From an uncultured Dokdonia sp. (GTDB taxonomy: Bacteria > Bacteroidota > Bacteroidia > Flavobacteriales > Flavobacteriaceae), in contig CANNDF010000001.1 in NCBI GenBank assembly GCA_947503305.1, forward strand, positions 558,001-622,000: a stretch of 64,000 nt of DNA, written 5' to 3'. Positions within the stretch are counted from its first letter, which is position 1. Every line of letters begins with the position of its first letter. Made by a program: the position numbers and the translations under genes. This document shows, piece after piece, positions 1-64,000 of this stretch. The notes beneath the pieces are model-generated. The model ran no database searches and was not told the origin of the DNA. It saw only the letters and a program-made list of their open reading frames with translations.

Positions 1-63
1 ACTTACTAAAGAAATTAAGGTAAATAGTATAACTGTATTTTTAAAATTAATACGTTTTTTCAT
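1..63 (-). CDS. Start of a divergent secreted or lipoprotein gene (partial, runs off the left edge)
   Basis: Reading the minus strand from the ATG at 63-61 gives 21 uninterrupted codons to the window edge. They encode a basic start (MKKR) followed by a hydrophobic stretch ending FTLISLVS, which looks like a signal peptide and, if the next codon were Cys, a lipobox. The gene is divergent from the sigma gene at 134, the same arrangement as the LamG lipoprotein at 49490 beside the second sigma gene, and it has the same 28-bp promoter-like element upstream. I infer it is the counterpart of that lipoprotein; the body of the protein is outside the window, so its function is unknown. Confidence 0.6.
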   Translation of the reverse strand, partial: MKKRINFKNTVILFTLISLVS

Positions 64-89
64 AATAGTTTTCGTTAATTTGATGATAG

Positions 90-117
90 AACAGGTATCT
101 TGATGTATACCCTACCC
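90..117 (-). promoter_or_regulatory. Candidate ECF sigma promoter of the divergent left-edge gene
   Basis: On the minus strand this 28-bp element begins GGGTAGGGTA and ends CCTGTT, 26 nt before the ATG at 63. It matches the element before fecR at 662-689 in both blocks and in spacing, and also shares AAGAT before the last block. Two further copies flank the second sigma locus. The spacing and position fit a -35/-10 pair read by an extracytoplasmic sigma factor; that reading is inference. Confidence 0.6.
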
Positions 118-133
118 TTAGTAGTTAAAATTT

Positions 134-646
134 ATGGCAGATACTACATCATCAGTTTGTGATCAAAATGTTTTTAATACCATCTTCGAAGAACAAGCTG
201 AATCTTTACGGAATTATTTATACTATCAATGTAAAGACCTACAACAAGCAGAAGATCTAACACAAGAAGCTTTTATAAAACTTTGGAACAACTGCAAGAA
301 AGTCCTTTATAACAAAGCGCGTGGATTCTTATATGCAGTAAGTAAAAACGCTTTTTATAATCAAGTTGCTCATAATAAGGTAAAGTTTGCATATGCAAAA
401 AAGCCACAGCGTATTGCCGATATTGAAACACCAGAGTTTATCATGGAGGAATCAGAGTTTATGGATAAACTTCAACGTGCTTTAAATGCATTACCAGATG
501 GGCAAAGAGAAGTCTTTTTATTAAATAGAATTGATAAAAAAACATATAAAGAAATTGCCGAATTACTAGGAGTATCTCAAAAAGCCATCGAAAAAAGAAT
601 GCATAAGGCCCTTAGTAAACTGCGGGTTACGATAGGAAATATTTAA
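134..646 (+). CDS. RNA polymerase ECF sigma factor, FecI type
   Basis: A 170-residue sigma-70 family protein. The N-terminal half carries region 2 (core binding and -10 recognition, about residues 18-85, including QAEDLTQEAFIKLW), and the C-terminal third carries a region 4 helix-turn-helix (about 112-166, with YKEIAELLGVSQKAIEKRM). There is no extra domain, as expected for the ECF class. It is followed at short distance by fecR and an STN-containing TonB receptor, so it should be activated when the receptor senses a ligand at the outer membrane and relays this through FecR. It is clearly paralogous to the sigma factor at 48818-49342 (shared FLLNRI..K..KEIA...S.KA.EKR). Likely targets are the genes next to the 28-bp elements at 90-117 and 662-689. 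Confidence 0.93.
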   Translation: MADTTSSVCDQNVFNTIFEEQAESLRNYLYYQCKDLQQAEDLTQEAFIKLWNNCKKVLYNKARGFLYAVSKNAFYNQVAHNKVKFAYAKKPQRIADIETPEFIMEESEFMDKLQRALNALPDGQREVFLLNRIDKKTYKEIAELLGVSQKAIEKRMHKALSKLRVTIGNI

Positions 647-661
647 AAAAATAAAAGTAGG

Positions 662-689
662 GGGTAGGGTAAAGTTAAAGATCCCTGTT
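662..689 (+). promoter_or_regulatory. Candidate ECF sigma promoter of fecR and the TonB receptor
   Basis: The element reads GGGTAGGGTA at its start and CCTGTT at its end and lies 23 nt before the fecR ATG at 713. It is the plus-strand twin of the element at 90-117, and its outer blocks (GGTAGG and TGTT) keep the same 28-bp frame in both elements of the second sigma locus (48776-48803 and 49398-49425). It suggests that fecR and the receptor are transcribed separately from the sigma gene and are autoregulated by it. Confidence 0.6.
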
Positions 690-712
690 TCCTATGTAGA
701 TGAGATAGAATT

Positions 713-1624
713 ATGTTTGAAGAAAAAGACGATACGATACTAGCTCGCTGGCTAGCGGGCGATCTTACTCCAGAAGAATTAAAGGAATTTAAAGAATCTG
801 AAGAGTATGGGCAGTATGTATCTATCGTCAAAGGCTTAGATCGATTAGAAAAACCTTTATTTGATAAAGTATCATTAAAAGAACGTATTAATCATGCATT
901 ACCTGAGAAATCTCCAGAGACTAACGTTTTTTCTATCAAGCGTTTGGTAAGTATATCGGCAATTGCTGCAACTATTTTGTTACTATTTGGACTGTTCTTT
1001 ACAAAGGTTTCCTATACTACAGAAATAGGAGAAACATTGATAATTACGCTTCCTGATGGTACCTATGTGTCTATGAATTCAGCATCTACACTATCTCATA
1101 AACGTTTCTTTTGGAATAGTAACCGCAAGGTTTCCTTAGATGGAGAAGCCTTCTTTGACGTGACTTCTGGAGATGACTTTGTGGTGACTACGGCTTACGG
1201 TGAGGTGGCTGTTTTAGGAACAGAGTTTAACATTCACACCCGAAAAAAACATTTTGAATTGGCTTGCTATGAGGGGAAGGTCAAGTATACCAATAATAAT
1301 ACGCAAGAATCTGCGCAATTGACTCCAGGAAAAGCCATAGAAGTACAAAGTGATACTATTACTCCCAAAGCCGCTGGCGAATCACCTTCATGGATGCTCG
1401 GCAAATCACAATTTAATAGCACGCCATTACGAGAAGTGCTAGAAGATTTACAACTACATTATCCTCTTACTGTAAAGACAGATACCATAGACTTGGATCA
1501 ATTATTTACAGGTAGCTTTAGATATGATAACTTAGACCTGGCCTTACGAACCATTTGTCTTACAATGGGATTAGAATATACATTTTCAAATAACAAACAA
1601 TCAGTGACCCTCACTAAGCGTTAA
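713..1624 (+). CDS. FecR-family anti-sigma factor
   Basis: A 303-residue inner-membrane regulator. Residues 1-75 form the cytoplasmic sigma-binding part (ILARWLAGDLTPEEL is typical of the FecR N-terminus), residues about 79-97 are a single membrane segment, residues about 103-195 are the periplasmic FecR domain (LPDGTYVSMNSAST, LDGEAFFDV, VAVLGTEFNI), and residues about 225-300 match the C-terminal DUF4974-like domain (PLREVLEDLQLHYPL) that contacts receptor STN domains. It lies between the sigma gene and the TonB receptor; its start is 23 nt after the candidate ECF promoter. Expected role: holds the sigma factor inactive until the receptor signals. Confidence 0.93.
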   Translation: MFEEKDDTILARWLAGDLTPEELKEFKESEEYGQYVSIVKGLDRLEKPLFDKVSLKERINHALPEKSPETNVFSIKRLVSISAIAATILLLFGLFFTKVSYTTEIGETLIITLPDGTYVSMNSASTLSHKRFFWNSNRKVSLDGEAFFDVTSGDDFVVTTAYGEVAVLGTEFNIHTRKKHFELACYEGKVKYTNNNTQESAQLTPGKAIEVQSDTITPKAAGESPSWMLGKSQFNSTPLREVLEDLQLHYPLTVKTDTIDLDQLFTGSFRYDNLDLALRTICLTMGLEYTFSNNKQSVTLTKR

Positions 1625-1633
1625 GTATATTCT

Positions 1634-4345
1634 ATGAAGAAATTGCTTTTTATAGTTATTTTATTGTTGAGCGGGATATTGTATGGTCAAAATATACTTC
1701 AAGTATCCTATAATAATACACCGCTTCGAGAGGTAATTACAGATATTGAATCAAAAACAACGGTTCAGTTCTCATATAATGATAGTACGCTTTCGCGAAA
1801 GCGTATAACATATAAAAACCCCTCAATTACTTTACTAGAACTACTCGCTGTTTTGACACAACAAACTGGACTTACTTTTGATAAAGCATCTGATTCACAA
1901 GTGCTTATTTATATTCCGGACACTACACTAACCGTATGTGGGTATATTTTTGATATAGAGACCAACACACCTTTATCTTTTACAAATATTATAGTTGTAA
2001 ATAGTTCTAAAGGGACTGTAAGTGATGAAAATGGATTTTTCCAATTGGAAAAGATTGAAAGTACCGCACAATTAAAAATTGAATATGTAGGCTATCGCGA
2101 TGTAACATTAGAAGCAAAAGACTACGAATTCAGCAATTGTAAAAATATTTATGTTCAACCGTCTCAAGAGGCACTTTCAGAAGTGTTGATTGTAAGTTAC
2201 CTAACACAAGGAATTGATAAGAACATAGATGGATCACTTACTTCAGATACCAAAAATAGAGGCATAATACCAGGTCAAATAGAGCCAGATGTTTTTCAAG
2301 GATTGCAAAGTATACCTGGGATATTTAGTCCAGATGAGTCTGCGTCAGGATTTCAGGTAAGAGGGGGGTCTACAGATCAAAATTTAGTGCTTTTTGATAA
2401 CATAAAACTATATAATACAGGACACTTTTTCGGGACAACATCAGTGATTAACCCATACGTAACTGAAACAACCAAAGTCTATAAAGGAGGCGCAAGTGTG
2501 ATTTATGGAGATCGTATTTCTGGAGTTATTGATATCAGGACAGCAGAAGGGATTCCAGATGAAACAACATTTGGTTTTGGAGTCAATGGAACCCATATTG
2601 ATGTATTTACAAAAGCACGCTTGAGTGATAAAGTGGCGTTTATTGCATCTGGAAGGAGATCGTATACAGATCAATTTCAGACACCTACTTTTGAATCTTT
2701 TCAAGAAAAAGTATTTCAAAATACCAGATTTGTAGAGGCAGGAGCCATCATTGCCGAGAATAATTTTGATGATGTTGCACAACGAGAAGATTTCTTTTTT
2801 TATGATACCAATGCAAAACTCATTTATACACCTACTCAAAAAGATCGGATCTTTATAAGTGGCATTTTTACAAACAATAACTTGGATTATCTCGTAGCAG
2901 AAGAAGAAGATATTATAGCAGATGTTTTAACGATAAAAAATACAGGCGCAACGATTTCTTGGGAGGGATTTAATAAAGGAAATTGGAGTCATAGTTTATC
3001 AGGTTATTTTACCTCATTAGATAGTGATTACAGAAATGATGTAAGAGATGACATTGATAATATTGTTCAAGAAGAAAATGTAAGGAGAAATACAATTGAT
3101 GAATTTGGTTTTGATGCCCATGTAACCTATGCATTAAATGATAAAATGGATATAAGAGCAGGGTATCAATTTTCTCGCAACAAAGTATTTTATCAGCTTT
3201 TTAGAGATCAATTTGGGGATGTAGATATAGACCCTGATGATGAGGAAATGGACCCTCTAGAAGATCTTGAAGATGGAGATGGTGATGAAGAAGATGTAGA
3301 GATTGACCCAGAAGATATGCCTGAAATAGCAGAAACTCGAGACTTTAATGTACGTCGTAATCGTGAAAATATAACAAATGCCTTTTATACTGACTATACG
3401 TGGACACCTAATAGAAACAGCCATATTAATCTAGGAATTAGAGGAGTGCATTACTCTCGTGTAAATAAATTTTATCTCGAACCGCGTCTCAATATCAATT
3501 ACGGATTTTCAAGACATATAGGGCTAAAACTCACAGCAGAACGAAGAGTACAACCTATCTCTCAATTGGTAGAATTTGAAGACACACAAATTAGATTAGA
3601 AAATAGAATCTGGACATTATCAGATGGGATAGAAATTCCAGTTTTAGAATCATTACAATTCTCGTTTGGAGCTATTTATGAAAAAAAAGGATGGCTTATT
3701 GATGTAGACGGCTATATAAAAGAAATCACAGGATTAACCTCATTTACAAATGGATTTACCAGTGTAGCAGAAGATATTAATATAGGAACAAGTGATATAG
3801 TAGGAGCAGATATTTTTATCAAAAAGAAAATAGGTATAGGAAATATATGGATAGGGTATACGTATAATGATATTACATATATTTTTAATGAGATTCAAGA
3901 GGGTTCTTTTAGAGGTAATAATGATATTACTCATAATCTGAATATATCAGGCTCTCTTGATATTCATAATCTAGAATTTTCATTAGGATACAATTTCCAT
4001 ACTGGAGCCCCTTTTACAGATTTAGGAGATACTAATGAAAATATTGAGGAAACCCCTTTAAATGAAAGTCGTCTTCCAGCCTATCATAGAGTAGATGCTA
4101 GTATGGCTTGGCACTTTGCATTATCAAAACCCAAAACACCTGAAGAGAGAAATACACGGGTAAGGAAACGAAAAACTTATGGTACTTTAGGAATTTCTAT
4201 ACTTAATCTATTAGATAGACAAGTACCCTTAAGAGAAATCTTCAGACAAGACGTAGATGGTATTACACAAGAACAATCAATAGAACAAATAGAACAGTTT
4301 TCTTTAGGTTTTACACCGAATGCAACATTGAGGTTCTATTTTTAA
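1634..4345 (+). CDS. TonB-dependent outer-membrane receptor with STN and carboxypeptidase-like domains
   Basis: A 903-residue protein. Signal peptide about 1-18 (ends ILYGQ); STN/secretin-like signalling domain about 20-95; carboxypeptidase regulatory-like domain about 103-185 (GYIFDIETNTPLSFTNI, GTVSDENGFFQL); plug about 205-300 (GQIEPDVFQGLQSIPGI, FQVRGGSTDQNLVLFDNIK); the rest is beta-barrel ending in an aromatic residue (TLRFYF). It forms a trans-envelope signalling unit with FecR and sigma. No SusD-like partner is adjacent. Oddities: a very acidic stretch at residues about 529-564 (22 of 36 Asp or Glu), and a palindromic GCTTTCGCGAAAGC repeat inside the STN coding region. The second receptor at 45554-47863 is paralogous but lacks the carboxypeptidase-like domain and the acidic stretch. 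The substrate is unknown. Confidence 0.93.
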   Translation: MKKLLFIVILLLSGILYGQNILQVSYNNTPLREVITDIESKTTVQFSYNDSTLSRKRITYKNPSITLLELLAVLTQQTGLTFDKASDSQVLIYIPDTTLTVCGYIFDIETNTPLSFTNIIVVNSSKGTVSDENGFFQLEKIESTAQLKIEYVGYRDVTLEAKDYEFSNCKNIYVQPSQEALSEVLIVSYLTQGIDKNIDGSLTSDTKNRGIIPGQIEPDVFQGLQSIPGIFSPDESASGFQVRGGSTDQNLVLFDNIKLYNTGHFFGTTSVINPYVTETTKVYKGGASVIYGDRISGVIDIRTAEGIPDETTFGFGVNGTHIDVFTKARLSDKVAFIASGRRSYTDQFQTPTFESFQEKVFQNTRFVEAGAIIAENNFDDVAQREDFFFYDTNAKLIYTPTQKDRIFISGIFTNNNLDYLVAEEEDIIADVLTIKNTGATISWEGFNKGNWSHSLSGYFTSLDSDYRNDVRDDIDNIVQEENVRRNTIDEFGFDAHVTYALNDKMDIRAGYQFSRNKVFYQLFRDQFGDVDIDPDDEEMDPLEDLEDGDGDEEDVEIDPEDMPEIAETRDFNVRRNRENITNAFYTDYTWTPNRNSHINLGIRGVHYSRVNKFYLEPRLNINYGFSRHIGLKLTAERRVQPISQLVEFEDTQIRLENRIWTLSDGIEIPVLESLQFSFGAIYEKKGWLIDVDGYIKEITGLTSFTNGFTSVAEDINIGTSDIVGADIFIKKKIGIGNIWIGYTYNDITYIFNEIQEGSFRGNNDITHNLNISGSLDIHNLEFSLGYNFHTGAPFTDLGDTNENIEETPLNESRLPAYHRVDASMAWHFALSKPKTPEERNTRVRKRKTYGTLGISILNLLDRQVPLREIFRQDVDGITQEQSIEQIEQFSLGFTPNATLRFYF
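1789..1802. repeat. GCTTTCGCGAAAGC palindrome, copy 1 (inside a gene)
   Basis: Exact copy, extended to the 18-bp palindrome ACGCTTTCGCGAAAGCGT, inside the TonB receptor gene, where it is read as T-L-S-R-K-R in the STN domain. Confidence 0.9.
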
Positions 4346-4367
4346 AATACACAACATATCTATTAGT

Positions 4368-4399
4368 TTTGAAGTTTATATAGTATTATGTTACTTTTA
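4368..4399 (+). promoter_or_regulatory. Possible Bacteroidetes-type promoter of cvpA
   Basis: TTTG at 4368-4371 and TACTTTTA at 4392-4399 are 20 nt apart, one base off the TTTG...TAnnTTTG pattern of the Bacteroidetes primary sigma factor. The predicted start would fall at or next to the cvpA ATG, which would make a leaderless transcript. Weak call. Confidence 0.3.
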
Positions 4400-4404
4400 A
4401 GGAT

Positions 4405-4935
4405 ATGAATACAATTGATATTGTTTTTGGGATTATTCTCATTTTAGGTGCTATTCAAGGATTCCGTAAGGGTCTTTTTGTAGAATTGGCGTCACTAGTT
4501 GGACTTATTGCCGGAATTTTTGGAGCGATATATTTCTCTCATTTTGTAGGAGATTGGTTGGCCGATAAAATGTCATGGTCAGAACAGGTAATTAACCTTG
4601 CTTCTTTTGCTATTACATTTGTTATTATTGTAATTGTAGTATCTATGGCAGGTAGATTACTTACTAAAATAGCAGACTTTGCGATGCTAGGTATTCTTAA
4701 TAAAATTGCTGGTGGCGTATTTGCTGTTTTAAAGTATGCCTTTCTCCTTAGTGTGGTTATTATGTTTTTAAACGCAGCAAATAAACGAATAGGCTTTGTA
4801 AGTGAAGAGGCAATGGAAGAGTCAATACTTTTTACACCTGTTCAGTCATTAGCCCCCATTATATTACCTTCTATTTTGACAAAGGCTAAAGAAGAAAATA
4901 TCTACATTTCTGATAGAGAAAAAGAGCAATCTTAA
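4405..4935 (+). CDS. CvpA family membrane protein
   Basis: A 176-residue protein with four predicted membrane segments (about 3-20, 27-48, 62-85 and 100-122) and the CvpA-family start, IDIVFGIILILGAIQGFRKGLF. CvpA proteins are inner-membrane proteins named for colicin V production; in many bacteria they support envelope integrity, and their biochemical role is not settled. The last 45 residues are polar and probably cytoplasmic. It is a single plus-strand gene between the TonB receptor and the convergent SulP gene. Family assignment is firm; function here is inferred only from the family. Confidence 0.88.
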   Translation: MNTIDIVFGIILILGAIQGFRKGLFVELASLVGLIAGIFGAIYFSHFVGDWLADKMSWSEQVINLASFAITFVIIVIVVSMAGRLLTKIADFAMLGILNKIAGGVFAVLKYAFLLSVVIMFLNAANKRIGFVSEEAMEESILFTPVQSLAPIILPSILTKAKEENIYISDREKEQS

Positions 4936-4962
4936 TAAGAATAAGGCTCTCTTTTTATGTAT

Positions 4963-4976
4963 GCTTTCGCGAAAGC
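4963..4976. repeat. GCTTTCGCGAAAGC palindrome, copy 2 (between convergent genes)
   Basis: Exact copy at the centre of a 20-bp perfect palindrome (4960-4979) in the 50-bp gap between the convergent cvpA and SulP genes. As RNA it would form a tight hairpin on both strands, so it may act as a bidirectional terminator here; the same sequence elsewhere lies inside genes. Confidence 0.9.
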
Positions 4977-4985
4977 ATATAAAAA

Positions 4986-6863
4986 TTATTTCTTATTCTT
5001 CACAAAAGTTTGTAAGTACTTCATACATTCATCAAAAGAGTCAAAAATACATTCTTTTGGAATTAAATCTGGAATAATATCAATACGCTCCATCATAAAT
5101 AGAGGTTGTTTTTGAACACCCACTATGTACAATTGTACCCCGCGTTGTTGTAATGCTAATACAGTATCTTCTACAGCATAAACCCCCGATTGATCCATAT
5201 AAGGCACTTTGTCCATACGTAAAATCACATGTGAGGCTGTATCAGATATTTGTTGTGATAACTCTTGAAACTCATTTGTATATCCAAAAAATAAGGGGCC
5301 ACTTAAATGTTTTATGAAAATTTCCTCTTTTAATGCTTCTGGAAAAGAAGTTTCATCACTCCATAAGACTTCATTTTCTTGCGTGTCTATATAATTTAAT
5401 ACTTTAGATTGTCTTGCTGTAAAATCTCCCATTTTCTTCATAAACATTAATGAAGAAAGAATTAGTCCAACACCTACCGCATTAATCAAATTCCAAAATA
5501 CAGACAGTATTAAAACAATAAGCATGATCAATACTTCAGAACTCAGCTTTAAACCAAATAAATTAATATCTCTGGGAAGATTAGGAATTGCTTTTAAACC
5601 TTTATAATCCATAACACCTATTCCAACAGTTAATAAAATACCGGCAAGTACAGCTGCTGGTATTTTTGAGGCTATAGGACCTAATGCCAATAAAACGACT
5701 AATAGAAGTATGGCAGCAATCATACCAGATAATTTTGTTTTACCACCAGCATTGATATTTACAACAGTACGTATAGTTGCACCAGCACCAGGAATTCCTC
5801 CAAAGATAGAGGCAATAGCATTTCCTATTCCTTGTCCTACTAATTCTTTATTAGGTTTGTGCTTGGTTTTGGTCATATTATCTGCTATAACCGAGGTAAG
5901 TAACGAGTCAATAGTTCCAAGAAAAGCTAAAGAAACAGATGCTAGTATATACGGCGTAATAGCACTTAAACTAAAATCAGTAAAAATTTCAAGATTAGGA
6001 GAAGGAAAGCCAAAAGGGATTTCTTGGATAGAGAGATAGTTAAGATTTGCAAAATAAGCAATGCCCGATACCACTACCAATGCAACTAGAGTACTGGGTA
6101 TCGCTTTGGTAATTCTTTTAAAACCATAAATGATTAGAATCGTTGCTAATGCCAGAATGAGTTCCAGAAAATTAATATTTTTTAAGGCTTTAGGCATCAA
6201 CTTTACAGCACCTACAACTCCAGAAGCATTTGAAGTGGCAAGCGTTTTGGCTTCTGTATTAATTTGGTCTGGAGTTATGCTTTTAGCTGTTTTAATAGCC
6301 TCTTCAAAATCATCAATAGCAAGAAGATCTTCCCCTTTTTCTTCTTTAAGAATATTGTCCAGGATGACTTCTTTAGCCTGTGGTTTAAAGGTGTCTACGT
6401 AAGCTGTATCTTCTTTAGGGTAATAACCTAAGGCAGGTAAAATTTGCGTAATAATGATCATAACTCCAATGGCAGTCATAAAACCAGATACTACAGGATA
6501 GGGGATATACTTAATATATTTCCCAATCCCTAGAAGTCCTAATCCTATTTGTATAAGCCCGGCTAATAGAAAAACAGTTAGAATAATAGGTAATGCTTTA
6601 GAGGCATCTCCATCATTTGTAGAAACTATACTTGCTATCACAACCATACTTACAGCAGTCATAGGAGCCGTAGGTCCAGATATTTGTGTAGAGGTACCTC
6701 CAAAAAGTGCAGCAAAAAAAGCAATAAAAATAGCACCATAAAGCCCGGCACTCGGCCCTAAACCAGAGGATACTCCAAATGCTAGCGCCAAAGGTAATGC
6801 TACAATACCCGCCGTAATGCCTCCAAAGGCATCTCCTTTTAAATGTTTAAAAAAGTCTTTCAC
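4986..6863 (-). CDS. SulP family anion transporter with STAS domain
   Basis: A 625-residue inner-membrane transporter. The SulP core runs from residue 1 to about 500 with many membrane segments and family motifs (GITAGIVALPLALAFGVSSGLGPSAGLYGA; SGPTAPMT; GAGATIRTVVNINAGGKTKLSG), followed by a cytoplasmic STAS domain at about 510-615 (FIKHLSGPLFFG, VPYMDQSGVYAVED). A hydrophilic, charged insertion at about residues 150-230 separates two membrane segments. Substrates in the family include sulfate, bicarbonate and other anions. A second SulP gene and a carbonic anhydrase lie just upstream, which favours bicarbonate, but this gene is separated from them by a terminator and may have its own substrate. 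Confidence 0.9.
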   Translation of the reverse strand: MKDFFKHLKGDAFGGITAGIVALPLALAFGVSSGLGPSAGLYGAIFIAFFAALFGGTSTQISGPTAPMTAVSMVVIASIVSTNDGDASKALPIILTVFLLAGLIQIGLGLLGIGKYIKYIPYPVVSGFMTAIGVMIIITQILPALGYYPKEDTAYVDTFKPQAKEVILDNILKEEKGEDLLAIDDFEEAIKTAKSITPDQINTEAKTLATSNASGVVGAVKLMPKALKNINFLELILALATILIIYGFKRITKAIPSTLVALVVVSGIAYFANLNYLSIQEIPFGFPSPNLEIFTDFSLSAITPYILASVSLAFLGTIDSLLTSVIADNMTKTKHKPNKELVGQGIGNAIASIFGGIPGAGATIRTVVNINAGGKTKLSGMIAAILLLVVLLALGPIASKIPAAVLAGILLTVGIGVMDYKGLKAIPNLPRDINLFGLKLSSEVLIMLIVLILSVFWNLINAVGVGLILSSLMFMKKMGDFTARQSKVLNYIDTQENEVLWSDETSFPEALKEEIFIKHLSGPLFFGYTNEFQELSQQISDTASHVILRMDKVPYMDQSGVYAVEDTVLALQQRGVQLYIVGVQKQPLFMMERIDIIPDLIPKECIFDSFDECMKYLQTFVKNKK

Positions 6864-6905
6864 TGAATTATGAGTTATGGTTAATTAGATAAAGAAATAA
6901 AAAGC

Positions 6906-6944
6906 AAAAGGCTGATTATTTATGATATAAAAAATCAGCCTTTT
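6906..6944 (-). terminator. Rho-independent terminator after the carbonic anhydrase gene
   Basis: AAAAGGCTGATT (6906-6917) pairs perfectly with AATCAGCCTTTT (6933-6944) around a 15-nt loop. On the minus strand it lies about 22 nt past the carbonic anhydrase stop and is followed by T-rich sequence, ending the SulP-carbonic anhydrase transcript before the next SulP gene. Confidence 0.85.
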
Positions 6945-6966
6945 AAAAATACTAAATTTTAAGTGA

Positions 6967-7614
6967 TTAGTCCACAAAAGTTACTTTTCCATCACTTACA
7001 CTGTAAACTGCACCTACAATTTTTATCTCATTATTGTCTTCCATTTCTTTTAATACTGGAGAATCATTTCTAAGATTTTTTATAGTCAGTGCAACGTTTT
7101 TATAGACAACAGCATCAAAAAACTCCTTATTCTCATAGGTGCGCTCACTAATTTTGTCTGGTGTTTGTACAGCATGTACAGAAGGCTTAATACCATCAAG
7201 TAATGATCTGATACTTCCTAATTGTAATGGGCTTGATGCATTAGCATCTTGAATGGCAGTCTTTACAGCTCCACAACCCGTATGACCGAGTACGACAACT
7301 GTTTTTGAACCAGCAACTTTACAACCATATTCAATACTTGCTGTAATATCAGGGCTTACTACGTTGCCAGCAACTCGCGCACTAAAAACATCTCCAATCC
7401 CTTGATCAAAGATAGTTTCTACAGGAACTCGTGAGTCTATACAGCTTAAAATAACAGCGTGAGGCCACTGACCTCCTGAGGTGTCACTTACTTGCTGTAG
7501 AAGATCGCGTTGGGCTTGAGATGTTGAAGTAAATCTGGCGTTACCTTCTTTTAATCTTTGTAACGAATCAGCAGGTGAAATTGCTGCTTGCGTATCTTTA
7601 TTTAATGCTTTCAT
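6967..7614 (-). CDS. Beta-class carbonic anhydrase
   Basis: A 215-residue zinc enzyme interconverting CO2 and bicarbonate. Zinc and catalytic residues are visible: Cys58-Ile-Asp60-Ser-Arg62 and His111-Thr-Gly-Cys114. The central ARVAGNVVSPDITASIEYG region is also typical of beta-class enzymes. There is no clear signal peptide, so it should be cytoplasmic. The start codon lies 2 nt after the stop of the upstream SulP gene (7617-9191), so the two are probably translationally coupled; SulP-carbonic anhydrase pairs and fusions are known and are usually read as bicarbonate uptake or CO2-trapping units. Confidence 0.93.
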   Translation of the reverse strand: MKALNKDTQAAISPADSLQRLKEGNARFTSTSQAQRDLLQQVSDTSGGQWPHAVILSCIDSRVPVETIFDQGIGDVFSARVAGNVVSPDITASIEYGCKVAGSKTVVVLGHTGCGAVKTAIQDANASSPLQLGSIRSLLDGIKPSVHAVQTPDKISERTYENKEFFDAVVYKNVALTIKNLRNDSPVLKEMEDNNEIKIVGAVYSVSDGKVTFVD

Positions 7615-7616
7615 AT

Positions 7617-9191
7617 TTATGCTGTTTTTGATCTAAGTTTAAAAAATTCGATATAACTAGGGGGGTTTTCTACAATACCACGTTCTGAGACTAGTTTGAT
7701 ATCAATATTACGTTGTTTTGCTTTATGGGCAAAGTCCTCGAGTATTTCGATGATATCTGGATCTAAATAGCGCGTTTTGCGCACATCCAATTCGAGATAC
7801 GAGTCCTCAGGTAGTGCATCCAGTTCTTTTAAAATAGCTCCTTTATTAAAGAAAGTTACCTCTTCTGCTAAAGTCATTTTTACTTTCCCATCTGTAGGAT
7901 CATCATTTTCCTTATGAAGGAAATGAGAATTTTTATAACTCTTATAAAGTACGATTAAAATACCTACTATAAGTCCTAAAGCAAGACCTTTAAGCAAGTC
8001 GGTGAAGACAATTCCCAAGACAGTAATTATAAATGGGACAAATTGTGTCCAACCGCCATTATACATTGCTTTAAAAGTAGATGGCTTAGCTAGTTTATAT
8101 CCTACAATAAAAAGTACTGCTGCCAATACAGAAAGAGGAATCATTTGTAATATAAATGGAATTGTTGCTACAGAAGCAATTAAGAGAAATCCGTGAATAA
8201 TTGCAGATGATTTTGTTTTTCCTCCAGATTGAATATTTGCAGATGAACGTACAATAACTTGAGTGATAGGCAACCCTCCTATAAATCCGGATACCATATT
8301 TCCAACTCCTTGTGCCAATAATTCACGATTTGTAGGGGTAACACGTTTATCAGGATCTAGCTTATCTGTAGCCTCAACACATAATAAAGTTTCTAAACTT
8401 GCTACTAAAGCAATCGTAAAAGCAGTTATAAGTACAGGAGTCGTAAATGCCTGACTCCAATCTGGAGTTATAAATTGTGTTAACAAACCGTCTGTATTTC
8501 GATCTTCACTTAAGGAGACTAAATGTTCCTGAGAAATACTAAAATCAGTTCCTTGAGTTATGATATAATAAATGATTCCAACAACAACTGCTACTAAAGG
8601 GCCTTGGATTAATTGAAATATTTTAGATTTTTTTGATAGTACATTACTCCATAAGATGAGTATTCCTAGGGAGATAAGACCTATGAGTGTTGGGCCAAGG
8701 CTAGGATCACCTATTGCATTAATTATTTCGGTAAAGGTGTTTTCTCCATCAATTTGAAAGAAAGCAAAATCTCCTTCTGGATTTTCATCTTTCCCAAAGA
8801 AGTATGGGATTTGTTTTAATATGATGATGATACCTATTCCTGTTAACATCCCTCGTATTACAGAACTAGGAAAATAATAGCCTATAATCCCTAATCGTGC
8901 TACACCAAAGATTATCTGTATAACACCTCCTATTACAACAGCTGACAGAAAAACTTGAAACCCTAATTGGTCTATAGCTACGAGTACAATAGCTGCAAGT
9001 CCCGCGGCAGGACCACTTACACCAATTTGAGAACCACTTATAGCTCCAACAACAATACCTCCTACAATACCAGCAATAAGCCCTGAAAAAAGTGGGGCGC
9101 CACTGGCCAAGGCAATCCCTAAACATAAAGGGAGTGCTACAAAAAATACGACAAGACTTGCAGGTAAATCGTTTTTAAGATTTTTAAACAT
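7617..9191 (-). CDS. SulP family transporter, probable bicarbonate transporter
   Basis: A 524-residue protein with a SulP membrane core (residues about 1-420; LPASLVVFFVALPLCLGIALASG, GVSGPAAGLAAIV, SFIGGLPITQVIVRSSANIQSGGKTK) and a short C-terminal STAS domain (about 435-515, LELDVRKTRYLDPDIIEIL). It is immediately followed by a beta-carbonic anhydrase gene, which makes bicarbonate the most likely substrate, as in BicA-type transporters. It is shorter than the other SulP protein (625 residues), lacks its hydrophilic insertion and differs clearly in sequence, so the two are not a recent duplication. Confidence 0.9.
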   Translation of the reverse strand: MFKNLKNDLPASLVVFFVALPLCLGIALASGAPLFSGLIAGIVGGIVVGAISGSQIGVSGPAAGLAAIVLVAIDQLGFQVFLSAVVIGGVIQIIFGVARLGIIGYYFPSSVIRGMLTGIGIIIILKQIPYFFGKDENPEGDFAFFQIDGENTFTEIINAIGDPSLGPTLIGLISLGILILWSNVLSKKSKIFQLIQGPLVAVVVGIIYYIITQGTDFSISQEHLVSLSEDRNTDGLLTQFITPDWSQAFTTPVLITAFTIALVASLETLLCVEATDKLDPDKRVTPTNRELLAQGVGNMVSGFIGGLPITQVIVRSSANIQSGGKTKSSAIIHGFLLIASVATIPFILQMIPLSVLAAVLFIVGYKLAKPSTFKAMYNGGWTQFVPFIITVLGIVFTDLLKGLALGLIVGILIVLYKSYKNSHFLHKENDDPTDGKVKMTLAEEVTFFNKGAILKELDALPEDSYLELDVRKTRYLDPDIIEILEDFAHKAKQRNIDIKLVSERGIVENPPSYIEFFKLRSKTA

Positions 9192-9260
9192 AATAAATAA
9201 AATAATGCCCCGATACGATGTCGATGGCTGTTTAATTTTTAATAATATACATATAATAAC

Positions 9261-9281
9261 AGCATCTAAGAAATAGATGCT
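9261..9281 (-). other. Small hairpin between the 100-residue protein gene and the SulP gene
   Basis: AGCATCTA (9261-9268) pairs with TAGATGCT (9274-9281) around a 5-nt loop, 12 nt past the stop of the small gene on the minus strand. There is no T-run after it, so it could be an RNA processing or stability element and is not a convincing terminator. Confidence 0.35.
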
Positions 9282-9292
9282 AATGGTAAAAG

Positions 9293-9595
9293 CTATATAA
9301 TTTGTTCAGGGGGAGGAGATTTTACTTCCATAACATATCCTCTATATGAGTGTAAATAAACATAACTACTGGTAGCAAGCACGTTCTTTTTTTTGATAGT
9401 AGGAATGTGATACTTATATAAGACAGTATCTTTTTTTTCTTCCAACTCTTTTATACTTTCTTTTTTATTTTCTTCTTCACCTATATCAAGAGCAACTTTA
9501 ATCTCATAATGACTATTTATAAGTACTAAAAAAGAGGGCCCTAAAAAAGAGATTGATAGTAAAATGGAAAGTGTTATGATAAAAGTACTACGCAT
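9293..9595 (-). CDS. Small membrane or exported protein of unknown function
   Basis: A 100-residue protein with an N-terminal hydrophobic segment (about 5-27, FIITLSILLSISFLGPSFLVL) that may be a signal peptide or membrane anchor. A charged stretch rich in Glu and Lys follows (about 39-56, GEEENKKESIKELEEKKD), then a basic, aromatic segment and a C-terminus ending PPPEQII. I do not recognise a domain. It lies upstream of the SulP-carbonic anhydrase pair on the same strand with a gap of about 100 nt, so it may be co-transcribed. A signal-peptide-like start and normal codon use favour a real gene. Confidence 0.65.
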   Translation of the reverse strand: MRSTFIITLSILLSISFLGPSFLVLINSHYEIKVALDIGEEENKKESIKELEEKKDTVLYKYHIPTIKKKNVLATSSYVYLHSYRGYVMEVKSPPPEQII

Positions 9596-9643
9596 AAAAA
9601 GTAAAAATAAGTACTTTTATGATATTATTTCGTTAAATAACCT

Positions 9644-10417
9644 CTAAAAATTGTTCAACAGTTTAATATCTGCTTTCGGAATCCAACCCGTTTTTCCATC
9701 AATAATTTTAATTCGATTCCAATCGTTTACTTCTTCTAAGACAAATACTTTTGTTCCTTCATGTAATATAAAGGCTTGTGTACTTGCTAGGTTAGGCTCA
9801 CTTTTTATTTCTACCTCAGGGGTAAAAACAATTGCAGGGTTGTCTTGTTGCGCTTTCGCGAAAGCGGTATAAGCAAAACTTAAACTTGTGATCCCAAAAA
9901 TAAGGGATAGAACTGCAGAAATAAATAAGAATCGTTTGCGACCTGCTCCAAAAGCAAAGTAATATCCTAAAAAACTAAATACAAAAAGAAACACAAAAAG
10001 CACGGTTGCTTTTGCCCATCCTTCTGAAGTTAATAACCCAAGGACACTATTTATCCATTCTTGGAGGGTGTTTTCTGGAAGAGGCTCAATGGCATCTATC
10101 TTCATGTTTTCGGCAAAAGCTGCATTATTTCTTATATCAGGATCCGAGGGCGCTAGTTGTAATGCTTTTTCATAATAATATACAGTAGGTGCTACATTAT
10201 TAAGTTTATAGTGTGCATTTGCCATATTAAAATACAGCTCTGCAGATGCTACTTTTTGATCTAGAATCCTTTTATAAGTATCTATAGCTTCTTGATAACG
10301 CCCTTGTGCATAATGATCATTTCCTGCTTTAAAAAGGAGCTCGGTTTGCTGAGCATATGTTGTGTAACTCATTATAAAAGTTACAATAACAACAACTATT
10401 TTTATATATCTAGCCAT
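9644..10417 (-). CDS. batE: BatE: TPR and SH3-domain protein of the Bat operon
   Basis: A 257-residue protein. Signal peptide about 1-22 (ends TYAQQ); two or three TPR units about 24-105 (FKAGNDHYAQGRYQEAIDTY, YFNMANAHYKL); two membrane segments about 135-157 and 165-187; and a C-terminal bacterial SH3-like domain about 200-255 (EGTKVFVLEEVNDWNRIKI, GWIPKADI). It is the last gene of the minus-strand Bat cluster, 1 nt after batD. Bat proteins are membrane and periplasmic partners of a MoxR ATPase and are linked to stress or oxygen tolerance in Bacteroidetes and spirochaetes, though the mechanism is unclear. A palindromic repeat lies inside the gene (9852-9865, read as AFAKA). Confidence 0.9.
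   Translation of the reverse strand: MARYIKIVVVIVTFIMSYTTYAQQTELLFKAGNDHYAQGRYQEAIDTYKRILDQKVASAELYFNMANAHYKLNNVAPTVYYYEKALQLAPSDPDIRNNAAFAENMKIDAIEPLPENTLQEWINSVLGLLTSEGWAKATVLFVFLFVFSFLGYYFAFGAGRKRFLFISAVLSLIFGITSLSFAYTAFAKAQQDNPAIVFTPEVEIKSEPNLASTQAFILHEGTKVFVLEEVNDWNRIKIIDGKTGWIPKADIKLLNNF
9852..9865. repeat. GCTTTCGCGAAAGC palindrome, copy 3 (inside batE)
   Basis: Exact copy inside batE, read as A-F-A-K-A at the end of the second membrane segment, that is, in a different reading frame from the copy in the TonB receptor. Confidence 0.9.
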
Positions 10418-10418
10418 C

Positions 10419-12188
10419 TTATAACTGTTTATCTATGGTTGAAATTACACGAACCGCCTTATCATAATCTTGTTGCATTGCAACACTACTTGCTGGTGTA
10501 TATCGAGCAAACTCACAATTTTCTAGCAAACTTATAAATTCAATAGTAGTAGGGTCATCAACTGAGCGTTCTTTGAGTAATCGTGAAATACGATCTTTGC
10601 TCATATCGCTAGTTTGGATATTTAGCTTTGCTTTTAGATAATTATGTAGTGCCCGTTCCATAGCAATATAGAAAGGAGCTTGACTTCCTAAGCTTTTCTT
10701 TGCTTCACTTAAAAATTTACGTGCTAATTTATCTGCTTTTCGAATTCTATTTCCTTGAATATCATTTGCAGAGGATTGTCTTTTTCTACGTACAAATAGA
10801 GCAATAGGAATCATTAAAAATGGAAGTCCTACTAAAGACCAAAATGTTGTAGACTTAAAAAATTGCTTTTTAAGAATGGGCTCTAAGTTTGCAGTAGATT
10901 TAATGTACGCAAATTGCTTATCTGCAGCGATTACCTGTTGTTTTGTGTTTGGGTTTGAGCTAGTTGTTGCTGTTGGTGTGGTGTCTAATGGGCCATTCAT
11001 TACTTCAACAACAATCTCGTTTGAAGTTTGTCGTTCGTATCTTTCGGTCACTGGATTAAAATAACTAAAAGATATAGGAGGAATAGGATATTTGCCTTTA
11101 TAAGTAGGAACAACCGTGTAGGTACTTTTTTTAGTACCGCTCATACCGCTTAGATTTGTACGAACTTTATCTGCATTTTCTGGTTCGTAAACTTCTAACT
11201 TACTTGGCAAATTTGGCTTAGGAAGATTAAATAATTTTAGATTACCATTTCCTTTTGCTTCGACACTTAATTGAAATGCTTCTGAGGCATCTAACGATTT
11301 TTTATCTGTACTTACAGAAAACTCAAAGTCACCTACGGCACCAGTAAAGTCATCAGGTTTTCCGTCTAGAGGGAGTGGTTTTACATTTACCGTTCTGTTT
11401 TTTGCAGCTACTGTAATATTTGCAGATTCTGTCAATCTTCTTCCAAAAATATCTCTTCTATTTGTAGGTACAGCAACGGAAACATTGAGACTTAATGGTT
11501 CTATATTAAGCTTTCCAGTTTTTTGGGGATACAGTACTGTACGTCTTAAGATAACATATCGATACGGTTCTCCATTATAGTCTCCTTCATAGATTTTAAA
11601 TTGTTTTTCATCAATATTTTGACTCCAAAAATCGGCAAACTTAGGGGAGTCTATTTCTCGCCAGTTGCTAACACTGGTTTCAGGAGAGACATATAGTTTA
11701 TATACAACGGTAAAAGCTTGATTGAGATAGGGACTTGTTCTAGATACTTCTGCGACAAGATGTATTTTTTCTGAGGCTATATATGCAGCATTATTGCCAT
11801 CTTTAGGTTTATCTACAGCAGCTGTAATCTCAACTGTAACGGGAGGTGATTTATAGACTTCCCCATTAATAGTGATCTCTGCTTGATTAATGGTGAATTT
11901 TCCTCGTTTTTTCGGGGTCAGAAAATAGCTAAATGTTTTTGAAAATGTACTTTTCCCACTTACCCAACTTCTACTAACAGATTGATTTGGTCCCCCCGCA
12001 ATGGTAAACCCTTCAAAGGTTGGAGGTTTAAAATTATCCCCATCTTGATTCATTTCAAAATCAACACGTAAACGTTCATTAATCCCTAGTTTCTTTTTAT
12101 TTACTTTGGCATTAAAAGACACATCCTGTGCTGTTACAGTTGTTACAGATAGCGCTAGCGTAAGGAATATGTACAGAGTTAGTCTCAT
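10419..12188 (-). CDS. batD: BatD: large periplasmic protein of the Bat operon
   Basis: A 589-residue protein. Signal peptide about 1-20 (ends TVTAQ); a long beta-rich periplasmic part about 22-440 typical of BatD (VSFNAKVNKKKLGINERLRVDFEMN; the conserved LRRTVLYPQKTGKLNIEPL at about 213; QLSVEAKGNGNLKLFNLPKP); a membrane segment about 447-468 followed by a basic stop-transfer stretch (VRRKRQ); and a C-terminal cytoplasmic helical part. It lies between batC and batE. Its role is inferred from the family: a membrane-anchored partner of the VWA proteins BatA and BatB. Confidence 0.9.
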   Translation of the reverse strand: MRLTLYIFLTLALSVTTVTAQDVSFNAKVNKKKLGINERLRVDFEMNQDGDNFKPPTFEGFTIAGGPNQSVSRSWVSGKSTFSKTFSYFLTPKKRGKFTINQAEITINGEVYKSPPVTVEITAAVDKPKDGNNAAYIASEKIHLVAEVSRTSPYLNQAFTVVYKLYVSPETSVSNWREIDSPKFADFWSQNIDEKQFKIYEGDYNGEPYRYVILRRTVLYPQKTGKLNIEPLSLNVSVAVPTNRRDIFGRRLTESANITVAAKNRTVNVKPLPLDGKPDDFTGAVGDFEFSVSTDKKSLDASEAFQLSVEAKGNGNLKLFNLPKPNLPSKLEVYEPENADKVRTNLSGMSGTKKSTYTVVPTYKGKYPIPPISFSYFNPVTERYERQTSNEIVVEVMNGPLDTTPTATTSSNPNTKQQVIAADKQFAYIKSTANLEPILKKQFFKSTTFWSLVGLPFLMIPIALFVRRKRQSSANDIQGNRIRKADKLARKFLSEAKKSLGSQAPFYIAMERALHNYLKAKLNIQTSDMSKDRISRLLKERSVDDPTTIEFISLLENCEFARYTPASSVAMQQDYDKAVRVISTIDKQL

Positions 12189-12204
12189 AATTTAATTTGC
12201 AAAT

Positions 12205-13089
12205 TTACCAATCTTTCTCGGTCTTTATTTTTGCGCCTTTTTGTTTTTTTGCATTTATTTTTTCTTGTGTCTTTTGTTCTTCATTACGCATGGCTTCTAA
12301 TAAACTACGTACTTGTTGGGGAGACAGTTGTCCTGGTTGAGGAGCTTGTTGTTTAGGTTGTTGTGGCTTTTCCTCTCCTTTGTCACCTCCTTGCTCTTTT
12401 TCTTTGTCTTGAGGGTCTCCTTTTTCATCTTCTTTTTGTTCTCCCTTATCCTTTTCTTCTTCTTCTCCTTTGTCGTCTGTTTCTTCTTTTTCTCCGTCTT
12501 CCCCTTCTTGCTTATCGCCTTCTCCGTCTTTGTTCTTTTCGTTTTTACTTTTGTCTTGATTTTGCTCTTTATCCTGATCTTGATTTTCGTTTTCATCATC
12601 GCCGCCACCGCCACCGCCGCCATTTTTTTCTTTTTCTTTTTTGGCTAGCGCAAGATTGTATCGTGTTTCTTCATCTGTAGGATCGTTGCGTAATGCATTT
12701 TTATATGCCTCGACAGCTCCTTCAAAATTCTTTTGTTGGTATAGGGCATTCCCAAGATTATGAAATGCCTTATGTTTTTCTTTTTTTGTTTGGGCTACTT
12801 CAGATGCTTTAACAAGAGTAGCTGTACTTTCTTCAAATTTTTCATTTCTGTAATAGTTGTTTCCTGCATTATATTTTGCAGGAACACTCGCAGGATCAAG
12901 AGAAATGGCTTCTCTATATGAGGCCTCGGCTTTTGAAAAAACATTATCTGCTAAGAAATCATTCCCATCAAGTACTAATTCTCTAGCATCATCTGCGTAG
13001 GGATTTACAGGGGCTTGTTTCTTTTGTTTTTGTTGCGAAAACGTAGTTAGAGACATCAGCGCAACGACTATGTATACTATATGTTTCAT
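12205..13089 (-). CDS. batC: BatC: TPR protein with a long charged low-complexity tail
   Basis: A 294-residue protein. Signal peptide about 1-19 (ends TTFSQ); TPR units about 36-152 (AKYNAGNNYYRNEKFEEST, AFHNLGNALYQQKNFEGAVEAYKNAL); a Gly run about 156-162; then about 100 residues made almost only of Glu, Lys, Asp, Gln, Gly and Asn, and a short Pro/Gln-rich end (QAPQPGQLSPQQVRSLLEAM). The last segment (about 255-294) is conserved in BatC proteins and is probably an interaction tail. Because the charged tract uses GAA/AAA-type codons, the opposite strand and other frames also stay open; these are not genes. Downstream are batD and batE, so a role as a TPR adaptor of the complex is likely. Confidence 0.88.
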   Translation of the reverse strand: MKHIVYIVVALMSLTTFSQQKQKKQAPVNPYADDARELVLDGNDFLADNVFSKAEASYREAISLDPASVPAKYNAGNNYYRNEKFEESTATLVKASEVAQTKKEKHKAFHNLGNALYQQKNFEGAVEAYKNALRNDPTDEETRYNLALAKKEKEKNGGGGGGGDDENENQDQDKEQNQDKSKNEKNKDGEGDKQEGEDGEKEETDDKGEEEEKDKGEQKEDEKGDPQDKEKEQGGDKGEEKPQQPKQQAPQPGQLSPQQVRSLLEAMRNEEQKTQEKINAKKQKGAKIKTEKDW

Positions 13090-13098
13090 AACGATGCT

Positions 13099-14133
13099 TT
13101 AATTTTCATTAAACAGATTTAATTTTTTAAGCCAGCTTGTTTTGCGATCTAATAAGAAGATATCGATAAATAACAGTAAAAGGCCTGCTGCCAAAAACCA
13201 TTGGAATTGATCTTTAAAATCTGCAAATTGCTTTGCTTCAAACTCTTTTTTATCCATTCCATTGAGCAAATTTTGTACCTTTTCTATAACCTCAGTCGTA
13301 TTTTTTCCATAAATGTACTCGCCATTTGCTTCTGAGGCAATATCTTGTAAGGTTTGCTCGTCTAGCTTTGTAATAACAGTTTCTCCATTTTGATCTTTTT
13401 TATAGGATTGTACTATGCCATTACGTTTTAAAGGGATAGGACCTCCTCCTACATCTCCTACACCTATAGTAAAAATACGTATTCCTTCTGCATTAGCTTG
13501 TTCGGCGATATTTGATGCTTCTCCTACATGATCTTCTCCGTCAGATATAATAAATAACACACGGTTGGTTTGTTCTTCGTCGTTGTAATAGGTTTTTGCC
13601 AGTTCTATTGCTTCACGGATGGCTGTTCCTTGGCTAGAGAGCATATCCGTATTCATCTGACTCAAAAATAGCTTTGCACTACTATAATCTGTCGTAATAG
13701 GGAGTTGAGGATAAGCACTTCCTGCATAGGCAATAATCCCAACGCGATCACTGCCAAGATTATTTATAATCTGTGTGACTAGTTGTTTGGATTTTTCTAT
13801 ACGATTAGGTGCAATATCTTCTGCGAGCATGCTTTTTGAAACATCTACGGCAAAAACAACATCAACACCTTCTCTTTTTACTGTTTCTAACTTTGTCCCC
13901 ATTTTTGGATTAACCAAGGCGACTACTAAAAAGAAAATTGCAAGGCTCCATATAAAAATTTTGAGTACAGGTTTAAATAAAGATCGGTCTGGACTTAACT
14001 TTCGTAATAATATACTATCGGCAAATCGTTTTTGAGCACTTCTTTGCCAAACGAGCACGCCTAAAAATAAAACGATTACTGCTGGAATGACCAGTAATAA
14101 CCAAAACCATATTTTTTCTTCTAATAGATACAT
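13099..14133 (-). CDS. batB: BatB: von Willebrand factor A domain membrane protein
   Basis: A 344-residue protein with two N-terminal membrane segments (about 8-27 and 54-74), a VWA domain (about 88-290) with an intact MIDAS start (VVFAVDVSKSMLAEDI, DxSxS) and TDYSSAKLFLSQM, and a C-terminal membrane segment (about 310-330). It is very similar in layout to BatA upstream. VWA proteins of this class bind metal-dependent protein partners at the membrane and work with a MoxR ATPase. The start follows the batA stop by about 40 nt containing palindrome copy 4, the largest gap between batA and batE. Confidence 0.92.
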   Translation of the reverse strand: MYLLEEKIWFWLLLVIPAVIVLFLGVLVWQRSAQKRFADSILLRKLSPDRSLFKPVLKIFIWSLAIFFLVVALVNPKMGTKLETVKREGVDVVFAVDVSKSMLAEDIAPNRIEKSKQLVTQIINNLGSDRVGIIAYAGSAYPQLPITTDYSSAKLFLSQMNTDMLSSQGTAIREAIELAKTYYNDEEQTNRVLFIISDGEDHVGEASNIAEQANAEGIRIFTIGVGDVGGGPIPLKRNGIVQSYKKDQNGETVITKLDEQTLQDIASEANGEYIYGKNTTEVIEKVQNLLNGMDKKEFEAKQFADFKDQFQWFLAAGLLLLFIDIFLLDRKTSWLKKLNLFNEN

Positions 14134-14142
14134 ATAATATAT

Positions 14143-14156
14143 GCTTTCGCGAAAGC
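14143..14156. repeat. GCTTTCGCGAAAGC palindrome, copy 4 (between batA and batB)
   Basis: Exact copy in the 39-bp gap between batA and batB, inside the operon. As RNA it could form a hairpin that adjusts relative expression of the two halves of the operon; this is inference. Confidence 0.9.
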
Positions 14157-14172
14157 GTACGTATAATTTTTA

Positions 14173-15177
14173 TTAAACAAAACTTCTAAACAGGGTATAC
14201 TTCAGTAATAATTCAAAAAGTAATAAGATACCTGCAAGAAGAATTAATGGGCGATATTTTTCTTCATAATTGGTATACTTAAACTCTTCTACTTCGGTTT
14301 TCTCTAATTTATCTATTTCATCATAGATTTCTTTTAATTTTTTGTTATTTGTTGCCCTAAAATATTTTCCTCCTGTCACCTCTGCGATTTCTTTTAATAA
14401 ATCTTCATCGATTTCTACAGGGACATTATCATACACAAAAGTGCCATTACTATTAAGAGCTACGGGTGATAATGCAGTTCCATTGGTTCCTACTCCAATA
14501 GTGTAGGTTTTTATACCAAATTCGAGGGCTAGTTCACTTGCAATTTTTGGATCTATAAACCCTGCATTGTTCACTCCATCTGTCATAAGTATAATAACTT
14601 TACTCAATGCTTTGCTATCTTTTAATCTATTTACAGAGGTAGAGAGTCCCATCCCAATTGCTGTACCTCCTTCTATAATATTATTATATTTTATACTATT
14701 GAGAGAACTTAATACGATGCTTTTATCACTGGTTATAGGTGTTTTGGTATAACTTTCTCCAGCATATTCTACAAGTCCTATACGATCACTAGGTCTTCCT
14801 TTTATAAAATTTGCAGCAACGAGTTTTAATGCTTCTAATCTGTTGGGTCTGAGATCTTTTGCAAGCATACTTGCAGATACGTCTATAGCAATGATAATAT
14901 CTATTCCTCTGGTACTTTTGGTTCGTGTAGATACATCTACAGTACGTGGTCTTGCCATTGCAATGATAAGTGCAGAAAGTGCCAGTAGACGAAGAAAGAA
15001 TAAGAATGGGCGAAGTTTTGGTAAAAAATTACTACCTGTTTTAAACCCTTTTATACTAGAGAGTTTTACTGCAGGGGTTTGCTTTTTACGTTTCCATATA
15101 TACCATGCAATAGCAATCGGTAGTGCTAGAAACAACCAAAAGAACTCGGGATTAGAAAATTCAAAATTGTCAAACAT
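14173..15177 (-). CDS. batA: BatA: von Willebrand factor A domain membrane protein
   Basis: A 334-residue protein: two N-terminal membrane segments (about 11-28 and 57-77), a VWA domain (about 88-300) with MIDAS motif DIIIAIDVSASMLAKDL, ITSDKSIVLSSL and the later MTDGVNNAG, and a membrane segment near the end (about 310-328). The N-terminal FWLFLALPIAIAWYIWKRKK start is typical of BatA. Its ATG overlaps the stop of the upstream gene by one base (TAATG), pointing to translational coupling. It should act with BatB and the MoxR ATPase in the inner membrane. Confidence 0.92.
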   Translation of the reverse strand: MFDNFEFSNPEFFWLFLALPIAIAWYIWKRKKQTPAVKLSSIKGFKTGSNFLPKLRPFLFFLRLLALSALIIAMARPRTVDVSTRTKSTRGIDIIIAIDVSASMLAKDLRPNRLEALKLVAANFIKGRPSDRIGLVEYAGESYTKTPITSDKSIVLSSLNSIKYNNIIEGGTAIGMGLSTSVNRLKDSKALSKVIILMTDGVNNAGFIDPKIASELALEFGIKTYTIGVGTNGTALSPVALNSNGTFVYDNVPVEIDEDLLKEIAEVTGGKYFRATNNKKLKEIYDEIDKLEKTEVEEFKYTNYEEKYRPLILLAGILLLFELLLKYTLFRSFV

Positions 15178-16802
15178 TATTTAGTTTCTGCTTTTTGGAG
15201 TTCTGCACTATTCATTACACGTTCAGCTATTTCGGTACTATATGGATCATCCGAAGGCCAGCTTATAAATAATTCTTGCGTATATGATTCGGCAACAAAT
15301 ATTATCAATGCATACTCTATATTTATAGGTTTTGAATTACCTGCAAAATCTGTTGTCCCAGAACCAAAAACTTTAATGCCTTCTGCATTATTAGGTGTTT
15401 GGAATTTTTCATTTTTAGAAAGATTGAATTGAGTTCCAGCTTCTTCAAAATATTTTAACCTAGCATTTATTATAGGTTCTGGTGTAGCTTTTGTTCCTTC
15501 AGGATATTGAGTTTGAAAAAGTGCAATAGTGATTGCAGGAGGCTCACTAAGCCAAACAAAAGAATTTGCTTTAATTTGCTCTGGAACAGAAACTTCCTTA
15601 CGTTCTAACACTTTTGGAGTACTTATAACAATACTAGGAAAACCATATTCACTTGTAATCCAATTCCCTTCAGCAAGCTCACGGGTTTGATTTCCTAATA
15701 AAAAATCTTTTACCTCATCATACCCTTTGATTGCAATACCTGCAACGAGTGCCAGTAATAAAATCCCTGCTACTCCTGCAATACCTGTAATCCATAATTT
15801 ACGTGTACGTTTGCGTTCCATCTCTTCTCGATAACTCTCATCCCTCATCAATTCTTCTACCGTAGGTGCAGGAAGTGCTTCTTTGGTTTCTTTTACAATC
15901 TCTTCTATAGCAAGGCGATCTGCTTCGGCTTTACCTGGAGGTGGATTGATACGAGCAAATTTTACTAAATCTGCTCGCTTAAAGATGTCTTTAAGTTGCT
16001 GTATCGTATTAGGGTTAAAATCTATATGACCACTATCTTTTTCTACATGTAGGCGATCAATAAGTTCGTCTGTGGTGCTTTCTAATGCACGATCATATAC
16101 TTTTTCATCATAATAGCGACGTACAGCATCGGTTAGGGTAGAGTAATACTCTTTAAATTTTGAGGCAACAATAAGGTTACTGTTGTCAAGTTCTTTTAAG
16201 GTAGCTAGTGCTCTCTCAAATGGGGGCACATATTTTTCGGCTTCTTTGCGTTTTTTGTGTCTACGTAACAACCAGAATAGAAAACCGCCTATCGCTAGTA
16301 TAATAGGTAGAATCCATAACAAATACCTCCACCATTTGCTATAGTCTTTTGGTAATTCTATAGCAGGTTTAATGTCATAGAGCCCTTGCTTAACAGTATC
16401 TACAACCACATTTGCAACTTCTATACGAAAAGAATCGGTCTGGATGGTACGATCTCCTATTAAGATTTTTTGCTGTGGGATTTTATAAGAACCGCTATCA
16501 AATTGGGTAAGACCATATTTTTTGATGAGGGTCATTCTTCTATTTTGGGATTCATTACTCGCTTTAGCAAAAGCGGTATCTACCTTATAGCTTTCAATCA
16601 TTTCCAAAGGAGAAAAGGTTTGCCCCTCTGGAAATAATACAATATCCAGTTGGTCAGTTTCTACCATTACGGTATAGTTGATTTGCTCACCAATACGGAT
16701 GCTTGTAGTATCTACCTTAGCTTGAACTGCTGGCTCTATCTGTGCGACAACTACTGAAGATGTGATAAGACATAATATGATTATAAGCCTTTGAAACATC
16801 AT
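15177..16802 (-). CDS. Two-TM protein of the Bat operon (between DUF58 and batA)
   Basis: I set the start at the second in-frame Met because it opens directly into a signal peptide (MFQRLIIILCLITSSVVVAQ); the frame is open to 16835. After the signal peptide come a periplasmic beta-rich part, a membrane segment followed by a basic stretch (LLRRHKKRKEAEKY), a helical cytoplasmic part of about 150 residues (LESTTDELIDRL, FKRADLVKFARINPP), a second membrane segment, and a C-terminal part of about 180 residues. A gene of this layout is commonly found at this place in Bacteroidetes Bat operons (DUF4381-like); its precise function is unknown. A degenerate palindrome, GCTTTAGCAAAAGC, lies at 16561-16574. 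Confidence 0.8.
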   Translation of the reverse strand: MMFQRLIIILCLITSSVVVAQIEPAVQAKVDTTSIRIGEQINYTVMVETDQLDIVLFPEGQTFSPLEMIESYKVDTAFAKASNESQNRRMTLIKKYGLTQFDSGSYKIPQQKILIGDRTIQTDSFRIEVANVVVDTVKQGLYDIKPAIELPKDYSKWWRYLLWILPIILAIGGFLFWLLRRHKKRKEAEKYVPPFERALATLKELDNSNLIVASKFKEYYSTLTDAVRRYYDEKVYDRALESTTDELIDRLHVEKDSGHIDFNPNTIQQLKDIFKRADLVKFARINPPPGKAEADRLAIEEIVKETKEALPAPTVEELMRDESYREEMERKRTRKLWITGIAGVAGILLLALVAGIAIKGYDEVKDFLLGNQTRELAEGNWITSEYGFPSIVISTPKVLERKEVSVPEQIKANSFVWLSEPPAITIALFQTQYPEGTKATPEPIINARLKYFEEAGTQFNLSKNEKFQTPNNAEGIKVFGSGTTDFAGNSKPINIEYALIIFVAESYTQELFISWPSDDPYSTEIAERVMNSAELQKAETK

Positions 16803-16844
16803 TGAAAATTGTATATATGTTGGGGATTTTATCATGCTCTAATC

Positions 16845-17711
16845 TTAACCTCTTCGTTTAAAATAACCCAATAGTTTTTTTACATAACTCTCATCTGTAC
16901 GTACATTAATGACTCCAGAACCGCTACGACGGAAACTTTCTTCATAATAGGTAACCCGATCTGAGTAGTAGTTTGCATAGTTTCTACGCACCTTTTTTGA
17001 AGATGTATTTACTAAGAGGAGTTCTCCTGTTTCTTCATCTTGCATTTGTACAATTCCTAAGCTTGGAATAGTTTCTTCTCGTTTATCATAAATACGAATA
17101 CCCGTAATATCATGTTTATTACCTGCAATTTTAAGAGTTTGCTCATAATCGTCTGCAATAAAATCAGAAAGGATAAATGTAATCGCTTTCTTTTTCATAA
17201 CACTACTTAAAAACTTGATAGCTTGTGCTATATCTGTTTTTTTAGATTGAGGTTTAAATTCTAAAAGTTCTCGAATGATACGGAGTACATGGGATTTCCC
17301 TTTTTTAGGAGGGATAAATAGTTCAACCTCATCTGAAAATAAAATAAGTCCTATCTTATCATTGTTTTGCATGGCACTAAACGCAAGTGTTGCAGCAATT
17401 TCAGTGACAATTTCGTTTTTAAATTGTTTGTCAGTCCCAAAAAATTCTGAGCCACTCACATCTGCAACAAGCATCATAGTAAGTTCCCGTTCTTCTTCAA
17501 ATACTTTTATAAAGGGCTCATTGTATCTCGCAGTAACATTCCAGTCTATATTACGCACATCATCACCAAACTGATACTGACGCACTTCACTAAAAGTCAT
17601 CCCACGACCTTTGAAGGTAGAGTGATACTCCCCTCCAAAGATATGATCAGACAATCTACGTGTCTTGATCTCAATCTTGCGTACTTTTTTAAGTAATTCT
17701 TTTGTATCCAT
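16845..17711 (-). CDS. DUF58 domain protein of the MoxR-Bat operon
   Basis: A 288-residue cytoplasmic protein. The DUF58 signature is clear (GRGMTFSEVRQYQFGDDVRNIDWNVTARYNEPFIKVFEEERE), followed by a VWA-like fold (LVADVSGSEFFGT; TFILSDFIADD). DUF58 proteins regularly accompany MoxR AAA+ ATPases and are thought to present clients or bind the VWA partners. No membrane segment is visible. It lies 83 nt after moxR and 42 nt before the next gene in the same direction. Confidence 0.92.
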   Translation of the reverse strand: MDTKELLKKVRKIEIKTRRLSDHIFGGEYHSTFKGRGMTFSEVRQYQFGDDVRNIDWNVTARYNEPFIKVFEEERELTMMLVADVSGSEFFGTDKQFKNEIVTEIAATLAFSAMQNNDKIGLILFSDEVELFIPPKKGKSHVLRIIRELLEFKPQSKKTDIAQAIKFLSSVMKKKAITFILSDFIADDYEQTLKIAGNKHDITGIRIYDKREETIPSLGIVQMQDEETGELLLVNTSSKKVRRNYANYYSDRVTYYEESFRRSGSGVINVRTDESYVKKLLGYFKRRG

Positions 17712-17794
17712 TATTGATTTGAGATTTTTGATTTACGATGTATGATCGTAACTTCCTTTTTATAGCTACAATCAATATCCTATGATCTTAAATC

Positions 17795-18799
17795 CTATGG
17801 TACTTCAATTTGATTTACAATTTTATTGATAATGTCTACTGAGGTAATATTTTCGGCTTCGGCTTCATAGGTGATCCCAATACGATGACGAAGGATATCA
17901 TGTACTACCGCACGGACATCTTCGGGAATTACATATCCACGGCGCTTTATAAATGCATAACATTTGGCAGCTGTAGCAAGGTTTATACTTCCACGAGGAG
18001 AAGCCCCAAAATTAATAAGAGGTTTAAGCTCCGATAGCTTATAGTTTTCTGGATAACGTGTTGCAAAAATGATATCTAGGATATATTTTTCAATTTTTTC
18101 ATCCATATAGACATCCTTAACAGCTTCTTGGGCTCTGAGGATTTGATCTACAGTAACAACTGGGTTTATAGTTTCAAAACCACCTTTCAAGTTTTGGCGT
18201 ATGATCATTTGTTCATCCTCAATTTTTGGATAATCGATCACTGTTTTTAACATAAAACGGTCTACTTGAGCTTCTGGTAAAGGGTAAGTACCTTCTTGTT
18301 CTACAGGGTTTTGTGTTGCCATTACCAGAAATGGTTTGTCTAATACAAAGGTTTCATCACCTATAGTTACTTGTTTTTCTTGCATAGCTTCTAGTAAAGC
18401 CGATTGTACTTTTGCAGGAGCACGGTTGATCTCATCTGCAAGTACAAAGTTTGCAAAAATAGGTCCCTTTTTTATACTAAAATCATTGACCTTCATATTA
18501 TAGATCATGGTACCTACCACATCTGCAGGTAGTAAATCTGGTGTAAACTGGATACGACTAAAAGATCCTTTTACTGCTTGTGCAAGTGTATTAATAGCGA
18601 GGGTTTTTGCAAGTCCCGGAACTCCTTCTAAAAGGATATGACCTCTTCCTAAAAGCCCAATGAGTAAGCGTTCTATCATATGCTTTTGCCCGACAATAAC
18701 CTTATTCATCTCAAGAGTAAGAATATCTATAAAGGCACTTTCTCTCTCAATCTTTTCATTAATCGCACCGATATCTATCGTTGTCGTACTTTCTTCCAT
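17795..18799 (-). CDS. MoxR-family AAA+ ATPase
   Basis: A 334-residue ATPase. Walker A is the MoxR variant GVPGLAKT (59-66), Walker B is VLADEINRAP (119-128), sensor 1 is ATQNPVEQEGTYPLPEAQVDRF, and the C-terminal lid domain ends the protein. MoxR ATPases act as chaperones that insert cofactors or remodel complexes together with VWA proteins. It is the first gene of the Bat operon; the 162 bp upstream are shared with a divergent aldo/keto reductase and hold the likely promoter. A TAATTTTG sequence (minus strand, 18811-18804) next to the start resembles a -7 element, without a well-spaced -33 box. Confidence 0.93.
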   Translation of the reverse strand: MEESTTTIDIGAINEKIERESAFIDILTLEMNKVIVGQKHMIERLLIGLLGRGHILLEGVPGLAKTLAINTLAQAVKGSFSRIQFTPDLLPADVVGTMIYNMKVNDFSIKKGPIFANFVLADEINRAPAKVQSALLEAMQEKQVTIGDETFVLDKPFLVMATQNPVEQEGTYPLPEAQVDRFMLKTVIDYPKIEDEQMIIRQNLKGGFETINPVVTVDQILRAQEAVKDVYMDEKIEKYILDIIFATRYPENYKLSELKPLINFGASPRGSINLATAAKCYAFIKRRGYVIPEDVRAVVHDILRHRIGITYEAEAENITSVDIINKIVNQIEVP

Positions 18800-18961
18800 A
18801 AGTCAAAATTAAATTTGTAGTATTTTAAAACGTTGCAAAGTGGGGTTTTATTCCCAAAGTTCTTGTTAACAATTGGTTAAAAATTCTTTTAAATAAAGGG
18901 GCTCCCACGTATTTTTCTAACTTCGGAAGCAGTATTTTTAAATCGAAGCGCAAAATAAAAA

Positions 18962-19837
18962 ATGATGACTAAATTTTCAAGAATTATTCAAGGTTGTATG
19001 ACATGGGGTAAATGGGGCAAACAACTTAGTGAAGATCAAATGATTGGTTTAATGAAATATTGTATAAAACAAGGGATTACAACCTTTGATCATGCAGATA
19101 TTTATGGGGATTATAGCACGGAAGAAGATTTTGGAAATGCTTTTGCAAAAGCAAATATTGATAGATCAACAATTCAACTGATTTCTAAATGTGGGATTCA
19201 GTATCTCGAAAATGCACGGCCAGAAAATAAAGTAAAACACTATGAGTATACGGCAAAGTATATTATATGGAGTGCCGAAAGATCGTTACGGTTATTACAA
19301 ACGGAGTATCTAGATTTATTATTGATTCATCGTCCTAGCCCCTTAATGGAGGCAGACGAGATACAAAAAGCAGTAGAACAATTAAAAAATGATGGAAAAA
19401 TAAAAGCATTTGGGGTGTCCAACTTTACACCAATGCAAACAGATCTGATCTCTACAAAATCTAACGTAAGTGTAAATCAAGTAGAATATAGTCTTACACA
19501 ACATAGCGCTATGCACAATGGGAGTCTGGATCATATGCAAATTCATAAAATTACTCCTATGAGTTGGAGTCCTTTGGGGTCGGTCTTTAGAGAAGAAGAT
19601 ACTGAGCAGACACAACGTATCAAAAAAGTACTGGCTAGGATGACAGAAAAGTATAATGCAACAGAAGATCAATTATTGCTTGCCTGGATTTTGAAACACC
19701 CTTCAAGAGTACATCCGGTCATTGGAACAACAAATGAAGATCGTATTTCTAATGCAGTAAAAGCGACTAAGATAGCACTTGATTTACAGGATTGGTTTGA
19801 GTTACTGGTTGCTAGTCAAGGACATAAAGTACCGTAA
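18962..19837 (+). CDS. Aldo/keto reductase
   Basis: A 291-residue NADP-dependent oxidoreductase with the TIM-barrel AKR motifs. The catalytic tetrad can be read in order: Asp and Tyr in FDHADIYGDY (about 41-50), Lys in LISKCGIQ (about 78-83) and His in LLIHRPSP (about 118-125). The C-terminal LAWILKHPSRVHPVIGTTNEDRI is the cofactor-binding end. It resembles the YdhF subgroup. The substrate cannot be told. Two adjacent Met codons start the frame; the first is used. It is divergent from the Bat operon. A GCTTTTGCAAAAGC variant repeat lies inside (19139-19152, read AFAKA). Confidence 0.92.
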   Translation: MMTKFSRIIQGCMTWGKWGKQLSEDQMIGLMKYCIKQGITTFDHADIYGDYSTEEDFGNAFAKANIDRSTIQLISKCGIQYLENARPENKVKHYEYTAKYIIWSAERSLRLLQTEYLDLLLIHRPSPLMEADEIQKAVEQLKNDGKIKAFGVSNFTPMQTDLISTKSNVSVNQVEYSLTQHSAMHNGSLDHMQIHKITPMSWSPLGSVFREEDTEQTQRIKKVLARMTEKYNATEDQLLLAWILKHPSRVHPVIGTTNEDRISNAVKATKIALDLQDWFELLVASQGHKVP

Positions 19838-19915
19838 TTTTTCTAATTCTAAAGGGTTTTGAATAAACTATTTAAGCAAATAATAATAAACAAATTCCTC
19901 CTCTAAAGGGAGGTT

Positions 19916-20671
19916 ATGAGAGGAATGATAGCATTAATAACAGGAGCTACTAGTGGTATAGGAAAAGCCACTGCTGAGCGTTTTGCAAAAGAAGGAATTG
20001 ATCTGATACTCTGCGGTAGAAGACAAGAACGTCTTGATGAGCTACAAAATGCTTTTCAAGATCAGGTAAAGGTACATACACTCAATTTTGATGTACGTAA
20101 TAAAGAAAAAGTAGCACAGGCAATAGCGAGTGTACCTTCAGATTTTAAAAAAATAGACATACTTATTAATAATGCTGGGAATGCTCATGGTCTTGACCCT
20201 ATCCATACTGGAAATACTGACGATTGGGATGCCATGTTGGACATTAATGTAAAGGGGTTATTATATGTGAGTAAGACAATTATCCCTCAAATGACAGATC
20301 GCAAGCAAGGCCATATTATTAATATTGGATCTACAGCAGGGAAAGAAGTATACCCTAATGGAAATGTGTATTGTGCTAGTAAACATGCTGTAGACGCAAT
20401 TAGTCAAGGAATGCGTATTGACTTAAACACTCATAATATTAAGGTAGGAGCGATTAATCCTGGAATGGTTGCAACCGAGTTTAGCGAAGTACGATTTAAA
20501 GGAGATATAGAAAGAGCAGATAAAGTATATCAAGGATTTGATGTTCTACAAGCTGCAGATATTGCAGATATCATCTATTTTGTAGTATCAAGGCCTTATC
20601 ATGTAAATATAGCAGATCTTGTAGTGATGTCTACGGCACAAGCTAGTAGCACAATTATTAATAAAGATTAA
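19916..20671 (+). CDS. Short-chain dehydrogenase/reductase (YdfG-like)
   Basis: A 251-residue classical SDR: cofactor motif TGATSGIGKA near the N-terminus, NNAGNAHG, catalytic Ser in NIGSTAG and YCASK (Tyr-x-x-x-Lys). The overall length and LDINVKGLLYVSKTIIPQM are typical of YdfG-type enzymes acting on 3-hydroxy acids, but the substrate is not certain. Start: ATG 19916 lies 2 nt after GGAGG (19909-19913), which can pair with CCTCC (19897-19901) just before it; a second ATG at 19925 gives a better distance and may be the real start, with the hairpin limiting translation. Confidence 0.9.
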   Translation: MRGMIALITGATSGIGKATAERFAKEGIDLILCGRRQERLDELQNAFQDQVKVHTLNFDVRNKEKVAQAIASVPSDFKKIDILINNAGNAHGLDPIHTGNTDDWDAMLDINVKGLLYVSKTIIPQMTDRKQGHIINIGSTAGKEVYPNGNVYCASKHAVDAISQGMRIDLNTHNIKVGAINPGMVATEFSEVRFKGDIERADKVYQGFDVLQAADIADIIYFVVSRPYHVNIADLVVMSTAQASSTIINKD

Positions 20672-20689
20672 ATAAGACGCCTTCCTATT

Positions 20690-21826
20690 TTGATTAACAA
20701 ACGCCTTCTTGTAAAAAATCTACTTGCTCATAATGATGAGAATAGTTTTTATGATAAGAAACGTAAGATTGATATTAGTAATAAAGAAGGAAAAGCCAAA
20801 TTTTTAAAACATATTTGCGCATTGTCCAATTCCAATCCTAAGAATAATTCTTTTATCGTTATTGGAGTAGATGATATGGATAATGAGATTAAAGGGGTCC
20901 CCTTTTTTGATGATAGTAAACTCCAGAATTTAATAAATGCTTATCTAGAGAACCCACCTATTATTGCTTACGAAAATATTCCTTTCCCTCATTTACCAGA
21001 TGATCGGGTAGTAGGGCTTGTCACTATTAGACCTCAAAATAAACTGACAGCTTTAAAAAAGAATATATGGAAGTATTGGGGAGGTACTGTTTTCTTTAGA
21101 GATGGAAGTATTTCTATGCCTAAGGTTTTTAAATCTGAGGTAGAAGATATTAATAGTGAGATTGTTGCGGCTATTGAAAAACATGCAAAAAATAACATTG
21201 AGCTTACATTAGATGGTGTTATGAGTTTTGTAAATGAGCGACATAGCGATATGGAGAGTAACTACAAAGTGTTTAAAGAGCAATTTGTAGTATGTTGGGC
21301 TGGGAATAAGAAAATAAATAAAGGACAAACGTATTATTCTCGAGTTGATATTGAACTTATTAATGAACATGTTCGGTTATTTTATTCGGCATTAGATGAG
21401 ATTACAATCGCCTATACGACAGATTCATTTACTATTGTAGAGTATGTGCATTTAGGAGTTCAAGATCGTTTTAAATATTACCCTATGGAGGAAGTGGTGA
21501 TACGCTTTCGCGAAAGCGGAACCTACACCATTGATACAAGACTTATTTTTGAACCTCCCAAAATAGATAAACGAACACTGTATCACATTTATAATAATAA
21601 TAATGTGATTTTTTATAAGTTAAAACGTAAGATAGATCTCAATCAAGGAGAATATAAAGATCTATATGAGTTGCCTAATACTTATTTAATATGCTATCTC
21701 AATGGATTTGAAGGGGCTATTCAAAAACTAGAAGAGGTAAAACCTTTTCTTAAGAAGTATAAAGGAGATATTTACAATAGATATAGAGAAACCATGCGAA
21801 TTTTACGTAAAGTACGATACAATTAA
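20690..21826 (+). CDS. AlbA_2-like putative ATP-binding protein
   Basis: A 378-residue cytoplasmic protein starting at TTG (no suitable ATG nearby). The N-terminal half (about 12-125) fits the AlbA_2 / divergent AAA-4 fold: a charged start (DENSFYDKKRKID), then FLKHICALSN, FIVIGVDDMDNEIKGV and VGLVTIRP. The C-terminal 220 residues are unlike anything I can name. It lies 18 nt after the SDR gene and 2 nt before a metallophosphatase gene, so the three are probably co-transcribed. A palindrome copy at 21504-21517 is translated as RFRES. Function unknown; AlbA_2 proteins include nucleic-acid-associated and schlafen-type proteins. Confidence 0.75.
   Translation: MINKRLLVKNLLAHNDENSFYDKKRKIDISNKEGKAKFLKHICALSNSNPKNNSFIVIGVDDMDNEIKGVPFFDDSKLQNLINAYLENPPIIAYENIPFPHLPDDRVVGLVTIRPQNKLTALKKNIWKYWGGTVFFRDGSISMPKVFKSEVEDINSEIVAAIEKHAKNNIELTLDGVMSFVNERHSDMESNYKVFKEQFVVCWAGNKKINKGQTYYSRVDIELINEHVRLFYSALDEITIAYTTDSFTIVEYVHLGVQDRFKYYPMEEVVIRFRESGTYTIDTRLIFEPPKIDKRTLYHIYNNNNVIFYKLKRKIDLNQGEYKDLYELPNTYLICYLNGFEGAIQKLEEVKPFLKKYKGDIYNRYRETMRILRKVRYN
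21504..21517. repeat. GCTTTCGCGAAAGC palindrome, copy 5 (inside a gene)
   Basis: Exact copy, read as R-F-R-E-S in the C-terminal half of the AlbA_2-like protein, the third possible reading frame of the repeat. Confidence 0.9.
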
Positions 21827-21828
21827 TT

Positions 21829-22578
21829 ATGGAAAGAACACTAGTGATAGGTGATATTCATGGGGGATTACGGGCCCTTGAGCAGGTATTAGAACTTGCA
21901 AATGTTACAAGAGAAGATCATCTTATTTTTTTAGGAGATTATGTAGATGGATGGAGTGATAGCGCAGCAACGATAGATTTTTTAATGACACTGTCTGAAG
22001 TACAAAAATGTACTATTATACGTGGAAATCATGATGATTTGGTATGTCAATGGCTTCGAGGAAAAACATTGAGTTCTAAATGGATACAGCATGGAGGACA
22101 AACAACAATAGATGCTTACGCACAACGCTCTGTAGCCCAAAAAGAAATGCATTTATCTTTTTATGAAGCAATGGTTGATTATTTTATAGATGATCAAAAC
22201 CGTATGTTTTGTCATGCGGGGTTTCAAAACATGAACGGTCCTAGTTATGAATGGCATAGTACAGCATTTTATTGGGACCGTACCCTATGGGAGATGGTAT
22301 GTGCTATGCGAGAAGATATGGCTACTAATGATCCTTTATATCCCAAACGGTTGAAGCTTTTTAAAGAAATATATATAGGACATACTCCCGTAACACGCTT
22401 AGGGAAGACAACCCCACTTCAAAAAATAAATGTCTGGAATATTGATACTGGAGCTGCATTTAAAGGCTGTATATCTGTAATGGATGTAGATACGAAGGAG
22501 TTTTGGCAGAGTGATCCTGTATGGCAATTATACCCAAATGAAGTAGGTCGTAACCAAGTATCATTTCTTCAATCCTAG
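21829..22578 (+). CDS. Calcineurin-like metallophosphoesterase (Ser/Thr phosphatase type)
   Basis: A 249-residue protein with the metal-binding motifs of the PPP family in order: GDIHG (8-12), GDYVDG (about 46-51) and RGNHDD (about 80-85), then His in HAGFQ and GHTPVT. It should be a cytoplasmic dimetal phosphatase for phosphoproteins, nucleotides or diadenosine polyphosphates; the exact substrate is not evident. Its ATG follows the previous stop by 2 nt and it ends just before a strong terminator, so it closes the operon. Confidence 0.9.
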   Translation: MERTLVIGDIHGGLRALEQVLELANVTREDHLIFLGDYVDGWSDSAATIDFLMTLSEVQKCTIIRGNHDDLVCQWLRGKTLSSKWIQHGGQTTIDAYAQRSVAQKEMHLSFYEAMVDYFIDDQNRMFCHAGFQNMNGPSYEWHSTAFYWDRTLWEMVCAMREDMATNDPLYPKRLKLFKEIYIGHTPVTRLGKTTPLQKINVWNIDTGAAFKGCISVMDVDTKEFWQSDPVWQLYPNEVGRNQVSFLQS

Positions 22579-22587
22579 GATAGGTGG

Positions 22588-22611
22588 AAAAAGGGGTAAA
22601 TGCCCCTTTTT
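22588..22611 (+). terminator. Terminator after the metallophosphoesterase gene
   Basis: AAAAAGGGG (22588-22596) pairs with CCCCTTTTT (22603-22611) around a 6-nt loop, 10 nt after the phosphatase stop. Confidence 0.88.
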
Positions 22612-22685
22612 ATTTAAGACATTCTACTCATATCTATTCTAATTTTCTATTTCATATTTGCAGTGCGTTTAAAAAACAATCAGGA

Positions 22686-22805
22686 ATGAAACTTGCAGAA
22701 AATGAATTGAAGATGCTAGAAGCAATTGTTTGCGATGAACAATATGATATAAATTTTTTCTCTATTGAGTTCTCAAATGGAGATATTTTAGAAATAAGTA
22801 GATAA
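22686..22805 (+). CDS. Possible 39-residue small protein
   Basis: An ATG-started frame of 39 codons lies between two terminators, in an otherwise empty stretch of about 360 bp (22579-22937). The peptide starts MKLAENELKMLEAIV and ends GDILEISR, with a plausible helix-then-strand pattern, and the downstream hairpin at 22877-22908 could end its transcript. The frame can be extended upstream only through the terminator at 22588-22611, so the longer version is unlikely. I recognise no family and there is no clear promoter, so it may not be a gene. Confidence 0.35.
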   Translation: MKLAENELKMLEAIVCDEQYDINFFSIEFSNGDILEISR

Positions 22806-22876
22806 ACAACGGTACTCAAAAGTAATATTCGGGGGAATATAAATGCTAGAATAAGTCTAACATACTTTTGACAAAT

Positions 22877-22908
22877 AACGTCCGATACCTTAATAGGTGT
22901 CGGACGTT
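22877..22908. terminator. Bidirectional terminator
   Basis: A 13-bp stem (AACGTCCGATACC at 22877-22889 with GGTGTCGGACGTT at 22896-22908, one G-T pair) closes a 6-nt loop and is flanked by A-rich and T-rich sequence. It can end the minus-strand TPR/rtcB/pcfJ transcript and any plus-strand transcript. Confidence 0.85.
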
Positions 22909-22937
22909 TTATATGAAAGCTATTTTATAAAAAAAGA

Positions 22938-23462
22938 TTACTTCTTTTTAAGTTTTTTTGAAGCCTCTTTTTTATTCAATGCTTTTTTCTTACTCTTTAT
23001 TCGAGTCAATTGACTATCCATATGATATCTAAAATCATTATTTATAGCTAGATCTTTTGCTGTTAAAAATAGGTCTTTTGCTGTTGCGTACATCTCATAT
23101 TTTTCATAAAGAATCCCTTTTACAAAATTGAGAAGTGCTTTATCTGCTCCAGCAATAGTCAATCCTATATCTATAACATTAAGTGCTTCATCATATTGAT
23201 CGAGTATAATGAGTAACTCTGCATAATAATAATATGTAGGCGTATATCTATGGTTGATGTGTAATGCCATCTGGTAGTGATACTTTGCATTTTTGTAATC
23301 ACTTATTTGTTCTGCATATACACGCCCCAATAGATAATGTGCTCCAGCATGCTCATTATTTGCGCTTATCACATATTGTAATTTTTCCATGCATTGTTCT
23401 ATATCGTATGGATATTTGTCCAATGCTTGCATGTACAATATTTCTTGAGTTTCTATTGCCAT
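22938..23462 (-). CDS. Small TPR protein next to rtcB
   Basis: A 174-residue protein with no signal peptide, made of about three TPR units (ISANNEHAGAHYLLGRVYAEQ; AKYHYQMALHINHRYTPTYYYYAELL; YDEALNVIDIGLTIAG) and a very basic C-terminus (KSKKKALNKKEASKKLKKK). Such tails often bind RNA or acidic proteins; here that fits an RNA-ligase neighbourhood but is inference. It follows rtcB by 53 nt on the same strand and is the last gene before the terminator at 22877-22908. Confidence 0.8.
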   Translation of the reverse strand: MAIETQEILYMQALDKYPYDIEQCMEKLQYVISANNEHAGAHYLLGRVYAEQISDYKNAKYHYQMALHINHRYTPTYYYYAELLIILDQYDEALNVIDIGLTIAGADKALLNFVKGILYEKYEMYATAKDLFLTAKDLAINNDFRYHMDSQLTRIKSKKKALNKKEASKKLKKK

Positions 23463-23515
23463 TTTTATTATTATTGTGCACTACAGCTGGCGTCGCTATA
23501 GTGCGATTTTCTATT

Positions 23516-24913
23516 TTAATTTTTATCCATGCGTATGATTTTTGGTGTAAATGTGCCTATGACTTCTACAAGTTCGGTTTGATTTGCCATTACTTTACGG
23601 ATGTCTTTATAGGCCATAGGTGCTTCATCTATTCCACTACCTATAACATGTACTCCATGATCTTTAAGCATTTTTCTTACCTCACTACCTCGAAGCGTAT
23701 TTTTTGCTTTTCGGCGTGATAACTGTCTGCCAGCTCCATGAGAAGCCGAGTTAATAGAAGCTGGATTTCCTTTACCTCTTACAATAAACCCAGGTGCTGT
23801 CATTGAGCCTGGAATTATACCAAGGATATTTTTTCCTGCAGGAGTAGCTCCTTTACGATGTACAATCATTTCTTTACCATCTACTTGTTCTTTCCAAGCA
23901 AAATTGTGATGATTTTCAATAATAGTAAGCGGTCGAGAACCAAGTGCTTTTGAAAGTCTACGATGAATATCATCATGACAAGCACTCGCATAATCTCCTG
24001 CAAGATTCATAGCCATCCAGTACTCTTGACCATCATGTGTGTTGAGGTCTAACCATGCTAGATGTTTGGCTTCTTGTGGTAATGGTTGTTGTTGCATTGC
24101 AAGTTTTGTATAATGCTTTGCAATATTTGCACCTAAACCACGAGAACCACTATGAGATAATATCCCTAGATATTTACCTGGTGGTATATCAAACTCATTG
24201 TTTTGATCTGTAATTTCTACAGATCCAAACTCTACAAAATGATTTCCTCCTCCAGAACTTCCTAGTTGTTTTATTGCTTTGTTTTTAAGCCTTTTTACCA
24301 TAGGAATTTCATTAAATGCATTATGATCAAATATCTCATGCATAGGTATGGAATCGTGAGTTTCATAACCACCAAATTTTGTATGGTCCTGTAACAGCTG
24401 GATATACTTGTCCTTATGTCCTTCTAGATAAGAGATGTTAATATCATAGATACTTAAACACATACGACACCCTATATCTACTCCTACTCCATAAGGGATC
24501 ACTGCGTTTTCTGTTGCAAGAACACCTCCTATAGGTAACCCATAACCAGAATGCCCATCGGGCATTAATGCTCCAGCTCTAGCTACAGGTAATTTTAAAG
24601 CAGTATATAATTGATGCTTTGCCTGATCTGCAATCTCATTTTCGCCAAAAATGGTAAAAGGAGCTCTGTGCGTAGTAAGTTTTTGTGCTTCTACTTGAAC
24701 AGGTCGGACTAATGCTTCTGCAATCTTACCCATAACACCATCACCATGGTATTTTTCTGGATCTTTAAGAACTGTTTTTAAGCGTTGCAAGACTTTGTCT
24801 TTACGCTCTCGTTTATAATTACGTAACATCGTATCTATAGCAATGCTTATTACTTTTCCTTGAGGATATCCTATTGCGATGAGGTCTTTACCTCTTAATT
24901 TTAATTTTGCCAT
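23516..24913 (-). CDS. rtcB: RtcB family RNA ligase
   Basis: A 465-residue protein with the RtcB motifs: the Mn-binding cysteine region IPYGVGVDIGCRMCLSIYD, GGGNHFVEFG, SHSGSRGLGANIAKHY, HNFAWKEQV, VHRKGATPAGKN (site of guanylation in the family) and SHGAGR near the end. RtcB ligates RNA ends carrying 2',3'-cyclic phosphate or 3'-phosphate to 5'-OH ends, in tRNA splicing or RNA repair. It is longer than E. coli RtcB, with about 50 extra residues at the N-terminus. It lies downstream of a PcfJ-domain gene and upstream of a TPR gene on the same strand. Confidence 0.93.
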   Translation of the reverse strand: MAKLKLRGKDLIAIGYPQGKVISIAIDTMLRNYKRERKDKVLQRLKTVLKDPEKYHGDGVMGKIAEALVRPVQVEAQKLTTHRAPFTIFGENEIADQAKHQLYTALKLPVARAGALMPDGHSGYGLPIGGVLATENAVIPYGVGVDIGCRMCLSIYDINISYLEGHKDKYIQLLQDHTKFGGYETHDSIPMHEIFDHNAFNEIPMVKRLKNKAIKQLGSSGGGNHFVEFGSVEITDQNNEFDIPPGKYLGILSHSGSRGLGANIAKHYTKLAMQQQPLPQEAKHLAWLDLNTHDGQEYWMAMNLAGDYASACHDDIHRRLSKALGSRPLTIIENHHNFAWKEQVDGKEMIVHRKGATPAGKNILGIIPGSMTAPGFIVRGKGNPASINSASHGAGRQLSRRKAKNTLRGSEVRKMLKDHGVHVIGSGIDEAPMAYKDIRKVMANQTELVEVIGTFTPKIIRMDKN

Positions 24914-24955
24914 TCCCTTGTGCCTCGCTTTTAGAGGGCTTTGATTTATTTTTAA

Positions 24956-24999
24956 AAGAAGTACACTTTTGGTATTGCTTTAGCAAAAGCGTACTTCTT
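24956..24999 (-). other. Nested hairpin between pcfJ and rtcB containing a variant palindrome
   Basis: AAGAAGTAC (24956-24964) pairs with GTACTTCTT (24991-24999), and inside them CTTTTG pairs with CAAAAG; the variant repeat GCTTTAGCAAAAGC (24977-24990) forms part of the inner arm. On the minus strand it begins 11 nt after the pcfJ stop and is followed by TTTTAAAAA, so it may be a partial terminator or processing site that sets the pcfJ to rtcB ratio. Confidence 0.55.
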
Positions 25000-25009
25000 A
25001 ATTCATGAC

Positions 25010-26374
25010 CTAATCTCTACATGAACGAACTATGATTACAAACAGAACCCAGAGAACCCAACCTAACGTTCGTATTACTTCTGATGAATCGTATATAGGT
25101 TCTGGAGATCCTAGTTCATACACTTCATTTTGAACTGCATTATTTATGACCACATTCTTTTGTACTTCTTTCATACCTCTCCAGGATTGTATTGCAATCA
25201 ATGCTTCCGAAGGAGGAGGAGTATTACAGTTACCTTCAATCTGGAGAATCTCTAAAGTCTCAGGATTGATTTCTATAGTCGCTACTTTTTTCATGTTTTC
25301 CCCACTATATTTTCTTAACGAAAAAATAGCTGAAGAACCTTCATAACAGTCGTCTATGTAATCTGCAACACAGTGATTCATGTCATATCCTTCTTCATAC
25401 AAAACATCAGAGTTTAAAAGCTCAACCGTTTTGTAAGTAACCGTCTTTGTATTGTCTTTTACAATCTCAAAATTTAAGGGCAAAATCCCACAACTAGGCC
25501 ATGAAATATAATTAGCTTCATTGCGCATTTTCTGCATTTCCAGATGCCATTCTTGCGCTTGATTTTCTAAAGCTTTTAGCGTTCTGCCTTTCATAGTATA
25601 CCTTCTATTACGTTGAATTCTCATTTCTAGATATTCCAACAATTTTAAAAGGTCCCAATGCGCTATAGTCTTTTGATTTGAAAAAAACTGGATCACACTT
25701 CCCCAGAAGACATCATTTCCTTGGACTTCAGTAAGTCGAGACCAAGCAAGTTGATCTGCCACTTTATGAGTAGCTCCATACCCTAATGCTCTGGCTCTAA
25801 TGAGTGCTTGATGTACATCATATCCTCTGGGGGTATTTCTAAATTCATGCCCCATTTTTGAGGTAAAATGATCAGGAATCCCATTGAGATCTTTTACAGA
25901 TTTTCCTATCCCGAGTTGCACATACCACAATTGATGTCTTAAAGACACTGTATAAAAAGCTGTGGTTAGAAATACAGGAGTAGGGTATTTTGCAAAGCAA
26001 AAATCTATAAGATCTTCCAGCTGTTCATCAGGGTCAAAACTAGGTCGTTTCCAAGATTCAATAGGACGAACTATTTTAATTCCAAACGTGCTTATGCGCA
26101 TCAAAACTTCTATATAATAAGGTGTTTTTAAAACTGGATAACAACCTTGATTATATAAGTGTATCAGTAGCATTTTACACGTATCACGCTTCCATGTATT
26201 GCGTGTTTTACTCATTTTTGAAAACGAACTCCATAGCAAAGATTCGATAGTCCTTTTATAGCCTTGAGGTTTGTTTTCAGACTGGTAAACTTTTTCTACC
26301 AGAGTAATGTATTTGCTTTTTTTGCTGGATCTAATCCCTAGTTCAGGTGTTTTTGTTTTATATAGTGTTTCCAT
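25010..26374 (-). CDS. PcfJ-domain protein
   Basis: A 454-residue protein. The C-terminal third (about 315-420) matches the PcfJ-like domain: ELLNSDVLYEEGYDMNHCVADYIDDC, SSAIFSLR, KKVATIEINPETLEILQIEGNCNTPPP. A single hydrophobic segment at the very end (about 433-450, TLGWVLWVLFVIIVRSC) may anchor it in the membrane. The first 300 residues are helical and unlike any domain I know. PcfJ-type proteins were named from conjugative plasmids and their activity is unknown. The gene lies directly upstream of rtcB and the TPR gene on the same strand, and about 130 nt after a strong terminator, so it may belong to an RNA-repair unit with controlled entry. Confidence 0.8.
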   Translation of the reverse strand: METLYKTKTPELGIRSSKKSKYITLVEKVYQSENKPQGYKRTIESLLWSSFSKMSKTRNTWKRDTCKMLLIHLYNQGCYPVLKTPYYIEVLMRISTFGIKIVRPIESWKRPSFDPDEQLEDLIDFCFAKYPTPVFLTTAFYTVSLRHQLWYVQLGIGKSVKDLNGIPDHFTSKMGHEFRNTPRGYDVHQALIRARALGYGATHKVADQLAWSRLTEVQGNDVFWGSVIQFFSNQKTIAHWDLLKLLEYLEMRIQRNRRYTMKGRTLKALENQAQEWHLEMQKMRNEANYISWPSCGILPLNFEIVKDNTKTVTYKTVELLNSDVLYEEGYDMNHCVADYIDDCYEGSSAIFSLRKYSGENMKKVATIEINPETLEILQIEGNCNTPPPSEALIAIQSWRGMKEVQKNVVINNAVQNEVYELGSPEPIYDSSEVIRTLGWVLWVLFVIIVRSCRD

Positions 26375-26512
26375 GATATCATATCCTTATAGTTTTAAAT
26401 GAATGACTGGAAACACTGGAAAGTATTTTCAGTCTATATTTTGCTGTTTTTAAATAGCATAGTGTTACTGTGTTTATTTTATTTTATTGTTTTGCTCACT
26501 TATAGGCAATAA

Positions 26513-26542
26513 AAAACCCTGAGCTTAGAGGCTCAGGGTTTT
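26513..26542 (-). terminator. Strong terminator upstream of pcfJ
   Basis: AAAACCCTGAGC (26513-26524) pairs perfectly with GCTCAGGGTTTT (26531-26542) around 6 nt. On the minus strand the stem is followed by a run of six T, so it stops transcripts coming from the promoter at 26672-26701. It lies between that promoter and pcfJ and so could be an attenuator or the end of a separate short transcript. Confidence 0.85.
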
Positions 26543-26561
26543 AAAAATTGTATGAAATGAA

Positions 26562-26633
26562 CTAGCTACAATATTCTACCATGAGCTGCTTACGCACTCT
26601 AGTAATTATTTGATATGTATGTAGCTTAAACAT
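26562..26633 (-). CDS. 23-residue micro-ORF in a short transcript upstream of pcfJ
   Basis: On the minus strand an ATG at 26633 opens a 23-codon frame (MFKLHTYQIITRVRKQ..., ending EYCS) that stops at 26564-26562, 20 nt before a strong terminator. A well-matched Bacteroidetes promoter (26672-26701) lies about 40 nt upstream, giving a predicted transcript of about 160 nt. The RNA can also form AGCTACA/TGTAGCT pairing around the frame. It may therefore be a leader peptide, a small protein or a small RNA. It occupies the middle of the 434-bp gap between pcfJ and the SPFH gene, which otherwise holds nothing I can identify. Confidence 0.5.
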   Translation of the reverse strand: MFKLHTYQIITRVRKQLMVEYCS

Positions 26634-26671
26634 AATTTTTATTTTTATTAGAAAGGTTTTTTTTCCGAGTG

Positions 26672-26701
26672 CAAATCTAAGAGGTTTTTTATAATTTCAA
26701 A
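26672..26701 (-). promoter_or_regulatory. Bacteroidetes-type promoter of the short transcript upstream of pcfJ
   Basis: Minus strand: TTTG (26701-26698), 18 nt, then TAGATTTG (26679-26672), a perfect match to the TAnnTTTG -7 element of the Bacteroidetes primary sigma factor with near-ideal spacing to the -33 TTTG. Transcription should start near 26667. Confidence 0.65.
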
Positions 26702-26808
26702 ATCAAAAACGTTATTTGTAATCAGTCTAATTTTTACTAAGCACTTTTATTTTTTTGGTATCCCTTGTATTTTGTAGCTTTAAAGAACCAAACTAATAAC
26801 CGATTCAC

Positions 26809-27936
26809 ATGGGAATTTTTGATAAAATAAAAGAAAAACTTAGTAATGAGTTTATTGATATAGTCGAATGGCTAGATTATACAGATGATACAATTGCACA
26901 TCGTTTTGAGCGCTATCAAAACGAGATTAAAAATGGGGCACAACTTATTGTAAGAGAGGGGCAGGCTGCTGTTTTTGTAAATGAAGGGCAACTTGCCGAT
27001 GTATTTACTCCAGGAACATATACACTAACCACTCAAAACTTACCTATTCTAGCTACCTTAAAAGGATGGAAATATGGTTTTAATAGTCCATTTAAAGCAG
27101 AAGTATATTTTGTAAATACGCATTTATTTACAGATGAAAAGTGGGGTACAAAAAACCCAATTACCTTAAGTGACGAACGTTTTGGTCTTGTAGAGATTCG
27201 TGCTTTTGGTACGTATGCATTTAAGATATCTGAACCAGGAAAGTTTATTATAGATATTGTAGGTACGGATAATAACTTTACAAATTTTGAGATTAATGAA
27301 CACCTCAAAAGTTTGATAGCTACTCGATTTACAGATACGGTAGGGGAGGCAAATTTACCTATTGAATTATATGCGGCAAATACCTCAGAGTTATCTGAGA
27401 CGTGTCAAGAAGTGATGCAACCAGAATTTTTATCGGTAGGGATTTCATTAGAAAAATTCTTTATAGAAAATGTCTCAATGCCCGAAGATCTTAAAAAAGA
27501 GATTTTTGAGTACAGCCGAATTGATAAACTGGATTTAGACAAATTGACAAAGTTCAAAACAGCAAAAGCAATTGAAGTGGCCGCCGCAAATGAGGGTGGA
27601 ACCGCTGGAGCTGGTATGGGTATGGGTATGGGATTTGTACTTGCTCAACAAATGGGAGGTCTTATGAATCCTCAAATGGGAAGTCAGATGCAACAAGCAT
27701 CACCAGTAGCTCCTCCTCCAATTCCTGTTCAAATACAATATTTCTATGCTGTAAATGGAACACAACAAGGCCCAGTTTCTTTTGACCAACTTAAATCTCT
27801 TTTTGCCAGTAGGACCATCAATCGAGATAGTTTGATTTGGAAACAAGGAATGACTCAATGGACCTCACTTAAAGAAGTTGAGGAGTTAAAATCGTTTTTA
27901 GGAGGAAGTACCCCACCACCATTACCTCCTCAATAA
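26809..27936 (+). CDS. SPFH-domain protein with C-terminal GYF_2 domain (YdjI-like)
   Basis: A 375-residue protein. Residues about 1-260 are the SPFH/virion-core-like domain of the YdjI group (MGIFDKIKEKLSNEFIDIVEW; GAQLIVREGQAAVFVNEGQLADVFTPGTYTLTTQNLP; LVEIRAFGTYAFKI). A Gly/Met-rich linker follows (about 264-295), then a Pro-rich stretch and a GYF_2 domain (about 310-360; FYAVNGTQQGPVSFDQLKSLF, LIWKQGMTQWTSL) and a PPPLPPQ end. In Bacillus, YdjI works with a zinc-ribbon membrane protein to bring a PspA-type protein to the membrane; the next gene encodes such a zinc-ribbon protein, but no PspA gene is seen here. Confidence 0.88.
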   Translation: MGIFDKIKEKLSNEFIDIVEWLDYTDDTIAHRFERYQNEIKNGAQLIVREGQAAVFVNEGQLADVFTPGTYTLTTQNLPILATLKGWKYGFNSPFKAEVYFVNTHLFTDEKWGTKNPITLSDERFGLVEIRAFGTYAFKISEPGKFIIDIVGTDNNFTNFEINEHLKSLIATRFTDTVGEANLPIELYAANTSELSETCQEVMQPEFLSVGISLEKFFIENVSMPEDLKKEIFEYSRIDKLDLDKLTKFKTAKAIEVAAANEGGTAGAGMGMGMGFVLAQQMGGLMNPQMGSQMQQASPVAPPPIPVQIQYFYAVNGTQQGPVSFDQLKSLFASRTINRDSLIWKQGMTQWTSLKEVEELKSFLGGSTPPPLPPQ

Positions 27937-27962
27937 TATATCTGTGTAGATTAAATTATTCC

Positions 27963-27976
27963 GCTTTCGCGAAAGC
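27963..27976. repeat. GCTTTCGCGAAAGC palindrome, copy 6 (between co-directional genes)
   Basis: Exact copy in the 60-bp gap between the SPFH gene and the zinc-ribbon gene, 20 nt before the ATG of the latter; as RNA the hairpin could affect its translation. Confidence 0.9.
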
Positions 27977-27996
27977 GAACTTATCCTGATTATAAG

Positions 27997-29106
27997 ATGG
28001 CAGATACGCCTATTCAAAAAGTCGAACTAAAGAAATCCTGTGTCAATTGTGGCGCAGAACTTAAGTATAAGCCAGGGACGACTTCTATTACATGTGAATA
28101 TTGTGGTCATGAAGAACAGATCACAATCGATCCTAATGGCTTTGAAGAATTAGAACTCTACCCATACCTTAGCGAAATGGGAGGGCAGTCTCATAGTGAG
28201 GAAATTACAATGCTACATTGTAAGAATTGTGGAGCAAACCAGCATGTAGAAGAGCATTATAAATCATTACATTGTGTGTATTGTAGTATGCCTTTAATTC
28301 TAGAGGATGCTTATAAGGAAGACTGGATATTGCCAGGAGCAGTACTCCCTTTTCAGATAGATCAAAAAAAATCTTTTCAGATATTCCAAAAATGGGTAAG
28401 CAATCTCTGGTGGGCACCTAATAATCTTAAAAAAGCATCCTTAGATCCGCAGTACACGAAAGGCTTATACTTACCTTTTTGGACATTTGACGCACAATTA
28501 AAAGCCTCATATACAGGGCAGCGAGGAGAGTATTATTATGAAATTCAAACCTATCGTGATGGCAATGGAAAGACACGAACTAGGCAAGTACAAAAAACAC
28601 GTTGGTATCCTGCTTCAGGACGTATTTCTGGATTTATAGATGATACCTTGATCAAGGCTTCCAAGCAAAAATCTGGGCGTATTCCGCAAAAGATTACAAG
28701 ATGGAATTTAAGCAAGTTACAGCCTTTTAGTAGTAGCTTTTTATCTGGTTTTGTAACCGAAAAATATACCATTCCTTTACAACAGGGACATTTACAATCT
28801 AAGGAAGAAGCTCGTCGTATTGCAGATCGTTGGAGTAGACGTGATATAGGAGGAGACACACAACGCATTACGAGTATTAATATGGACTTATCTGAAGAGA
28901 CTTTTAAGCATATATTATTGCCCGTATATGTAAGCTCCTATCGTTATAACGGCAAAGAATATAACTTCTTTGTTAATGGAGAAAACGGAGTTCTTTCTGG
29001 CAATAGACCATATTCTTTTTGGAAAATATTTTTTGCAGTTCTTACAGGACTTATTGTTTTGGGGATCATTATTGTTCTTGCTCAATCATCTTCAGAAGGA
29101 GTATAA
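27997..29106 (+). CDS. Tail-anchored zinc-ribbon membrane protein (YdjG-like)
   Basis: A 369-residue protein with two N-terminal zinc ribbons (CVNCGAEL...CEYCGHEE at about 15-40, and CKNCGANQ...CVYCSMPL at about 70-97), a beta-rich middle with many aromatic and basic residues (LYLPFWTFDAQLKASYTG, TRWYPASG, HILLPVYVSSYRYNGKEYNFFVNGENG) and one C-terminal membrane segment (about 342-362). This is the usual partner of SPFH proteins of the YdjI type. The pair probably forms a membrane-stress or membrane-microdomain assembly; the specific role is not known. It ends exactly where the convergent phosphodiesterase gene ends. Confidence 0.85.
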   Translation: MADTPIQKVELKKSCVNCGAELKYKPGTTSITCEYCGHEEQITIDPNGFEELELYPYLSEMGGQSHSEEITMLHCKNCGANQHVEEHYKSLHCVYCSMPLILEDAYKEDWILPGAVLPFQIDQKKSFQIFQKWVSNLWWAPNNLKKASLDPQYTKGLYLPFWTFDAQLKASYTGQRGEYYYEIQTYRDGNGKTRTRQVQKTRWYPASGRISGFIDDTLIKASKQKSGRIPQKITRWNLSKLQPFSSSFLSGFVTEKYTIPLQQGHLQSKEEARRIADRWSRRDIGGDTQRITSINMDLSEETFKHILLPVYVSSYRYNGKEYNFFVNGENGVLSGNRPYSFWKIFFAVLTGLIVLGIIIVLAQSSSEGV

Positions 29107-29835
29107 TTATATTTTTGGAATAAATCCTTCAAAAATAATAGTGGTAAAGATGGATTTATGTTTTTCAATTTGAGCTTGTTTTCGGACTGTCCAAAGTAAA
29201 ACAGGCGTTCCTTTTTTTTTAAAATAGTGGACTCTTTTATTAGGAAGATCATCGATGTCGTATGCTATAAAATCAGGATTCATACGAGTATTAAGCTGCA
29301 AATAATCATAAATGCGATTAAGAGGTTGTATCACTTGGGAGGGTTCTGCAAGTTGACCTATAAAATATGAAGGACAATGACGACTTAACCATCTTACAGA
29401 TGATCTGTTAAATGATTGTAATGCTATGTCTCCTCTATAGTTTTTTAATAGATGTAGTAATCTTTTCTCTAAATTTTTAAACCGTGTATTTGTTTTAAGT
29501 TCAATTAGGATAGGGACTTTGCCCTTTACAAGATCAAAAACTTCTTGAAGTGTAGGGATGTTTTCCTGTGTACTAAAAAGATGAAATTTTTTAAGAACTG
29601 TAAGCGATATCTTTTTTGTCTTTAAAGTAGATCCACAGATTCTTTTAAGATCATAGTCATGAAAAACGATAATTGTTCCATCAGAAATTAACTGAATATC
29701 AAGCTCTATGGGGTAATTGTTTTTTATAGCTTCTGTAAAAGAAGCTATAGAATTTTCGGGTATTTTTATATTGCCATCGTGTAATCCCCGATGTGCTATA
29801 GGCCTTGTAGTAAGCCATTTTGGAATGGATTTCAT
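29107..29835 (-). CDS. Glycerophosphodiester phosphodiesterase
   Basis: A 242-residue GDPD-family enzyme releasing glycerol-3-phosphate from glycerophosphodiesters. Catalytic and metal residues are visible: His15-Arg16 in IAHRG, Glu27-Asn28 in PENS, Glu44 and Asp46 in ELDIQ, His59 in FHD, and a later Glu in LIELKTN. There is no signal peptide, so it is probably cytoplasmic. It follows the helix-hairpin-helix protein gene by 16 nt on the same strand and is probably co-transcribed with it and the OmpA-type gene. Confidence 0.92.
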   Translation of the reverse strand: MKSIPKWLTTRPIAHRGLHDGNIKIPENSIASFTEAIKNNYPIELDIQLISDGTIIVFHDYDLKRICGSTLKTKKISLTVLKKFHLFSTQENIPTLQEVFDLVKGKVPILIELKTNTRFKNLEKRLLHLLKNYRGDIALQSFNRSSVRWLSRHCPSYFIGQLAEPSQVIQPLNRIYDYLQLNTRMNPDFIAYDIDDLPNKRVHYFKKKGTPVLLWTVRKQAQIEKHKSIFTTIIFEGFIPKI

Positions 29836-29851
29836 AATGATAGGGATCTAT

Positions 29852-30415
29852 TTATGATGACTTCCCATAATTGTTCTCATCTTGCCATTTTTTAAGCTCC
29901 TGCCATTTTCTTTGAGCGGCAAGAGTTGCTTGCATGGGCCAGGTGTCTGGCTTATGAATTTCAAAACGTTTACCTCCACTTTTAAGAACTTCCTGGCATT
30001 TTTCTATGGATGTTATCGCTAAAGAATCCCATGTTTTTATATCAAAATTATGAAAGAGCTCTTTTATTTTTGGACCAATGCCTTCTATAACTGTCAAATC
30101 GTTTTCTATAATTGTCTTATTGAATATTGCTTTTACTGCAATAGCATCAAAAGGAATTGTCGATTCTTTTGAAGATGCATCATTAGTTGTAAGAGACGAG
30201 GGGATGCTGGTATTGAAAATTTGTTTGTCGTTAAGTTTTGAACGGCAGTTTTCTAAATCTACTTGTAAGGATGCATTTTTTCGTTTCCATAAATCGAGTT
30301 CTATATCTGTCTTTTCATCATAGGTCCAAAAACGCCCTACTAGAAAGCCCAAAATCGAACAGATAAACCCTACTACTAAGGGAATGAGCCAACAGGGGAT
30401 ATTTGAGAGATCCAT
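29852..30415 (-). CDS. Membrane-anchored helix-hairpin-helix protein
   Basis: A 187-residue protein with one N-terminal membrane segment (about 9-28, CWLIPLVVGFICSILGFLVG), a short coiled-coil-like linker, and a C-terminal helix-hairpin-helix-like domain (about 100-180; LTVIEGIGPKIKELFHNFDIKTWDSLA...KPDTWPMQATLAAQRKWQELKKWQDE). Such domains resemble the flap-nuclease H3TH fold and bind DNA in soluble proteins, but here the domain is tethered to the membrane and no catalytic residues are seen. It is 5 nt after an OmpA-type gene, an arrangement that suggests a joint envelope role. Confidence 0.8.
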   Translation of the reverse strand: MDLSNIPCWLIPLVVGFICSILGFLVGRFWTYDEKTDIELDLWKRKNASLQVDLENCRSKLNDKQIFNTSIPSSLTTNDASSKESTIPFDAIAVKAIFNKTIIENDLTVIEGIGPKIKELFHNFDIKTWDSLAITSIEKCQEVLKSGGKRFEIHKPDTWPMQATLAAQRKWQELKKWQDENNYGKSS

Positions 30416-30420
30416 ATTTT

Positions 30421-31329
30421 TTAATTTTGAGAGTTATTGTCTTGATTTAGGATAATAATGACCCGTCTGTTTTTTGAACGGCCTTCTTTTGTTACGTTAG
30501 ATGCTATAGGGACATCGGGTCCTCTAGAGGCTATTTTTATTTTAGATTCCGCAATTCCATTACTTACGAAATACTCTTTTAAAAAATTTGCTCGTATATA
30601 TCCTATGTTAATATTTGTACTTCGATCTCCTATAGCATCTGTATGTCCTTCAATAGTAATAGAAGTCCCATCTACTTTGTCCAGATAACGACTTATATTG
30701 GCAATTTTTTTTCGCTGCTCAATGGATAGGTTTATAGATGTCTGTGCGTTTTTAAAATATAAGACTAAAGGATCTTTATTAATCGTCTCTTTTAAAATAT
30801 TTATTTCTTGATTTTGTTGATCACCTATAGAATAAATGACAAATTCTTTATACGTGAGACTATCGTCAGCTAGGCCTATTTGTTGCTTTCCAGTAATGCT
30901 TATTTTTTTGGAATTGATCTCCTTTGAAACAAAATAATTTTTTACAGCATTTGCACGTGCTATACCAAGATTTGGAAACGCAGAGGGGTTGTTTTCAGAG
31001 ATGTCATAAAGCCCAGTGATAGTTATTACTTTATTAGAATGATTCTCTTGAGAAAGGTAGGTCTTAAGTTTTTCTATTCCTTCATTGATGGTAGTAGAAA
31101 TGGGTGAAACAATAGTAAAATCAGAATTATTAAAGATAAATCGATCACTGTTTGTTAATAAGATGGTTCCATCTTCATTTATAGAGAAAATCTCTTGTGA
31201 TTCTACAGCAGGGATTACTTCTCTAGGGGGATCTATAGTGTTTACATTGCAACAAAGAAACCACATCAAGATTGTACCCATACTGATTGTAAGGAAAATA
31301 CCGAATAGATATCTTACTTTCTTATTCAT
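30421..31329 (-). CDS. OmpA-family protein with two OmpA-like domains
   Basis: A 302-residue protein. An N-terminal hydrophobic segment (about 7-28, LFGIFLTISMGTILMWFLCC) acts as a signal peptide or anchor. The C-terminal domain (about 185-297) is a canonical OmpA/MotB peptidoglycan-binding domain: ISRYLDKVDGTSITIEGHTDAIGDRSTNINIGYIRANFLKEYFVSNGI, with the later NRRVII. A more divergent copy of the same fold precedes it (about 70-170; ITGLYDISENNPSAFPNLGIARANAVKNYFVSKEI). It is encoded with the membrane-anchored helix-hairpin-helix protein, 5 nt apart. Confidence 0.85.
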   Translation of the reverse strand: MNKKVRYLFGIFLTISMGTILMWFLCCNVNTIDPPREVIPAVESQEIFSINEDGTILLTNSDRFIFNNSDFTIVSPISTTINEGIEKLKTYLSQENHSNKVITITGLYDISENNPSAFPNLGIARANAVKNYFVSKEINSKKISITGKQQIGLADDSLTYKEFVIYSIGDQQNQEINILKETINKDPLVLYFKNAQTSINLSIEQRKKIANISRYLDKVDGTSITIEGHTDAIGDRSTNINIGYIRANFLKEYFVSNGIAESKIKIASRGPDVPIASNVTKEGRSKNRRVIIILNQDNNSQN

Positions 31330-31418
31330 TGAGGGTGAGTTAGTGTTAATAGTATTTTTAAAGTTATTAAAAAGGGAGGAGAAATCTCATCCATAGTCAA
31401 TTTTTTAGGATGCAATTT

Positions 31419-32597
31419 TCAATTTTTTTTGAGAATTATAATTAATCCTAAAATAGGACCAATTCCTAGAAGAGGAAATATATATCTTATATCTATATAA
31501 TCGATCATAGCAGTCAGAAGTTGGATACTTATTATGGTAATCGCAAAGCCTATACAGTTTACAATAGTTAATGCTGTCCCCTTAAAAGATGGCTGTACAT
31601 TTTGAGCTACTAGGGTAGAGAAAAGGGGTGAATCTGCAATAACAACCATCCCCCAAAAAGATAAAAACACCATAAATACAAACTCAGAAGATATTTTAAA
31701 AAACAGAGGTGATATTAAGCAACAGATACACGATAAAAGCAATGCTATTGTTGCTGTTTTTTGAGCTCCTTTCTTTATAGATATATACCCGCTTAAAATA
31801 CATGCAATTGCTCCAATACCTATAATAATAAAGGATCCTACCGCGACATTTAAAGATGCTTCTGGATGAAATTTTTTGTAGACTGATATAATTATAGGAA
31901 CAAATGCCCAGAAAGTATACAATTCCCACATATGCCCAAAATATCCAAAGGCAGCTTTTTTAAATTCTTTGTTAGAGAATACTTTAAAAACAGTTAAAAA
32001 GTCAATAGCGTGGGATTGTTTTCTATAGGGCCCGTCCTTTACAAAAAGGAGCATTAAAACCCCTCCTAAACATGCTACTATTGAAGTGATAATAAGCACT
32101 GCTCTCCATGGTAAATCAGTAGTAAATTCTTTTAATAAATGTGGGAATGCGGTTCCTAATACAAGTGCTCCTACCAGATATCCCAATGATTTTCCTAATC
32201 TTTTATCATAATAATCGGCAGCAATCTTCATACCTACAGGATAGATACCTGCTAAGAAAAACCCAGTTAGAAATCGAAAGCTTAGTAGACTTATAAATGT
32301 GTTTTCACTCCATATAATAGCAAGATTACACATCATAGCAATTTGAGCACTTACAAAAAACACCTTAGATGGAGAAAAGCGATCTGCAATAGTAAGTATT
32401 GCAAAAAGGAGGGTCCCTAAGATAAACCCTAGTTGTACTGCTGAGGTTAGATGGGCTAATGCATTTATATCAAGAGCATAAGCTTTGATAAGATCATTCA
32501 TTACTGCATTTCCAGAGAACCAAAGTGAAGTACAAAAAAACTGAGAGACTACTATTGTTGGTAAAATCCAGGAAGGGTTATGTATTGTTTTAGTCAA
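31419..32597 (-). CDS. MFS transporter
   Basis: A 392-residue inner-membrane protein with 12 predicted membrane segments and the major-facilitator loop between segments 2 and 3 (FAILTIADRFSPSKVF). FLTGFFLAGIYPVGMKIAADYYDKRLGKSLGYLVGALVLGTAFPHL marks the region of segments 4 and 5. The start (WILPTIVVSQFFCTSLWFSGNAV) resembles Bacteroidetes CynX/NimT-like and related exporters. Substrate unknown. It lies 89 nt upstream of the OmpA-type gene on the same strand. Confidence 0.9.
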   Translation of the reverse strand: MTKTIHNPSWILPTIVVSQFFCTSLWFSGNAVMNDLIKAYALDINALAHLTSAVQLGFILGTLLFAILTIADRFSPSKVFFVSAQIAMMCNLAIIWSENTFISLLSFRFLTGFFLAGIYPVGMKIAADYYDKRLGKSLGYLVGALVLGTAFPHLLKEFTTDLPWRAVLIITSIVACLGGVLMLLFVKDGPYRKQSHAIDFLTVFKVFSNKEFKKAAFGYFGHMWELYTFWAFVPIIISVYKKFHPEASLNVAVGSFIIIGIGAIACILSGYISIKKGAQKTATIALLLSCICCLISPLFFKISSEFVFMVFLSFWGMVVIADSPLFSTLVAQNVQPSFKGTALTIVNCIGFAITIISIQLLTAMIDYIDIRYIFPLLGIGPILGLIIILKKN

Positions 32598-32659
32598 GAG
32601 ATTACAGTTTGCAATGTTTATATATGCCCAGCTCTTTTAAATATAAGTTTTTTAAAAAG

Positions 32660-32691
32660 AAAACCGTTTTTACACTAGTAAAAACGGTTTT
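32660..32691 (-). terminator. Terminator after the aldehyde dehydrogenase gene
   Basis: AAAACCGTTTTTAC (32660-32673) pairs perfectly with GTAAAAACGGTTTT (32678-32691) around 4 nt. On the minus strand it begins 32 nt after the stop of the dehydrogenase gene. Confidence 0.85.
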
Positions 32692-32723
32692 TCTAAGATG
32701 AGTCCTTTTTCTTAAAAGAAAAA

Positions 32724-34277
32724 TTATAAGTCAAATTTGATTCCTTGTGCAAGAGGTAATTCTGTGGTATAATTTATTGTATTGGTCTGACGACGCATAT
32801 ACACTTTCCATGCATCAGATCCTGATTCACGACCGCCACCAGTTTCTTTTTCACCACCAAAAGCACCACCTATTTCTGCTCCCGATGTACCTATATTTAC
32901 ATTTGCAATACCACAATCGGATCCAGCAACACTTAAGAAACGCTCTGCTTCACGTAAATTATTAGTCATAATTGCACTAGACAATCCTTGTGCTACTCCA
33001 TTTTGTATGTCAATAGCATTTTCTACATCACCTGAATATTTGATGAGGTATAAAACAGGTGCAAATGTTTCGTGCTGTACAATAGGAAAACTATTATCTG
33101 CTTCTGCAATAGCAGGTTTTACATAGCATCCGCTTTCATAACCTTCTCCAGATAATACACCACCTTCTACAATTATTTTTCCGCCTTGAGCAACTACCTG
33201 CTCTAGAGCATTATTATAGTTTGCTACAGCATCTTTATCAATTAACGGACCTACGTGATTGTTTTCATCTAATGGGTTACCTATGCGCAATTGACCATAC
33301 GCATCTACAACTGCATTTTTTACTTTATCATAAATACTTTCATGTATAATTAAACGACGAGTAGAAGTACAACGTTGACCACAGGTTCCTACAGCCCCAA
33401 ATACACCTCCTATAACGGTCATTTTTATATCTGCATCTGGTGTAACAATGATTGCATTATTTCCTCCTAACTCTAGTAAAGATGTGCCTAAACGTTCTCC
33501 AACGGTTCTTGAGACAATCTTACCCATACGTGTACTTCCCGTAGCCGATACTAAAGGGATACGAGTATCTGTAGTCATAAATTCACCTACACGGTAATCA
33601 CCATTAATTAGACATGAAATCCCTTCTGGAAGGTCATTTTCTTTTAAAACATCTGCAATGATATTTTGACACGCTACACCACAAAGAGGGGCTTTTTCTG
33701 ATGGTTTCCATACACATACATCACCACATATCCAAGCAAGAGCTGTATTCCATGACCATACCGCTACTGGAAAATTAAATGCTGAAATAATTCCTACAAC
33801 ACCTAATGGGTGGTATTGCTCATACATACGGTGTCCAGGTCTTTCTGAGTGCATTGTTAGACCATGCAGTTGTCTAGATAAACCTACTGCAAAATCACAG
33901 ATATCTATCATTTCTTGTACTTCTCCTAAACCTTCTTGATAGGATTTTCCCATTTCATATGAAACGAGTTTTCCCAAGGGTTCTTTAAGTTCACGAAGCT
34001 TTTGACCAAACTGGCGTACAATCTCTCCACGTAAAGGAGCCGGTTTTTTTCTCCATGTTTTAAAAGCAACTGTCGCTTGTTGCATTACCTTATCATAATC
34101 TTCGCGTGTAGTTGTGGTTACTTTACCTATTAACTGTCCATCTACTGGAGAGTAAGAAGCAATAGCTTCTCCGCTTGAAAACCACTCATTACCCGTTGAA
34201 GTACCTTCATTTATATCTTTTAAACCAAGCTGTTTTAAGGCTAGATCCATTCCAAAATCTGTAGCTATTGCGCTCAT
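32724..34277 (-). CDS. Aldehyde dehydrogenase, ALDH7-like
   Basis: A 517-residue NAD(P)-dependent enzyme. Active-site residues: Asn168 (SAFNFPVAVW), Glu269 (LLELGGNN) and catalytic Cys303 (GTCGQRCTSTR). The N-terminal half (DLALKQLGL near the start; GNEW; EQYHPLGVVGIISAFNFP) is close to the ALDH7 / alpha-aminoadipic semialdehyde dehydrogenase group, used in lysine catabolism. It lies 84 nt after a PdxH-like gene and then a 3-hydroxyanthranilate dioxygenase gene on the same strand, so a role in aromatic amino acid breakdown (for example on 2-aminomuconate semialdehyde) is an alternative; sequence favours ALDH7. Confidence 0.9.
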   Translation of the reverse strand: MSAIATDFGMDLALKQLGLKDINEGTSTGNEWFSSGEAIASYSPVDGQLIGKVTTTTREDYDKVMQQATVAFKTWRKKPAPLRGEIVRQFGQKLRELKEPLGKLVSYEMGKSYQEGLGEVQEMIDICDFAVGLSRQLHGLTMHSERPGHRMYEQYHPLGVVGIISAFNFPVAVWSWNTALAWICGDVCVWKPSEKAPLCGVACQNIIADVLKENDLPEGISCLINGDYRVGEFMTTDTRIPLVSATGSTRMGKIVSRTVGERLGTSLLELGGNNAIIVTPDADIKMTVIGGVFGAVGTCGQRCTSTRRLIIHESIYDKVKNAVVDAYGQLRIGNPLDENNHVGPLIDKDAVANYNNALEQVVAQGGKIIVEGGVLSGEGYESGCYVKPAIAEADNSFPIVQHETFAPVLYLIKYSGDVENAIDIQNGVAQGLSSAIMTNNLREAERFLSVAGSDCGIANVNIGTSGAEIGGAFGGEKETGGGRESGSDAWKVYMRRQTNTINYTTELPLAQGIKFDL

Positions 34278-34361
34278 TTTGTATCGTTTTTTTATTCGTT
34301 ATGAAATCGTTTGCGAATATACAGATAATCGTATGTTTTGGAAAAGAATACAGGGTTCTAT

Positions 34362-34949
34362 TTACGGCTGTAACTGAATGCTATCCCATCCTTCTTCTAA
34401 AGATGTGTATAATATCCTATCGTGGAAGCGAGAAGTTTTAAATTCTAAAAACTCTATACGATGTGGATTGATTTTCCAACCTCCCCAATGGTCAGGCTTA
34501 CGAATGTTTTTTTTGTTTTTTACGCTTTCGCGAAAGCGTTTACTTAATAGAGAATTATCTTCCATAGACGCTCCTTGAGTGCTTAGTGAGCTTACTGTTT
34601 TTGATGCATGAGAGCGTTGGTCAAAATAGAAATGTGCCTCTTCTTCTGAAATAGGAGAAGCCATTCCCTGTATACGTACTTGACGTGCTGTCTCTTCCCA
34701 CCAAAAAGTGAGTGCAACTCTTGGATTTACAGCAATCTCTTGTCCTTTTTTAGAGAGTGTTGATCCAGTTACTATAAAATAGGGCTCTTTAAGTTCTTTT
34801 AAAGATACATTGCGTGCATTAGGAAAACCCTCATTACCTATAGTTGATAGTACACATGCGGAAGGGTGTGCGCTTTTAGTTGTGACATTATGTTGACGTA
34901 ACCATCTTGCAAAAGTGTCAAATGGGTTGGGATAGTTTGATGAGGTCAT
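34362..34949 (-). CDS. Pyridoxamine 5'-phosphate oxidase-like protein
   Basis: A 195-residue FMN-binding split-barrel protein. N-terminal part: NARNVSLKELKEPYFIVTGSTLSKKGQEIAVNPRVALTFWWEETARQVRIQG. The C-terminal part carries the PdxH dimerisation motif PDHWGGWKINPHRIEFLEF...RFHDRI, which distinguishes true PdxH-type enzymes from general flavin reductases. It is somewhat shorter than E. coli PdxH (218 residues). PdxH makes pyridoxal phosphate, the cofactor of kynureninase; the neighbouring gene encodes the next kynurenine-pathway enzyme, but a direct link is inference. A palindrome repeat is inside the gene (read RFRES). Confidence 0.85.
   Translation of the reverse strand: MTSSNYPNPFDTFARWLRQHNVTTKSAHPSACVLSTIGNEGFPNARNVSLKELKEPYFIVTGSTLSKKGQEIAVNPRVALTFWWEETARQVRIQGMASPISEEEAHFYFDQRSHASKTVSSLSTQGASMEDNSLLSKRFRESVKNKKNIRKPDHWGGWKINPHRIEFLEFKTSRFHDRILYTSLEEGWDSIQLQP
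34524..34537. repeat. GCTTTCGCGAAAGC palindrome, copy 7 (inside the pdxH-like gene)
   Basis: Exact copy, 18 bp with flanks (ACGCTTTCGCGAAAGCGT), read as R-F-R-E-S in a variable loop between the two halves of the PdxH-like protein. Confidence 0.9.
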
Positions 34950-34956
34950 TAAGAAT

Positions 34957-35496
34957 TTAGTCTTTTACAACAAACCGCTCGTCTGTAGGCATTACTTCTC
35001 CACAATTTGAACATGTACGTTTGTGTTCATCTCCATAAAAGTCTTTAAAATGTCCTAAAAAGTCTTTCTCAATATCATTTAATGGAAAATAAACATCGTA
35101 GAGTTTATTATTACAATTGTCACAAAACCATAACAACCCGTCCTTTCCTTCTAGATCGACACGTTTACGTTCTATAACGAGGCCTAGAGACCCTTCATGT
35201 CTAACCGGGGAATGAGGTACACCAGCAGGATGTAGATACATATCTCCTGGACCTAGTTTCATTGTTTTTTTTACTCCATCCTCTTGAATATGAACTTCTA
35301 TAGTACCTTCTAGTTGATAGAATAGTTCTTCAGTTTCATTATAATGATAATCTTTACGTGCATTAGGTCCAGCAACGATCATTACAATATAATCATCTGC
35401 TTCTTTATACAGATTTTTATTCCCTACGGGAGGTTTTAAAAGGTTGCGATTTTCTTCTATCCAAGTATTGAGGTTAAAAGGTTTTGCAATTGCCAT
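34957..35496 (-). CDS. nbaC: 3-hydroxyanthranilate 3,4-dioxygenase
   Basis: A 179-residue cupin dioxygenase that opens the ring of 3-hydroxyanthranilate in the kynurenine pathway. The iron ligands sit at the numbered positions known from the bacterial enzyme: His51, Glu57 and His95, with substrate-contacting Arg47 and Arg99. The C-terminal rubredoxin-like Cys pairs (CDNC and CSNC) are present. It starts the minus-strand unit nbaC, pdxH-like, aldehyde dehydrogenase. The other kynurenine genes are not in the window. Confidence 0.95.
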   Translation of the reverse strand: MAIAKPFNLNTWIEENRNLLKPPVGNKNLYKEADDYIVMIVAGPNARKDYHYNETEELFYQLEGTIEVHIQEDGVKKTMKLGPGDMYLHPAGVPHSPVRHEGSLGLVIERKRVDLEGKDGLLWFCDNCNNKLYDVYFPLNDIEKDFLGHFKDFYGDEHKRTCSNCGEVMPTDERFVVKD

Positions 35497-35532
35497 AATT
35501 GTTTATTGTTTTTATAAAAATACAACAAAAAA

Positions 35533-35564
35533 ACAACCCTACTAGTCGAAACTGATAGGGCTGT
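35533..35564 (-). terminator. Terminator with TTCG loop after the CAP lipoprotein gene
   Basis: On the minus strand a 14-bp stem with one mismatch and two G-T pairs closes a stable TTCG tetraloop, followed by a run of seven T. It lies 23 nt past the stop of the CAP-domain gene and before nbaC. Confidence 0.88.
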
Positions 35565-35587
35565 AAACCAATTATGGTTTGGGGATC

Positions 35588-36082
35588 TTATTTCAGAAAG
35601 ATATGTGTAAAGTAGTTGATACCATTTTCGGTTTGTGCTACACTTATTCCTGTATGGGTAAAGTCACCTTCTATAGCTTGTCTATGACTATCACTATTTA
35701 ACCATCCTTCTAATACGGATTGTGCAGTTCTATAGCCATAGGCTACATTTTCACTGACTGCATCTGCTCCATTTGCTTTTAAATATTCTGAACGTTCAAA
35801 GAAGTTATCATGACTTACTTTGTTATTGATAATCATATATCCAGTATGATTTATGGCTTCTTCTTTTGCTAAGTTATGATTGCTAAAAGGAGGTAACCCT
35901 AAGGTCTCTCTATGCGCATTTACAAGCAAAAAGATTTCTTGAGAAAACGCATTATTATTCTCTATTGTAATTTCATTTTCTAGGTTTGCTATTTCGTTTG
36001 TATCATTTACCTCATCGCTACTGCACGACATAAGTAGACATACTAAAGCAACAAAAAGTAGGCTCTTTGTAATTAACTTCAT
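35588..36082 (-). CDS. CAP-domain lipoprotein
   Basis: A 164-residue protein. Signal peptide with lipobox (FVALVCLLMSC, Cys20), then a CAP/SCP-like domain (about 45-164): IFLLVNAHRETLGLPPFSNHNLAKEEAINHTGYMIINNKVSHDNFFERSEYL, ENVAYGY, VLEGWLNSDSHRQAI and the terminal HTGISVA...THIFLK. Bacterial CAP proteins are extracellular and of mostly unknown function. Probably anchored in the outer membrane. A monocistronic gene with its own terminator; 250 bp of AT-rich DNA with no clear feature separates it from the divergent zinc-ribbon gene. Confidence 0.9.
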   Translation of the reverse strand: MKLITKSLLFVALVCLLMSCSSDEVNDTNEIANLENEITIENNNAFSQEIFLLVNAHRETLGLPPFSNHNLAKEEAINHTGYMIINNKVSHDNFFERSEYLKANGADAVSENVAYGYRTAQSVLEGWLNSDSHRQAIEGDFTHTGISVAQTENGINYFTHIFLK

Positions 36083-36334
36083 GATTTAGGTATTATAATT
36101 TGGGATTACTAATATATGAAAAAATGCATTTAAACGAGAAAATAATGCATTTAATCGATGAAATACACAATTTCCTACAAATACTACTCTTATTTTCTGT
36201 GTTTAAAGGACATTATATTTTTCTCTGGAGTAAAAGTATGTGTGTAGATAGATTTTTGAAATCAGGATTTATTATTTGGAGGATTATCGTTATTATTCTG
36301 ATTATATTAGTTTATGATTTACAAATTGTAAAAA

Positions 36335-36688
36335 ATGGAGAAAAACTGTCCAGAGTGCGGGACTAAGATTATAGGTCGTTCAGATAAGAAATTCTGTAGC
36401 GATGCATGTCGCAATAGTCATAATAATAAGTTCAATAAGGATACAAAGAATTTAGTCCGTAATATTAATAATAGACTGCGTAAAAACTATAGAATTTTAG
36501 AATCGTTAAACCCTGATGAAAAAACAAAAACAACCAAGGCAAAACTCATGACTGCTGGTTTTGATTTTAATTATTTTACCAGTATTTATGTTACAAAGGC
36601 AGGGACTACTTATTACTTTGTATATGATCAGGGTTATTTACCATTAGATGGCGATTTTTATGCTTTGGTTAAGAGAAGCTCAAAGTAA
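36335..36688 (+). CDS. Small zinc-ribbon protein
   Basis: A 117-residue protein. The N-terminus is a zinc ribbon of the DUF2116 type (CPECGTKIIGRSDKKFCSDACRNSHNN: four Cys). The rest is a basic helix (NLVRNINNRLRKNYRILESLNP) and a small beta-rich end (YFTSIYVTKAGTTYYFVYDQGYLPL). I recognise the ribbon but not the rest. A nucleic-acid or protein-binding role is plausible. A longer frame starting upstream in another phase is not credible. Confidence 0.82.
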   Translation: MEKNCPECGTKIIGRSDKKFCSDACRNSHNNKFNKDTKNLVRNINNRLRKNYRILESLNPDEKTKTTKAKLMTAGFDFNYFTSIYVTKAGTTYYFVYDQGYLPLDGDFYALVKRSSK

Positions 36689-36745
36689 GTTCTCTGAAGA
36701 CTAGAAGAAATAAGTACGTACAATTATTAATTAGAGGGATTCTTT

Positions 36746-37273
36746 ATGAAGATATATATAGAAACCAAACATCTTATTTTAAGGGAGATTGTTATTGAGG
36801 ATACGGGTGATATGTATCGTTTAGATAGCAACCCTATTGTCCATGAATATTTGGGTAAAAAACCTATTGCCTGTATGGGCAGGGCACGCCATTATATAGA
36901 CTATATCAGGATGCAGTATACGAAGTATGGTATAGGCAGATGGGCAGCTATCGAAAAATCGAGTGGTGATTTTATAGGATGGACAGGATTAAAAATGAAT
37001 TTTGAAGAAACAATGAATGGCCATACAAATTTTTATGACATAGGTTATCGCTTTATGCCTGAGTACTGGGGGAAAGGCTATGCTACAGAATCGTCTATTG
37101 CTGCTAGAGATTATTTTTTTGAGCATTTCCCAAACACAAAGCTTTGCGGTATGGCAGAGTTAGGAAATAGAGCTTCCTGTCGTATTTTAGAAAAAATAGG
37201 ATTAGAGCGTAAAGCAGATTTTATGTATGAACCCGAAAACATAAAGTTAGCATGGTTTGAAAAAAAGCCTTGA
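36746..37273 (+). CDS. GNAT family N-acetyltransferase (RimJ/RimL type)
   Basis: A 175-residue protein with the GNAT fold: an N-terminal strand (LILREIVIED), IGWTGLKMN in the middle, the acetyl-CoA motif YRFMPEYWGKGYATESS, and the C-terminal MAELGNRASCRILEKIGLERKADF typical of RimJ/RimL-like proteins that acetylate protein N-termini or small amines. Substrate unknown. It follows the zinc-ribbon gene by 57 nt on the same strand. Confidence 0.9.
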   Translation: MKIYIETKHLILREIVIEDTGDMYRLDSNPIVHEYLGKKPIACMGRARHYIDYIRMQYTKYGIGRWAAIEKSSGDFIGWTGLKMNFEETMNGHTNFYDIGYRFMPEYWGKGYATESSIAARDYFFEHFPNTKLCGMAELGNRASCRILEKIGLERKADFMYEPENIKLAWFEKKP

Positions 37274-37282
37274 ATATTCTCT

Positions 37283-37747
37283 TTACTTCCAGGTTTGCCC
37301 ATTAAGTTTTAATGCAGCCTTAAGAACGTCTTTCTGACTTATTTGCCCAACTAATTTTCCATTTTCTAAAATAGGGAAACGACGTCTTTTAGACTCAACA
37401 AATTTATTTGCTGCATCAAAAACATTCATATTACCATCTATAGTATCTACATTATGGACCATATGATTTTCTACTTTTACGTCATCCATAGGCATATTGT
37501 AATATCTGCTTTCTGAAATTTGTTTCATACAATCCCCTTCAGATATGATACCTACAAGTTCATTGTTTTCATTTACTACAGGTCCTCCAGAAATCTTATA
37601 CTTTATAAGGGTATTCATTACTTCAAGAACAGATTGATCAGGTGTAAATGTGATCAAATTCTTTGTCATATAGTCGCTTACTTTTATATCTGAGGGATTA
37701 CCTTTAGAAGGCTTTGCACGACGTCCCATAAAACTTTTGATTCCCAT
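37283..37747 (-). CDS. CBS-domain pair protein
   Basis: A 154-residue protein with two CBS domains in tandem: SDYMTKNLITFTPDQSVLEVMNTLIKYKISGGPVVNENNELVGIISEGDCM (about 23-73) and VENHMVHNVDTIDGNMNVFDAANKFVESKRRRFPILENGKLVGQISQKDVLKA (about 90-147). CBS pairs bind adenosine nucleotides and act as sensors; no catalytic domain is attached. The short N-terminus is basic. It is a single gene, ending 9 nt from the convergent GNAT gene. Confidence 0.92.
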   Translation of the reverse strand: MGIKSFMGRRAKPSKGNPSDIKVSDYMTKNLITFTPDQSVLEVMNTLIKYKISGGPVVNENNELVGIISEGDCMKQISESRYYNMPMDDVKVENHMVHNVDTIDGNMNVFDAANKFVESKRRRFPILENGKLVGQISQKDVLKAALKLNGQTWK

Positions 37748-37819
37748 AACGCTCTGTTTTTTAAAGTAAAAAAATATGTACTTAAAGTTAGTGAATTAAA
37801 AGGAATTGAATTGGGTTTT

Positions 37820-37833
37820 GCTTTCGCGAAAGC
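37820..37833. repeat. GCTTTCGCGAAAGC palindrome, copy 8 (upstream of the M28 peptidase gene)
   Basis: Exact copy in the 133-bp gap between the divergent CBS gene and the M28 peptidase gene, about 50 bp before the peptidase start. Confidence 0.9.
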
Positions 37834-37880
37834 GGAATCCCTTTCAAAAATTGTATTTTAGAAGGATCAAACCAACCTTT

Positions 37881-40241
37881 ATGAAACGTATATCGCACAT
37901 TTTTTCGTTCATTTTAATTCTGATTTTAGTGTATTTAAGTTTTGATTCTTTAATGCCAAAAAAAATCAGTGACCTTACCGCGGATACTACTGAATTTTCT
38001 ACCGAAAGAGCAATGAAACAACTTGAGGTTATTGCAAAAGCACCTCACTTTGTAGGCACTAGAGAGCATACAGAAGTACGTAAGTATATACTTGATGAAT
38101 TACGAAAATTAGGATTAGACCCTCAAGTACAAGAAGGATTTACTTTTGAAGAATGGAGGGGATATGGGAATCTTGTAAAACCTAAAAATATTCTGGCTCG
38201 AATAAAAGGGAGTGGAGATGGAAAAGCGGTATTATTAATGTCTCATTATGATAGTGCTCCTCATAGTTCTTCTCATGGGGCTAGTGATGCTGGATCTGGC
38301 GTAGTGACGATACTGGAAAGTGTAAGAGCATATATGGCTAGTGGTGCTCAACCTAAAAATGATATTATTATTTGTATCACAGATGCTGAAGAATTAGGGC
38401 TGGACGGAGCTCAATTATTTGTAGATGAGCACCCTTGGGCAAAAGATGTAGGAATTGCTCTCAATTTTGAAGCTCGAGGGAGTGGCGGGCCTTCTAATAT
38501 GATTATTGAAACCAATGGTGGAAATGCAAATCTTATAAAAGGATTTAAAGAAGCAGGTGTAACTTATCCAGTTGCTACTTCTCTTATGTATAGCATTTAT
38601 AAAATGCTTCCTAATGATACTGATTCAACAGTATTGCGTGAAGATGGTGACATAGATGGTTTTTTCTTTGCGTTTATAGATGATCATTATGATTATCATA
38701 CGATAAATGATACTGCAGAAAATTTGGATAAGAATAGCTTAGAGCATCAAGGAAGTTATTTAATGCCTTTATTAAAATATTATGCTACAGCCGACTTATC
38801 TCAAGTAAAAGCAAGTGAAGACTATGTATATTTTGATATGGCATTTTTAAAGTTTGTGTCCTATCCTTTTTCATGGATATGGCCTATGGTAATCCTTGCG
38901 ATTGTATTGTTCGTGTCTCTTATAATTTATGGTGTTAAAAAAGAGATGATTGTAAGAGCAGTTGTAGGGAAAGGCTTTTTATCTTTTCTATTAAGTCTGA
39001 TTGGAAGTGGTGCTCTTCTATATTTTTTATGGGAAATTATAAAGGTTATCTATCCTACATATAATGAGATACTTCCTGTATTTATTTATAATGGACATTG
39101 GTATATTATTGCTTTTGTAATGCTTACCATAAGTCTCACATTAGGTATCTACCATAGGTTTACAAAACCTCAGAATATTCCAAGTATGCTTGTTGCTCCT
39201 ATTACCTTATGGTTGATAGTTAATATAGCGCTTGCACTATGGTTAGAAGGGGCTGCTTTTTTTATAATTCCGGTATATTTTGCAATGCTTGCGATGTATA
39301 TAAGCATACGACAATCTAATCCAAGTAAAATACTGTTAGTCTTTTTATGTGCTCCTGCTATTTTTATTTTGGCACCGTTGGTACAGTTTTTCCCTATAGG
39401 ATTAGGCCCAGATATGCTATTTGCTTCTGCGATATTTACGGTGCTTCTTTTTGGACTTTTACTCCCAGTTATAGGGTATTATAGAAATAAAAGAATCATA
39501 GGGATTTTAACCTTACTAGGAGGGCTTTTCTTTATAGGCATTGCTCATTCTAAATCAAGTCCTGCTCCAGATAGACAACAACCTAATAGTCTTATTTACT
39601 ATCATAATGCCGATAGCGGAAAAGCATACTGGGCGACGTATAATAGAACTCTAGATGATTGGACAAAAGGATATTTAGGAGAAAACCCTGAGGAAGCCTC
39701 TCAGTATATAGGCAATGCCGCAGGAAGTAAATATAATACTGGGTATAGTTATGCAAAAGAGACGCGAGTTATAGATCTTCCAGAAAGTATTATACATATA
39801 GATAGAGATACTGTCATAAATGCATTACGTCATATGACTATGACTATTGCTCCTCAACGGGATATTAATCAGATAAGGTTGTACACAGATATAGATGTAG
39901 ATTTTAGACATTTAGAATACAATGGGAAAGTGTTTGCGCCAGATAGTACAGCTACATTATATAAAAAACGAGGAAGTAAAGGGATTTTAAGTTACTATAT
40001 AGCCGAAGGAGATGCTTTAGAATTTAAGTACAGTGTGCCGGAAGGTGTGAATCCCGTTTTTACTCTTAAAGAGTTTTCTTATGATTTATTAGACAATCCT
40101 AGTTTTACAGTATCTGCAAGGCCTAAGACTACAAAACCGAGTCCGTTTATACCTAATGATGCTGTTATTGTAGAACGTACAATAGATGTATCTGTTTTTG
40201 CAAAGGCAATTACAGACACAATACCAAGACTAGAAGATTAA
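37881..40241 (+). CDS. M28 family metallopeptidase with C-terminal membrane domain
   Basis: A 786-residue protein from the ATG at 37881; an upstream TTG keeps the frame open but adds no signal peptide. Signal anchor: SHIFSFILILILVYLSFDSL. The peptidase domain has the M28 two-zinc ligands in order: LMSHYDSAPHSSS (His), ASDAGSG (Asp), TDAEELGLDGAQ (Glu-Glu), NFEARGSGG and DDHYDYHTINDT (His). Then come eight or so membrane segments (about 310-550) and a C-terminal soluble domain. This is the layout of Fxna-like ER/vacuolar aminopeptidases and their bacterial relatives. It should work at the periplasmic face of the inner membrane. Substrates unknown. Confidence 0.9.
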   Translation: MKRISHIFSFILILILVYLSFDSLMPKKISDLTADTTEFSTERAMKQLEVIAKAPHFVGTREHTEVRKYILDELRKLGLDPQVQEGFTFEEWRGYGNLVKPKNILARIKGSGDGKAVLLMSHYDSAPHSSSHGASDAGSGVVTILESVRAYMASGAQPKNDIIICITDAEELGLDGAQLFVDEHPWAKDVGIALNFEARGSGGPSNMIIETNGGNANLIKGFKEAGVTYPVATSLMYSIYKMLPNDTDSTVLREDGDIDGFFFAFIDDHYDYHTINDTAENLDKNSLEHQGSYLMPLLKYYATADLSQVKASEDYVYFDMAFLKFVSYPFSWIWPMVILAIVLFVSLIIYGVKKEMIVRAVVGKGFLSFLLSLIGSGALLYFLWEIIKVIYPTYNEILPVFIYNGHWYIIAFVMLTISLTLGIYHRFTKPQNIPSMLVAPITLWLIVNIALALWLEGAAFFIIPVYFAMLAMYISIRQSNPSKILLVFLCAPAIFILAPLVQFFPIGLGPDMLFASAIFTVLLFGLLLPVIGYYRNKRIIGILTLLGGLFFIGIAHSKSSPAPDRQQPNSLIYYHNADSGKAYWATYNRTLDDWTKGYLGENPEEASQYIGNAAGSKYNTGYSYAKETRVIDLPESIIHIDRDTVINALRHMTMTIAPQRDINQIRLYTDIDVDFRHLEYNGKVFAPDSTATLYKKRGSKGILSYYIAEGDALEFKYSVPEGVNPVFTLKEFSYDLLDNPSFTVSARPKTTKPSPFIPNDAVIVERTIDVSVFAKAITDTIPRLED

Positions 40242-40280
40242 AAAATGATATTTTAGTAGTAGCTATAAAATATATAACGA

Positions 40281-41084
40281 TTGAATAAAAAAATAACGAT
40301 TGCCGGCTTAGGTTGGTTAGGAAATGCTTTTGCTTCACACCTTCTTCAGCTAGGCTATACTGTAAAGGGAAGTGTTACAGATATTGGAAAGGCTACAACA
40401 CTTACATCAAAAGGGATTGATGCAATTCCACTCGTTTTAACCGAAAACGGAGTAACCGGAGAAGTAGATGTATTATTACAAGATACAGATGTTCTTGCTA
40501 TTATGATTCCTCCAGGATTACGACGAAATACAGGAGCCAACTATGCTCTTAAAATGGCTCATTTTTTACATGCTATAGAACAATCTTCTGTTAGAAAAGT
40601 AATTCTTGTTAGTAGCACTTCTGTTTATGACGATGGCCAAGGAAGTGTTAATGAAAGCAATGTTCCCATACCACAACTTAACGCTGCAAAACAGCTTTAT
40701 GACGTAGAACAAATTTTTTTTAATGCCCCGTCTTTTAAAACGACTATTGTTCGTTTTGGAGGACTTTTTGGAGGGAGCCGTAATCCTGTACGTTTTATTG
40801 CAGGACGTAAAGGGCTTAGTAACGGAGATGCCCCCGTAAACATGATCCACAGAGAGGACTGTATTGGAATTTTGTTAGAGATTATAAAAAAAGATGTTTT
40901 TGGTCATATTTTTAATGCAGTTTCTCCACAACATCCTACAAAGAGAGATTACTATACAAAACAAGCCATACAGCTGGGATTAACGGTACCAGAGTATGAG
41001 GATGAAAGTGAAGCAATATTCAAACAGGTGGATTCTATATATCTAAAGAAGCTATTACATTACACATTTAAAGTAACTCTATGA
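40281..41084 (+). CDS. NAD(P)-binding epimerase-like protein (YeeZ type)
   Basis: A 267-residue Rossmann protein starting at TTG. N-terminal motif ITIAGLGWLGNAFASHLLQLGYTVKGSVTD; the middle has VILVSSTSVYDDG and VRFGGLFGGSRNPVRFIAGR. It matches the YeeZ / NAD-dependent epimerase-like group, which has short YxxxK-like signals replaced. Catalytic activity uncertain. It follows the M28 gene by 39 nt on the same strand and is closed by the terminator at 41111-41138; a GCTTTTGCAAAAGC variant repeat lies just after the stop (41091-41104). Confidence 0.85.
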   Translation: MNKKITIAGLGWLGNAFASHLLQLGYTVKGSVTDIGKATTLTSKGIDAIPLVLTENGVTGEVDVLLQDTDVLAIMIPPGLRRNTGANYALKMAHFLHAIEQSSVRKVILVSSTSVYDDGQGSVNESNVPIPQLNAAKQLYDVEQIFFNAPSFKTTIVRFGGLFGGSRNPVRFIAGRKGLSNGDAPVNMIHREDCIGILLEIIKKDVFGHIFNAVSPQHPTKRDYYTKQAIQLGLTVPEYEDESEAIFKQVDSIYLKKLLHYTFKVTL

Positions 41085-41110
41085 GGGATCGCTTTTGCAA
41101 AAGCGCATAA

Positions 41111-41138
41111 AAAAACCGTCCATTTCTGAACGGTTTTT
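41111..41138. terminator. Terminator between convergent genes
   Basis: AAAAACCGT (41111-41119) pairs with ACGGTTTTT (41130-41138). It lies between the plus-strand epimerase-like gene and the minus-strand M13 peptidase gene and can serve both. Confidence 0.85.
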
Positions 41139-41159
41139 AGAACTATATATAATGTATAA

Positions 41160-43232
41160 TTACCAAATGCGAACTCGTTTTTCTGGAGCTAGATACATTG
41201 GGTCTCCTTCTTTAATATCAAATGCTTCATAGAAAGAATCAATATTTAATAGTGGTTGTACTGCACGTACTTTCCCAGGAGAATGTGGATCTGTTTTTAC
41301 TTGGTTTCTAAGTGCTTCATCACGACTTAAAGTTCTCCATACGGTTGCCCATGACATAAAGAAACGTTGTTCTGGTGTAAAACCATCAATATTTTCTGGT
41401 CGTCCATTTTCTGCATAGAATTTTTGAAGTCCATCATATGCTCCCAAAACACCTCCTAAATCTCCGATGTTTTCTCCTAATGTAAATTTACCATTTACAT
41501 AAACACTATCTAATACTTCTAAACTACTATACTGTTCGGCGAGTGCATTCCCTCTTTCTGTAAAAGCAGATAAATCATCTTCTGTCCACCAATTTTTTAA
41601 ATTTCCATCAGAATCAAAACGTGCTCCACTATCATCAAAAGCATGAGAAATTTCATGTCCGATTACAGCGCCTATACCTCCATAATTTACAGCCTCATCT
41701 GCTGTATAGTTATAAAATGGTGGTTGTAAGATAGCAGCTGGGAATACGATTTCATTATTTAATGGATTGAAATATGCATTTACCGTTTGTGGAGACATTC
41801 CCCATTTAGTTTTATCTACCGGCTCTCCTATATCGGCAAAATTTTTGTCTTGTCCCCATTTACTTACTGCCGTCATATTTTCAAAATAGGTCTTATCAGC
41901 AGATACGTTCATAGCACTATAATCTTCCCATTTGTTTGGGTATGCGATTTTTACAGTAAACTTATCGAGTTTTTCGATAGCTTTTTCTTTTGTCTCTGCA
42001 CCCATCCAGTCAAGATTTTGGATACGGGCTTTATAGGCTTCTATTACATTTTGGATCATCGTTTCTGCCTTTGCCTTTGCTTCTGGCGGGAACTTAGCAT
42101 CTACATATAATTGACCTAATGCTTCTCCTACAGTACCATTTACAGTTGCAAGTGCACGTTCATCTGCCGGACGTTGTTGTTTAGAACCACGTAAATACTT
42201 ACTATAAAATTCCCAATTTGCAGTTTCAACGTCTGTAGATAATAACCCTGTTGAACTATTAAATGTATCCCATCGTACTAAGGTTTTAATATCTTCTATA
42301 GGTGTTTCTTTTAAGAATGTGTCTAAAGCACCAGTGTAACGTAATTGTGTAACTATAAGCGTGTCAAACTTCTTTGTAATCCCTAAGTCAGAAATCATTT
42401 TATTGATATCAATAGATGATAACATAGTATTTGCTTCTGCAATAGTTTTTGGATTATTATAATTTCTAGCATCACGTCTTTCTACTTTGTCGAGTCGTGG
42501 TTCTGCTAGTGTAGTTTCCATGGCTAAGATTTTGGTAGCTGCTGCTGTAGCATCTTCTTCACTATCTCCTAACATTTGTAGCATACGTGCGATGTGCTTT
42601 TTATACTCTTCACGTATTTCTTTAGACTTAGAATCTTGCTCTAAATAGAAATCACGATCTGGTAATCCTAGACCACTAGCTCCTAGATATACTGCATTCA
42701 TAGCACTATTATTAAGGTCTGCTTGAACGCCTAGACTTATAAATGGAGATGAAACGGATGGGTTTTTGGATAAAACTGTTTGAAGATCTTCAAGATTTTG
42801 AATTCCAGCAATTTCTTCTAATGCCGGAAGTAAAGGTGTTAATCCTGCTTCATTTCTGGCAATAGTATCTAATTTTGTGTCAAAAATAGCTAGCGCTTTT
42901 GCTTGATCTGTATCGGCAGCATAAGTGCCACTTTGCTTAGCCTTTGCTAAAATTTCTAGCACGTCTGCATCTGTAGATTTGCGTAAAACACTAAAACCAC
43001 CCCAGCTAGAACGATCTGCAGGGATTTCTGTGTTTTTCATCCAACTACCATTTACGTAGTTGTAAAAGTCTTCTTTTGGGCTTACAGTAGTGTCCATATT
43101 TTCCAAGACAATACCTGGAATTTTTTCTACTTGAGCTGTTTCTGTATCATGTGTAGTCGAGCCTCCCTCTTTACAGCTTGTAAAAGCAAGTGCGCAAGAA
43201 GCTAAAATTACAGCGGATTTAACTAGTTTCAT
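41160..43232 (-). CDS. M13 family metallopeptidase (neprilysin-like lipoprotein)
   Basis: A 690-residue zinc peptidase. Lipobox LAFTSC (Cys20), then the N-terminal M13 part (DTTVSPKEDFYNYVNGSWMKNTEIPADRSSWGGFSVL) and the C-terminal catalytic part with NAYFNPLNNEIVFPAAILQPPF, zinc motif GHEISHAFDD (HExxH), GENIGDLGG (the ENIxD third-ligand region), and the typical end PLLNIDSFYEAFDIKEGD...RVRIW. Members cleave peptides at the cell surface; here it is probably exposed on the outer membrane or in the periplasm. Confidence 0.95.
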   Translation of the reverse strand: MKLVKSAVILASCALAFTSCKEGGSTTHDTETAQVEKIPGIVLENMDTTVSPKEDFYNYVNGSWMKNTEIPADRSSWGGFSVLRKSTDADVLEILAKAKQSGTYAADTDQAKALAIFDTKLDTIARNEAGLTPLLPALEEIAGIQNLEDLQTVLSKNPSVSSPFISLGVQADLNNSAMNAVYLGASGLGLPDRDFYLEQDSKSKEIREEYKKHIARMLQMLGDSEEDATAAATKILAMETTLAEPRLDKVERRDARNYNNPKTIAEANTMLSSIDINKMISDLGITKKFDTLIVTQLRYTGALDTFLKETPIEDIKTLVRWDTFNSSTGLLSTDVETANWEFYSKYLRGSKQQRPADERALATVNGTVGEALGQLYVDAKFPPEAKAKAETMIQNVIEAYKARIQNLDWMGAETKEKAIEKLDKFTVKIAYPNKWEDYSAMNVSADKTYFENMTAVSKWGQDKNFADIGEPVDKTKWGMSPQTVNAYFNPLNNEIVFPAAILQPPFYNYTADEAVNYGGIGAVIGHEISHAFDDSGARFDSDGNLKNWWTEDDLSAFTERGNALAEQYSSLEVLDSVYVNGKFTLGENIGDLGGVLGAYDGLQKFYAENGRPENIDGFTPEQRFFMSWATVWRTLSRDEALRNQVKTDPHSPGKVRAVQPLLNIDSFYEAFDIKEGDPMYLAPEKRVRIW

Positions 43233-43326
43233 AAGAATTTAAGGTTTCTTTATTATGGTGAATAAGACGCAAAGTCTTGGTTATTGTTACAGCGAAAATA
43301 CAAAAGTCACTGAGACTTCTATATCG

Positions 43327-43836
43327 TTATCGTTGATTAAGCATTTTTTTCATTTGAATACTGTCCCATTTTCTTTTCATAGCAGTAATTTCTGAGACAT
43401 TTTCATTTGGGATAGCTATAGAGAGCACATAGTGTTTTACTTTCCAGACACCATCTTCTTTTTTTACAACTCCAGAACCACGGCAAATGCCCATTTGTGT
43501 TTTAAGATGTTCATCAAACCAAGCTGTATTTTGAGGGTTATCTAGATAAATATTGCGTTCTAAAGTGGTAAAAGACCACGCTTTTCCCTTGTCAAAATAA
43601 GGTTTTGAAAAGGCTTTAAAAGCGTCTAGTTGCCAGTTTTCTGTTGCATCTGTTCCTATAAAAACACTATCATCTGTCATCTTCCCAAAATAGGCATCAA
43701 AATTTGCCTCTGCCGCGGCTTTATGCCATGAAACTAGCATCGTATCTATTGCATTTTTTTCTGAATTTGATTCTTTATTTTGTGCTGTTACGGCTGTAAC
43801 TACAATCAAAAAGAAGCTTAAAAATAACGTACGCAT
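43327..43836 (-). CDS. Secreted NTF2-like (SnoaL-type) protein
   Basis: A 169-residue protein with a signal peptide (MRTLFLSFFLIVVTAVTAQ) and one NTF2-like cone fold (about 30-150; AIDTMLVSWHKAAAEANFDAYFGKMTDDSVFIGTDATENWQLDAFKAFSKPYF; GSGVVKKEDGVWKVKHYVLSI). Members of this family are often binding or enzymatic pockets; nothing here tells the ligand. It is 5 nt after the coiled-coil lipoprotein gene in the same direction. Confidence 0.85.
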   Translation of the reverse strand: MRTLFLSFFLIVVTAVTAQNKESNSEKNAIDTMLVSWHKAAAEANFDAYFGKMTDDSVFIGTDATENWQLDAFKAFSKPYFDKGKAWSFTTLERNIYLDNPQNTAWFDEHLKTQMGICRGSGVVKKEDGVWKVKHYVLSIAIPNENVSEITAMKRKWDSIQMKKMLNQR

Positions 43837-43841
43837 AATTC

Positions 43842-44462
43842 TTAGTTTTGAGGAATATTAGATAGAAGATTATTCTGAGGTTTTAGGCTATCTACAGATG
43901 TACTATCTCGTGCTTCTTCTTCCATCTGTTTAAGCATATCATCAATACTCATTGCAAAATGCTCATTGATTTGCAAGTTAAGGTTTTGAAAAGCATTTTT
44001 AAGCTTTATAATATTTTGAGTAATTTCTTCTGGATTAGGTTCGTTTTTTTGAATGCTGTTATTAAGTACTTTAAGATTTGTTTCTACAGTAAGTAATCGT
44101 GCTTTTATAGATGGGCTTTCAAGATTGTCGGGAGTAAGATCTACAGATGCTTCTTCGGCTTCTTCTTGCCCATTTACTTCAGTGATTAATGTATTGACAT
44201 GTTTTTTTAAGTCTCCTAATGAATACCCGTCTAAGCTATCTAAGCGATTTTGTATACTTAGGTATAGAGGCCATTTTTTTGTAGCTTCTTCGGCATCTTT
44301 GGTCAATCGAAGGGCAGGTTTTAGCCCCGTCGTTTTTGGAATTTCCATGGAGTCTACAGCAGTTGCAACAATTTCTTTTTGAGAAGTAGTATCTGGTTTT
44401 TGTTCGCATGCAATTACTAACAAAAACAAACTCATAATAATTACAGGTTTATAGGATATCAT
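43842..44462 (-). CDS. Lipoprotein with coiled coil, unknown function
   Basis: I place the start at the Met of MISYKPVIIMSLFLLVIAC, because it gives a clean lipobox (VIAC). The frame is open to 44507 but the extra residues are hydrophobic leader-like with no better start. The mature part of about 185 residues is acidic, Lys/Gln/Asn/Glu rich, and helical (LRLTKDAEEATKKWPLYLSIQNRLDSL; LETNLKVLNNSIQKNEPNPEEITQNIIKLKNAFQNLNLQINEHFAMSIDDMLKQMEEEA), suggesting a coiled coil. No recognised domain. It precedes the NTF2-like gene by 5 nt. Confidence 0.7.
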   Translation of the reverse strand: MISYKPVIIMSLFLLVIACEQKPDTTSQKEIVATAVDSMEIPKTTGLKPALRLTKDAEEATKKWPLYLSIQNRLDSLDGYSLGDLKKHVNTLITEVNGQEEAEEASVDLTPDNLESPSIKARLLTVETNLKVLNNSIQKNEPNPEEITQNIIKLKNAFQNLNLQINEHFAMSIDDMLKQMEEEARDSTSVDSLKPQNNLLSNIPQN

Positions 44463-44549
44463 ATAGGAATTCAAAAAAATCACATACAAAAGTAGCCTAA
44501 ATAGCAATATTCAAGAAAAATTTATGATTAAGTTTGCTTTTAGAAGTAT

Positions 44550-44563
44550 GCTTTCGCGAAAGC
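44550..44563. repeat. GCTTTCGCGAAAGC palindrome, copy 9 (upstream of the threonine dehydrogenase gene)
   Basis: Exact copy in the intergenic region between divergent genes, 28 nt before the dehydrogenase ATG. Confidence 0.9.
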
Positions 44564-44591
44564 GGACAACTTCCATCTAACAATTTTATTT

Positions 44592-45542
44592 ATGAAATCA
44601 CGAATACTTATTATAGGGGCATGTGGTCAGATAGGTACTGAACTTACTATGGCATTACGTGCTCGTTTTGGAGCAGATAAAGTTGTAGCAAGTGATATAC
44701 GTGAAGGGGATGCTCAGTTTATGAGAGAGGGTCATTTTGAGCTTTTGGATGCTACTGATTTTGAAGCTGTTGAGGACATTATTTTTAGGTATAAAGTAGA
44801 TACTGTATATCTTATGGCGGCTATGCTTTCTGCTATTGCAGAGCGGTTTCCTTCAAAGGCATGGGATCTTAATATGAACTCTCTTTTCCATATTCTTAAT
44901 ATAGCTAAAGATGGGAAAGTAAAGAAAGTATTCTGGCCATCTAGTATTGCTGTTTTTGGAGGAACCACACCTTCTCAAAATACCCCTCAAACAACTGTTA
45001 TGGAACCTTCTACGGTTTATGGAATTTCTAAACAGACGGGAGAGCGTTGGTGTGAGTATTACTACAAGAAATTTGGGGTAGATGTGAGAAGTATTAGATA
45101 TCCAGGTCTTATAAGTTATACAACAGAACCTGGCGGAGGTACTACAGACTATGCAGTAGATATTTATCATAGGGCGTTAAAACATGGGCAATATCGATGT
45201 TTCTTAAAAGAGGGGACTGTTCTCCCTATGATGTATATGGAAGATGCGATCAAGGCGACTATTGGTATTATGGATGCAAAAGCAGAGGATATTAAGATAC
45301 GATCTTCATACAATCTGGCTGGAGTGAGTTATGCCCCCGAAGATGTTGCCGAAAGTATTAAAAAGCATATTCCTGATTTTAAAATAAGTTATGATATAGA
45401 TTTCCGACAATCTATAGCAGATACATGGCCAGAAAGTATAGATGATAGTGAAGCTCGTAAAGATTGGGGGTGGTCTCATAGTTTTGACCTTGAATCTATT
45501 ACTAAAATCATGTTAGATAACTTGAGGGATAGGTATAGTTAA
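44592..45542 (+). CDS. L-threonine 3-dehydrogenase, short-chain (SDR) type
   Basis: A 316-residue NAD-binding protein of the extended SDR type: IGACGQIGTEL (7-17), SSIAVFGG, YGISKQTGERWCEYYYKKFGVDVRSIRYPGLISYTTEPGGGTTDYAVDIYHRALKHG. This last block is diagnostic of the UDP-galactose-epimerase-like L-threonine dehydrogenases found in Flavobacteria, which oxidise threonine to 2-amino-3-ketobutyrate. The epimerase is not a likely alternative because the C-terminus is short. It is a single plus-strand gene, ending 11 nt from the convergent TonB receptor gene. Confidence 0.92.
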   Translation: MKSRILIIGACGQIGTELTMALRARFGADKVVASDIREGDAQFMREGHFELLDATDFEAVEDIIFRYKVDTVYLMAAMLSAIAERFPSKAWDLNMNSLFHILNIAKDGKVKKVFWPSSIAVFGGTTPSQNTPQTTVMEPSTVYGISKQTGERWCEYYYKKFGVDVRSIRYPGLISYTTEPGGGTTDYAVDIYHRALKHGQYRCFLKEGTVLPMMYMEDAIKATIGIMDAKAEDIKIRSSYNLAGVSYAPEDVAESIKKHIPDFKISYDIDFRQSIADTWPESIDDSEARKDWGWSHSFDLESITKIMLDNLRDRYS

Positions 45543-45553
45543 GTGTTACTTTT

Positions 45554-47863
45554 TTAGAAAGAAATTCTAAAACTTAGATTCGGAGTAATGCCTAAAGATT
45601 GATTTTCAATTTCGGATAAGACATCATCTACAGCAACAAAACGTCTATTTAATTCATTTTTTCTATTTAGTAAGTTCCAGATAGAAACTCCAATTTTTCC
45701 TTTTACTTTCTTATCTATAGAAAATGTATAAGTCGATGAAAAATCGGTTCTAAAATAATCGTTTAAATTTGAATTGTTAGGACTTGAAAAATTAACAGCA
45801 TTGCCCGTAGTCTCATTGCCTTCAAGAGGTGTTGTTGTTACTCTTCCTGAATGCCAATTTACTCCAAGGGCAAATGTGATTTTTTTATATGTATACGTAC
45901 TTGCAAATGTGATTGCATGTCTAATGTCTACATTATTTGGAAAACTTCTTCCATTGTTTAATGTATTAAATGTATAATCATTTTTACTTAGTGAGTAACT
46001 CAACCAAGCATTTATTGCTGTAAATTGTTTGTTAATTAAGAAATCGACACCTCGTATTTCATAATCGCCGATTGCATTTACAAATTGGAATTGATTTTGA
46101 AATCCTTGACTTCTTGATGTAATGCCTCGTACTTCTTTAATGTATGCTTCAGCACTAAGGAGCCATTTGTTTTTAGTATAATGAATTCCTAAGGAGCCTT
46201 GCTTGCTTTTGATTATAGGAACGTTATCGTCATTTGCAAGAATCCATCGACGTCTTTCTACTCCTAAAAAATCATTTTGCCCATCGATAATCTGAGAAGT
46301 GGTTTGACTTTTAAACTCTCCTAAAACTTCTAATCGAAAATTTCTAAAAAAACGCTGACTATAACTTAGGCGTGGTTCTAGTAAAAATGTATCAAATTCT
46401 CCATAATAAGTTCCTCTAAACCCTGACCTTAGCAAAGTATTTTTATTCTTAGATTGATAGGTGAGTTCACTATAAAGACTATGACTTCTCAGAACTTCTT
46501 TGACAGAACTCCTAAAGACGGGGTTAATTACATCTTGTACATTTGTGACCCCAACTTCAAAGAATTGATAACCATTTTTCCATTGCAAATTCTCTTGTAA
46601 TTGATATTGAGTGTCTAGTTTTATACCCGTATCTAGAACTTCATTATTTTGTATAAGTCGCTGATTATTAATGATATCAAAATTTGTGGCGTCTAGGGAA
46701 TAATTAGATGCATATACTTGAAGATCACTTGCAAATGTAGAACTCCATTGTCTGTTATAGTGTATTGCTGTTGCAAAGTTATTTTGAGTAATCTCACTAT
46801 TTAAAGCATCTATAGTATTGAATGTTGTTGCTCTTTCTGTATAGCCTAATGCATTTTCTATAGCCGTGATACTTAATCTTAATTTGTCTTTTTCAGAAAT
46901 ATCATAGAGTAATTTTGCACTGACATCATAAAAGTAAAATGCCTCGTTAGTAGTCACTGTTTGGTTTACTTCTGTACGGTTATTAGTAATATCTGTATCT
47001 TGAAATATACGATCAAAGTATTGATCAAAAGTAGGTGTTTCTAATACATCGGTAATAGCACGGCGAGCAGCAATTTGCATCTCTAATTTGTTATTTAATA
47101 AAGGTATTTTTGCTATGACATCTCCATGGATAAGATTAAACCCTAGACCTCCGGAAAATGAATCATTAAGATTGTTATCCAGTTGTATGTCTATAATGCT
47201 GGAAACACCATCTCCATATTTTGCACTGGAACCATTTTTTGAGACAAACACATTGTTGACTATATAGGGATTAAAAGCAGAAATCAACCCGAAAAAATGT
47301 CCAGATTGATACATTTTGATTCCATCCCAAAGAATAAGGTTTTGATCATGAGTACCGCCTCTTATATTGACATTAGAAATAGTCTCATCTATACTAGATA
47401 TGCCAGGGAGTGCCTGAAGTGTTTGTAAGATATCGGGTTCTATAAGCCCTGGTAATATCCCAAATGTTTTAGGTTCTATTCGAGTAACGCCAGTATTTTG
47501 TGTAGAGATTCCAGAAGTCAGGTAGTTATCTATATATACTTCTTCTAATTTTTGAATATCAAAACCAATTCCTTCCCTTTTTTTAATGGCGATAAAACGG
47601 GTATTAATAACTTCAAAATCTAAATCCAGACGTTCTTGTAAGTATATTATAACTTCTGATAAGGAAATATCAGAAGGAGGTGGAACTATTTGTTTGTCTT
47701 CTAGAATAGCATCTATATATGAAAATCGAATATCATATTGATTTTCTATAGTTTTTAAGATAGGGGCAAGAGGTTGCTCTTCAAGTGTATTTTGAGAAAA
47801 AAAACTTGAAGTACTGGCTATAATTATTAGTATAAAAAGTGTAACTCTATGTATTAAATTCAC
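45554..47863 (-). CDS. TonB-dependent receptor with STN domain (second ECF cassette)
   Basis: A 769-residue outer-membrane receptor: signal peptide about 1-24 (ends SFFSQ); STN domain about 25-95 (PLAPILKTIENQYDIRFSYIDAIL; LSEVIIYLQERLDLDFEVI); plug about 125-225 (GLIEPDILQTLQALPGISSIDETISNVNIRGGTHDQNLILWDGIKMYQSGHFFG); then the beta-barrel. It is paralogous to the receptor at 1634-4345 (IEPD..Q.LQ..PGI.S.DE, RGG..DQNL.L.D.IK.Y..GHFFG shared) but 134 residues shorter: it has no carboxypeptidase-like domain and no acidic stretch. Its start codon overlaps the fecR stop by one base. It probably takes up a ligand and signals to FecR. No SusD gene is adjacent. Confidence 0.93.
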   Translation of the reverse strand: MNLIHRVTLFILIIIASTSSFFSQNTLEEQPLAPILKTIENQYDIRFSYIDAILEDKQIVPPPSDISLSEVIIYLQERLDLDFEVINTRFIAIKKREGIGFDIQKLEEVYIDNYLTSGISTQNTGVTRIEPKTFGILPGLIEPDILQTLQALPGISSIDETISNVNIRGGTHDQNLILWDGIKMYQSGHFFGLISAFNPYIVNNVFVSKNGSSAKYGDGVSSIIDIQLDNNLNDSFSGGLGFNLIHGDVIAKIPLLNNKLEMQIAARRAITDVLETPTFDQYFDRIFQDTDITNNRTEVNQTVTTNEAFYFYDVSAKLLYDISEKDKLRLSITAIENALGYTERATTFNTIDALNSEITQNNFATAIHYNRQWSSTFASDLQVYASNYSLDATNFDIINNQRLIQNNEVLDTGIKLDTQYQLQENLQWKNGYQFFEVGVTNVQDVINPVFRSSVKEVLRSHSLYSELTYQSKNKNTLLRSGFRGTYYGEFDTFLLEPRLSYSQRFFRNFRLEVLGEFKSQTTSQIIDGQNDFLGVERRRWILANDDNVPIIKSKQGSLGIHYTKNKWLLSAEAYIKEVRGITSRSQGFQNQFQFVNAIGDYEIRGVDFLINKQFTAINAWLSYSLSKNDYTFNTLNNGRSFPNNVDIRHAITFASTYTYKKITFALGVNWHSGRVTTTPLEGNETTGNAVNFSSPNNSNLNDYFRTDFSSTYTFSIDKKVKGKIGVSIWNLLNRKNELNRRFVAVDDVLSEIENQSLGITPNLSFRISF

Positions 47864-48756
47864 TATTTAAAGGTTATCACTTCATTTGTTTTTGCATAGG
47901 TTATGTTTAGGGGGATAGTAATTGCTTTTAAAGCGATATTAATATTTTTATGAGTAAAGCTTCCCGTAAAAAGCTGGTTTGTGTCTATAGTTTCTGCAGA
48001 AACCACCATACCATATTGACGTTCAAAATCGGCAATAACTATATATAAAGGGATGCTTTCAAACGAACTTTCATGTAGAAGCCATGAAGGACTTTTTTGA
48101 CTTATTTTTTTGGAGGTATTTAAAGAAATATCTTTACTTAACGTATAGTGATCTCCTGGTGTTAAGACAATAGTGTCTTGTTTATGTTTGACTCTTACAG
48201 ATCCTTCATAACAAATAACTTCAAAAACTTCTTTTCTGTTTTTTACAGTAAACTCTGTTCCTAAAACGGTAATGATTCCATTATCAGTATGAACATTAAA
48301 GGTCGCTCCTTTAGCCACTTTAAAATAAGCTTCTCCGTCTAAATGTATATCTCGATGATGTTTCCAATCTTTTTTATTGTAGGTAACAGAAGATAATGCA
48401 TTAAGAACAACTTCTGAAGAATCTGGTAATACGATCTCACTTTTCTGCCCGGCAATTGTTTTTAATTCGGTATTAAGAGTGGTTGTATAATAGTATATAC
48501 CAAAAAGGACTACAAGAATAGAGGCAATTTTGAGTAATGGGGTTATCCAATTAATAGAGCGTTGTTTAGAGTACTTTAAGTTTTCTTTTAAAGCTTCATA
48601 TTCTTTATCAGTATCAAAATGAGAAGCTTTAAAATAGTGCATACTATTAGATAACTTTACTAAGGTATCATAGTCTTCTAGTTTTTCAAAGGCGTCACGT
48701 TCTTGAACGCTGAGCTCATTGTCTAACCATTTTTTTATTAATTCTTCTCTTTTCAT
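47863..48756 (-). CDS. FecR-family anti-sigma factor (second cassette)
   Basis: A 297-residue protein with the same layout as the FecR at 713-1624: cytoplasmic sigma-binding part about 1-70 (ELIKKWLDNELSVQERDAFEKLEDYDTL), membrane segment about 72-91, periplasmic FecR domain about 100-195 (LPDSSEVVLNALSSVTYNKKDWKHHRDIHLDGEAYFKV; TVLGTEFTV), and C-terminal DUF4974-like domain about 220-296 (IPLYIVIADFERQYGMVVSAETIDTNQLFTGSFTHKNINIALKAI). It starts 19 nt after the 28-bp element at 48776-48803. Confidence 0.92.
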   Translation of the reverse strand: MKREELIKKWLDNELSVQERDAFEKLEDYDTLVKLSNSMHYFKASHFDTDKEYEALKENLKYSKQRSINWITPLLKIASILVVLFGIYYYTTTLNTELKTIAGQKSEIVLPDSSEVVLNALSSVTYNKKDWKHHRDIHLDGEAYFKVAKGATFNVHTDNGIITVLGTEFTVKNRKEVFEVICYEGSVRVKHKQDTIVLTPGDHYTLSKDISLNTSKKISQKSPSWLLHESSFESIPLYIVIADFERQYGMVVSAETIDTNQLFTGSFTHKNINIALKAITIPLNITYAKTNEVITFK

Positions 48757-48775
48757 AACATTAATTCAATACTAT

Positions 48776-48803
48776 AACAACTCAATGTCTAAATCCCCTA
48801 CCT
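48776..48803 (-). promoter_or_regulatory. Candidate ECF sigma promoter of the second fecR-receptor unit
   Basis: On the minus strand the element begins AGGTAGGGG and ends TTGTT, 28 bp in all, with its end 19 nt before the fecR ATG. It shares RGGTAGGR and TGTT at identical spacing with the three other copies (90-117, 662-689 and 49398-49425). Confidence 0.58.
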
Positions 48804-48817
48804 ATTTTATTAAGAAT

Positions 48818-49342
48818 TTATATGCTTTTTAATTCTTCTATTTCTTTTCTTAATTTATGAAGTGCTCCATAGATTCTTTTTTCAACAGCTTTTGTACTTA
48901 TATCTAGCATCTGCGCAATCTCTTTGTGCTTTTTTCCTTCTATCCTATTGAGTAAAAATGCGACCCGTTGTGCTTCTGTTAAACGCGATATTGCTTTTTG
49001 AAGTCTTTGTAAATATTCGGATTCTTCCATTAAAAATTCCGGACTTTCATTGGTATGACTTTTGGGCTTGTCCTTCTGAAATTTTAGAACAATCTTTTGA
49101 TGCTTAACTTCATTAAGCATAAGATTATGACCTACAGTAAATACATAGCTTTTTGCCTTGTCAGGAGTAATTTTTTTACAATTCTCCCATACTTTTATAA
49201 AAGCTTCCTGTACTTTATCTTTTGGATTTAATTGTTCTCCAAATTTATAATAGAGAAATGTATATAGATCTTTTGCATACTTCTTATAGAAATTTGAGAA
49301 TAAAATTTCTTCACAAATATTTTTATGTATGTCTTTCTTCAT
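48818..49342 (-). CDS. RNA polymerase ECF sigma factor, FecI type (second cassette)
   Basis: A 174-residue sigma-70 protein: region 2 about 15-85 (YKFGEQLNPKDKVQEAFIKVWENCKKITPDKAKSYVFTVGHNLMLNEVKHQKI), region 4 helix-turn-helix about 115-170 (ISRLTEAQRVAFLLNRIEGKKHKEIAQMLDISTKAVEKRIYGALHKLR). It is the paralogue of the sigma factor at 134-646. The receptor, fecR and sigma genes are in the same order as there, but all on the minus strand. Its likely targets are fecR (48756) and the divergent lipoprotein gene (49490), which both follow a matching element. Confidence 0.93.
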   Translation of the reverse strand: MKKDIHKNICEEILFSNFYKKYAKDLYTFLYYKFGEQLNPKDKVQEAFIKVWENCKKITPDKAKSYVFTVGHNLMLNEVKHQKIVLKFQKDKPKSHTNESPEFLMEESEYLQRLQKAISRLTEAQRVAFLLNRIEGKKHKEIAQMLDISTKAVEKRIYGALHKLRKEIEELKSI

Positions 49343-49397
49343 AAATTTCTATAGAAATATAATAGTACAAATAAGGCATTATTTTTTGGGAAAGTCA

Positions 49398-49425
49398 AGG
49401 TAGGAGTTTTTAGAGTTAGATTGTT
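49398..49425 (+). promoter_or_regulatory. Candidate ECF sigma promoter of the divergent LamG lipoprotein gene
   Basis: The element begins AGGTAGGAG and ends TTGTT (28 bp), in the region between the divergent sigma and lipoprotein genes. It pairs with the element at 48776-48803 (only R/A changes in the first block) and repeats the arrangement at the left edge of the window. The distance to the start is longer (43 nt to the ATG at 49469, 64 nt to the one preferred). Confidence 0.55.
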
Positions 49426-49489
49426 TAAGATATGTAAGACGTCTCTAAAAATACATTTAAACCAATAAATGATTTTTAATTCTTATCAA

Positions 49490-51493
49490 ATGAAAATGAA
49501 ACATACGCCTTTTTATAAGATAACATTCTTTTGGGTTTTTCTCCTTGCTATGCTTATGATATCTTGTCAAGAAGATGAAATGGCGGCTATAAGTGCTAGT
49601 GAGGAAAATGCAGTTGCTATGAATTCAAATCTGGCAATGTTATTACTGGACATAGCAGAGAACGATGGATCTATAGATGATTTATTAGATAATGCAAATT
49701 GCTTTGAGATTAACCTCCCCGTTTCAATTACAATAAATGAAATTACAATTACAATTGTAACTCATGACGATCTAGCTCTTGTAGAAGAGATTATTGCTGC
49801 ATCAGATCTTGATGATGACATTCTTGAGTTTATATTTCCTATTACAATTATTCTCAGTGATTACACGGAGATTGTAATTAATAATCAAGATGAATTTCTT
49901 GTATTTATTAAAGAATGTTTTGGAGAAGAAGAATCTGTTACAGATTGTGTAGATTTTCAATATCCTATTTCTTTTTCTGTTTTTAATACCGATTTTGAAG
50001 TAATTGATACAGTTACTATTACCACAGATGAAGCTTTGTACATGTTTTTAGAAAATCTTCAAAACGATCCCAATGGAGCTGTTATCGCAAACCTGAATTT
50101 TCCTGTAACATTAATATATGAGAATGGAGAAACTATAGAAGTAACTAATAACCAAGAACTAGAGGAAGCAATTCTAAATGCTGTAAATAATTGCGAGGTT
50201 ATGGAAGCCTCTATTTGTGAAGAAGAAAATCTTGACACCATGTTACTAGGATGTTTTTGGGAAATAACGTCATATAATAATACCACTAGTTTTAGCGAAT
50301 ATCTTTTCAATTTTAAGGAAGAAGATTCTCTTCAAATAACAAATAACCTCTCTGTAATTGAATCGCAATGGACGACTACACAAGTAGAGAATGGTACAGT
50401 TTTAAACCTTAGCAATTTGGGAACTCTTGAAGATGACTTAAATGGCGAGTGGTTGATAGAAGAATGTATGTCAGAAGTACTTACTCTTGTCAATGGAGAT
50501 AATACAATGACATTAGCACAAAATTGTCAAGAAGAGCCTTTGCCCTTATGTTTTGAAAACACAGAATTAATTGTATGTGATCAAGAGAATACGGGTTTTG
50601 GGATATTTGATCTGACAGAAGCAACCCTATTTTGTGAGAATACAGAGGTGTATAATATTATATATTATGAAGCGCTGGCAGATGCAGAGGCAGGTGTAAA
50701 CCCAATCCCTAACCCCGAAGCTTATATGAGTTCTACAAATCCTCAAGAGGTGTATTATAGAGTAGAATTAATTGAAAACACAAGTACATTTGAAATTTAT
50801 GAAATTCAGTTATTCTCCGAGTTTTGTTGTGAAAACACAGATGTTTTACTGGATGATTTAGTAATATATATTCCTTTTTCAAGCGAAACCGTAGATCTTA
50901 TAAGCGGTTATCATTTACAAAACTTTGGTCAGTTTGTAGAAGATAGAAGCGGGAATCCTACTTGTGCATATTCTTTTACAGATAGTGGAGATTTACTTTT
51001 TCTACCTGTTACCGCGCAGAATCAGATAGTTCAAGGAGATTCTTTTTCTGTGAGTCTATGGTTTAAAATGCAAAATGAAGACCCAGGAGATTTAGAGAGA
51101 TTATTCCAAAAAGGAATACAACTAAATGAAGGATTTCAAGTAGCTGTATTTGATTTAAATACTCCTTTGTTTAGCGATAGTTCATTTGGTTACGGATTGT
51201 GGGATAATGACTGGAATCAAGAGGTAGATGTAGAGTGGACAAATACAGATTGGCATCATCTAGTTGTTACCGTAGATCAAAATAATACCGTGCGATTATA
51301 TAGAGACGGTGAGTTAAGAGCAATAGATCAAAATTCCAGCATAGATATAGATTCAAATCCATTATCATTCTTTGCGTTAGGACACGAATTAACAGGTCAT
51401 CTGGATGACCTAAGAGTATATAAGAGAACCTTAAATCCTACTGAAATTGATGAGTTATATAATCTCGAAGGAGATTGCTTTACATGTTTGTAA
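49490..51493 (+). CDS. LamG-domain lipoprotein with four tandem beta-rich repeats
   Basis: The frame opens at 49469, but the Met at 49490 (MKMKHTPF) begins a normal lipoprotein signal peptide ending LMISC; the cysteine is residue 26 of the chosen form. Numbering from the 49469 start: four repeats of about 35-40 residues at 78-110, 118-150, 160-198 and 206-242, each with a Pro-centred strand (LPVSI, FPITI, YPISF, FPVTL), a second strand, an acidic turn and a helix; then a Cys-rich linker; then a LamG-like (concanavalin A-like) domain about 460-670 (YIPFSSETVDLISGY, FSVSLWFKMQ, WHHLVVTVDQNNTVRLYRDG, HLDDLRVYKRTL). It is divergent from the second sigma gene, with a matching 28-bp element upstream. 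I infer it is the surface partner or ligand-binding protein of that receptor cassette. Confidence 0.85.
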   Translation: MKMKHTPFYKITFFWVFLLAMLMISCQEDEMAAISASEENAVAMNSNLAMLLLDIAENDGSIDDLLDNANCFEINLPVSITINEITITIVTHDDLALVEEIIAASDLDDDILEFIFPITIILSDYTEIVINNQDEFLVFIKECFGEEESVTDCVDFQYPISFSVFNTDFEVIDTVTITTDEALYMFLENLQNDPNGAVIANLNFPVTLIYENGETIEVTNNQELEEAILNAVNNCEVMEASICEEENLDTMLLGCFWEITSYNNTTSFSEYLFNFKEEDSLQITNNLSVIESQWTTTQVENGTVLNLSNLGTLEDDLNGEWLIEECMSEVLTLVNGDNTMTLAQNCQEEPLPLCFENTELIVCDQENTGFGIFDLTEATLFCENTEVYNIIYYEALADAEAGVNPIPNPEAYMSSTNPQEVYYRVELIENTSTFEIYEIQLFSEFCCENTDVLLDDLVIYIPFSSETVDLISGYHLQNFGQFVEDRSGNPTCAYSFTDSGDLLFLPVTAQNQIVQGDSFSVSLWFKMQNEDPGDLERLFQKGIQLNEGFQVAVFDLNTPLFSDSSFGYGLWDNDWNQEVDVEWTNTDWHHLVVTVDQNNTVRLYRDGELRAIDQNSSIDIDSNPLSFFALGHELTGHLDDLRVYKRTLNPTEIDELYNLEGDCFTCL

Positions 51494-51523
51494 TGTAAAA
51501 ACTTAGTTAGGTTGAATTTCTGT

Positions 51524-51558
51524 GAAAAGGGTCGCTATCATTTTGAAGCGGCCCTTTC
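51524..51558. terminator. Probable terminator after the LamG lipoprotein gene
   Basis: GGGTCGCT pairs with AGCGGCCC (one G-T pair), extended by A-T pairs, around a 10-nt loop. It lies 31 nt past the stop. There is no long T-run on the plus strand. Confidence 0.6.
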
Positions 51559-51683
51559 ATAATTTATGGTAATGCGTATACGCTTTCGCGAAAACAAAAT
51601 AGGGCTTAGTATATCTTAAACTTATAATCTTTGAATGACTATATTTTTTACCCCAAAAGAAGAAGATATTGTACCTTTATAAG

Positions 51684-52109
51684 GTGAAAAAGAAAAAGCC
51701 AGATCAAGTAGTTTTTGATGAAGAAAAAGGAGGGTATAATGCCTCTACTATCCCTTATGCTACAACTATAGGAGCTCCTGCTATTCGTACAGATGATGTC
51801 ACCCTATGGAAGAATACAAATATCAGTAAGGTCAATCATCAATTTAAGACAGAATACGAAGAGTTAAAGGAAAAGTATGAGAAAATGATGGAGCAGTTTG
51901 AGTATAATAACCTTATTTACTCTGCACATTTTTCTTTTGAGCCTATCGTAGGCGCAGTATATCACCTATATCGATCAAAAAAGGGCACCCCGTTTTTATC
52001 TTTAATTTCTCCAGAAGAGTGTAATTGGGATTACGCTGGCACTTTTGAATTAAAGGCAGATAAAGTCTGGAACCGATTAAATGACCCCAATGATGACAGA
52101 AACAAATAA
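51684..52109 (+). CDS. DUF2452 family protein
   Basis: A 141-residue cytoplasmic protein from GTG 51684 (a TTG 15 nt earlier is possible). It is recognised by PYATTIGAPAIRTDDVTLWKNTNISKVNHQF, a long helix (KTEYEELKEKYEKMMEQFEYNNLIYSAHFSFEPIVGAVYHLYRSKKGTPFLSLISPEE), and the WNRL end, the pattern of DUF2452. Function unknown. Its 3' end overlaps the start of msrA by about 20 nt in another frame, so the two are probably co-translated. Confidence 0.85.
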   Translation: MKKKKPDQVVFDEEKGGYNASTIPYATTIGAPAIRTDDVTLWKNTNISKVNHQFKTEYEELKEKYEKMMEQFEYNNLIYSAHFSFEPIVGAVYHLYRSKKGTPFLSLISPEECNWDYAGTFELKADKVWNRLNDPNDDRNK

Positions 52110-52635
52110 TAAAGAAATTGCAACTATAGGAGGTGGTTGCTTTTGGTGTGTAGAAGCTGTTGTACAGCGTCTTAAAGGTGTTTCCAAAGTAGTGTCTGGA
52201 TATGCTGGTGGAAATGCTCCTGGAAGACCAACCTATCGCGAGGTATGTTCAGGACTTACTGGGCATGCAGAAGTTGTTCAGGTAACGTATGACCCTTCTA
52301 TAATCTCCTATGTGGAAGTACTTACCGTATTTATGACGACACATGACCCTACTACTTTAAATAGGCAAGGTGCCGATAGAGGGACTCAGTATAGGTCTGT
52401 TATTTTTTATCATAATGACACCCAAAAATTAGAAGCGCAAGAAGTTATAAAAGGTGTACAGCCTTACTTTAATGATCCTATTGTTACAGAAATAAGTCCA
52501 CTTCCTGTTTTTTATGAAGCAGAGAAAGACCATCAGGATTACTATAATAATCACAGGTCCCAAGGATATTGTACAGTAATTATAGATCCTAAGATTAGAA
52601 AATTAAGAGAGCTATATTCAGATTTACTATCGTGA
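52090..52635 (+). CDS. msrA: Peptide-methionine (S)-S-oxide reductase
   Basis: A 181-residue enzyme repairing methionine-S-sulfoxide. The catalytic motif GGGCFWCVEAVVQRLKGVSKVVSGYAGG is near the N-terminus. YREVCSGLTGHAEVVQVTYDP, THDPTTLNRQGADRGTQYRSVIFY and the later FYEAEKDHQDYY confirm MsrA. Three Met codons are possible starts (52081, 52090, 52093), the first two inside the 3' end of DUF2452; I use 52090. The last 9 nt overlap the 3' end of the convergent M20 gene. Confidence 0.95.
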   Translation: MMTETNNKEIATIGGGCFWCVEAVVQRLKGVSKVVSGYAGGNAPGRPTYREVCSGLTGHAEVVQVTYDPSIISYVEVLTVFMTTHDPTTLNRQGADRGTQYRSVIFYHNDTQKLEAQEVIKGVQPYFNDPIVTEISPLPVFYEAEKDHQDYYNNHRSQGYCTVIIDPKIRKLRELYSDLLS

Positions 52636-53952
52636 TTGATTGATCAGTCTATAAATTAATAGTGCTGTACGTTTGGTAAGCATTTCTACAGTATTAAGTT
52701 GTACTGTTTCTTTAGGAGTATGTGCTCCTGTGCCCATAGTACCTAATCCATCAAGACACGCTACGTATTCTGCTACAAAAGAGACATCAGCAGCACCTCG
52801 TTTTCCAGGATCATAAGCTTCTACAGCTGGCTGACCTAAATCTTGACTTACTTGATCCAATACTTTGAGAAGATCATAGTTTTCTGGAGTAGGTTTCATA
52901 GCGGGATAACTGTCTTGAAACTCGACGATGGCGCTTGTTTGCGGAAGGTTATTAGAAACAATTTCTCTCATTTTATCTCGAGCTCTCTCTTTTTGTTCTT
53001 CAGAAATAAAGCGCAATCCACCTTGCGCATATGCAGTTTGAGCAACGACATTCCCTTTTCCAAAAATACTCCCTTTACTCTCTTGTGCTTTTAAGTCCAT
53101 TATGGTTCCTCCTAACATTATTCCAGCATTAAAAGTAAGCAAGTCTTCTCCACGTACATCTGTATAGAACTGATGAAGTATTCGAGCTAACTCAAAATTG
53201 GCTCCAGCTCCTGTATGTTCACTAAAAATACCAGAGGAATGTGCTCTTTTTCCAGTGACAGTTACTTTCCAATTTGAAGAACCACGACGAGCTACAGTAG
53301 CATTATCAAATCCTGTTGAGGTTTCAAATCCTAAGGCTATATCACTTTGTTTTGCAGCATCTATAAGAGGTTTTCTACTTATAGATAGAGGCTTGCCTGT
53401 GCTTTCCTCATCTCCAGTAAAAGCAACAGTTATTTGAGTGTCTTTTAAAAGCCCTAATTCTGAAAGTGCTTTTAGTGCATATAAGACCACGACATTCCCA
53501 CCTTTCATATCATTTGCTCCAGGACCTTTGGCAATAGAGTCATTGACCATTTCAAATTGTTGGAATTCACTATCTTTTTCAAAAACAGTATCTAAATGAC
53601 CTATAAGCAAAAGACGTTTTCCTTTGTCTCCTTTTGTAGAGGCAAATAAATGACCTGCTCGATTCATTTCGGAAGGCATTTCAATCCATTCTGATTTAAA
53701 ACCAATAGCTGTAAATGCTTTAGAAAACACATCGCCTACTTCTTGAACTCCTTTGATATTAAGAGTGCCACTATTAATATTGACGACTTTTTTTAGAAAA
53801 GCAATACTCTCTGTACTATTGCTTTCGACCCATTTGATAATTTTTTGTTCTTCCTGGGATAGGTTTTTGTTTGAAGACTGTGCTTGGAGTGTTACTGTTT
53901 TCGCGAAAGCGGAACTAATAATCAGTAACAGTATGATTTTAAAACGGTTCAT
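52627..53952 (-). CDS. Secreted M20 family metallopeptidase (carboxypeptidase G2-like)
   Basis: A 441-residue protein with a signal peptide (FKIILLLIISSAFAKTVTLQAQ) and M20 zinc residues in order: GHLDTVFEKD (His-Asp), GPGANDMKGG (Asp), FTGDEESTG (Glu-Glu), FETST, and GAHTPKE (His) near the end. The dimerisation domain is in the middle (SNWKVTVTGKRAHSSGIFSEHTGAGANFELARIL). It resembles glutamate carboxypeptidase / acetylornithine deacetylase-type enzymes. A variant palindrome, GTTTTCGCGAAAGC (53897-53910), sits inside the signal-peptide codons, read as AFAKT. Confidence 0.92.
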   Translation of the reverse strand: MNRFKIILLLIISSAFAKTVTLQAQSSNKNLSQEEQKIIKWVESNSTESIAFLKKVVNINSGTLNIKGVQEVGDVFSKAFTAIGFKSEWIEMPSEMNRAGHLFASTKGDKGKRLLLIGHLDTVFEKDSEFQQFEMVNDSIAKGPGANDMKGGNVVVLYALKALSELGLLKDTQITVAFTGDEESTGKPLSISRKPLIDAAKQSDIALGFETSTGFDNATVARRGSSNWKVTVTGKRAHSSGIFSEHTGAGANFELARILHQFYTDVRGEDLLTFNAGIMLGGTIMDLKAQESKGSIFGKGNVVAQTAYAQGGLRFISEEQKERARDKMREIVSNNLPQTSAIVEFQDSYPAMKPTPENYDLLKVLDQVSQDLGQPAVEAYDPGKRGAADVSFVAEYVACLDGLGTMGTGAHTPKETVQLNTVEMLTKRTALLIYRLINQSR

Positions 53953-54008
53953 TAGCTTTCAATTTATTTCAAAGTTAGGCGATTTTACTAATTATTTCTG
54001 CTTTTGCT

Positions 54009-55883
54009 CTATAGCAATAAAGAAATATGTCCGGTAACTAGTCTATCGTTAGTTTCGATAACATACCAATAATCATCCGGGGGCAATCTCTTACCATTAT
54101 AAAATCCATCCCATCTAAAGTTGACTCCATTTCCGCTTATTAATAGTTTTCCAAACCGATCAAAAACTTTGACGCTACTAAAAGTAAAAAAACTTGCGTC
54201 AGGAAGTAAGAAAAAGTCATTTATCCCATCATCGTTAGGAGTAAAATAGGTAGGAATATTAAAATGATAGTATTGGAATGTAGTGGGTAAACAGCCATTA
54301 GTATTACGTGCATAAATAGTACGTAAGCCACCAGGTTCGTTCCTAAAAACAGGTACAGTTCTATAAAAAACACCATCTAGAGAATATTCAAAATCTCCTT
54401 CAGTTTCTACTTGAATCACTATAGCTTCTCCTTCTGAAAAGGCATTTGAAATCACTGGAGAATCAAATCCTTCTACCTCAAATGTTTTTGTAACACTACA
54501 TCCAAAGCTATTAGATATTGTTACGAGATAGTTTCCTCCAGTGGTTATAGTTATTTGAGGGGTAGTCTCTCCTGTAGACCACTGATATTCTAGATTTGTA
54601 CTTCCAGCAAATAACTCTAGCATTTCTTGATTATTACAAATGTCACGTTGTTCTATAGGATTTGAAATGACGGGTGATGCTAGAAGGGATAGTGTTATTG
54701 GGGTTCTTAAGGTACTTCCGCAATCTGTATTTGGAATAAAGGCTTGTGCATAATAAGTGCCTATACTAGTAGGAGTATAGCTAGTGCCTGTCGCTAGTAT
54801 TTCAACACTTGTAGCACTTTCAAACCATCGTACTTCTAATCCAGAGGGTACTGAAACTGAAATAGGGGATAATGCCTCATTATCACATACTTGTACGTCA
54901 CCATTGCTGGTAGGGGCTTGAGGTCCTTCCAGAAAATCTATGAGGTAAGGAAGAGAAAAAAACGAACAAAATGTATTGCCTAAATTTCCAATATCTGTTG
55001 CTGTGTTTACTCTATAAAATGAAGTTGTTGAGATACCTGGAGTCGTATATGTACTTGAAGTTGCACCAGATATATTTGACCAGTTTAAGCCATCTGTACT
55101 TATCTGCCATTGTATAAACACACCTATCTCTGTAGATACAGAAAGTGTTGTACTTAATGAAGATTGACTATTACAAAGGATAAGATCTTCTTCCCCGGAT
55201 ATATCTGATGATATGGTGGTAATAGCTCCACAAGCTCTAAAAACTATATCATCTATAGCCAGATCATTACCACAACCTCCATCTCCATTATTAATCATTC
55301 TCAAGATGACTTCAGTTTGTGAAGCCCCAGTTTCAAAAACAAGACCATATTGCGTCCATATTGGAGTAGATGTCCCGTCTATATTTCCCGTGTCCCCTGA
55401 TGCAAGGAGCATTGTATCTGTACTGTCCCAAATCTGAAACCGAACATTTACGGGAATACCAGTATTAGGACAAGCCCCAGAGTTAATATCATAGATATTC
55501 TGAAGAAAGGCCGAAAATTCATATGATGTGTTTTCACATAGGCCTTCTATCGTTTTTTGATAGAATTGATCTGCAGTAAAACTAGCATTTACTATAAATG
55601 CCTTTCCGTCTGTATCACCAGGCGTATTATCTAGTCCAGAATGGAAGGAGGCTAACTGTTGTATTTGTGATGATATCGTATAAAACCCATCTTCTGGTGC
55701 GCTATCTACATAAGTATATGATGTAATATCGTCACCTAGCTCAGGCCCGTTAGTAGTCCCTGCACCAAAATCTTCGATAAAAATAGGATCTCCTAGATCT
55801 CCACTACAGAAACTTAATTGACTATATACTCCGCTTGCGTAGAGTATCATAAAAATTGTTACCAAATAGACTTTAGACCCCAT
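54009..55883 (-). CDS. Secreted protein with T9SS type B (gliding motility-type) C-terminal domain
   Basis: A 624-residue extracellular protein. Signal peptide about 1-21 (ends SGVYSQ); a first domain with FCSGDLGDPIFIEDFGAGTTNGPELGDDITSYTY, rich in conserved Cys and Gly; PKD/Ig-like segments in the middle (LEVRWFESATSVEILATGTSYTPTSIGTYYAQA); and the C-terminal sorting domain (about 540-624; IPTYFTPNDDGINDFFLLPDASFFTFSSVKVFDRFGKLLISG, FRWDGFYNGKRLPPDDYWYVIE), which marks it for export by the type IX secretion system. Expected to be attached to or released from the cell surface. Ligand unknown. Confidence 0.9.
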   Translation of the reverse strand: MGSKVYLVTIFMILYASGVYSQLSFCSGDLGDPIFIEDFGAGTTNGPELGDDITSYTYVDSAPEDGFYTISSQIQQLASFHSGLDNTPGDTDGKAFIVNASFTADQFYQKTIEGLCENTSYEFSAFLQNIYDINSGACPNTGIPVNVRFQIWDSTDTMLLASGDTGNIDGTSTPIWTQYGLVFETGASQTEVILRMINNGDGGCGNDLAIDDIVFRACGAITTISSDISGEEDLILCNSQSSLSTTLSVSTEIGVFIQWQISTDGLNWSNISGATSSTYTTPGISTTSFYRVNTATDIGNLGNTFCSFFSLPYLIDFLEGPQAPTSNGDVQVCDNEALSPISVSVPSGLEVRWFESATSVEILATGTSYTPTSIGTYYAQAFIPNTDCGSTLRTPITLSLLASPVISNPIEQRDICNNQEMLELFAGSTNLEYQWSTGETTPQITITTGGNYLVTISNSFGCSVTKTFEVEGFDSPVISNAFSEGEAIVIQVETEGDFEYSLDGVFYRTVPVFRNEPGGLRTIYARNTNGCLPTTFQYYHFNIPTYFTPNDDGINDFFLLPDASFFTFSSVKVFDRFGKLLISGNGVNFRWDGFYNGKRLPPDDYWYVIETNDRLVTGHISLLL

Positions 55884-55917
55884 AAATTAATCTTCTCAAA
55901 GATAGATAAAAGAATAA

Positions 55918-55951
55918 CCAAAAATGCCGATAGTACTATCGGCATTTTTGG
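55918..55951. terminator. 34-bp perfect palindrome, terminator
   Basis: CCAAAAATGCCGATAG is followed directly by its reverse complement through TAC/GTA, making a 34-bp perfect palindrome that ends in T-rich sequence on either strand. It lies between the two large secreted-protein genes, past the stop of the M36 protease gene on the minus strand. Confidence 0.88.
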
Positions 55952-55971
55952 AATCTAGACAGTCGTATATA

Positions 55972-58900
55972 CTATCGTACAATTAATTTTCTGATATAAG
56001 TTTTTGAGGTAGATGTCGTTGCTTTTATTAAATAAACTCCTTTAGCGTATGTAGATACATCTATCTGCTGTTCGAGGATACTTGCATCTACTTGAGTTTC
56101 ATACACCTTCTTTCCAGTAATTTCAAAAATTTGAAATTGCTCAATAGCATTATTTGGATTCCAACTTAAGGTAAAGCTTGTGTCTGCTGGATTAGGAAAC
56201 AGTGCTATTTGTTGAGCTAGTTCATTTTCATCTGTAGAAAGAGAGCAATTTTCTGTAGGGTCCTCTATAGTTATAGGGACTATACATTCACTCGTATTTC
56301 CATTACCATCTGTAGCTGTAATTGTCACTTCAGTAGCATTAGAATCTGCAGTTAAAACGATATTGTCTATCATAGATTTTGAAGGTCCTACAAAACTTTC
56401 AGGAATGATAGCTTGTATTCTAAGTATAATAGCTTGCCCTGAAAGAGGAATAAGAACCTCGCTAATGTCAATTACTGGACTTATATCTATAATAGTATCT
56501 CCATTTATATCTTCAGTAAATACGGTAGATATAATATCTCCATCAGTATCTACTAAATCAACAGTAAATACTCGAGGTTCTCCAGCAAAGTTGAAGTTTC
56601 CTAACCAATCAAAACTTAAAGTGGCATTAAATTCTTCTGGGTTTACTATAAATGGTACAGAAAATTCTTGTGAAAGTTGGTATATAGAATTTTCTTCTCC
56701 ATCAAAAGAAGTAAAAGCTGCAAAGTTTTGATCTGTTGGGAATAAATCATCCAAACAACAACATATAGTAGAAGAGTCTTCTTCAACCCTCCATTGCTCT
56801 TGACATGAATTAGGGCCTCCATCGGTACCATTTATGATTACAGATTCCCATGAGTCAAGCCCATTTTCAAAACTACCATTATTGATAATATTTGTTGGGA
56901 TTGTAGCATTTAAATCTAAACAGCTAAACTCTGTTTGTGATATCACAATATCAACAGTATCGTCACAATTATCTTCAACAGGAGAACTTACCAGATCATC
57001 TATTGTAATAATAGCACTACCTGTCTCATCTAGAGTCACTACTAAGCCTGGAACACAATCTAGTACAGGTGCAGTATTATCTTCTACAGTTACTATGGCG
57101 GTACATTCACTCGTATTTCCATTACTGTCTGTTGCAGTTACGACCACTGTATTTTCTCCTAGATTAGAGCAATCAAGTGTGCTAGGAGATACAGAAAACG
57201 TAAGCGCTTCTCCAGAACAATTGTCTACAGGTAAGCTACCGAGGAGCATTAAATCTTTGATATTTGGAAAACTACCCGTAGGATTAAGCAATAGTTCTGT
57301 TTCTTCAGTACTAAGATCTACAGTGTAGATAATATCACAAGAAAAGGTAGATCCAGCAATTACTTTATTATCTCCTACATACTCAATCCCTTGAGCACTA
57401 CATCCTGAATTTCCTCCAGGGGTCGAGAAGTTAAATAACGAAGTGACAGTCCCAGAAGTAATATCAATTCCAAAGAGACTTACTGGACCACTGGAAGTAG
57501 CATAAATAAGTCTGTTATTATCATAGTCATAAGTCATTCCTACAGCACCTGCAGATTCTACAAATGCAAGGGCACTCATTGTATCTGTATCAAGATCATA
57601 GCTATTTATTTCTCCTCCGTTGAATACAAAGTATAGCGTTCCATCACTAGCAAATGTCATGGCCTGGATATTGTTGTTCCCTGTTACAGAAATGATGTCT
57701 GTTACAAAGGTTAATGGATCTGTTGGATTTTCTAGGTCAATTAAGAACAGCTGTCGTGTGTCATTATTAGAAATGGCTGCAGCAATATAGATATCACTAG
57801 ACGTTGGGTCATTATCCAATCCAAAGTGAGTATTTAATCCTGTTCCTAATGAGAAAGTAGGATCAATAGTTATTGCATCTGTCTCTGAGTCATATTCATA
57901 CCTAGCTATACTGTTTACAGCATCTAATCTATTAAGTGCATAGAGTGTAGAACCCCCTCCAGAAGTCGTTGAACTCCCTAAAATATCTATAGGGTTTATA
58001 GTTATGATTCCTGTTTCATCCAGATTAACTGTGATATCTTGACATACAATTTCTGGGATTGCAGGTAATACTTCTACAGTAACCGTAGGTTCGCCTGTTA
58101 TTCCGCACGTATTTGCACCATTGTATGTAATAACGTACTCCCCTGGTTCGAGTCCAGAAGGATCAAATGTAAATGTTTCTCCATTTCCATCGTCGGTTAC
58201 ACCATCACCACTATAGGTTCCTCCTAGGGGTAAACCTCCTCCAAGAGTTACTGGATCTTGATCTGCACAAAAAGTAGTTTCATTTAATTCAAAAGTAACC
58301 TCAATATCATCAGCAGTTATGGTTACAATAGCGGTACATTCACTTGTATTTCCATTACTGTCTGTTGCAGTTACGACCACTGTATTTTCTCCTAGATTAG
58401 AGCAATCAAATGTACTAGGAGTTACAGAAAACGTAAGCGCTTCTCCAGAACAATTGTCTACAGGTAAGCCACCGAGGAGCATTAAATCTTTAATATTTGG
58501 AAAACTACCCGTAGGATTAAGCAATAGCTCTGTTTCTTCAGTACTAAGATCTAGGGTATAAATAATATTACAAGAAAAGGTAGATCCAGCAATTACTTTA
58601 TTATCTCCTACATACTCAATCCCTTGAGCACTACATCCTGAATTTGTTCCAGGGGTAAAAAAGCTAAATAACGAAGTAACAGTCCCAGAAGTAATATCAA
58701 TTCCAAAGAGACTTACTGGGCTGCTGGCAGTAGCATATATAAGTCTGTTATTATCATAGTCATAAGTCATTCCTACAGCACCTGCAGATTCTACAAATGC
58801 AAGGGCGCTCATCGTATTTGTATCAAGGTCATAGCTATTTATTTCTCCTCCGTTGAATACAAAGTATAGGGTTCCATCACTAGCAAATGTCATGGCCTGG

Positions 58901-61900
58901 ATATTATTGTTCCCTGTTACAGAAATGATGTCTGTTACAAAGGTTAATGGATCTGTTGGATTTTCTAGGTCAATTAAGAACAGTTGTCGTGTGTCATTAT
59001 TAGAAATGGCTGCAGCAATATAGATATCACTAGACGTTGGGTCATTATCCAATCCAAAGTGAGTATTTAATCCTGTTCCTAATGAGAAAGTAGGATCAAT
59101 AGTTATCGCATCTGTCTCTGAGTCATATTCATACCTAGCTATGCTGTTTACAGCATCTAATCTATTAAGTGCATAGAGTGTAGAACCCCCTCCAGAAGTC
59201 GTTGAACTCCCTAAAATATCAATAGGGTCTATAGTTATGATTCCTGTTTCATCCAGATTAACAGTAATATCTTCACAAACAATTTCTGGGATTGCAGGTA
59301 ATACTTCTACAGTAACAGAAGCTTCTCCTACAGTATCACAAGAATCAGAACCTGTGTAGGTAATTGAATATTCACCGGGTTCTAGTCCAGAAGGATCAAA
59401 TGTAAATGTTTCTCCATTTCCATCGTCGGTTACACCATCACCACTATAAGTTCCTCCTACGGGTAAACCTCCTTCTAATGTTATAGGATCTTGATCTACA
59501 CAAAATGTAGTTTCGCTTAATTCAAAAGTAACTTCAATTTCAGAGATTACTGTAACAACAGCAGTACATGTCGCGGTATTGCCTTCGGAGTCTGTCACTG
59601 TAGCAATGACTGTGTTTTCTCCTATGTTTGTACAATCAAAAGTATCTATATCTATAGTAACTGTTGTTTCATTTCCACAATTATCTGGGAACCCTCCTTC
59701 ATTAGGTATAAAAGCCACATAATCATTTGTAATAGAAAAGGCTGTCGAATTACGACCATCTACAGCAATTCCATCGCTCCCATCTATGTTTTCTATACCT
59801 TGAGTCATTGGAACTCCTTCTACATCGGTACTATGTATTTCTATACGATTAGATCCTTCATATAATTGTACCTGAGCAGTCACTTCTCCTGTAGAATTAC
59901 AACAGAAAGGGATTTCTTCAAACGATACAAGTAATGTTCTATTGGGAGCGGTACCTAACGTTGTATAAGTAACAGATCCATTTCCTGGAGGGAATAAATC
60001 ATCCCATGCAAAAGCAATTAAATTACTAGGAGTGCCTGGTGAAGGGATAAGATCTCCTTGGCAACAACCACTGTCAAAATTATCGTCACCAAAGGTTAAG
60101 AAACCATTTGAAGAAATTTGAAATGTATTGTAGGTTTCTCCATAAAAAATAAAATCAAAACCTATAGGTAATTGTGAAGACAATTGATCATCTCCTAAAG
60201 GAACTGAGGTTCCTGTAAAATCAATAGGATCAAAAGTACCTGTTTGATCTATAGTATATCCTTCTCCAGGTAAAAAGCCTGTCACAACATCTTGAGGTAT
60301 TATAGTGGCTTGTCCTTCTTCATCGAGTGCGATCGTAATATCTTGACATTCGATGATAGGCGTGTCATTACGAACCTCAATAGTATCTGTTGCATTTCCG
60401 TCTTCGGTACATTCACTCTCTAATGTATAGGTTATTGTGTGGATACCTATACCTGCTGATGCAGGATCAAATATATAGGTATTACCATCACCATTATCAG
60501 TAACACCAGGTCCCGAATATACACCTCCTGAAGGAATTCCTCCAGTGAGTGTAATACTTTCTTCAGAGATACAAAATGGAGTTTCTGGTGTGTTCATGTT
60601 TGTAGATGGAGAATCAAAAGCTTCTGTTCCATCTGTTCTATCAAAAGAAGATCCTTGATCTGCGCTTTGACCTAACCCTCTTTTGGCAAAGGCATCCCAA
60701 ATAATACATTGATTTGCTCCTCCATATAGGGCAGCATCTGCTGCGAGTATTGCATCACGACCATCTACAAAACCTGGATTACAAGGTTGTAATTTTAATC
60801 CTTCTGTAACTAAGGCTATCGCAATGTTATTACCTCCTGTACCATTGTAAATATCTGGATCAAATCCATGTTCATCTATGAGTCCCCATGTCATTTCCCA
60901 TAACATGGCTGCCCACGTAGATCCTAAAGGATGCGGTCCGAATGTAGTTTTGATAAAATCATAGGTTCTTGGATCCTGTGAAAGATCTGTGGTATAAGGG
61001 AAATCACGTATTCCTGGACCGTCAGGACCTTGTTCAAATAACCAATTTCCTACGGGACGAAGATCTGTTCCTAAGTCTCCTTCTTCAATAGTAAGGACAG
61101 CACCGTACCAATCACTCCATCCTTCACCCATTTGTTCATCATTAAATAAACAACCTGAATTAGAAGGGCCTCCGGTTAGTCGTATAGAAATACCATGTCC
61201 ATATTCATGTACGATTACAAGGTTGTCTACATCTCCATCTCTGGCACCACAAGTATACATTTGCATGATTCCCGAAGATCCATCTGGAGGTGTTTGAAAA
61301 TTTGCATTACAGGTTCCTGATGCATCTTGAGCTTCAGCGAGTATTTCATCGTTTCCTATTCCTCCATTTCCATAATTATTAACCTGAAAATTACCACTAC
61401 TTTCATCAAGTCCATATAGATAAAGTACATCATGTATTACATTGCTCCAATAAAAAAGATTGGTAATCACAGCATCTTCAGACTGGTTTGCAAAAGAAAA
61501 CACAGGATCAAATGGGTAATCAAAAATAAGATCGGTTCCTCCGTCTGGTTGGTACCCAGGATTATCTCCATCTTCATAAGCGTTTACATTATTTCCTCGT
61601 GTGGTAGTAAACTCGGCTCCAGTGGCTCCATTGGTATCGTGCCATCCAAAAGGAGATGCTATGGTATTGTGTGGGTCTGTAACGATACTGCGATCTCCAT
61701 CATGTGGACTCGCAAGTGGGACAGGAAAAACATTATACGTTCCATCTTCCATCAATACAGAAGAAGTTGATACGCTAGGATGGGTAGGAGCTGGGTGCAC
61801 TTTCGCAAAAGCGGTCGCTGTATCATGCTCATGAATATGACCCGCGTCACACGTCAGAGACCAGTTGTTTTTTGTTAAAATCTCTCCTGTAGAGGCATCT

Positions 61901-62478
61901 ACAAAAAAGTTGTACCAATTTTTTCCTGAAATCTCCCGTATAGAAATTTCCCATGCAGCTACTAATTTTCCGTAGGGAAGTTTTTTATAAACCAATTTTA
62001 CAGGAATATTTTCTGTAGAGATTCCCGCATTGCTATAGATTTTTTTTGAGGAAGCAGAGGTTTGATAAGGAAGCTGTCTCAAGGCTCCATTCATTGCATA
62101 CCCCATTTGTTGAGCAATACCTTGTATTGCTGCAATTTCGCCTATAGCAGGAGAAGGGGTTTTTATTTTTTGATCTACATTCTTTATAAAGTTATGATGG
62201 CTTTGTAAAAATGTCCCATCTTTAATATGCACACTACTTTCGGTATCTATAATTTCGATACCGTTATATGACTGCCTAAAATAAATATGCTGTACATTAC
62301 TAGTGCTACTGATATGTTGATCCGTAATTTTGTAGTTAGCAATATCTGATGGTTGTAGTACATTGTTCTTTACTTGTAGTAATAGATATTTATCAATATC
62401 TGAAGATCGAGTTTGTGTATTGCCTGAAAAAGAAAATACCAAAAATAAAAAGAGTAGGAATAGTAATTTTTTATGCAT
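55972..62478 (-). CDS. Large secreted M36 (fungalysin-type) metalloprotease with repeats and T9SS type A sorting domain
   Basis: A 2168-residue protein from the ATG at 62478, which directly opens a signal peptide (MHKKLLFLLFLFLVFSFSG). Order: FTP-like propeptide about 30-190; M36 catalytic domain about 200-640 with zinc motif HEYGH (424-428) and GEGWSDW (third-ligand Glu); two Ig/HYR-like and beta-propeller-like modules about 977-1387 and 1388-1798 that are near-identical copies (DNA period 1,233 bp); a carbohydrate-binding-like domain about 1850-2030 (NNGSFENGLDSWES); and a T9SS type A sorting domain at the end (FPNPADTSFTLSW, KGVYLIKATTSTSKTYIRKLIVR). It should be exported and surface-anchored or released to digest proteins. 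A degenerate palindrome repeat is read AFAKV (61799-61812). Confidence 0.92.
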   Translation of the reverse strand: MHKKLLFLLFLFLVFSFSGNTQTRSSDIDKYLLLQVKNNVLQPSDIANYKITDQHISSTSNVQHIYFRQSYNGIEIIDTESSVHIKDGTFLQSHHNFIKNVDQKIKTPSPAIGEIAAIQGIAQQMGYAMNGALRQLPYQTSASSKKIYSNAGISTENIPVKLVYKKLPYGKLVAAWEISIREISGKNWYNFFVDASTGEILTKNNWSLTCDAGHIHEHDTATAFAKVHPAPTHPSVSTSSVLMEDGTYNVFPVPLASPHDGDRSIVTDPHNTIASPFGWHDTNGATGAEFTTTRGNNVNAYEDGDNPGYQPDGGTDLIFDYPFDPVFSFANQSEDAVITNLFYWSNVIHDVLYLYGLDESSGNFQVNNYGNGGIGNDEILAEAQDASGTCNANFQTPPDGSSGIMQMYTCGARDGDVDNLVIVHEYGHGISIRLTGGPSNSGCLFNDEQMGEGWSDWYGAVLTIEEGDLGTDLRPVGNWLFEQGPDGPGIRDFPYTTDLSQDPRTYDFIKTTFGPHPLGSTWAAMLWEMTWGLIDEHGFDPDIYNGTGGNNIAIALVTEGLKLQPCNPGFVDGRDAILAADAALYGGANQCIIWDAFAKRGLGQSADQGSSFDRTDGTEAFDSPSTNMNTPETPFCISEESITLTGGIPSGGVYSGPGVTDNGDGNTYIFDPASAGIGIHTITYTLESECTEDGNATDTIEVRNDTPIIECQDITIALDEEGQATIIPQDVVTGFLPGEGYTIDQTGTFDPIDFTGTSVPLGDDQLSSQLPIGFDFIFYGETYNTFQISSNGFLTFGDDNFDSGCCQGDLIPSPGTPSNLIAFAWDDLFPPGNGSVTYTTLGTAPNRTLLVSFEEIPFCCNSTGEVTAQVQLYEGSNRIEIHSTDVEGVPMTQGIENIDGSDGIAVDGRNSTAFSITNDYVAFIPNEGGFPDNCGNETTVTIDIDTFDCTNIGENTVIATVTDSEGNTATCTAVVTVISEIEVTFELSETTFCVDQDPITLEGGLPVGGTYSGDGVTDDGNGETFTFDPSGLEPGEYSITYTGSDSCDTVGEASVTVEVLPAIPEIVCEDITVNLDETGIITIDPIDILGSSTTSGGGSTLYALNRLDAVNSIARYEYDSETDAITIDPTFSLGTGLNTHFGLDNDPTSSDIYIAAAISNNDTRQLFLIDLENPTDPLTFVTDIISVTGNNNIQAMTFASDGTLYFVFNGGEINSYDLDTNTMSALAFVESAGAVGMTYDYDNNRLIYATASSPVSLFGIDITSGTVTSLFSFFTPGTNSGCSAQGIEYVGDNKVIAGSTFSCNIIYTLDLSTEETELLLNPTGSFPNIKDLMLLGGLPVDNCSGEALTFSVTPSTFDCSNLGENTVVVTATDSNGNTSECTAIVTITADDIEVTFELNETTFCADQDPVTLGGGLPLGGTYSGDGVTDDGNGETFTFDPSGLEPGEYVITYNGANTCGITGEPTVTVEVLPAIPEIVCQDITVNLDETGIITINPIDILGSSTTSGGGSTLYALNRLDAVNSIARYEYDSETDAITIDPTFSLGTGLNTHFGLDNDPTSSDIYIAAAISNNDTRQLFLIDLENPTDPLTFVTDIISVTGNNNIQAMTFASDGTLYFVFNGGEINSYDLDTDTMSALAFVESAGAVGMTYDYDNNRLIYATSSGPVSLFGIDITSGTVTSLFNFSTPGGNSGCSAQGIEYVGDNKVIAGSTFSCDIIYTVDLSTEETELLLNPTGSFPNIKDLMLLGSLPVDNCSGEALTFSVSPSTLDCSNLGENTVVVTATDSNGNTSECTAIVTVEDNTAPVLDCVPGLVVTLDETGSAIITIDDLVSSPVEDNCDDTVDIVISQTEFSCLDLNATIPTNIINNGSFENGLDSWESVIINGTDGGPNSCQEQWRVEEDSSTICCCLDDLFPTDQNFAAFTSFDGEENSIYQLSQEFSVPFIVNPEEFNATLSFDWLGNFNFAGEPRVFTVDLVDTDGDIISTVFTEDINGDTIIDISPVIDISEVLIPLSGQAIILRIQAIIPESFVGPSKSMIDNIVLTADSNATEVTITATDGNGNTSECIVPITIEDPTENCSLSTDENELAQQIALFPNPADTSFTLSWNPNNAIEQFQIFEITGKKVYETQVDASILEQQIDVSTYAKGVYLIKATTSTSKTYIRKLIVR
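57085..58317 (-). repeat. Tandem repeat copy nearer the C-terminus in the M36 protease gene (1,233-bp period)
   Basis: Matching landmarks in this and the next segment are exactly 1,233 bp apart (for example GTACATTCAC at 57101 and the same at 58334, and TAGAGTGTAG at 57941 and 59174). The core of about 1 kb is nearly identical; the last 250 bp are less so. The unit codes for one Ig/HYR-like segment and one propeller-like segment of 411 residues in total. Confidence 0.85.
58318..59550 (-). repeat. Tandem repeat copy nearer the N-terminus in the M36 protease gene (1,233-bp period)
   Basis: Second member of the duplication; boundaries are approximate. A multiple of three in length, it keeps the reading frame. 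A more distant relative of the first 80 residues of the unit (GGIPSGGVYSGPGVTDNGDGNTYIFDP) precedes it in the protein, at 60440-60570. Confidence 0.85.
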
Positions 62479-62598
62479 TTTGTAGTTTTTGTTTAAGTAA
62501 TTGACAATCAAAGATCACGAATCTCTTAAAAAAACTTTAAAATGCAAAGCCTGGGATAGTTAATATTTACATTTTATTACAATAAAAACGCATTTAAC

Positions 62599-62606
62599 CA
62601 AATTTA
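62599..62606 (-). promoter_or_regulatory. Possible -7 element of the M36 protease promoter
   Basis: Minus strand TAAATTTG, a perfect TAnnTTTG match, about 120 nt upstream of the start codon. The -33 region (TTTAA, 19 nt away) is a weak match. The 312-bp region between the protease and the pilin gene shows nothing else clear. Confidence 0.35.
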
Positions 62607-62790
62607 AAATTGCACATCAATCTGATTAAAGACACTTTTATTGTGATGAAAAACAAGTTTTGCAAAAAAATCCATTAGGATGTTTATGAAGCGGTTTTCC
62701 TATAAAATTATGATGGATTTAGTACTATGTATAGGGTTGTTTTTATAATTTTCTACTATATTTAAAACCTTATAATAATGAAACCTTCTT

Positions 62791-63201
62791 TTGAAACGAA
62801 TTTTTAAACATAAACTCCCAGCATTTAATTTACAAGAGATGCTTATAGTTCTTGCAATTATCGGCATTTTATTGCTTTTGGCAATGCCTAAGCTTATGCC
62901 GTTAATTTCTAAAACAAAAAGTCTAGAAGCTCAAACACAATTAAAGCATATTCATAATATGCAGACGTTATATAGTTACTCGTATTCCAAGTATTCTGGA
63001 GATTTTGATGAGATAGATTTTGAAGCTCCAAAAACGGTTAAAGAAGGAGGTACTGCAAACTATGTATATGAGATTGTAGCTGTCTCTTCAGACAATTTTA
63101 AAGTAAGAGCAACAGCGATTACGGATTTTGACAGGGATGGGGTTTTTAATGTTTGGGAGATCGATGAGAATGGAAATCCTAGGCAAGTAATTAAGGATTA
63201 A
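62791..63201 (+). CDS. Pseudopilin / type IV pilin-like protein
   Basis: A 136-residue protein starting at TTG. The N-terminus is a class III prepilin: basic leader KRIFKHKLPA, then FNLQEMLIVLAIIGILLLLAMP, with cleavage expected between Ala and Phe (the usual residue before the cut is Gly; here Ala) and the usual Glu at position 5. The rest is a helix followed by a beta-rich globular part (YSKYSGDFDEIDFEAPKTVKEGGTANYVYEIVAVSSDNFKVRATA). It is followed by a prepilin peptidase gene with a one-base overlap. Probably part of a type II secretion or DNA-uptake-like pseudopilus. Confidence 0.88.
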   Translation: MKRIFKHKLPAFNLQEMLIVLAIIGILLLLAMPKLMPLISKTKSLEAQTQLKHIHNMQTLYSYSYSKYSGDFDEIDFEAPKTVKEGGTANYVYEIVAVSSDNFKVRATAITDFDRDGVFNVWEIDENGNPRQVIKD

Positions 63202-63728
63202 TGTTTCTTATAAAGGTGATATTGATGGCTAGTTTACTAGTCATTTTTTATCAGGATCACAAGGATCGAATGGTATTTTGGTGGCTGTTTGTATCTGTAG
63301 CTATTGGTCTATCTATACTACATATAGGACGAGTAGGGTCGTTGCAATATGGTATACATATAGCTTTTAACACCAGTATTGTATTAATTATGTTACTTAT
63401 TTTGAAGGGGTATATAAAAATAAGAATGCAAACCGCTAGGTTGCAAGAAGTATTAGGTCTGGGAGATATTTTTTTCCTTTTTGCAATAGCTTTAGGTTTT
63501 TCAACTGTAAGTTTTGTGACCTTATTAGTATTTGGACTTCTTTTTTCGTTATTAACACATTTCCTATTACAAGGAAGGTATGTAAGTATGCTTTTACAAA
63601 AGCATACTCAAGATTCTAATAACAGATCGACAAAGACAGTTCCACTGGCAGGATATTTATCTATTTTTTTTGCAGGAGTACTCTTAGTAGATTGGTTAGG
63701 GTTGTATGATAATTTATATATGATATGA
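63201..63728 (+). CDS. Prepilin peptidase (A24 family), short form
   Basis: A 175-residue inner-membrane protein with about six membrane segments and the two aspartates of A24 peptidases: Asp in FYQDHKDRMV (first loop) and the GxGD motif LGLGDI (about residues 88-93). Short forms without the N-terminal methylase domain are common in Bacteroidetes. It overlaps the pilin stop by one base and its stop overlaps the next start by 4 nt (ATGA), so the three genes form one translationally coupled operon. Confidence 0.85.
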   Translation: MFLIKVILMASLLVIFYQDHKDRMVFWWLFVSVAIGLSILHIGRVGSLQYGIHIAFNTSIVLIMLLILKGYIKIRMQTARLQEVLGLGDIFFLFAIALGFSTVSFVTLLVFGLLFSLLTHFLLQGRYVSMLLQKHTQDSNNRSTKTVPLAGYLSIFFAGVLLVDWLGLYDNLYMI

Positions 63729-64000
63729 CTATGGATACGACAAAAACATATCATATTCCTGTAGCATTACAGCAATTACTAAGCGCAGCTCAGGCATACC
63801 AATATCGCATTGTACCTATTGCAAAAGAAGGAGATAGAGTTGTGTTTTATTCGGATACATTGTCTCCAGAAGTATTATCTCAGGAGCTTTTTATTTTTTT
63901 GGGTTATGAAGTCCGGATAGAGTCTATAGAAACCTCTCTTTTAGATACATATTTAAGTACAAATTTCAGAAAGGCATTTCATCAAGAAAATCAAACCCTT
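63725..64000 (+). CDS. N-terminus of a GspE/PilB-like secretion ATPase (partial, runs off the right edge)
   Basis: An open frame of 92 codons to the window end, starting at an ATG inside the stop of the peptidase gene. The sequence (KTYHIPVALQQLLSAAQAYQYRIVPIAKEGDRVVFYSDTLSPEVLSQELFIFLGYEVRIESIETSLLDTYLS) fits the N-terminal GspE domain in position, length and pattern: a short helical start followed by a beta-alpha unit. The ATPase motifs would lie beyond the window, so the assignment depends on context. Confidence 0.65.
   Translation, partial: MTMDTTKTYHIPVALQQLLSAAQAYQYRIVPIAKEGDRVVFYSDTLSPEVLSQELFIFLGYEVRIESIETSLLDTYLSTNFRKAFHQENQTL

Follow-up and report, generated by a model that had tools for sequence, protein, structure and literature searches.

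The stretch of DNA considered in this study (the window, 64,000 nt from a genome of 4.26 Mb) carries two loci at which a gene for an ECF sigma factor lies beside a gene for a FecR-type anti-sigma factor and, behind that, one for a TonB-dependent receptor. The features of both loci are collected in Table 1. The two sigma factors pass the ECF sigma model TIGR02937 (86.0 and 93.9 bits, cut-off 42.9) and lie above the cut-offs of PF04542 and PF08281 (sigma regions 2 and 4), and both fall below the curated cut-off of TIGR02985 (Sig70_bacteroi1), scoring 113.2 and 111.6 bits against 126.4. Among titled records, those nearest to the locus-2 sigma are four from Dokdonia (82, 81, 80, and 80% identity). 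At both loci the FecR gene beside the sigma gene is well supported (PF04773, 67.9 and 67.5 bits, cut-off 24). The receptors both contain a Plug domain, and no N-terminal signalling (STN) model is listed for either at E 0.001. The receptor gene of locus 2 and fecR are probably in one operon. Locus 1 is unlike the others in its divergent operon, which encodes a 7TM-transglutaminase protein (PF14402), an ATP-grasp protein (PF14397), and an outer-membrane protein (without a Pfam match and named by its sequence).

Table 1. Genes and predicted promoter elements of the two loci, in window coordinates. Papers given by PMC number are cited, here and throughout, from partial texts.
Feature	Position	Strand	Remarks
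Locus 1, divergent element, before 7TM-transglutaminase gene	90..117	-	GGGTAGGGTATACATCAAGATACCTGTT; pattern match
Locus 1, ECF sigma factor, 170 aa	134..646	+	helix SQKAIEKRMH (K155, H158 in locus-2 numbering), A80
Locus 1, element before fecR	662..689	+	GGGTAGGGTAAAGTTAAAGATCCCTGTT; pattern match
Locus 1, FecR-type anti-sigma factor, 303 aa	713..1624	+	
Locus 1, TonB-dependent receptor, 903 aa	1634..4345	+	
Locus 2, TonB-dependent receptor, 769-aa ORF, downstream of fecR	45554..47863	-	Plug domain
Locus 2, FecR-type anti-sigma factor, 297 aa	47863..48756	-	PF04773, PF16344
Locus 2, element before fecR, ECF-type promoter (predicted)	48776..48803	-	minus strand AGGTAGGGGATTTAGACATTGAGTTGTT; pattern and matrix match; predicted transcription start ~48767, 11 nt before fecR ATG
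Locus 2, boxes of fecR element	48801-48796 (-35 GTAGGG); 48778-48776 (-10 GTT)	-	register from PMC6411747
Locus 2, ECF sigma factor, 174 aa	48818..49342	-	helix STKAVEKRIY (K155, Y158), K80
Locus 2, element before divergent LamG lipoprotein, ECF-type promoter (predicted)	49398..49425	+	plus strand AGGTAGGAGTTTTTAGAGTTAGATTGTT; pattern and matrix match; predicted transcription start ~49434
Locus 2, boxes of divergent element	49400-49405 (-35 GTAGGA); 49423-49425 (-10 GTT)	+	
Locus 2, lipoprotein, 667 aa, C-terminal LamG-type domain	49490..51493	+	family downstream of most divergent elements

An earlier note on this DNA had proposed that one 28-bp element flanks the second sigma gene on both sides and that RGGTAGGR-N16-TGTT describes all four copies at the two loci. 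Both locus-2 elements are indeed present, and the exact matches of the pattern in the window are precisely these four. With one mismatch allowed, the window contains five matches, as compared to a mean of 0.66 in 100 shuffled sequences, none of which reached five. The whole genome contains seven exact matches, and one to the reversed control pattern. A stricter pattern, GGTAGGR-N15-YTGTTNNA, has four matches in the genome without mismatch: the divergent element of locus 1, both elements of locus 2, and a site on contig C8. Allowing one mismatch brings the total to 23, near the 19 of the reversed control. Nineteen of the 23 carry the mismatch, two of these being known elements of locus 1, and the others, including one that sits within a gene on contig C3, look like background. 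Off-spacing controls, patterns one base longer, gave 29 matches against 26 for the reversed version in one case and 0 against 3 in the other, and no known element was among them.

A search for the FecR family finds three members in the genome, of which two lie in the window and the third on contig 2. This third locus keeps the gene order of the others (divergent lipoprotein, sigma, fecR, and a receptor-like frame, the last judged by eye), and its elements, beginning GTTTGGGACA before fecR and TTTCGGGACA before the lipoprotein gene, keep TTGTT and differ at the -35. The pattern TTYSGGACA-N11-RGTTGTTNTA, with up to two mismatches, finds only these two elements in the genome, both exactly; its reversed control finds 3. 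The C8 site (G000:C8:111967-111996, minus strand; L237, L007) is an intergenic element 180 bp before the gene of a 377-aa lipoprotein with two CXXCH motifs, a gene that is a possible third target of the locus-2 sigma. Locus 1 extends beyond the left edge of the window: G000:C1:555534-558117 (L041), mostly outside it, has one element before the divergent operon and a second in front of the outer-membrane protein gene. A separate repeat was seen in the stretches read, the palindrome TTTCGCGAAA, which recurs with similar flanks near 1790, 44553, 51580, and 53900 of the window, both within and between genes.

The placement of the element was assessed in 133 sources (the window, the third locus, 22 loci from the genus, and 109 from the family), which yielded 127 sigma-fecR pairs. 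With a matrix trained on the sigma-fecR gaps only and a threshold of 8 bits, 108 of 125 gaps contain an element. The divergent strand upstream of sigma, which played no part in the training, has an element in 103 of 127 loci, as compared to 5 of 127 for the opposite (sigma) strand there and about 1 in shuffled sequences. The element ends a median of 21 nt before the start of fecR (interquartile range 20-22, range 8-112, n = 108). Seventeen of the 125 gaps have no element, 11 of them in long-branch outer lineages. In three of the five loci with a hit on the sigma strand (L106, L090, and L135) the gap between sigma and fecR is 2 to 11 bases long and without an element, and a strong site of 14 to 18.5 bits stands before sigma, so a few lineages may carry the promoter there instead. 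A different signal is found upstream of the sigma genes: TAnnTTTG, the box of the primary sigma factor (PMC7366714, PMC9723704), lies within 120 nt of the gene in 48 of 107 loci, as compared to 11 on the antisense strand and 9.3 in shuffled sequences. This box is absent from the 130 nt before either sigma gene of the window.

If the G of GTT is counted as -11, then positions 3-8 of the element fall at -34 to -29, the place of GGAAYA in promoters of Mycobacterium tuberculosis SigH (PMC6411747), and GTAGGA-N17-GTT of the element may be set directly against GGAAYA-N17-GTT of the solved SigH complex. Since both the register and the 17-bp spacer match those of a solved ECF promoter, the elements very probably serve fecR and the lipoprotein gene as ECF promoters. 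They have the known ECF -35/-10 register but not the GGAAC-type -35 consensus, showing GTAGG, TCAGG, or TTGGG instead, and I therefore claim them as a variant working like an ECF promoter, not as a member of the GGAAC type.

The products of the divergent genes form, for the most part, a single family: 68 of 81 divergent frames of at least 60 aa carry the signature of one lipoprotein family, and 75 of 82 begin with a lipobox-like sequence (by a loose expression), with no frame obtained from 21 loci. Apart from the LamG-type domain at the C-terminal end, no model came above its cut-off in the members scanned (two with Pfam, four with NCBIfam). The predicted structure of the locus-2 lipoprotein has a mean pLDDT of 64, with about half of the model confident. 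Foldseek gave no match to it at E 0.001 or better, and I therefore claim no function for this protein. The best match, a lipocalin-like protein of Bacteroides (4qrl, E 0.0033), is a weak likeness over part of the model only.

The -35 sequence differs from locus to locus in step with residues 155 and 158 of the sigma factor. Lys155 with Ser, His, or Met at 158 goes with GTAGGGT, Lys155 with Tyr158 goes with GTAGGA, Tyr155 with TCAGGA, and His155 with TTGGGA(C). The following counts come from sigmas sorted by these two residues alone and give fecR elements first, divergent elements second. K155 with S, H, or M158 is accompanied by GT at positions 3-4 in 40/43 and 38/39 elements and by G8 in 43/43 and 39/39; K155 with Y158 by GT in 42/43 and 39/41 and by A8 in 40/43 and 35/41; Y155 by TC at 3-4 in 18/20 and 18/19; and H155 by GGGA at 5-8 in 2/2 and 2/2. 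At the -10 end, Lys80 is found with T24 (53/56 and 51/53) and Ala80 with C24 (32/43 and 24/41). Matrices trained on the fecR elements of other clades (leaving out relatives of at least 75% identity and omitting the two H155 loci) place the divergent element in the right sigma group in 94 of 99 cases from the -35 (positions 1-9) and in 55 of 99 from positions 22-32.

A further set of 69 loci, 67 with a fecR element and 56 with a divergent element at 8 bits, behaves similarly for most elements, with some exceptions: on the fecR side Tyr155 and TC occur together in 27/27, Lys155-Tyr158 and GT..A in 16/17, and His155 and GGGAC in 22/23. The corresponding counts for divergent elements are 25/26, 9/13 (four of the 13 break the rule), and 8/17, and by my own reading of the rows seven of the nine His155 divergent elements without GGGAC retain GGGA. 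Most of these loci come from the family of the first set and so represent new loci, not an independent branch of life. A phylum-wide collection of 26 sigma genes near FecR (29 loci examined) includes two loci with the element in both gaps (L215 and L219), one with it on the divergent side only (L209, 12.2 bits), and one with it in the gap only (L211, 8.5 bits). The helix contains KAVEKR in L215, L219, and L209 and differs in L211. L215 and L219 obey the code at both elements; L209 does so at position 8, not at 9.

Two of the residues concerned can be placed on solved structures through an alignment with M. tuberculosis SigE, from which I carried the numbering over to E. coli. Residue 155 aligns with the Ser equal to S172 of Escherichia coli sigmaE, which reads the second G of the -35 (PMC6713349), and residue 139 aligns with Y156, beside the position equivalent to 8 (PMC6713349). 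By mutual information with positions 3 and 8, A124, A152, and M75 rank at least as high as residues 155, 139, and 158 of the helix, the residues outside the helix that rank as high being A124 for position 3 and M75 for position 8. Among these related marine bacteria, bases of the elements and a few sigma residues vary jointly, a pattern suggestive of a readable recognition code.

The same correlations might conceivably arise if all these sigmas had one common specificity and read all the elements, the differences between loci being the result of drift and descent, an account that I regard as improbable. GG at 6-7 and TGTT, present in nearly all elements, would agree with it, as would the scores of the locus-2 fecR element over all 32 positions, 25.1 under the matrices of both groups, and the small number of independent switches at positions 3-4. 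On the sigma tree these positions have one shared branch each (p 0.17 and 0.12), and with so few switches much of the correlation there is shared descent. Class III forms one clade (support 100/97) and classes changed rarely, so the correlation at these positions rests on few events. Common specificity does not, however, account for how the two copies of a locus behave. They share a -35 class in 89 of 101 loci, and where a genome has more than one locus (27 genomes, 59 loci) the nearest -35 is strictly that of the own copy for 52 loci; no two loci of one class occur together in 24 of those 27 genomes. Nor does it account for the alignment of residue 155, the one that goes with positions 3-5, with a residue contacting the equivalent base in solved structures.

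It is also at odds with the changes along the tree. The two copies change on the same branch of the sigma tree at position 8 (p 0.0005), 28 (p 0.0015), and 24 (p 0.0025), with positions 2, 20, 26, 5, and 13 next in strength; after Bonferroni correction over the 32 positions (limit 0.0016), 8 and 28 alone remain significant. Residue 155 changes together with position 4 (p 0.0005 for the fecR element, 0.05 for the divergent element), and residue 80, modestly, with position 24 (p 0.04 and 0.03). Residue 139 and position 8 have one common branch (p 0.12 and 0.19), residue 158 and position 8 have none, and nothing was seen on the tree between residue 78 and position 28. Compared position by position over the 101 loci, own-locus copies agree above random pairing most at 3, 4, 8, 9, 24, 25, 26, and 28 and more weakly at 2, 5, and 20, the strongest locus-specific positions being 3, 4, 8, and 9 in the -35 and 24 and 28 in the -10. 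Permutation within -35 class leaves positions 4, 5, 8, 18, 20, 21, 24, and 28 below 0.05 in 57 loci (75% sigma identity), and thinning to 19 loci (60%) leaves significance only at 24 and 28.

In one genome (G024) a divergent element departs from its own sigma: L127 has a divergent element of the GTAGGGT/TGTC type and a sigma of the GTAGGA group, and the sigma of L109, a second locus there, is accompanied by GTAGGGT/TGTC elements. The L127 gene may therefore be wired to the L109 sigma.

The earlier note also held that the element has a common part and a sigma-specific part, which agrees in kind with what was found, and it sited the specific part in the spacer, as the block AAGATNCC in locus 1, a siting that fares poorly. 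The block is common to the two copies in the window and is missing from the third copy of locus 1 (G000:C1:555534-555561, before the outer-membrane protein gene). Spacer positions 10-21 place 43 of 99 divergent elements in the right group, where the largest group amounts to 41 of 99; set against the 94 of 99 for the -35, this rules out the spacer as the main determinant of specificity. Some likeness between the spacers of a locus is nonetheless real. Their identity is 0.474 as compared to 0.450 under permutation within related groups (p 0.004), and within genomes it is slightly higher over positions 10-23 (0.533 vs. 0.419, p 6e-4). The block 13-21 shows a small effect within class (0.398 vs. 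0.354, p 0.008 in 57 loci; p 0.048 in 19 loci), and position 20 changes together in the two copies on the sigma tree (p 0.01). At the remaining spacer positions (10-19 and 21-23) the copies show only weak co-change, the lowest p values being 0.045 (position 13) and 0.052 (position 16), and the own copy is strictly the best in only 33 of 59 loci over 10-23 and 29 of 59 over 13-21. That a spacer block determines which sigma reads the element is thus very improbable.

A third account, that the element is an operator to which some regulator, not the sigma, binds, the promoter being a separate sequence close by, could appeal to its length, strand orientation, and conservation and to the promoter role being a prediction, but the fixed two-box geometry in the ECF register, the correlation of its bases with residues of the sigma recognition helix, and the near-constant distance to the fecR start make it the least credible of all.

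From the computed placement, fixed spacing, and base-residue correlation of the elements, I conclude, with a probability of about 0.88, that the two locus-2 elements are an outward-facing pair of ECF promoters read by the sigma factor encoded between them, which drive fecR with the receptor on one side and the lipoprotein gene on the other, and that a few residues of the sigma go with the bases that vary. One element would drive fecR and the TonB-dependent receptor behind it, and the other the divergent surface lipoprotein. The sigma gene would be under neither; 48 of 107 related loci show a separate housekeeping-type box before it. Activation of the sigma should therefore raise its target and the receptor and, through more of its own anti-sigma factor, close a negative feedback loop. 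The elements have a common core, GG at 6-7 plus GTT or GTC at 26-28, and sigma groups differ at 3, 4, 5, 8, and 9 in the -35 and at 24 and 28 in the -10, with residue 155 paired, presumably by contact, to positions 3-5, residues 158 and 139 to 8-9, and residue 80 to 24. The insulation of the two window loci that the earlier note envisaged is borne out only in part: with the -35 matrices, the locus-2 fecR element reaches 14.4 for its own group and 10.9 for the locus-1 group, a difference that is gone in the equal scores over all positions. Insulation between the two looks partial.

A minority of loci have copies more alike than this promoter-pair reading requires, and the reading stands without them. 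At least 12 of 14 spacer bases agree in 9 of 101 loci, as compared to 0.5 expected from same-class pairs of other loci, and in an enlarged set concerted spacers occur in 11 of 165 loci. In the 11 loci with at least 11 spacer bases agreeing, the 20-nt flanks agree at only 4 to 12 of 20 positions. Three loci of one genus (L055, L052, and L050) have spacers that differ between loci and are nearly the same in both copies of each. Such concerted copies are the basis of a tentative idea, which I consider unlikely, that short-tract conversion between the inverted-repeat promoters (for example, by template switching in replication) occasionally copies one onto the other. If so, a base change matched to a change in the sigma could reach the two promoters of the regulon in a single step, and this would account for a joint shift in the specificity of sigma and promoters that leaves the circuit unbroken. 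Concerted evolution as a general rule is rejected, because orthologous spacers (A with A, B with B) are more alike than own pairs, 0.510 vs. 0.455 at 70-80% sigma identity; it remains for the minority. Two loci, L073 and L266, have promoter copies identical across all 32 bases compared.

Each locus offers two natural promoters of presumed ownership, so the bases of the -35 can be aligned with sigma residues over many species, and that alignment constitutes a directly testable recognition code. The code predicts small regulons and supplies natural sigma-promoter pairs for work on insulation. In the open-access literature, so far as its partial texts extend, I found no promoter for this FecR-linked subgroup of sigmas; the classification of Casas-Pastor may hold predicted motifs.

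Among the systems closest to the present one is FecI-FecR-FecA of E. coli and relatives, which also combines an ECF sigma, a FecR-type anti-sigma factor, and a TonB-dependent receptor and in which the sigma likewise does not drive its own gene (PMC9249621). The E. coli genes fecI and fecR are both transcribed from one promoter under Fur control, and FecI acts on a single promoter, that of fecA (PMC9249621), whereas here an ECF promoter is predicted for fecR itself and another for a divergent lipoprotein gene. In regulation, the heme system HasI-HasS is comparable: the sigma drives the gene of its anti-sigma factor, and hasI is not autoregulated (PMC9249621). As for the promoters themselves, those of the GGAAC/GTT type (E. 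coli sigmaE, M. tuberculosis SigH, and Bacillus subtilis SigW) share the SigH register and 17-bp spacer (PMC6411747) and the GTT -10, the last base of which is flipped out (PMC6411747, PMC6713349). They differ in the -35, which here is GTAGGA, GTAGGGT, TCAGGA, or TTGGGA(C), and where sigmaE has Ser172 the sigmas described here have Lys, Tyr, or His at 155. The non-canonical PM2 promoters of Bacteroides thetaiotaomicron, compared at their TGTT part, have that sequence near the -10 and have been proposed to be ECF-read (PMC12596196, PMC7366714), but in the partial texts they are tied to SigW-1, SigH-1, and stress genes, and the motif is called near-palindromic. SM6 of Flavobacterium psychrophilum is, like the present element, a flavobacterial motif assigned to ECF sigmas, with a sigma/anti-sigma pair among its targets; unlike it, SM6 has a CGT box as its -10 and counts type IX secretion genes among those targets (PMC9723704).
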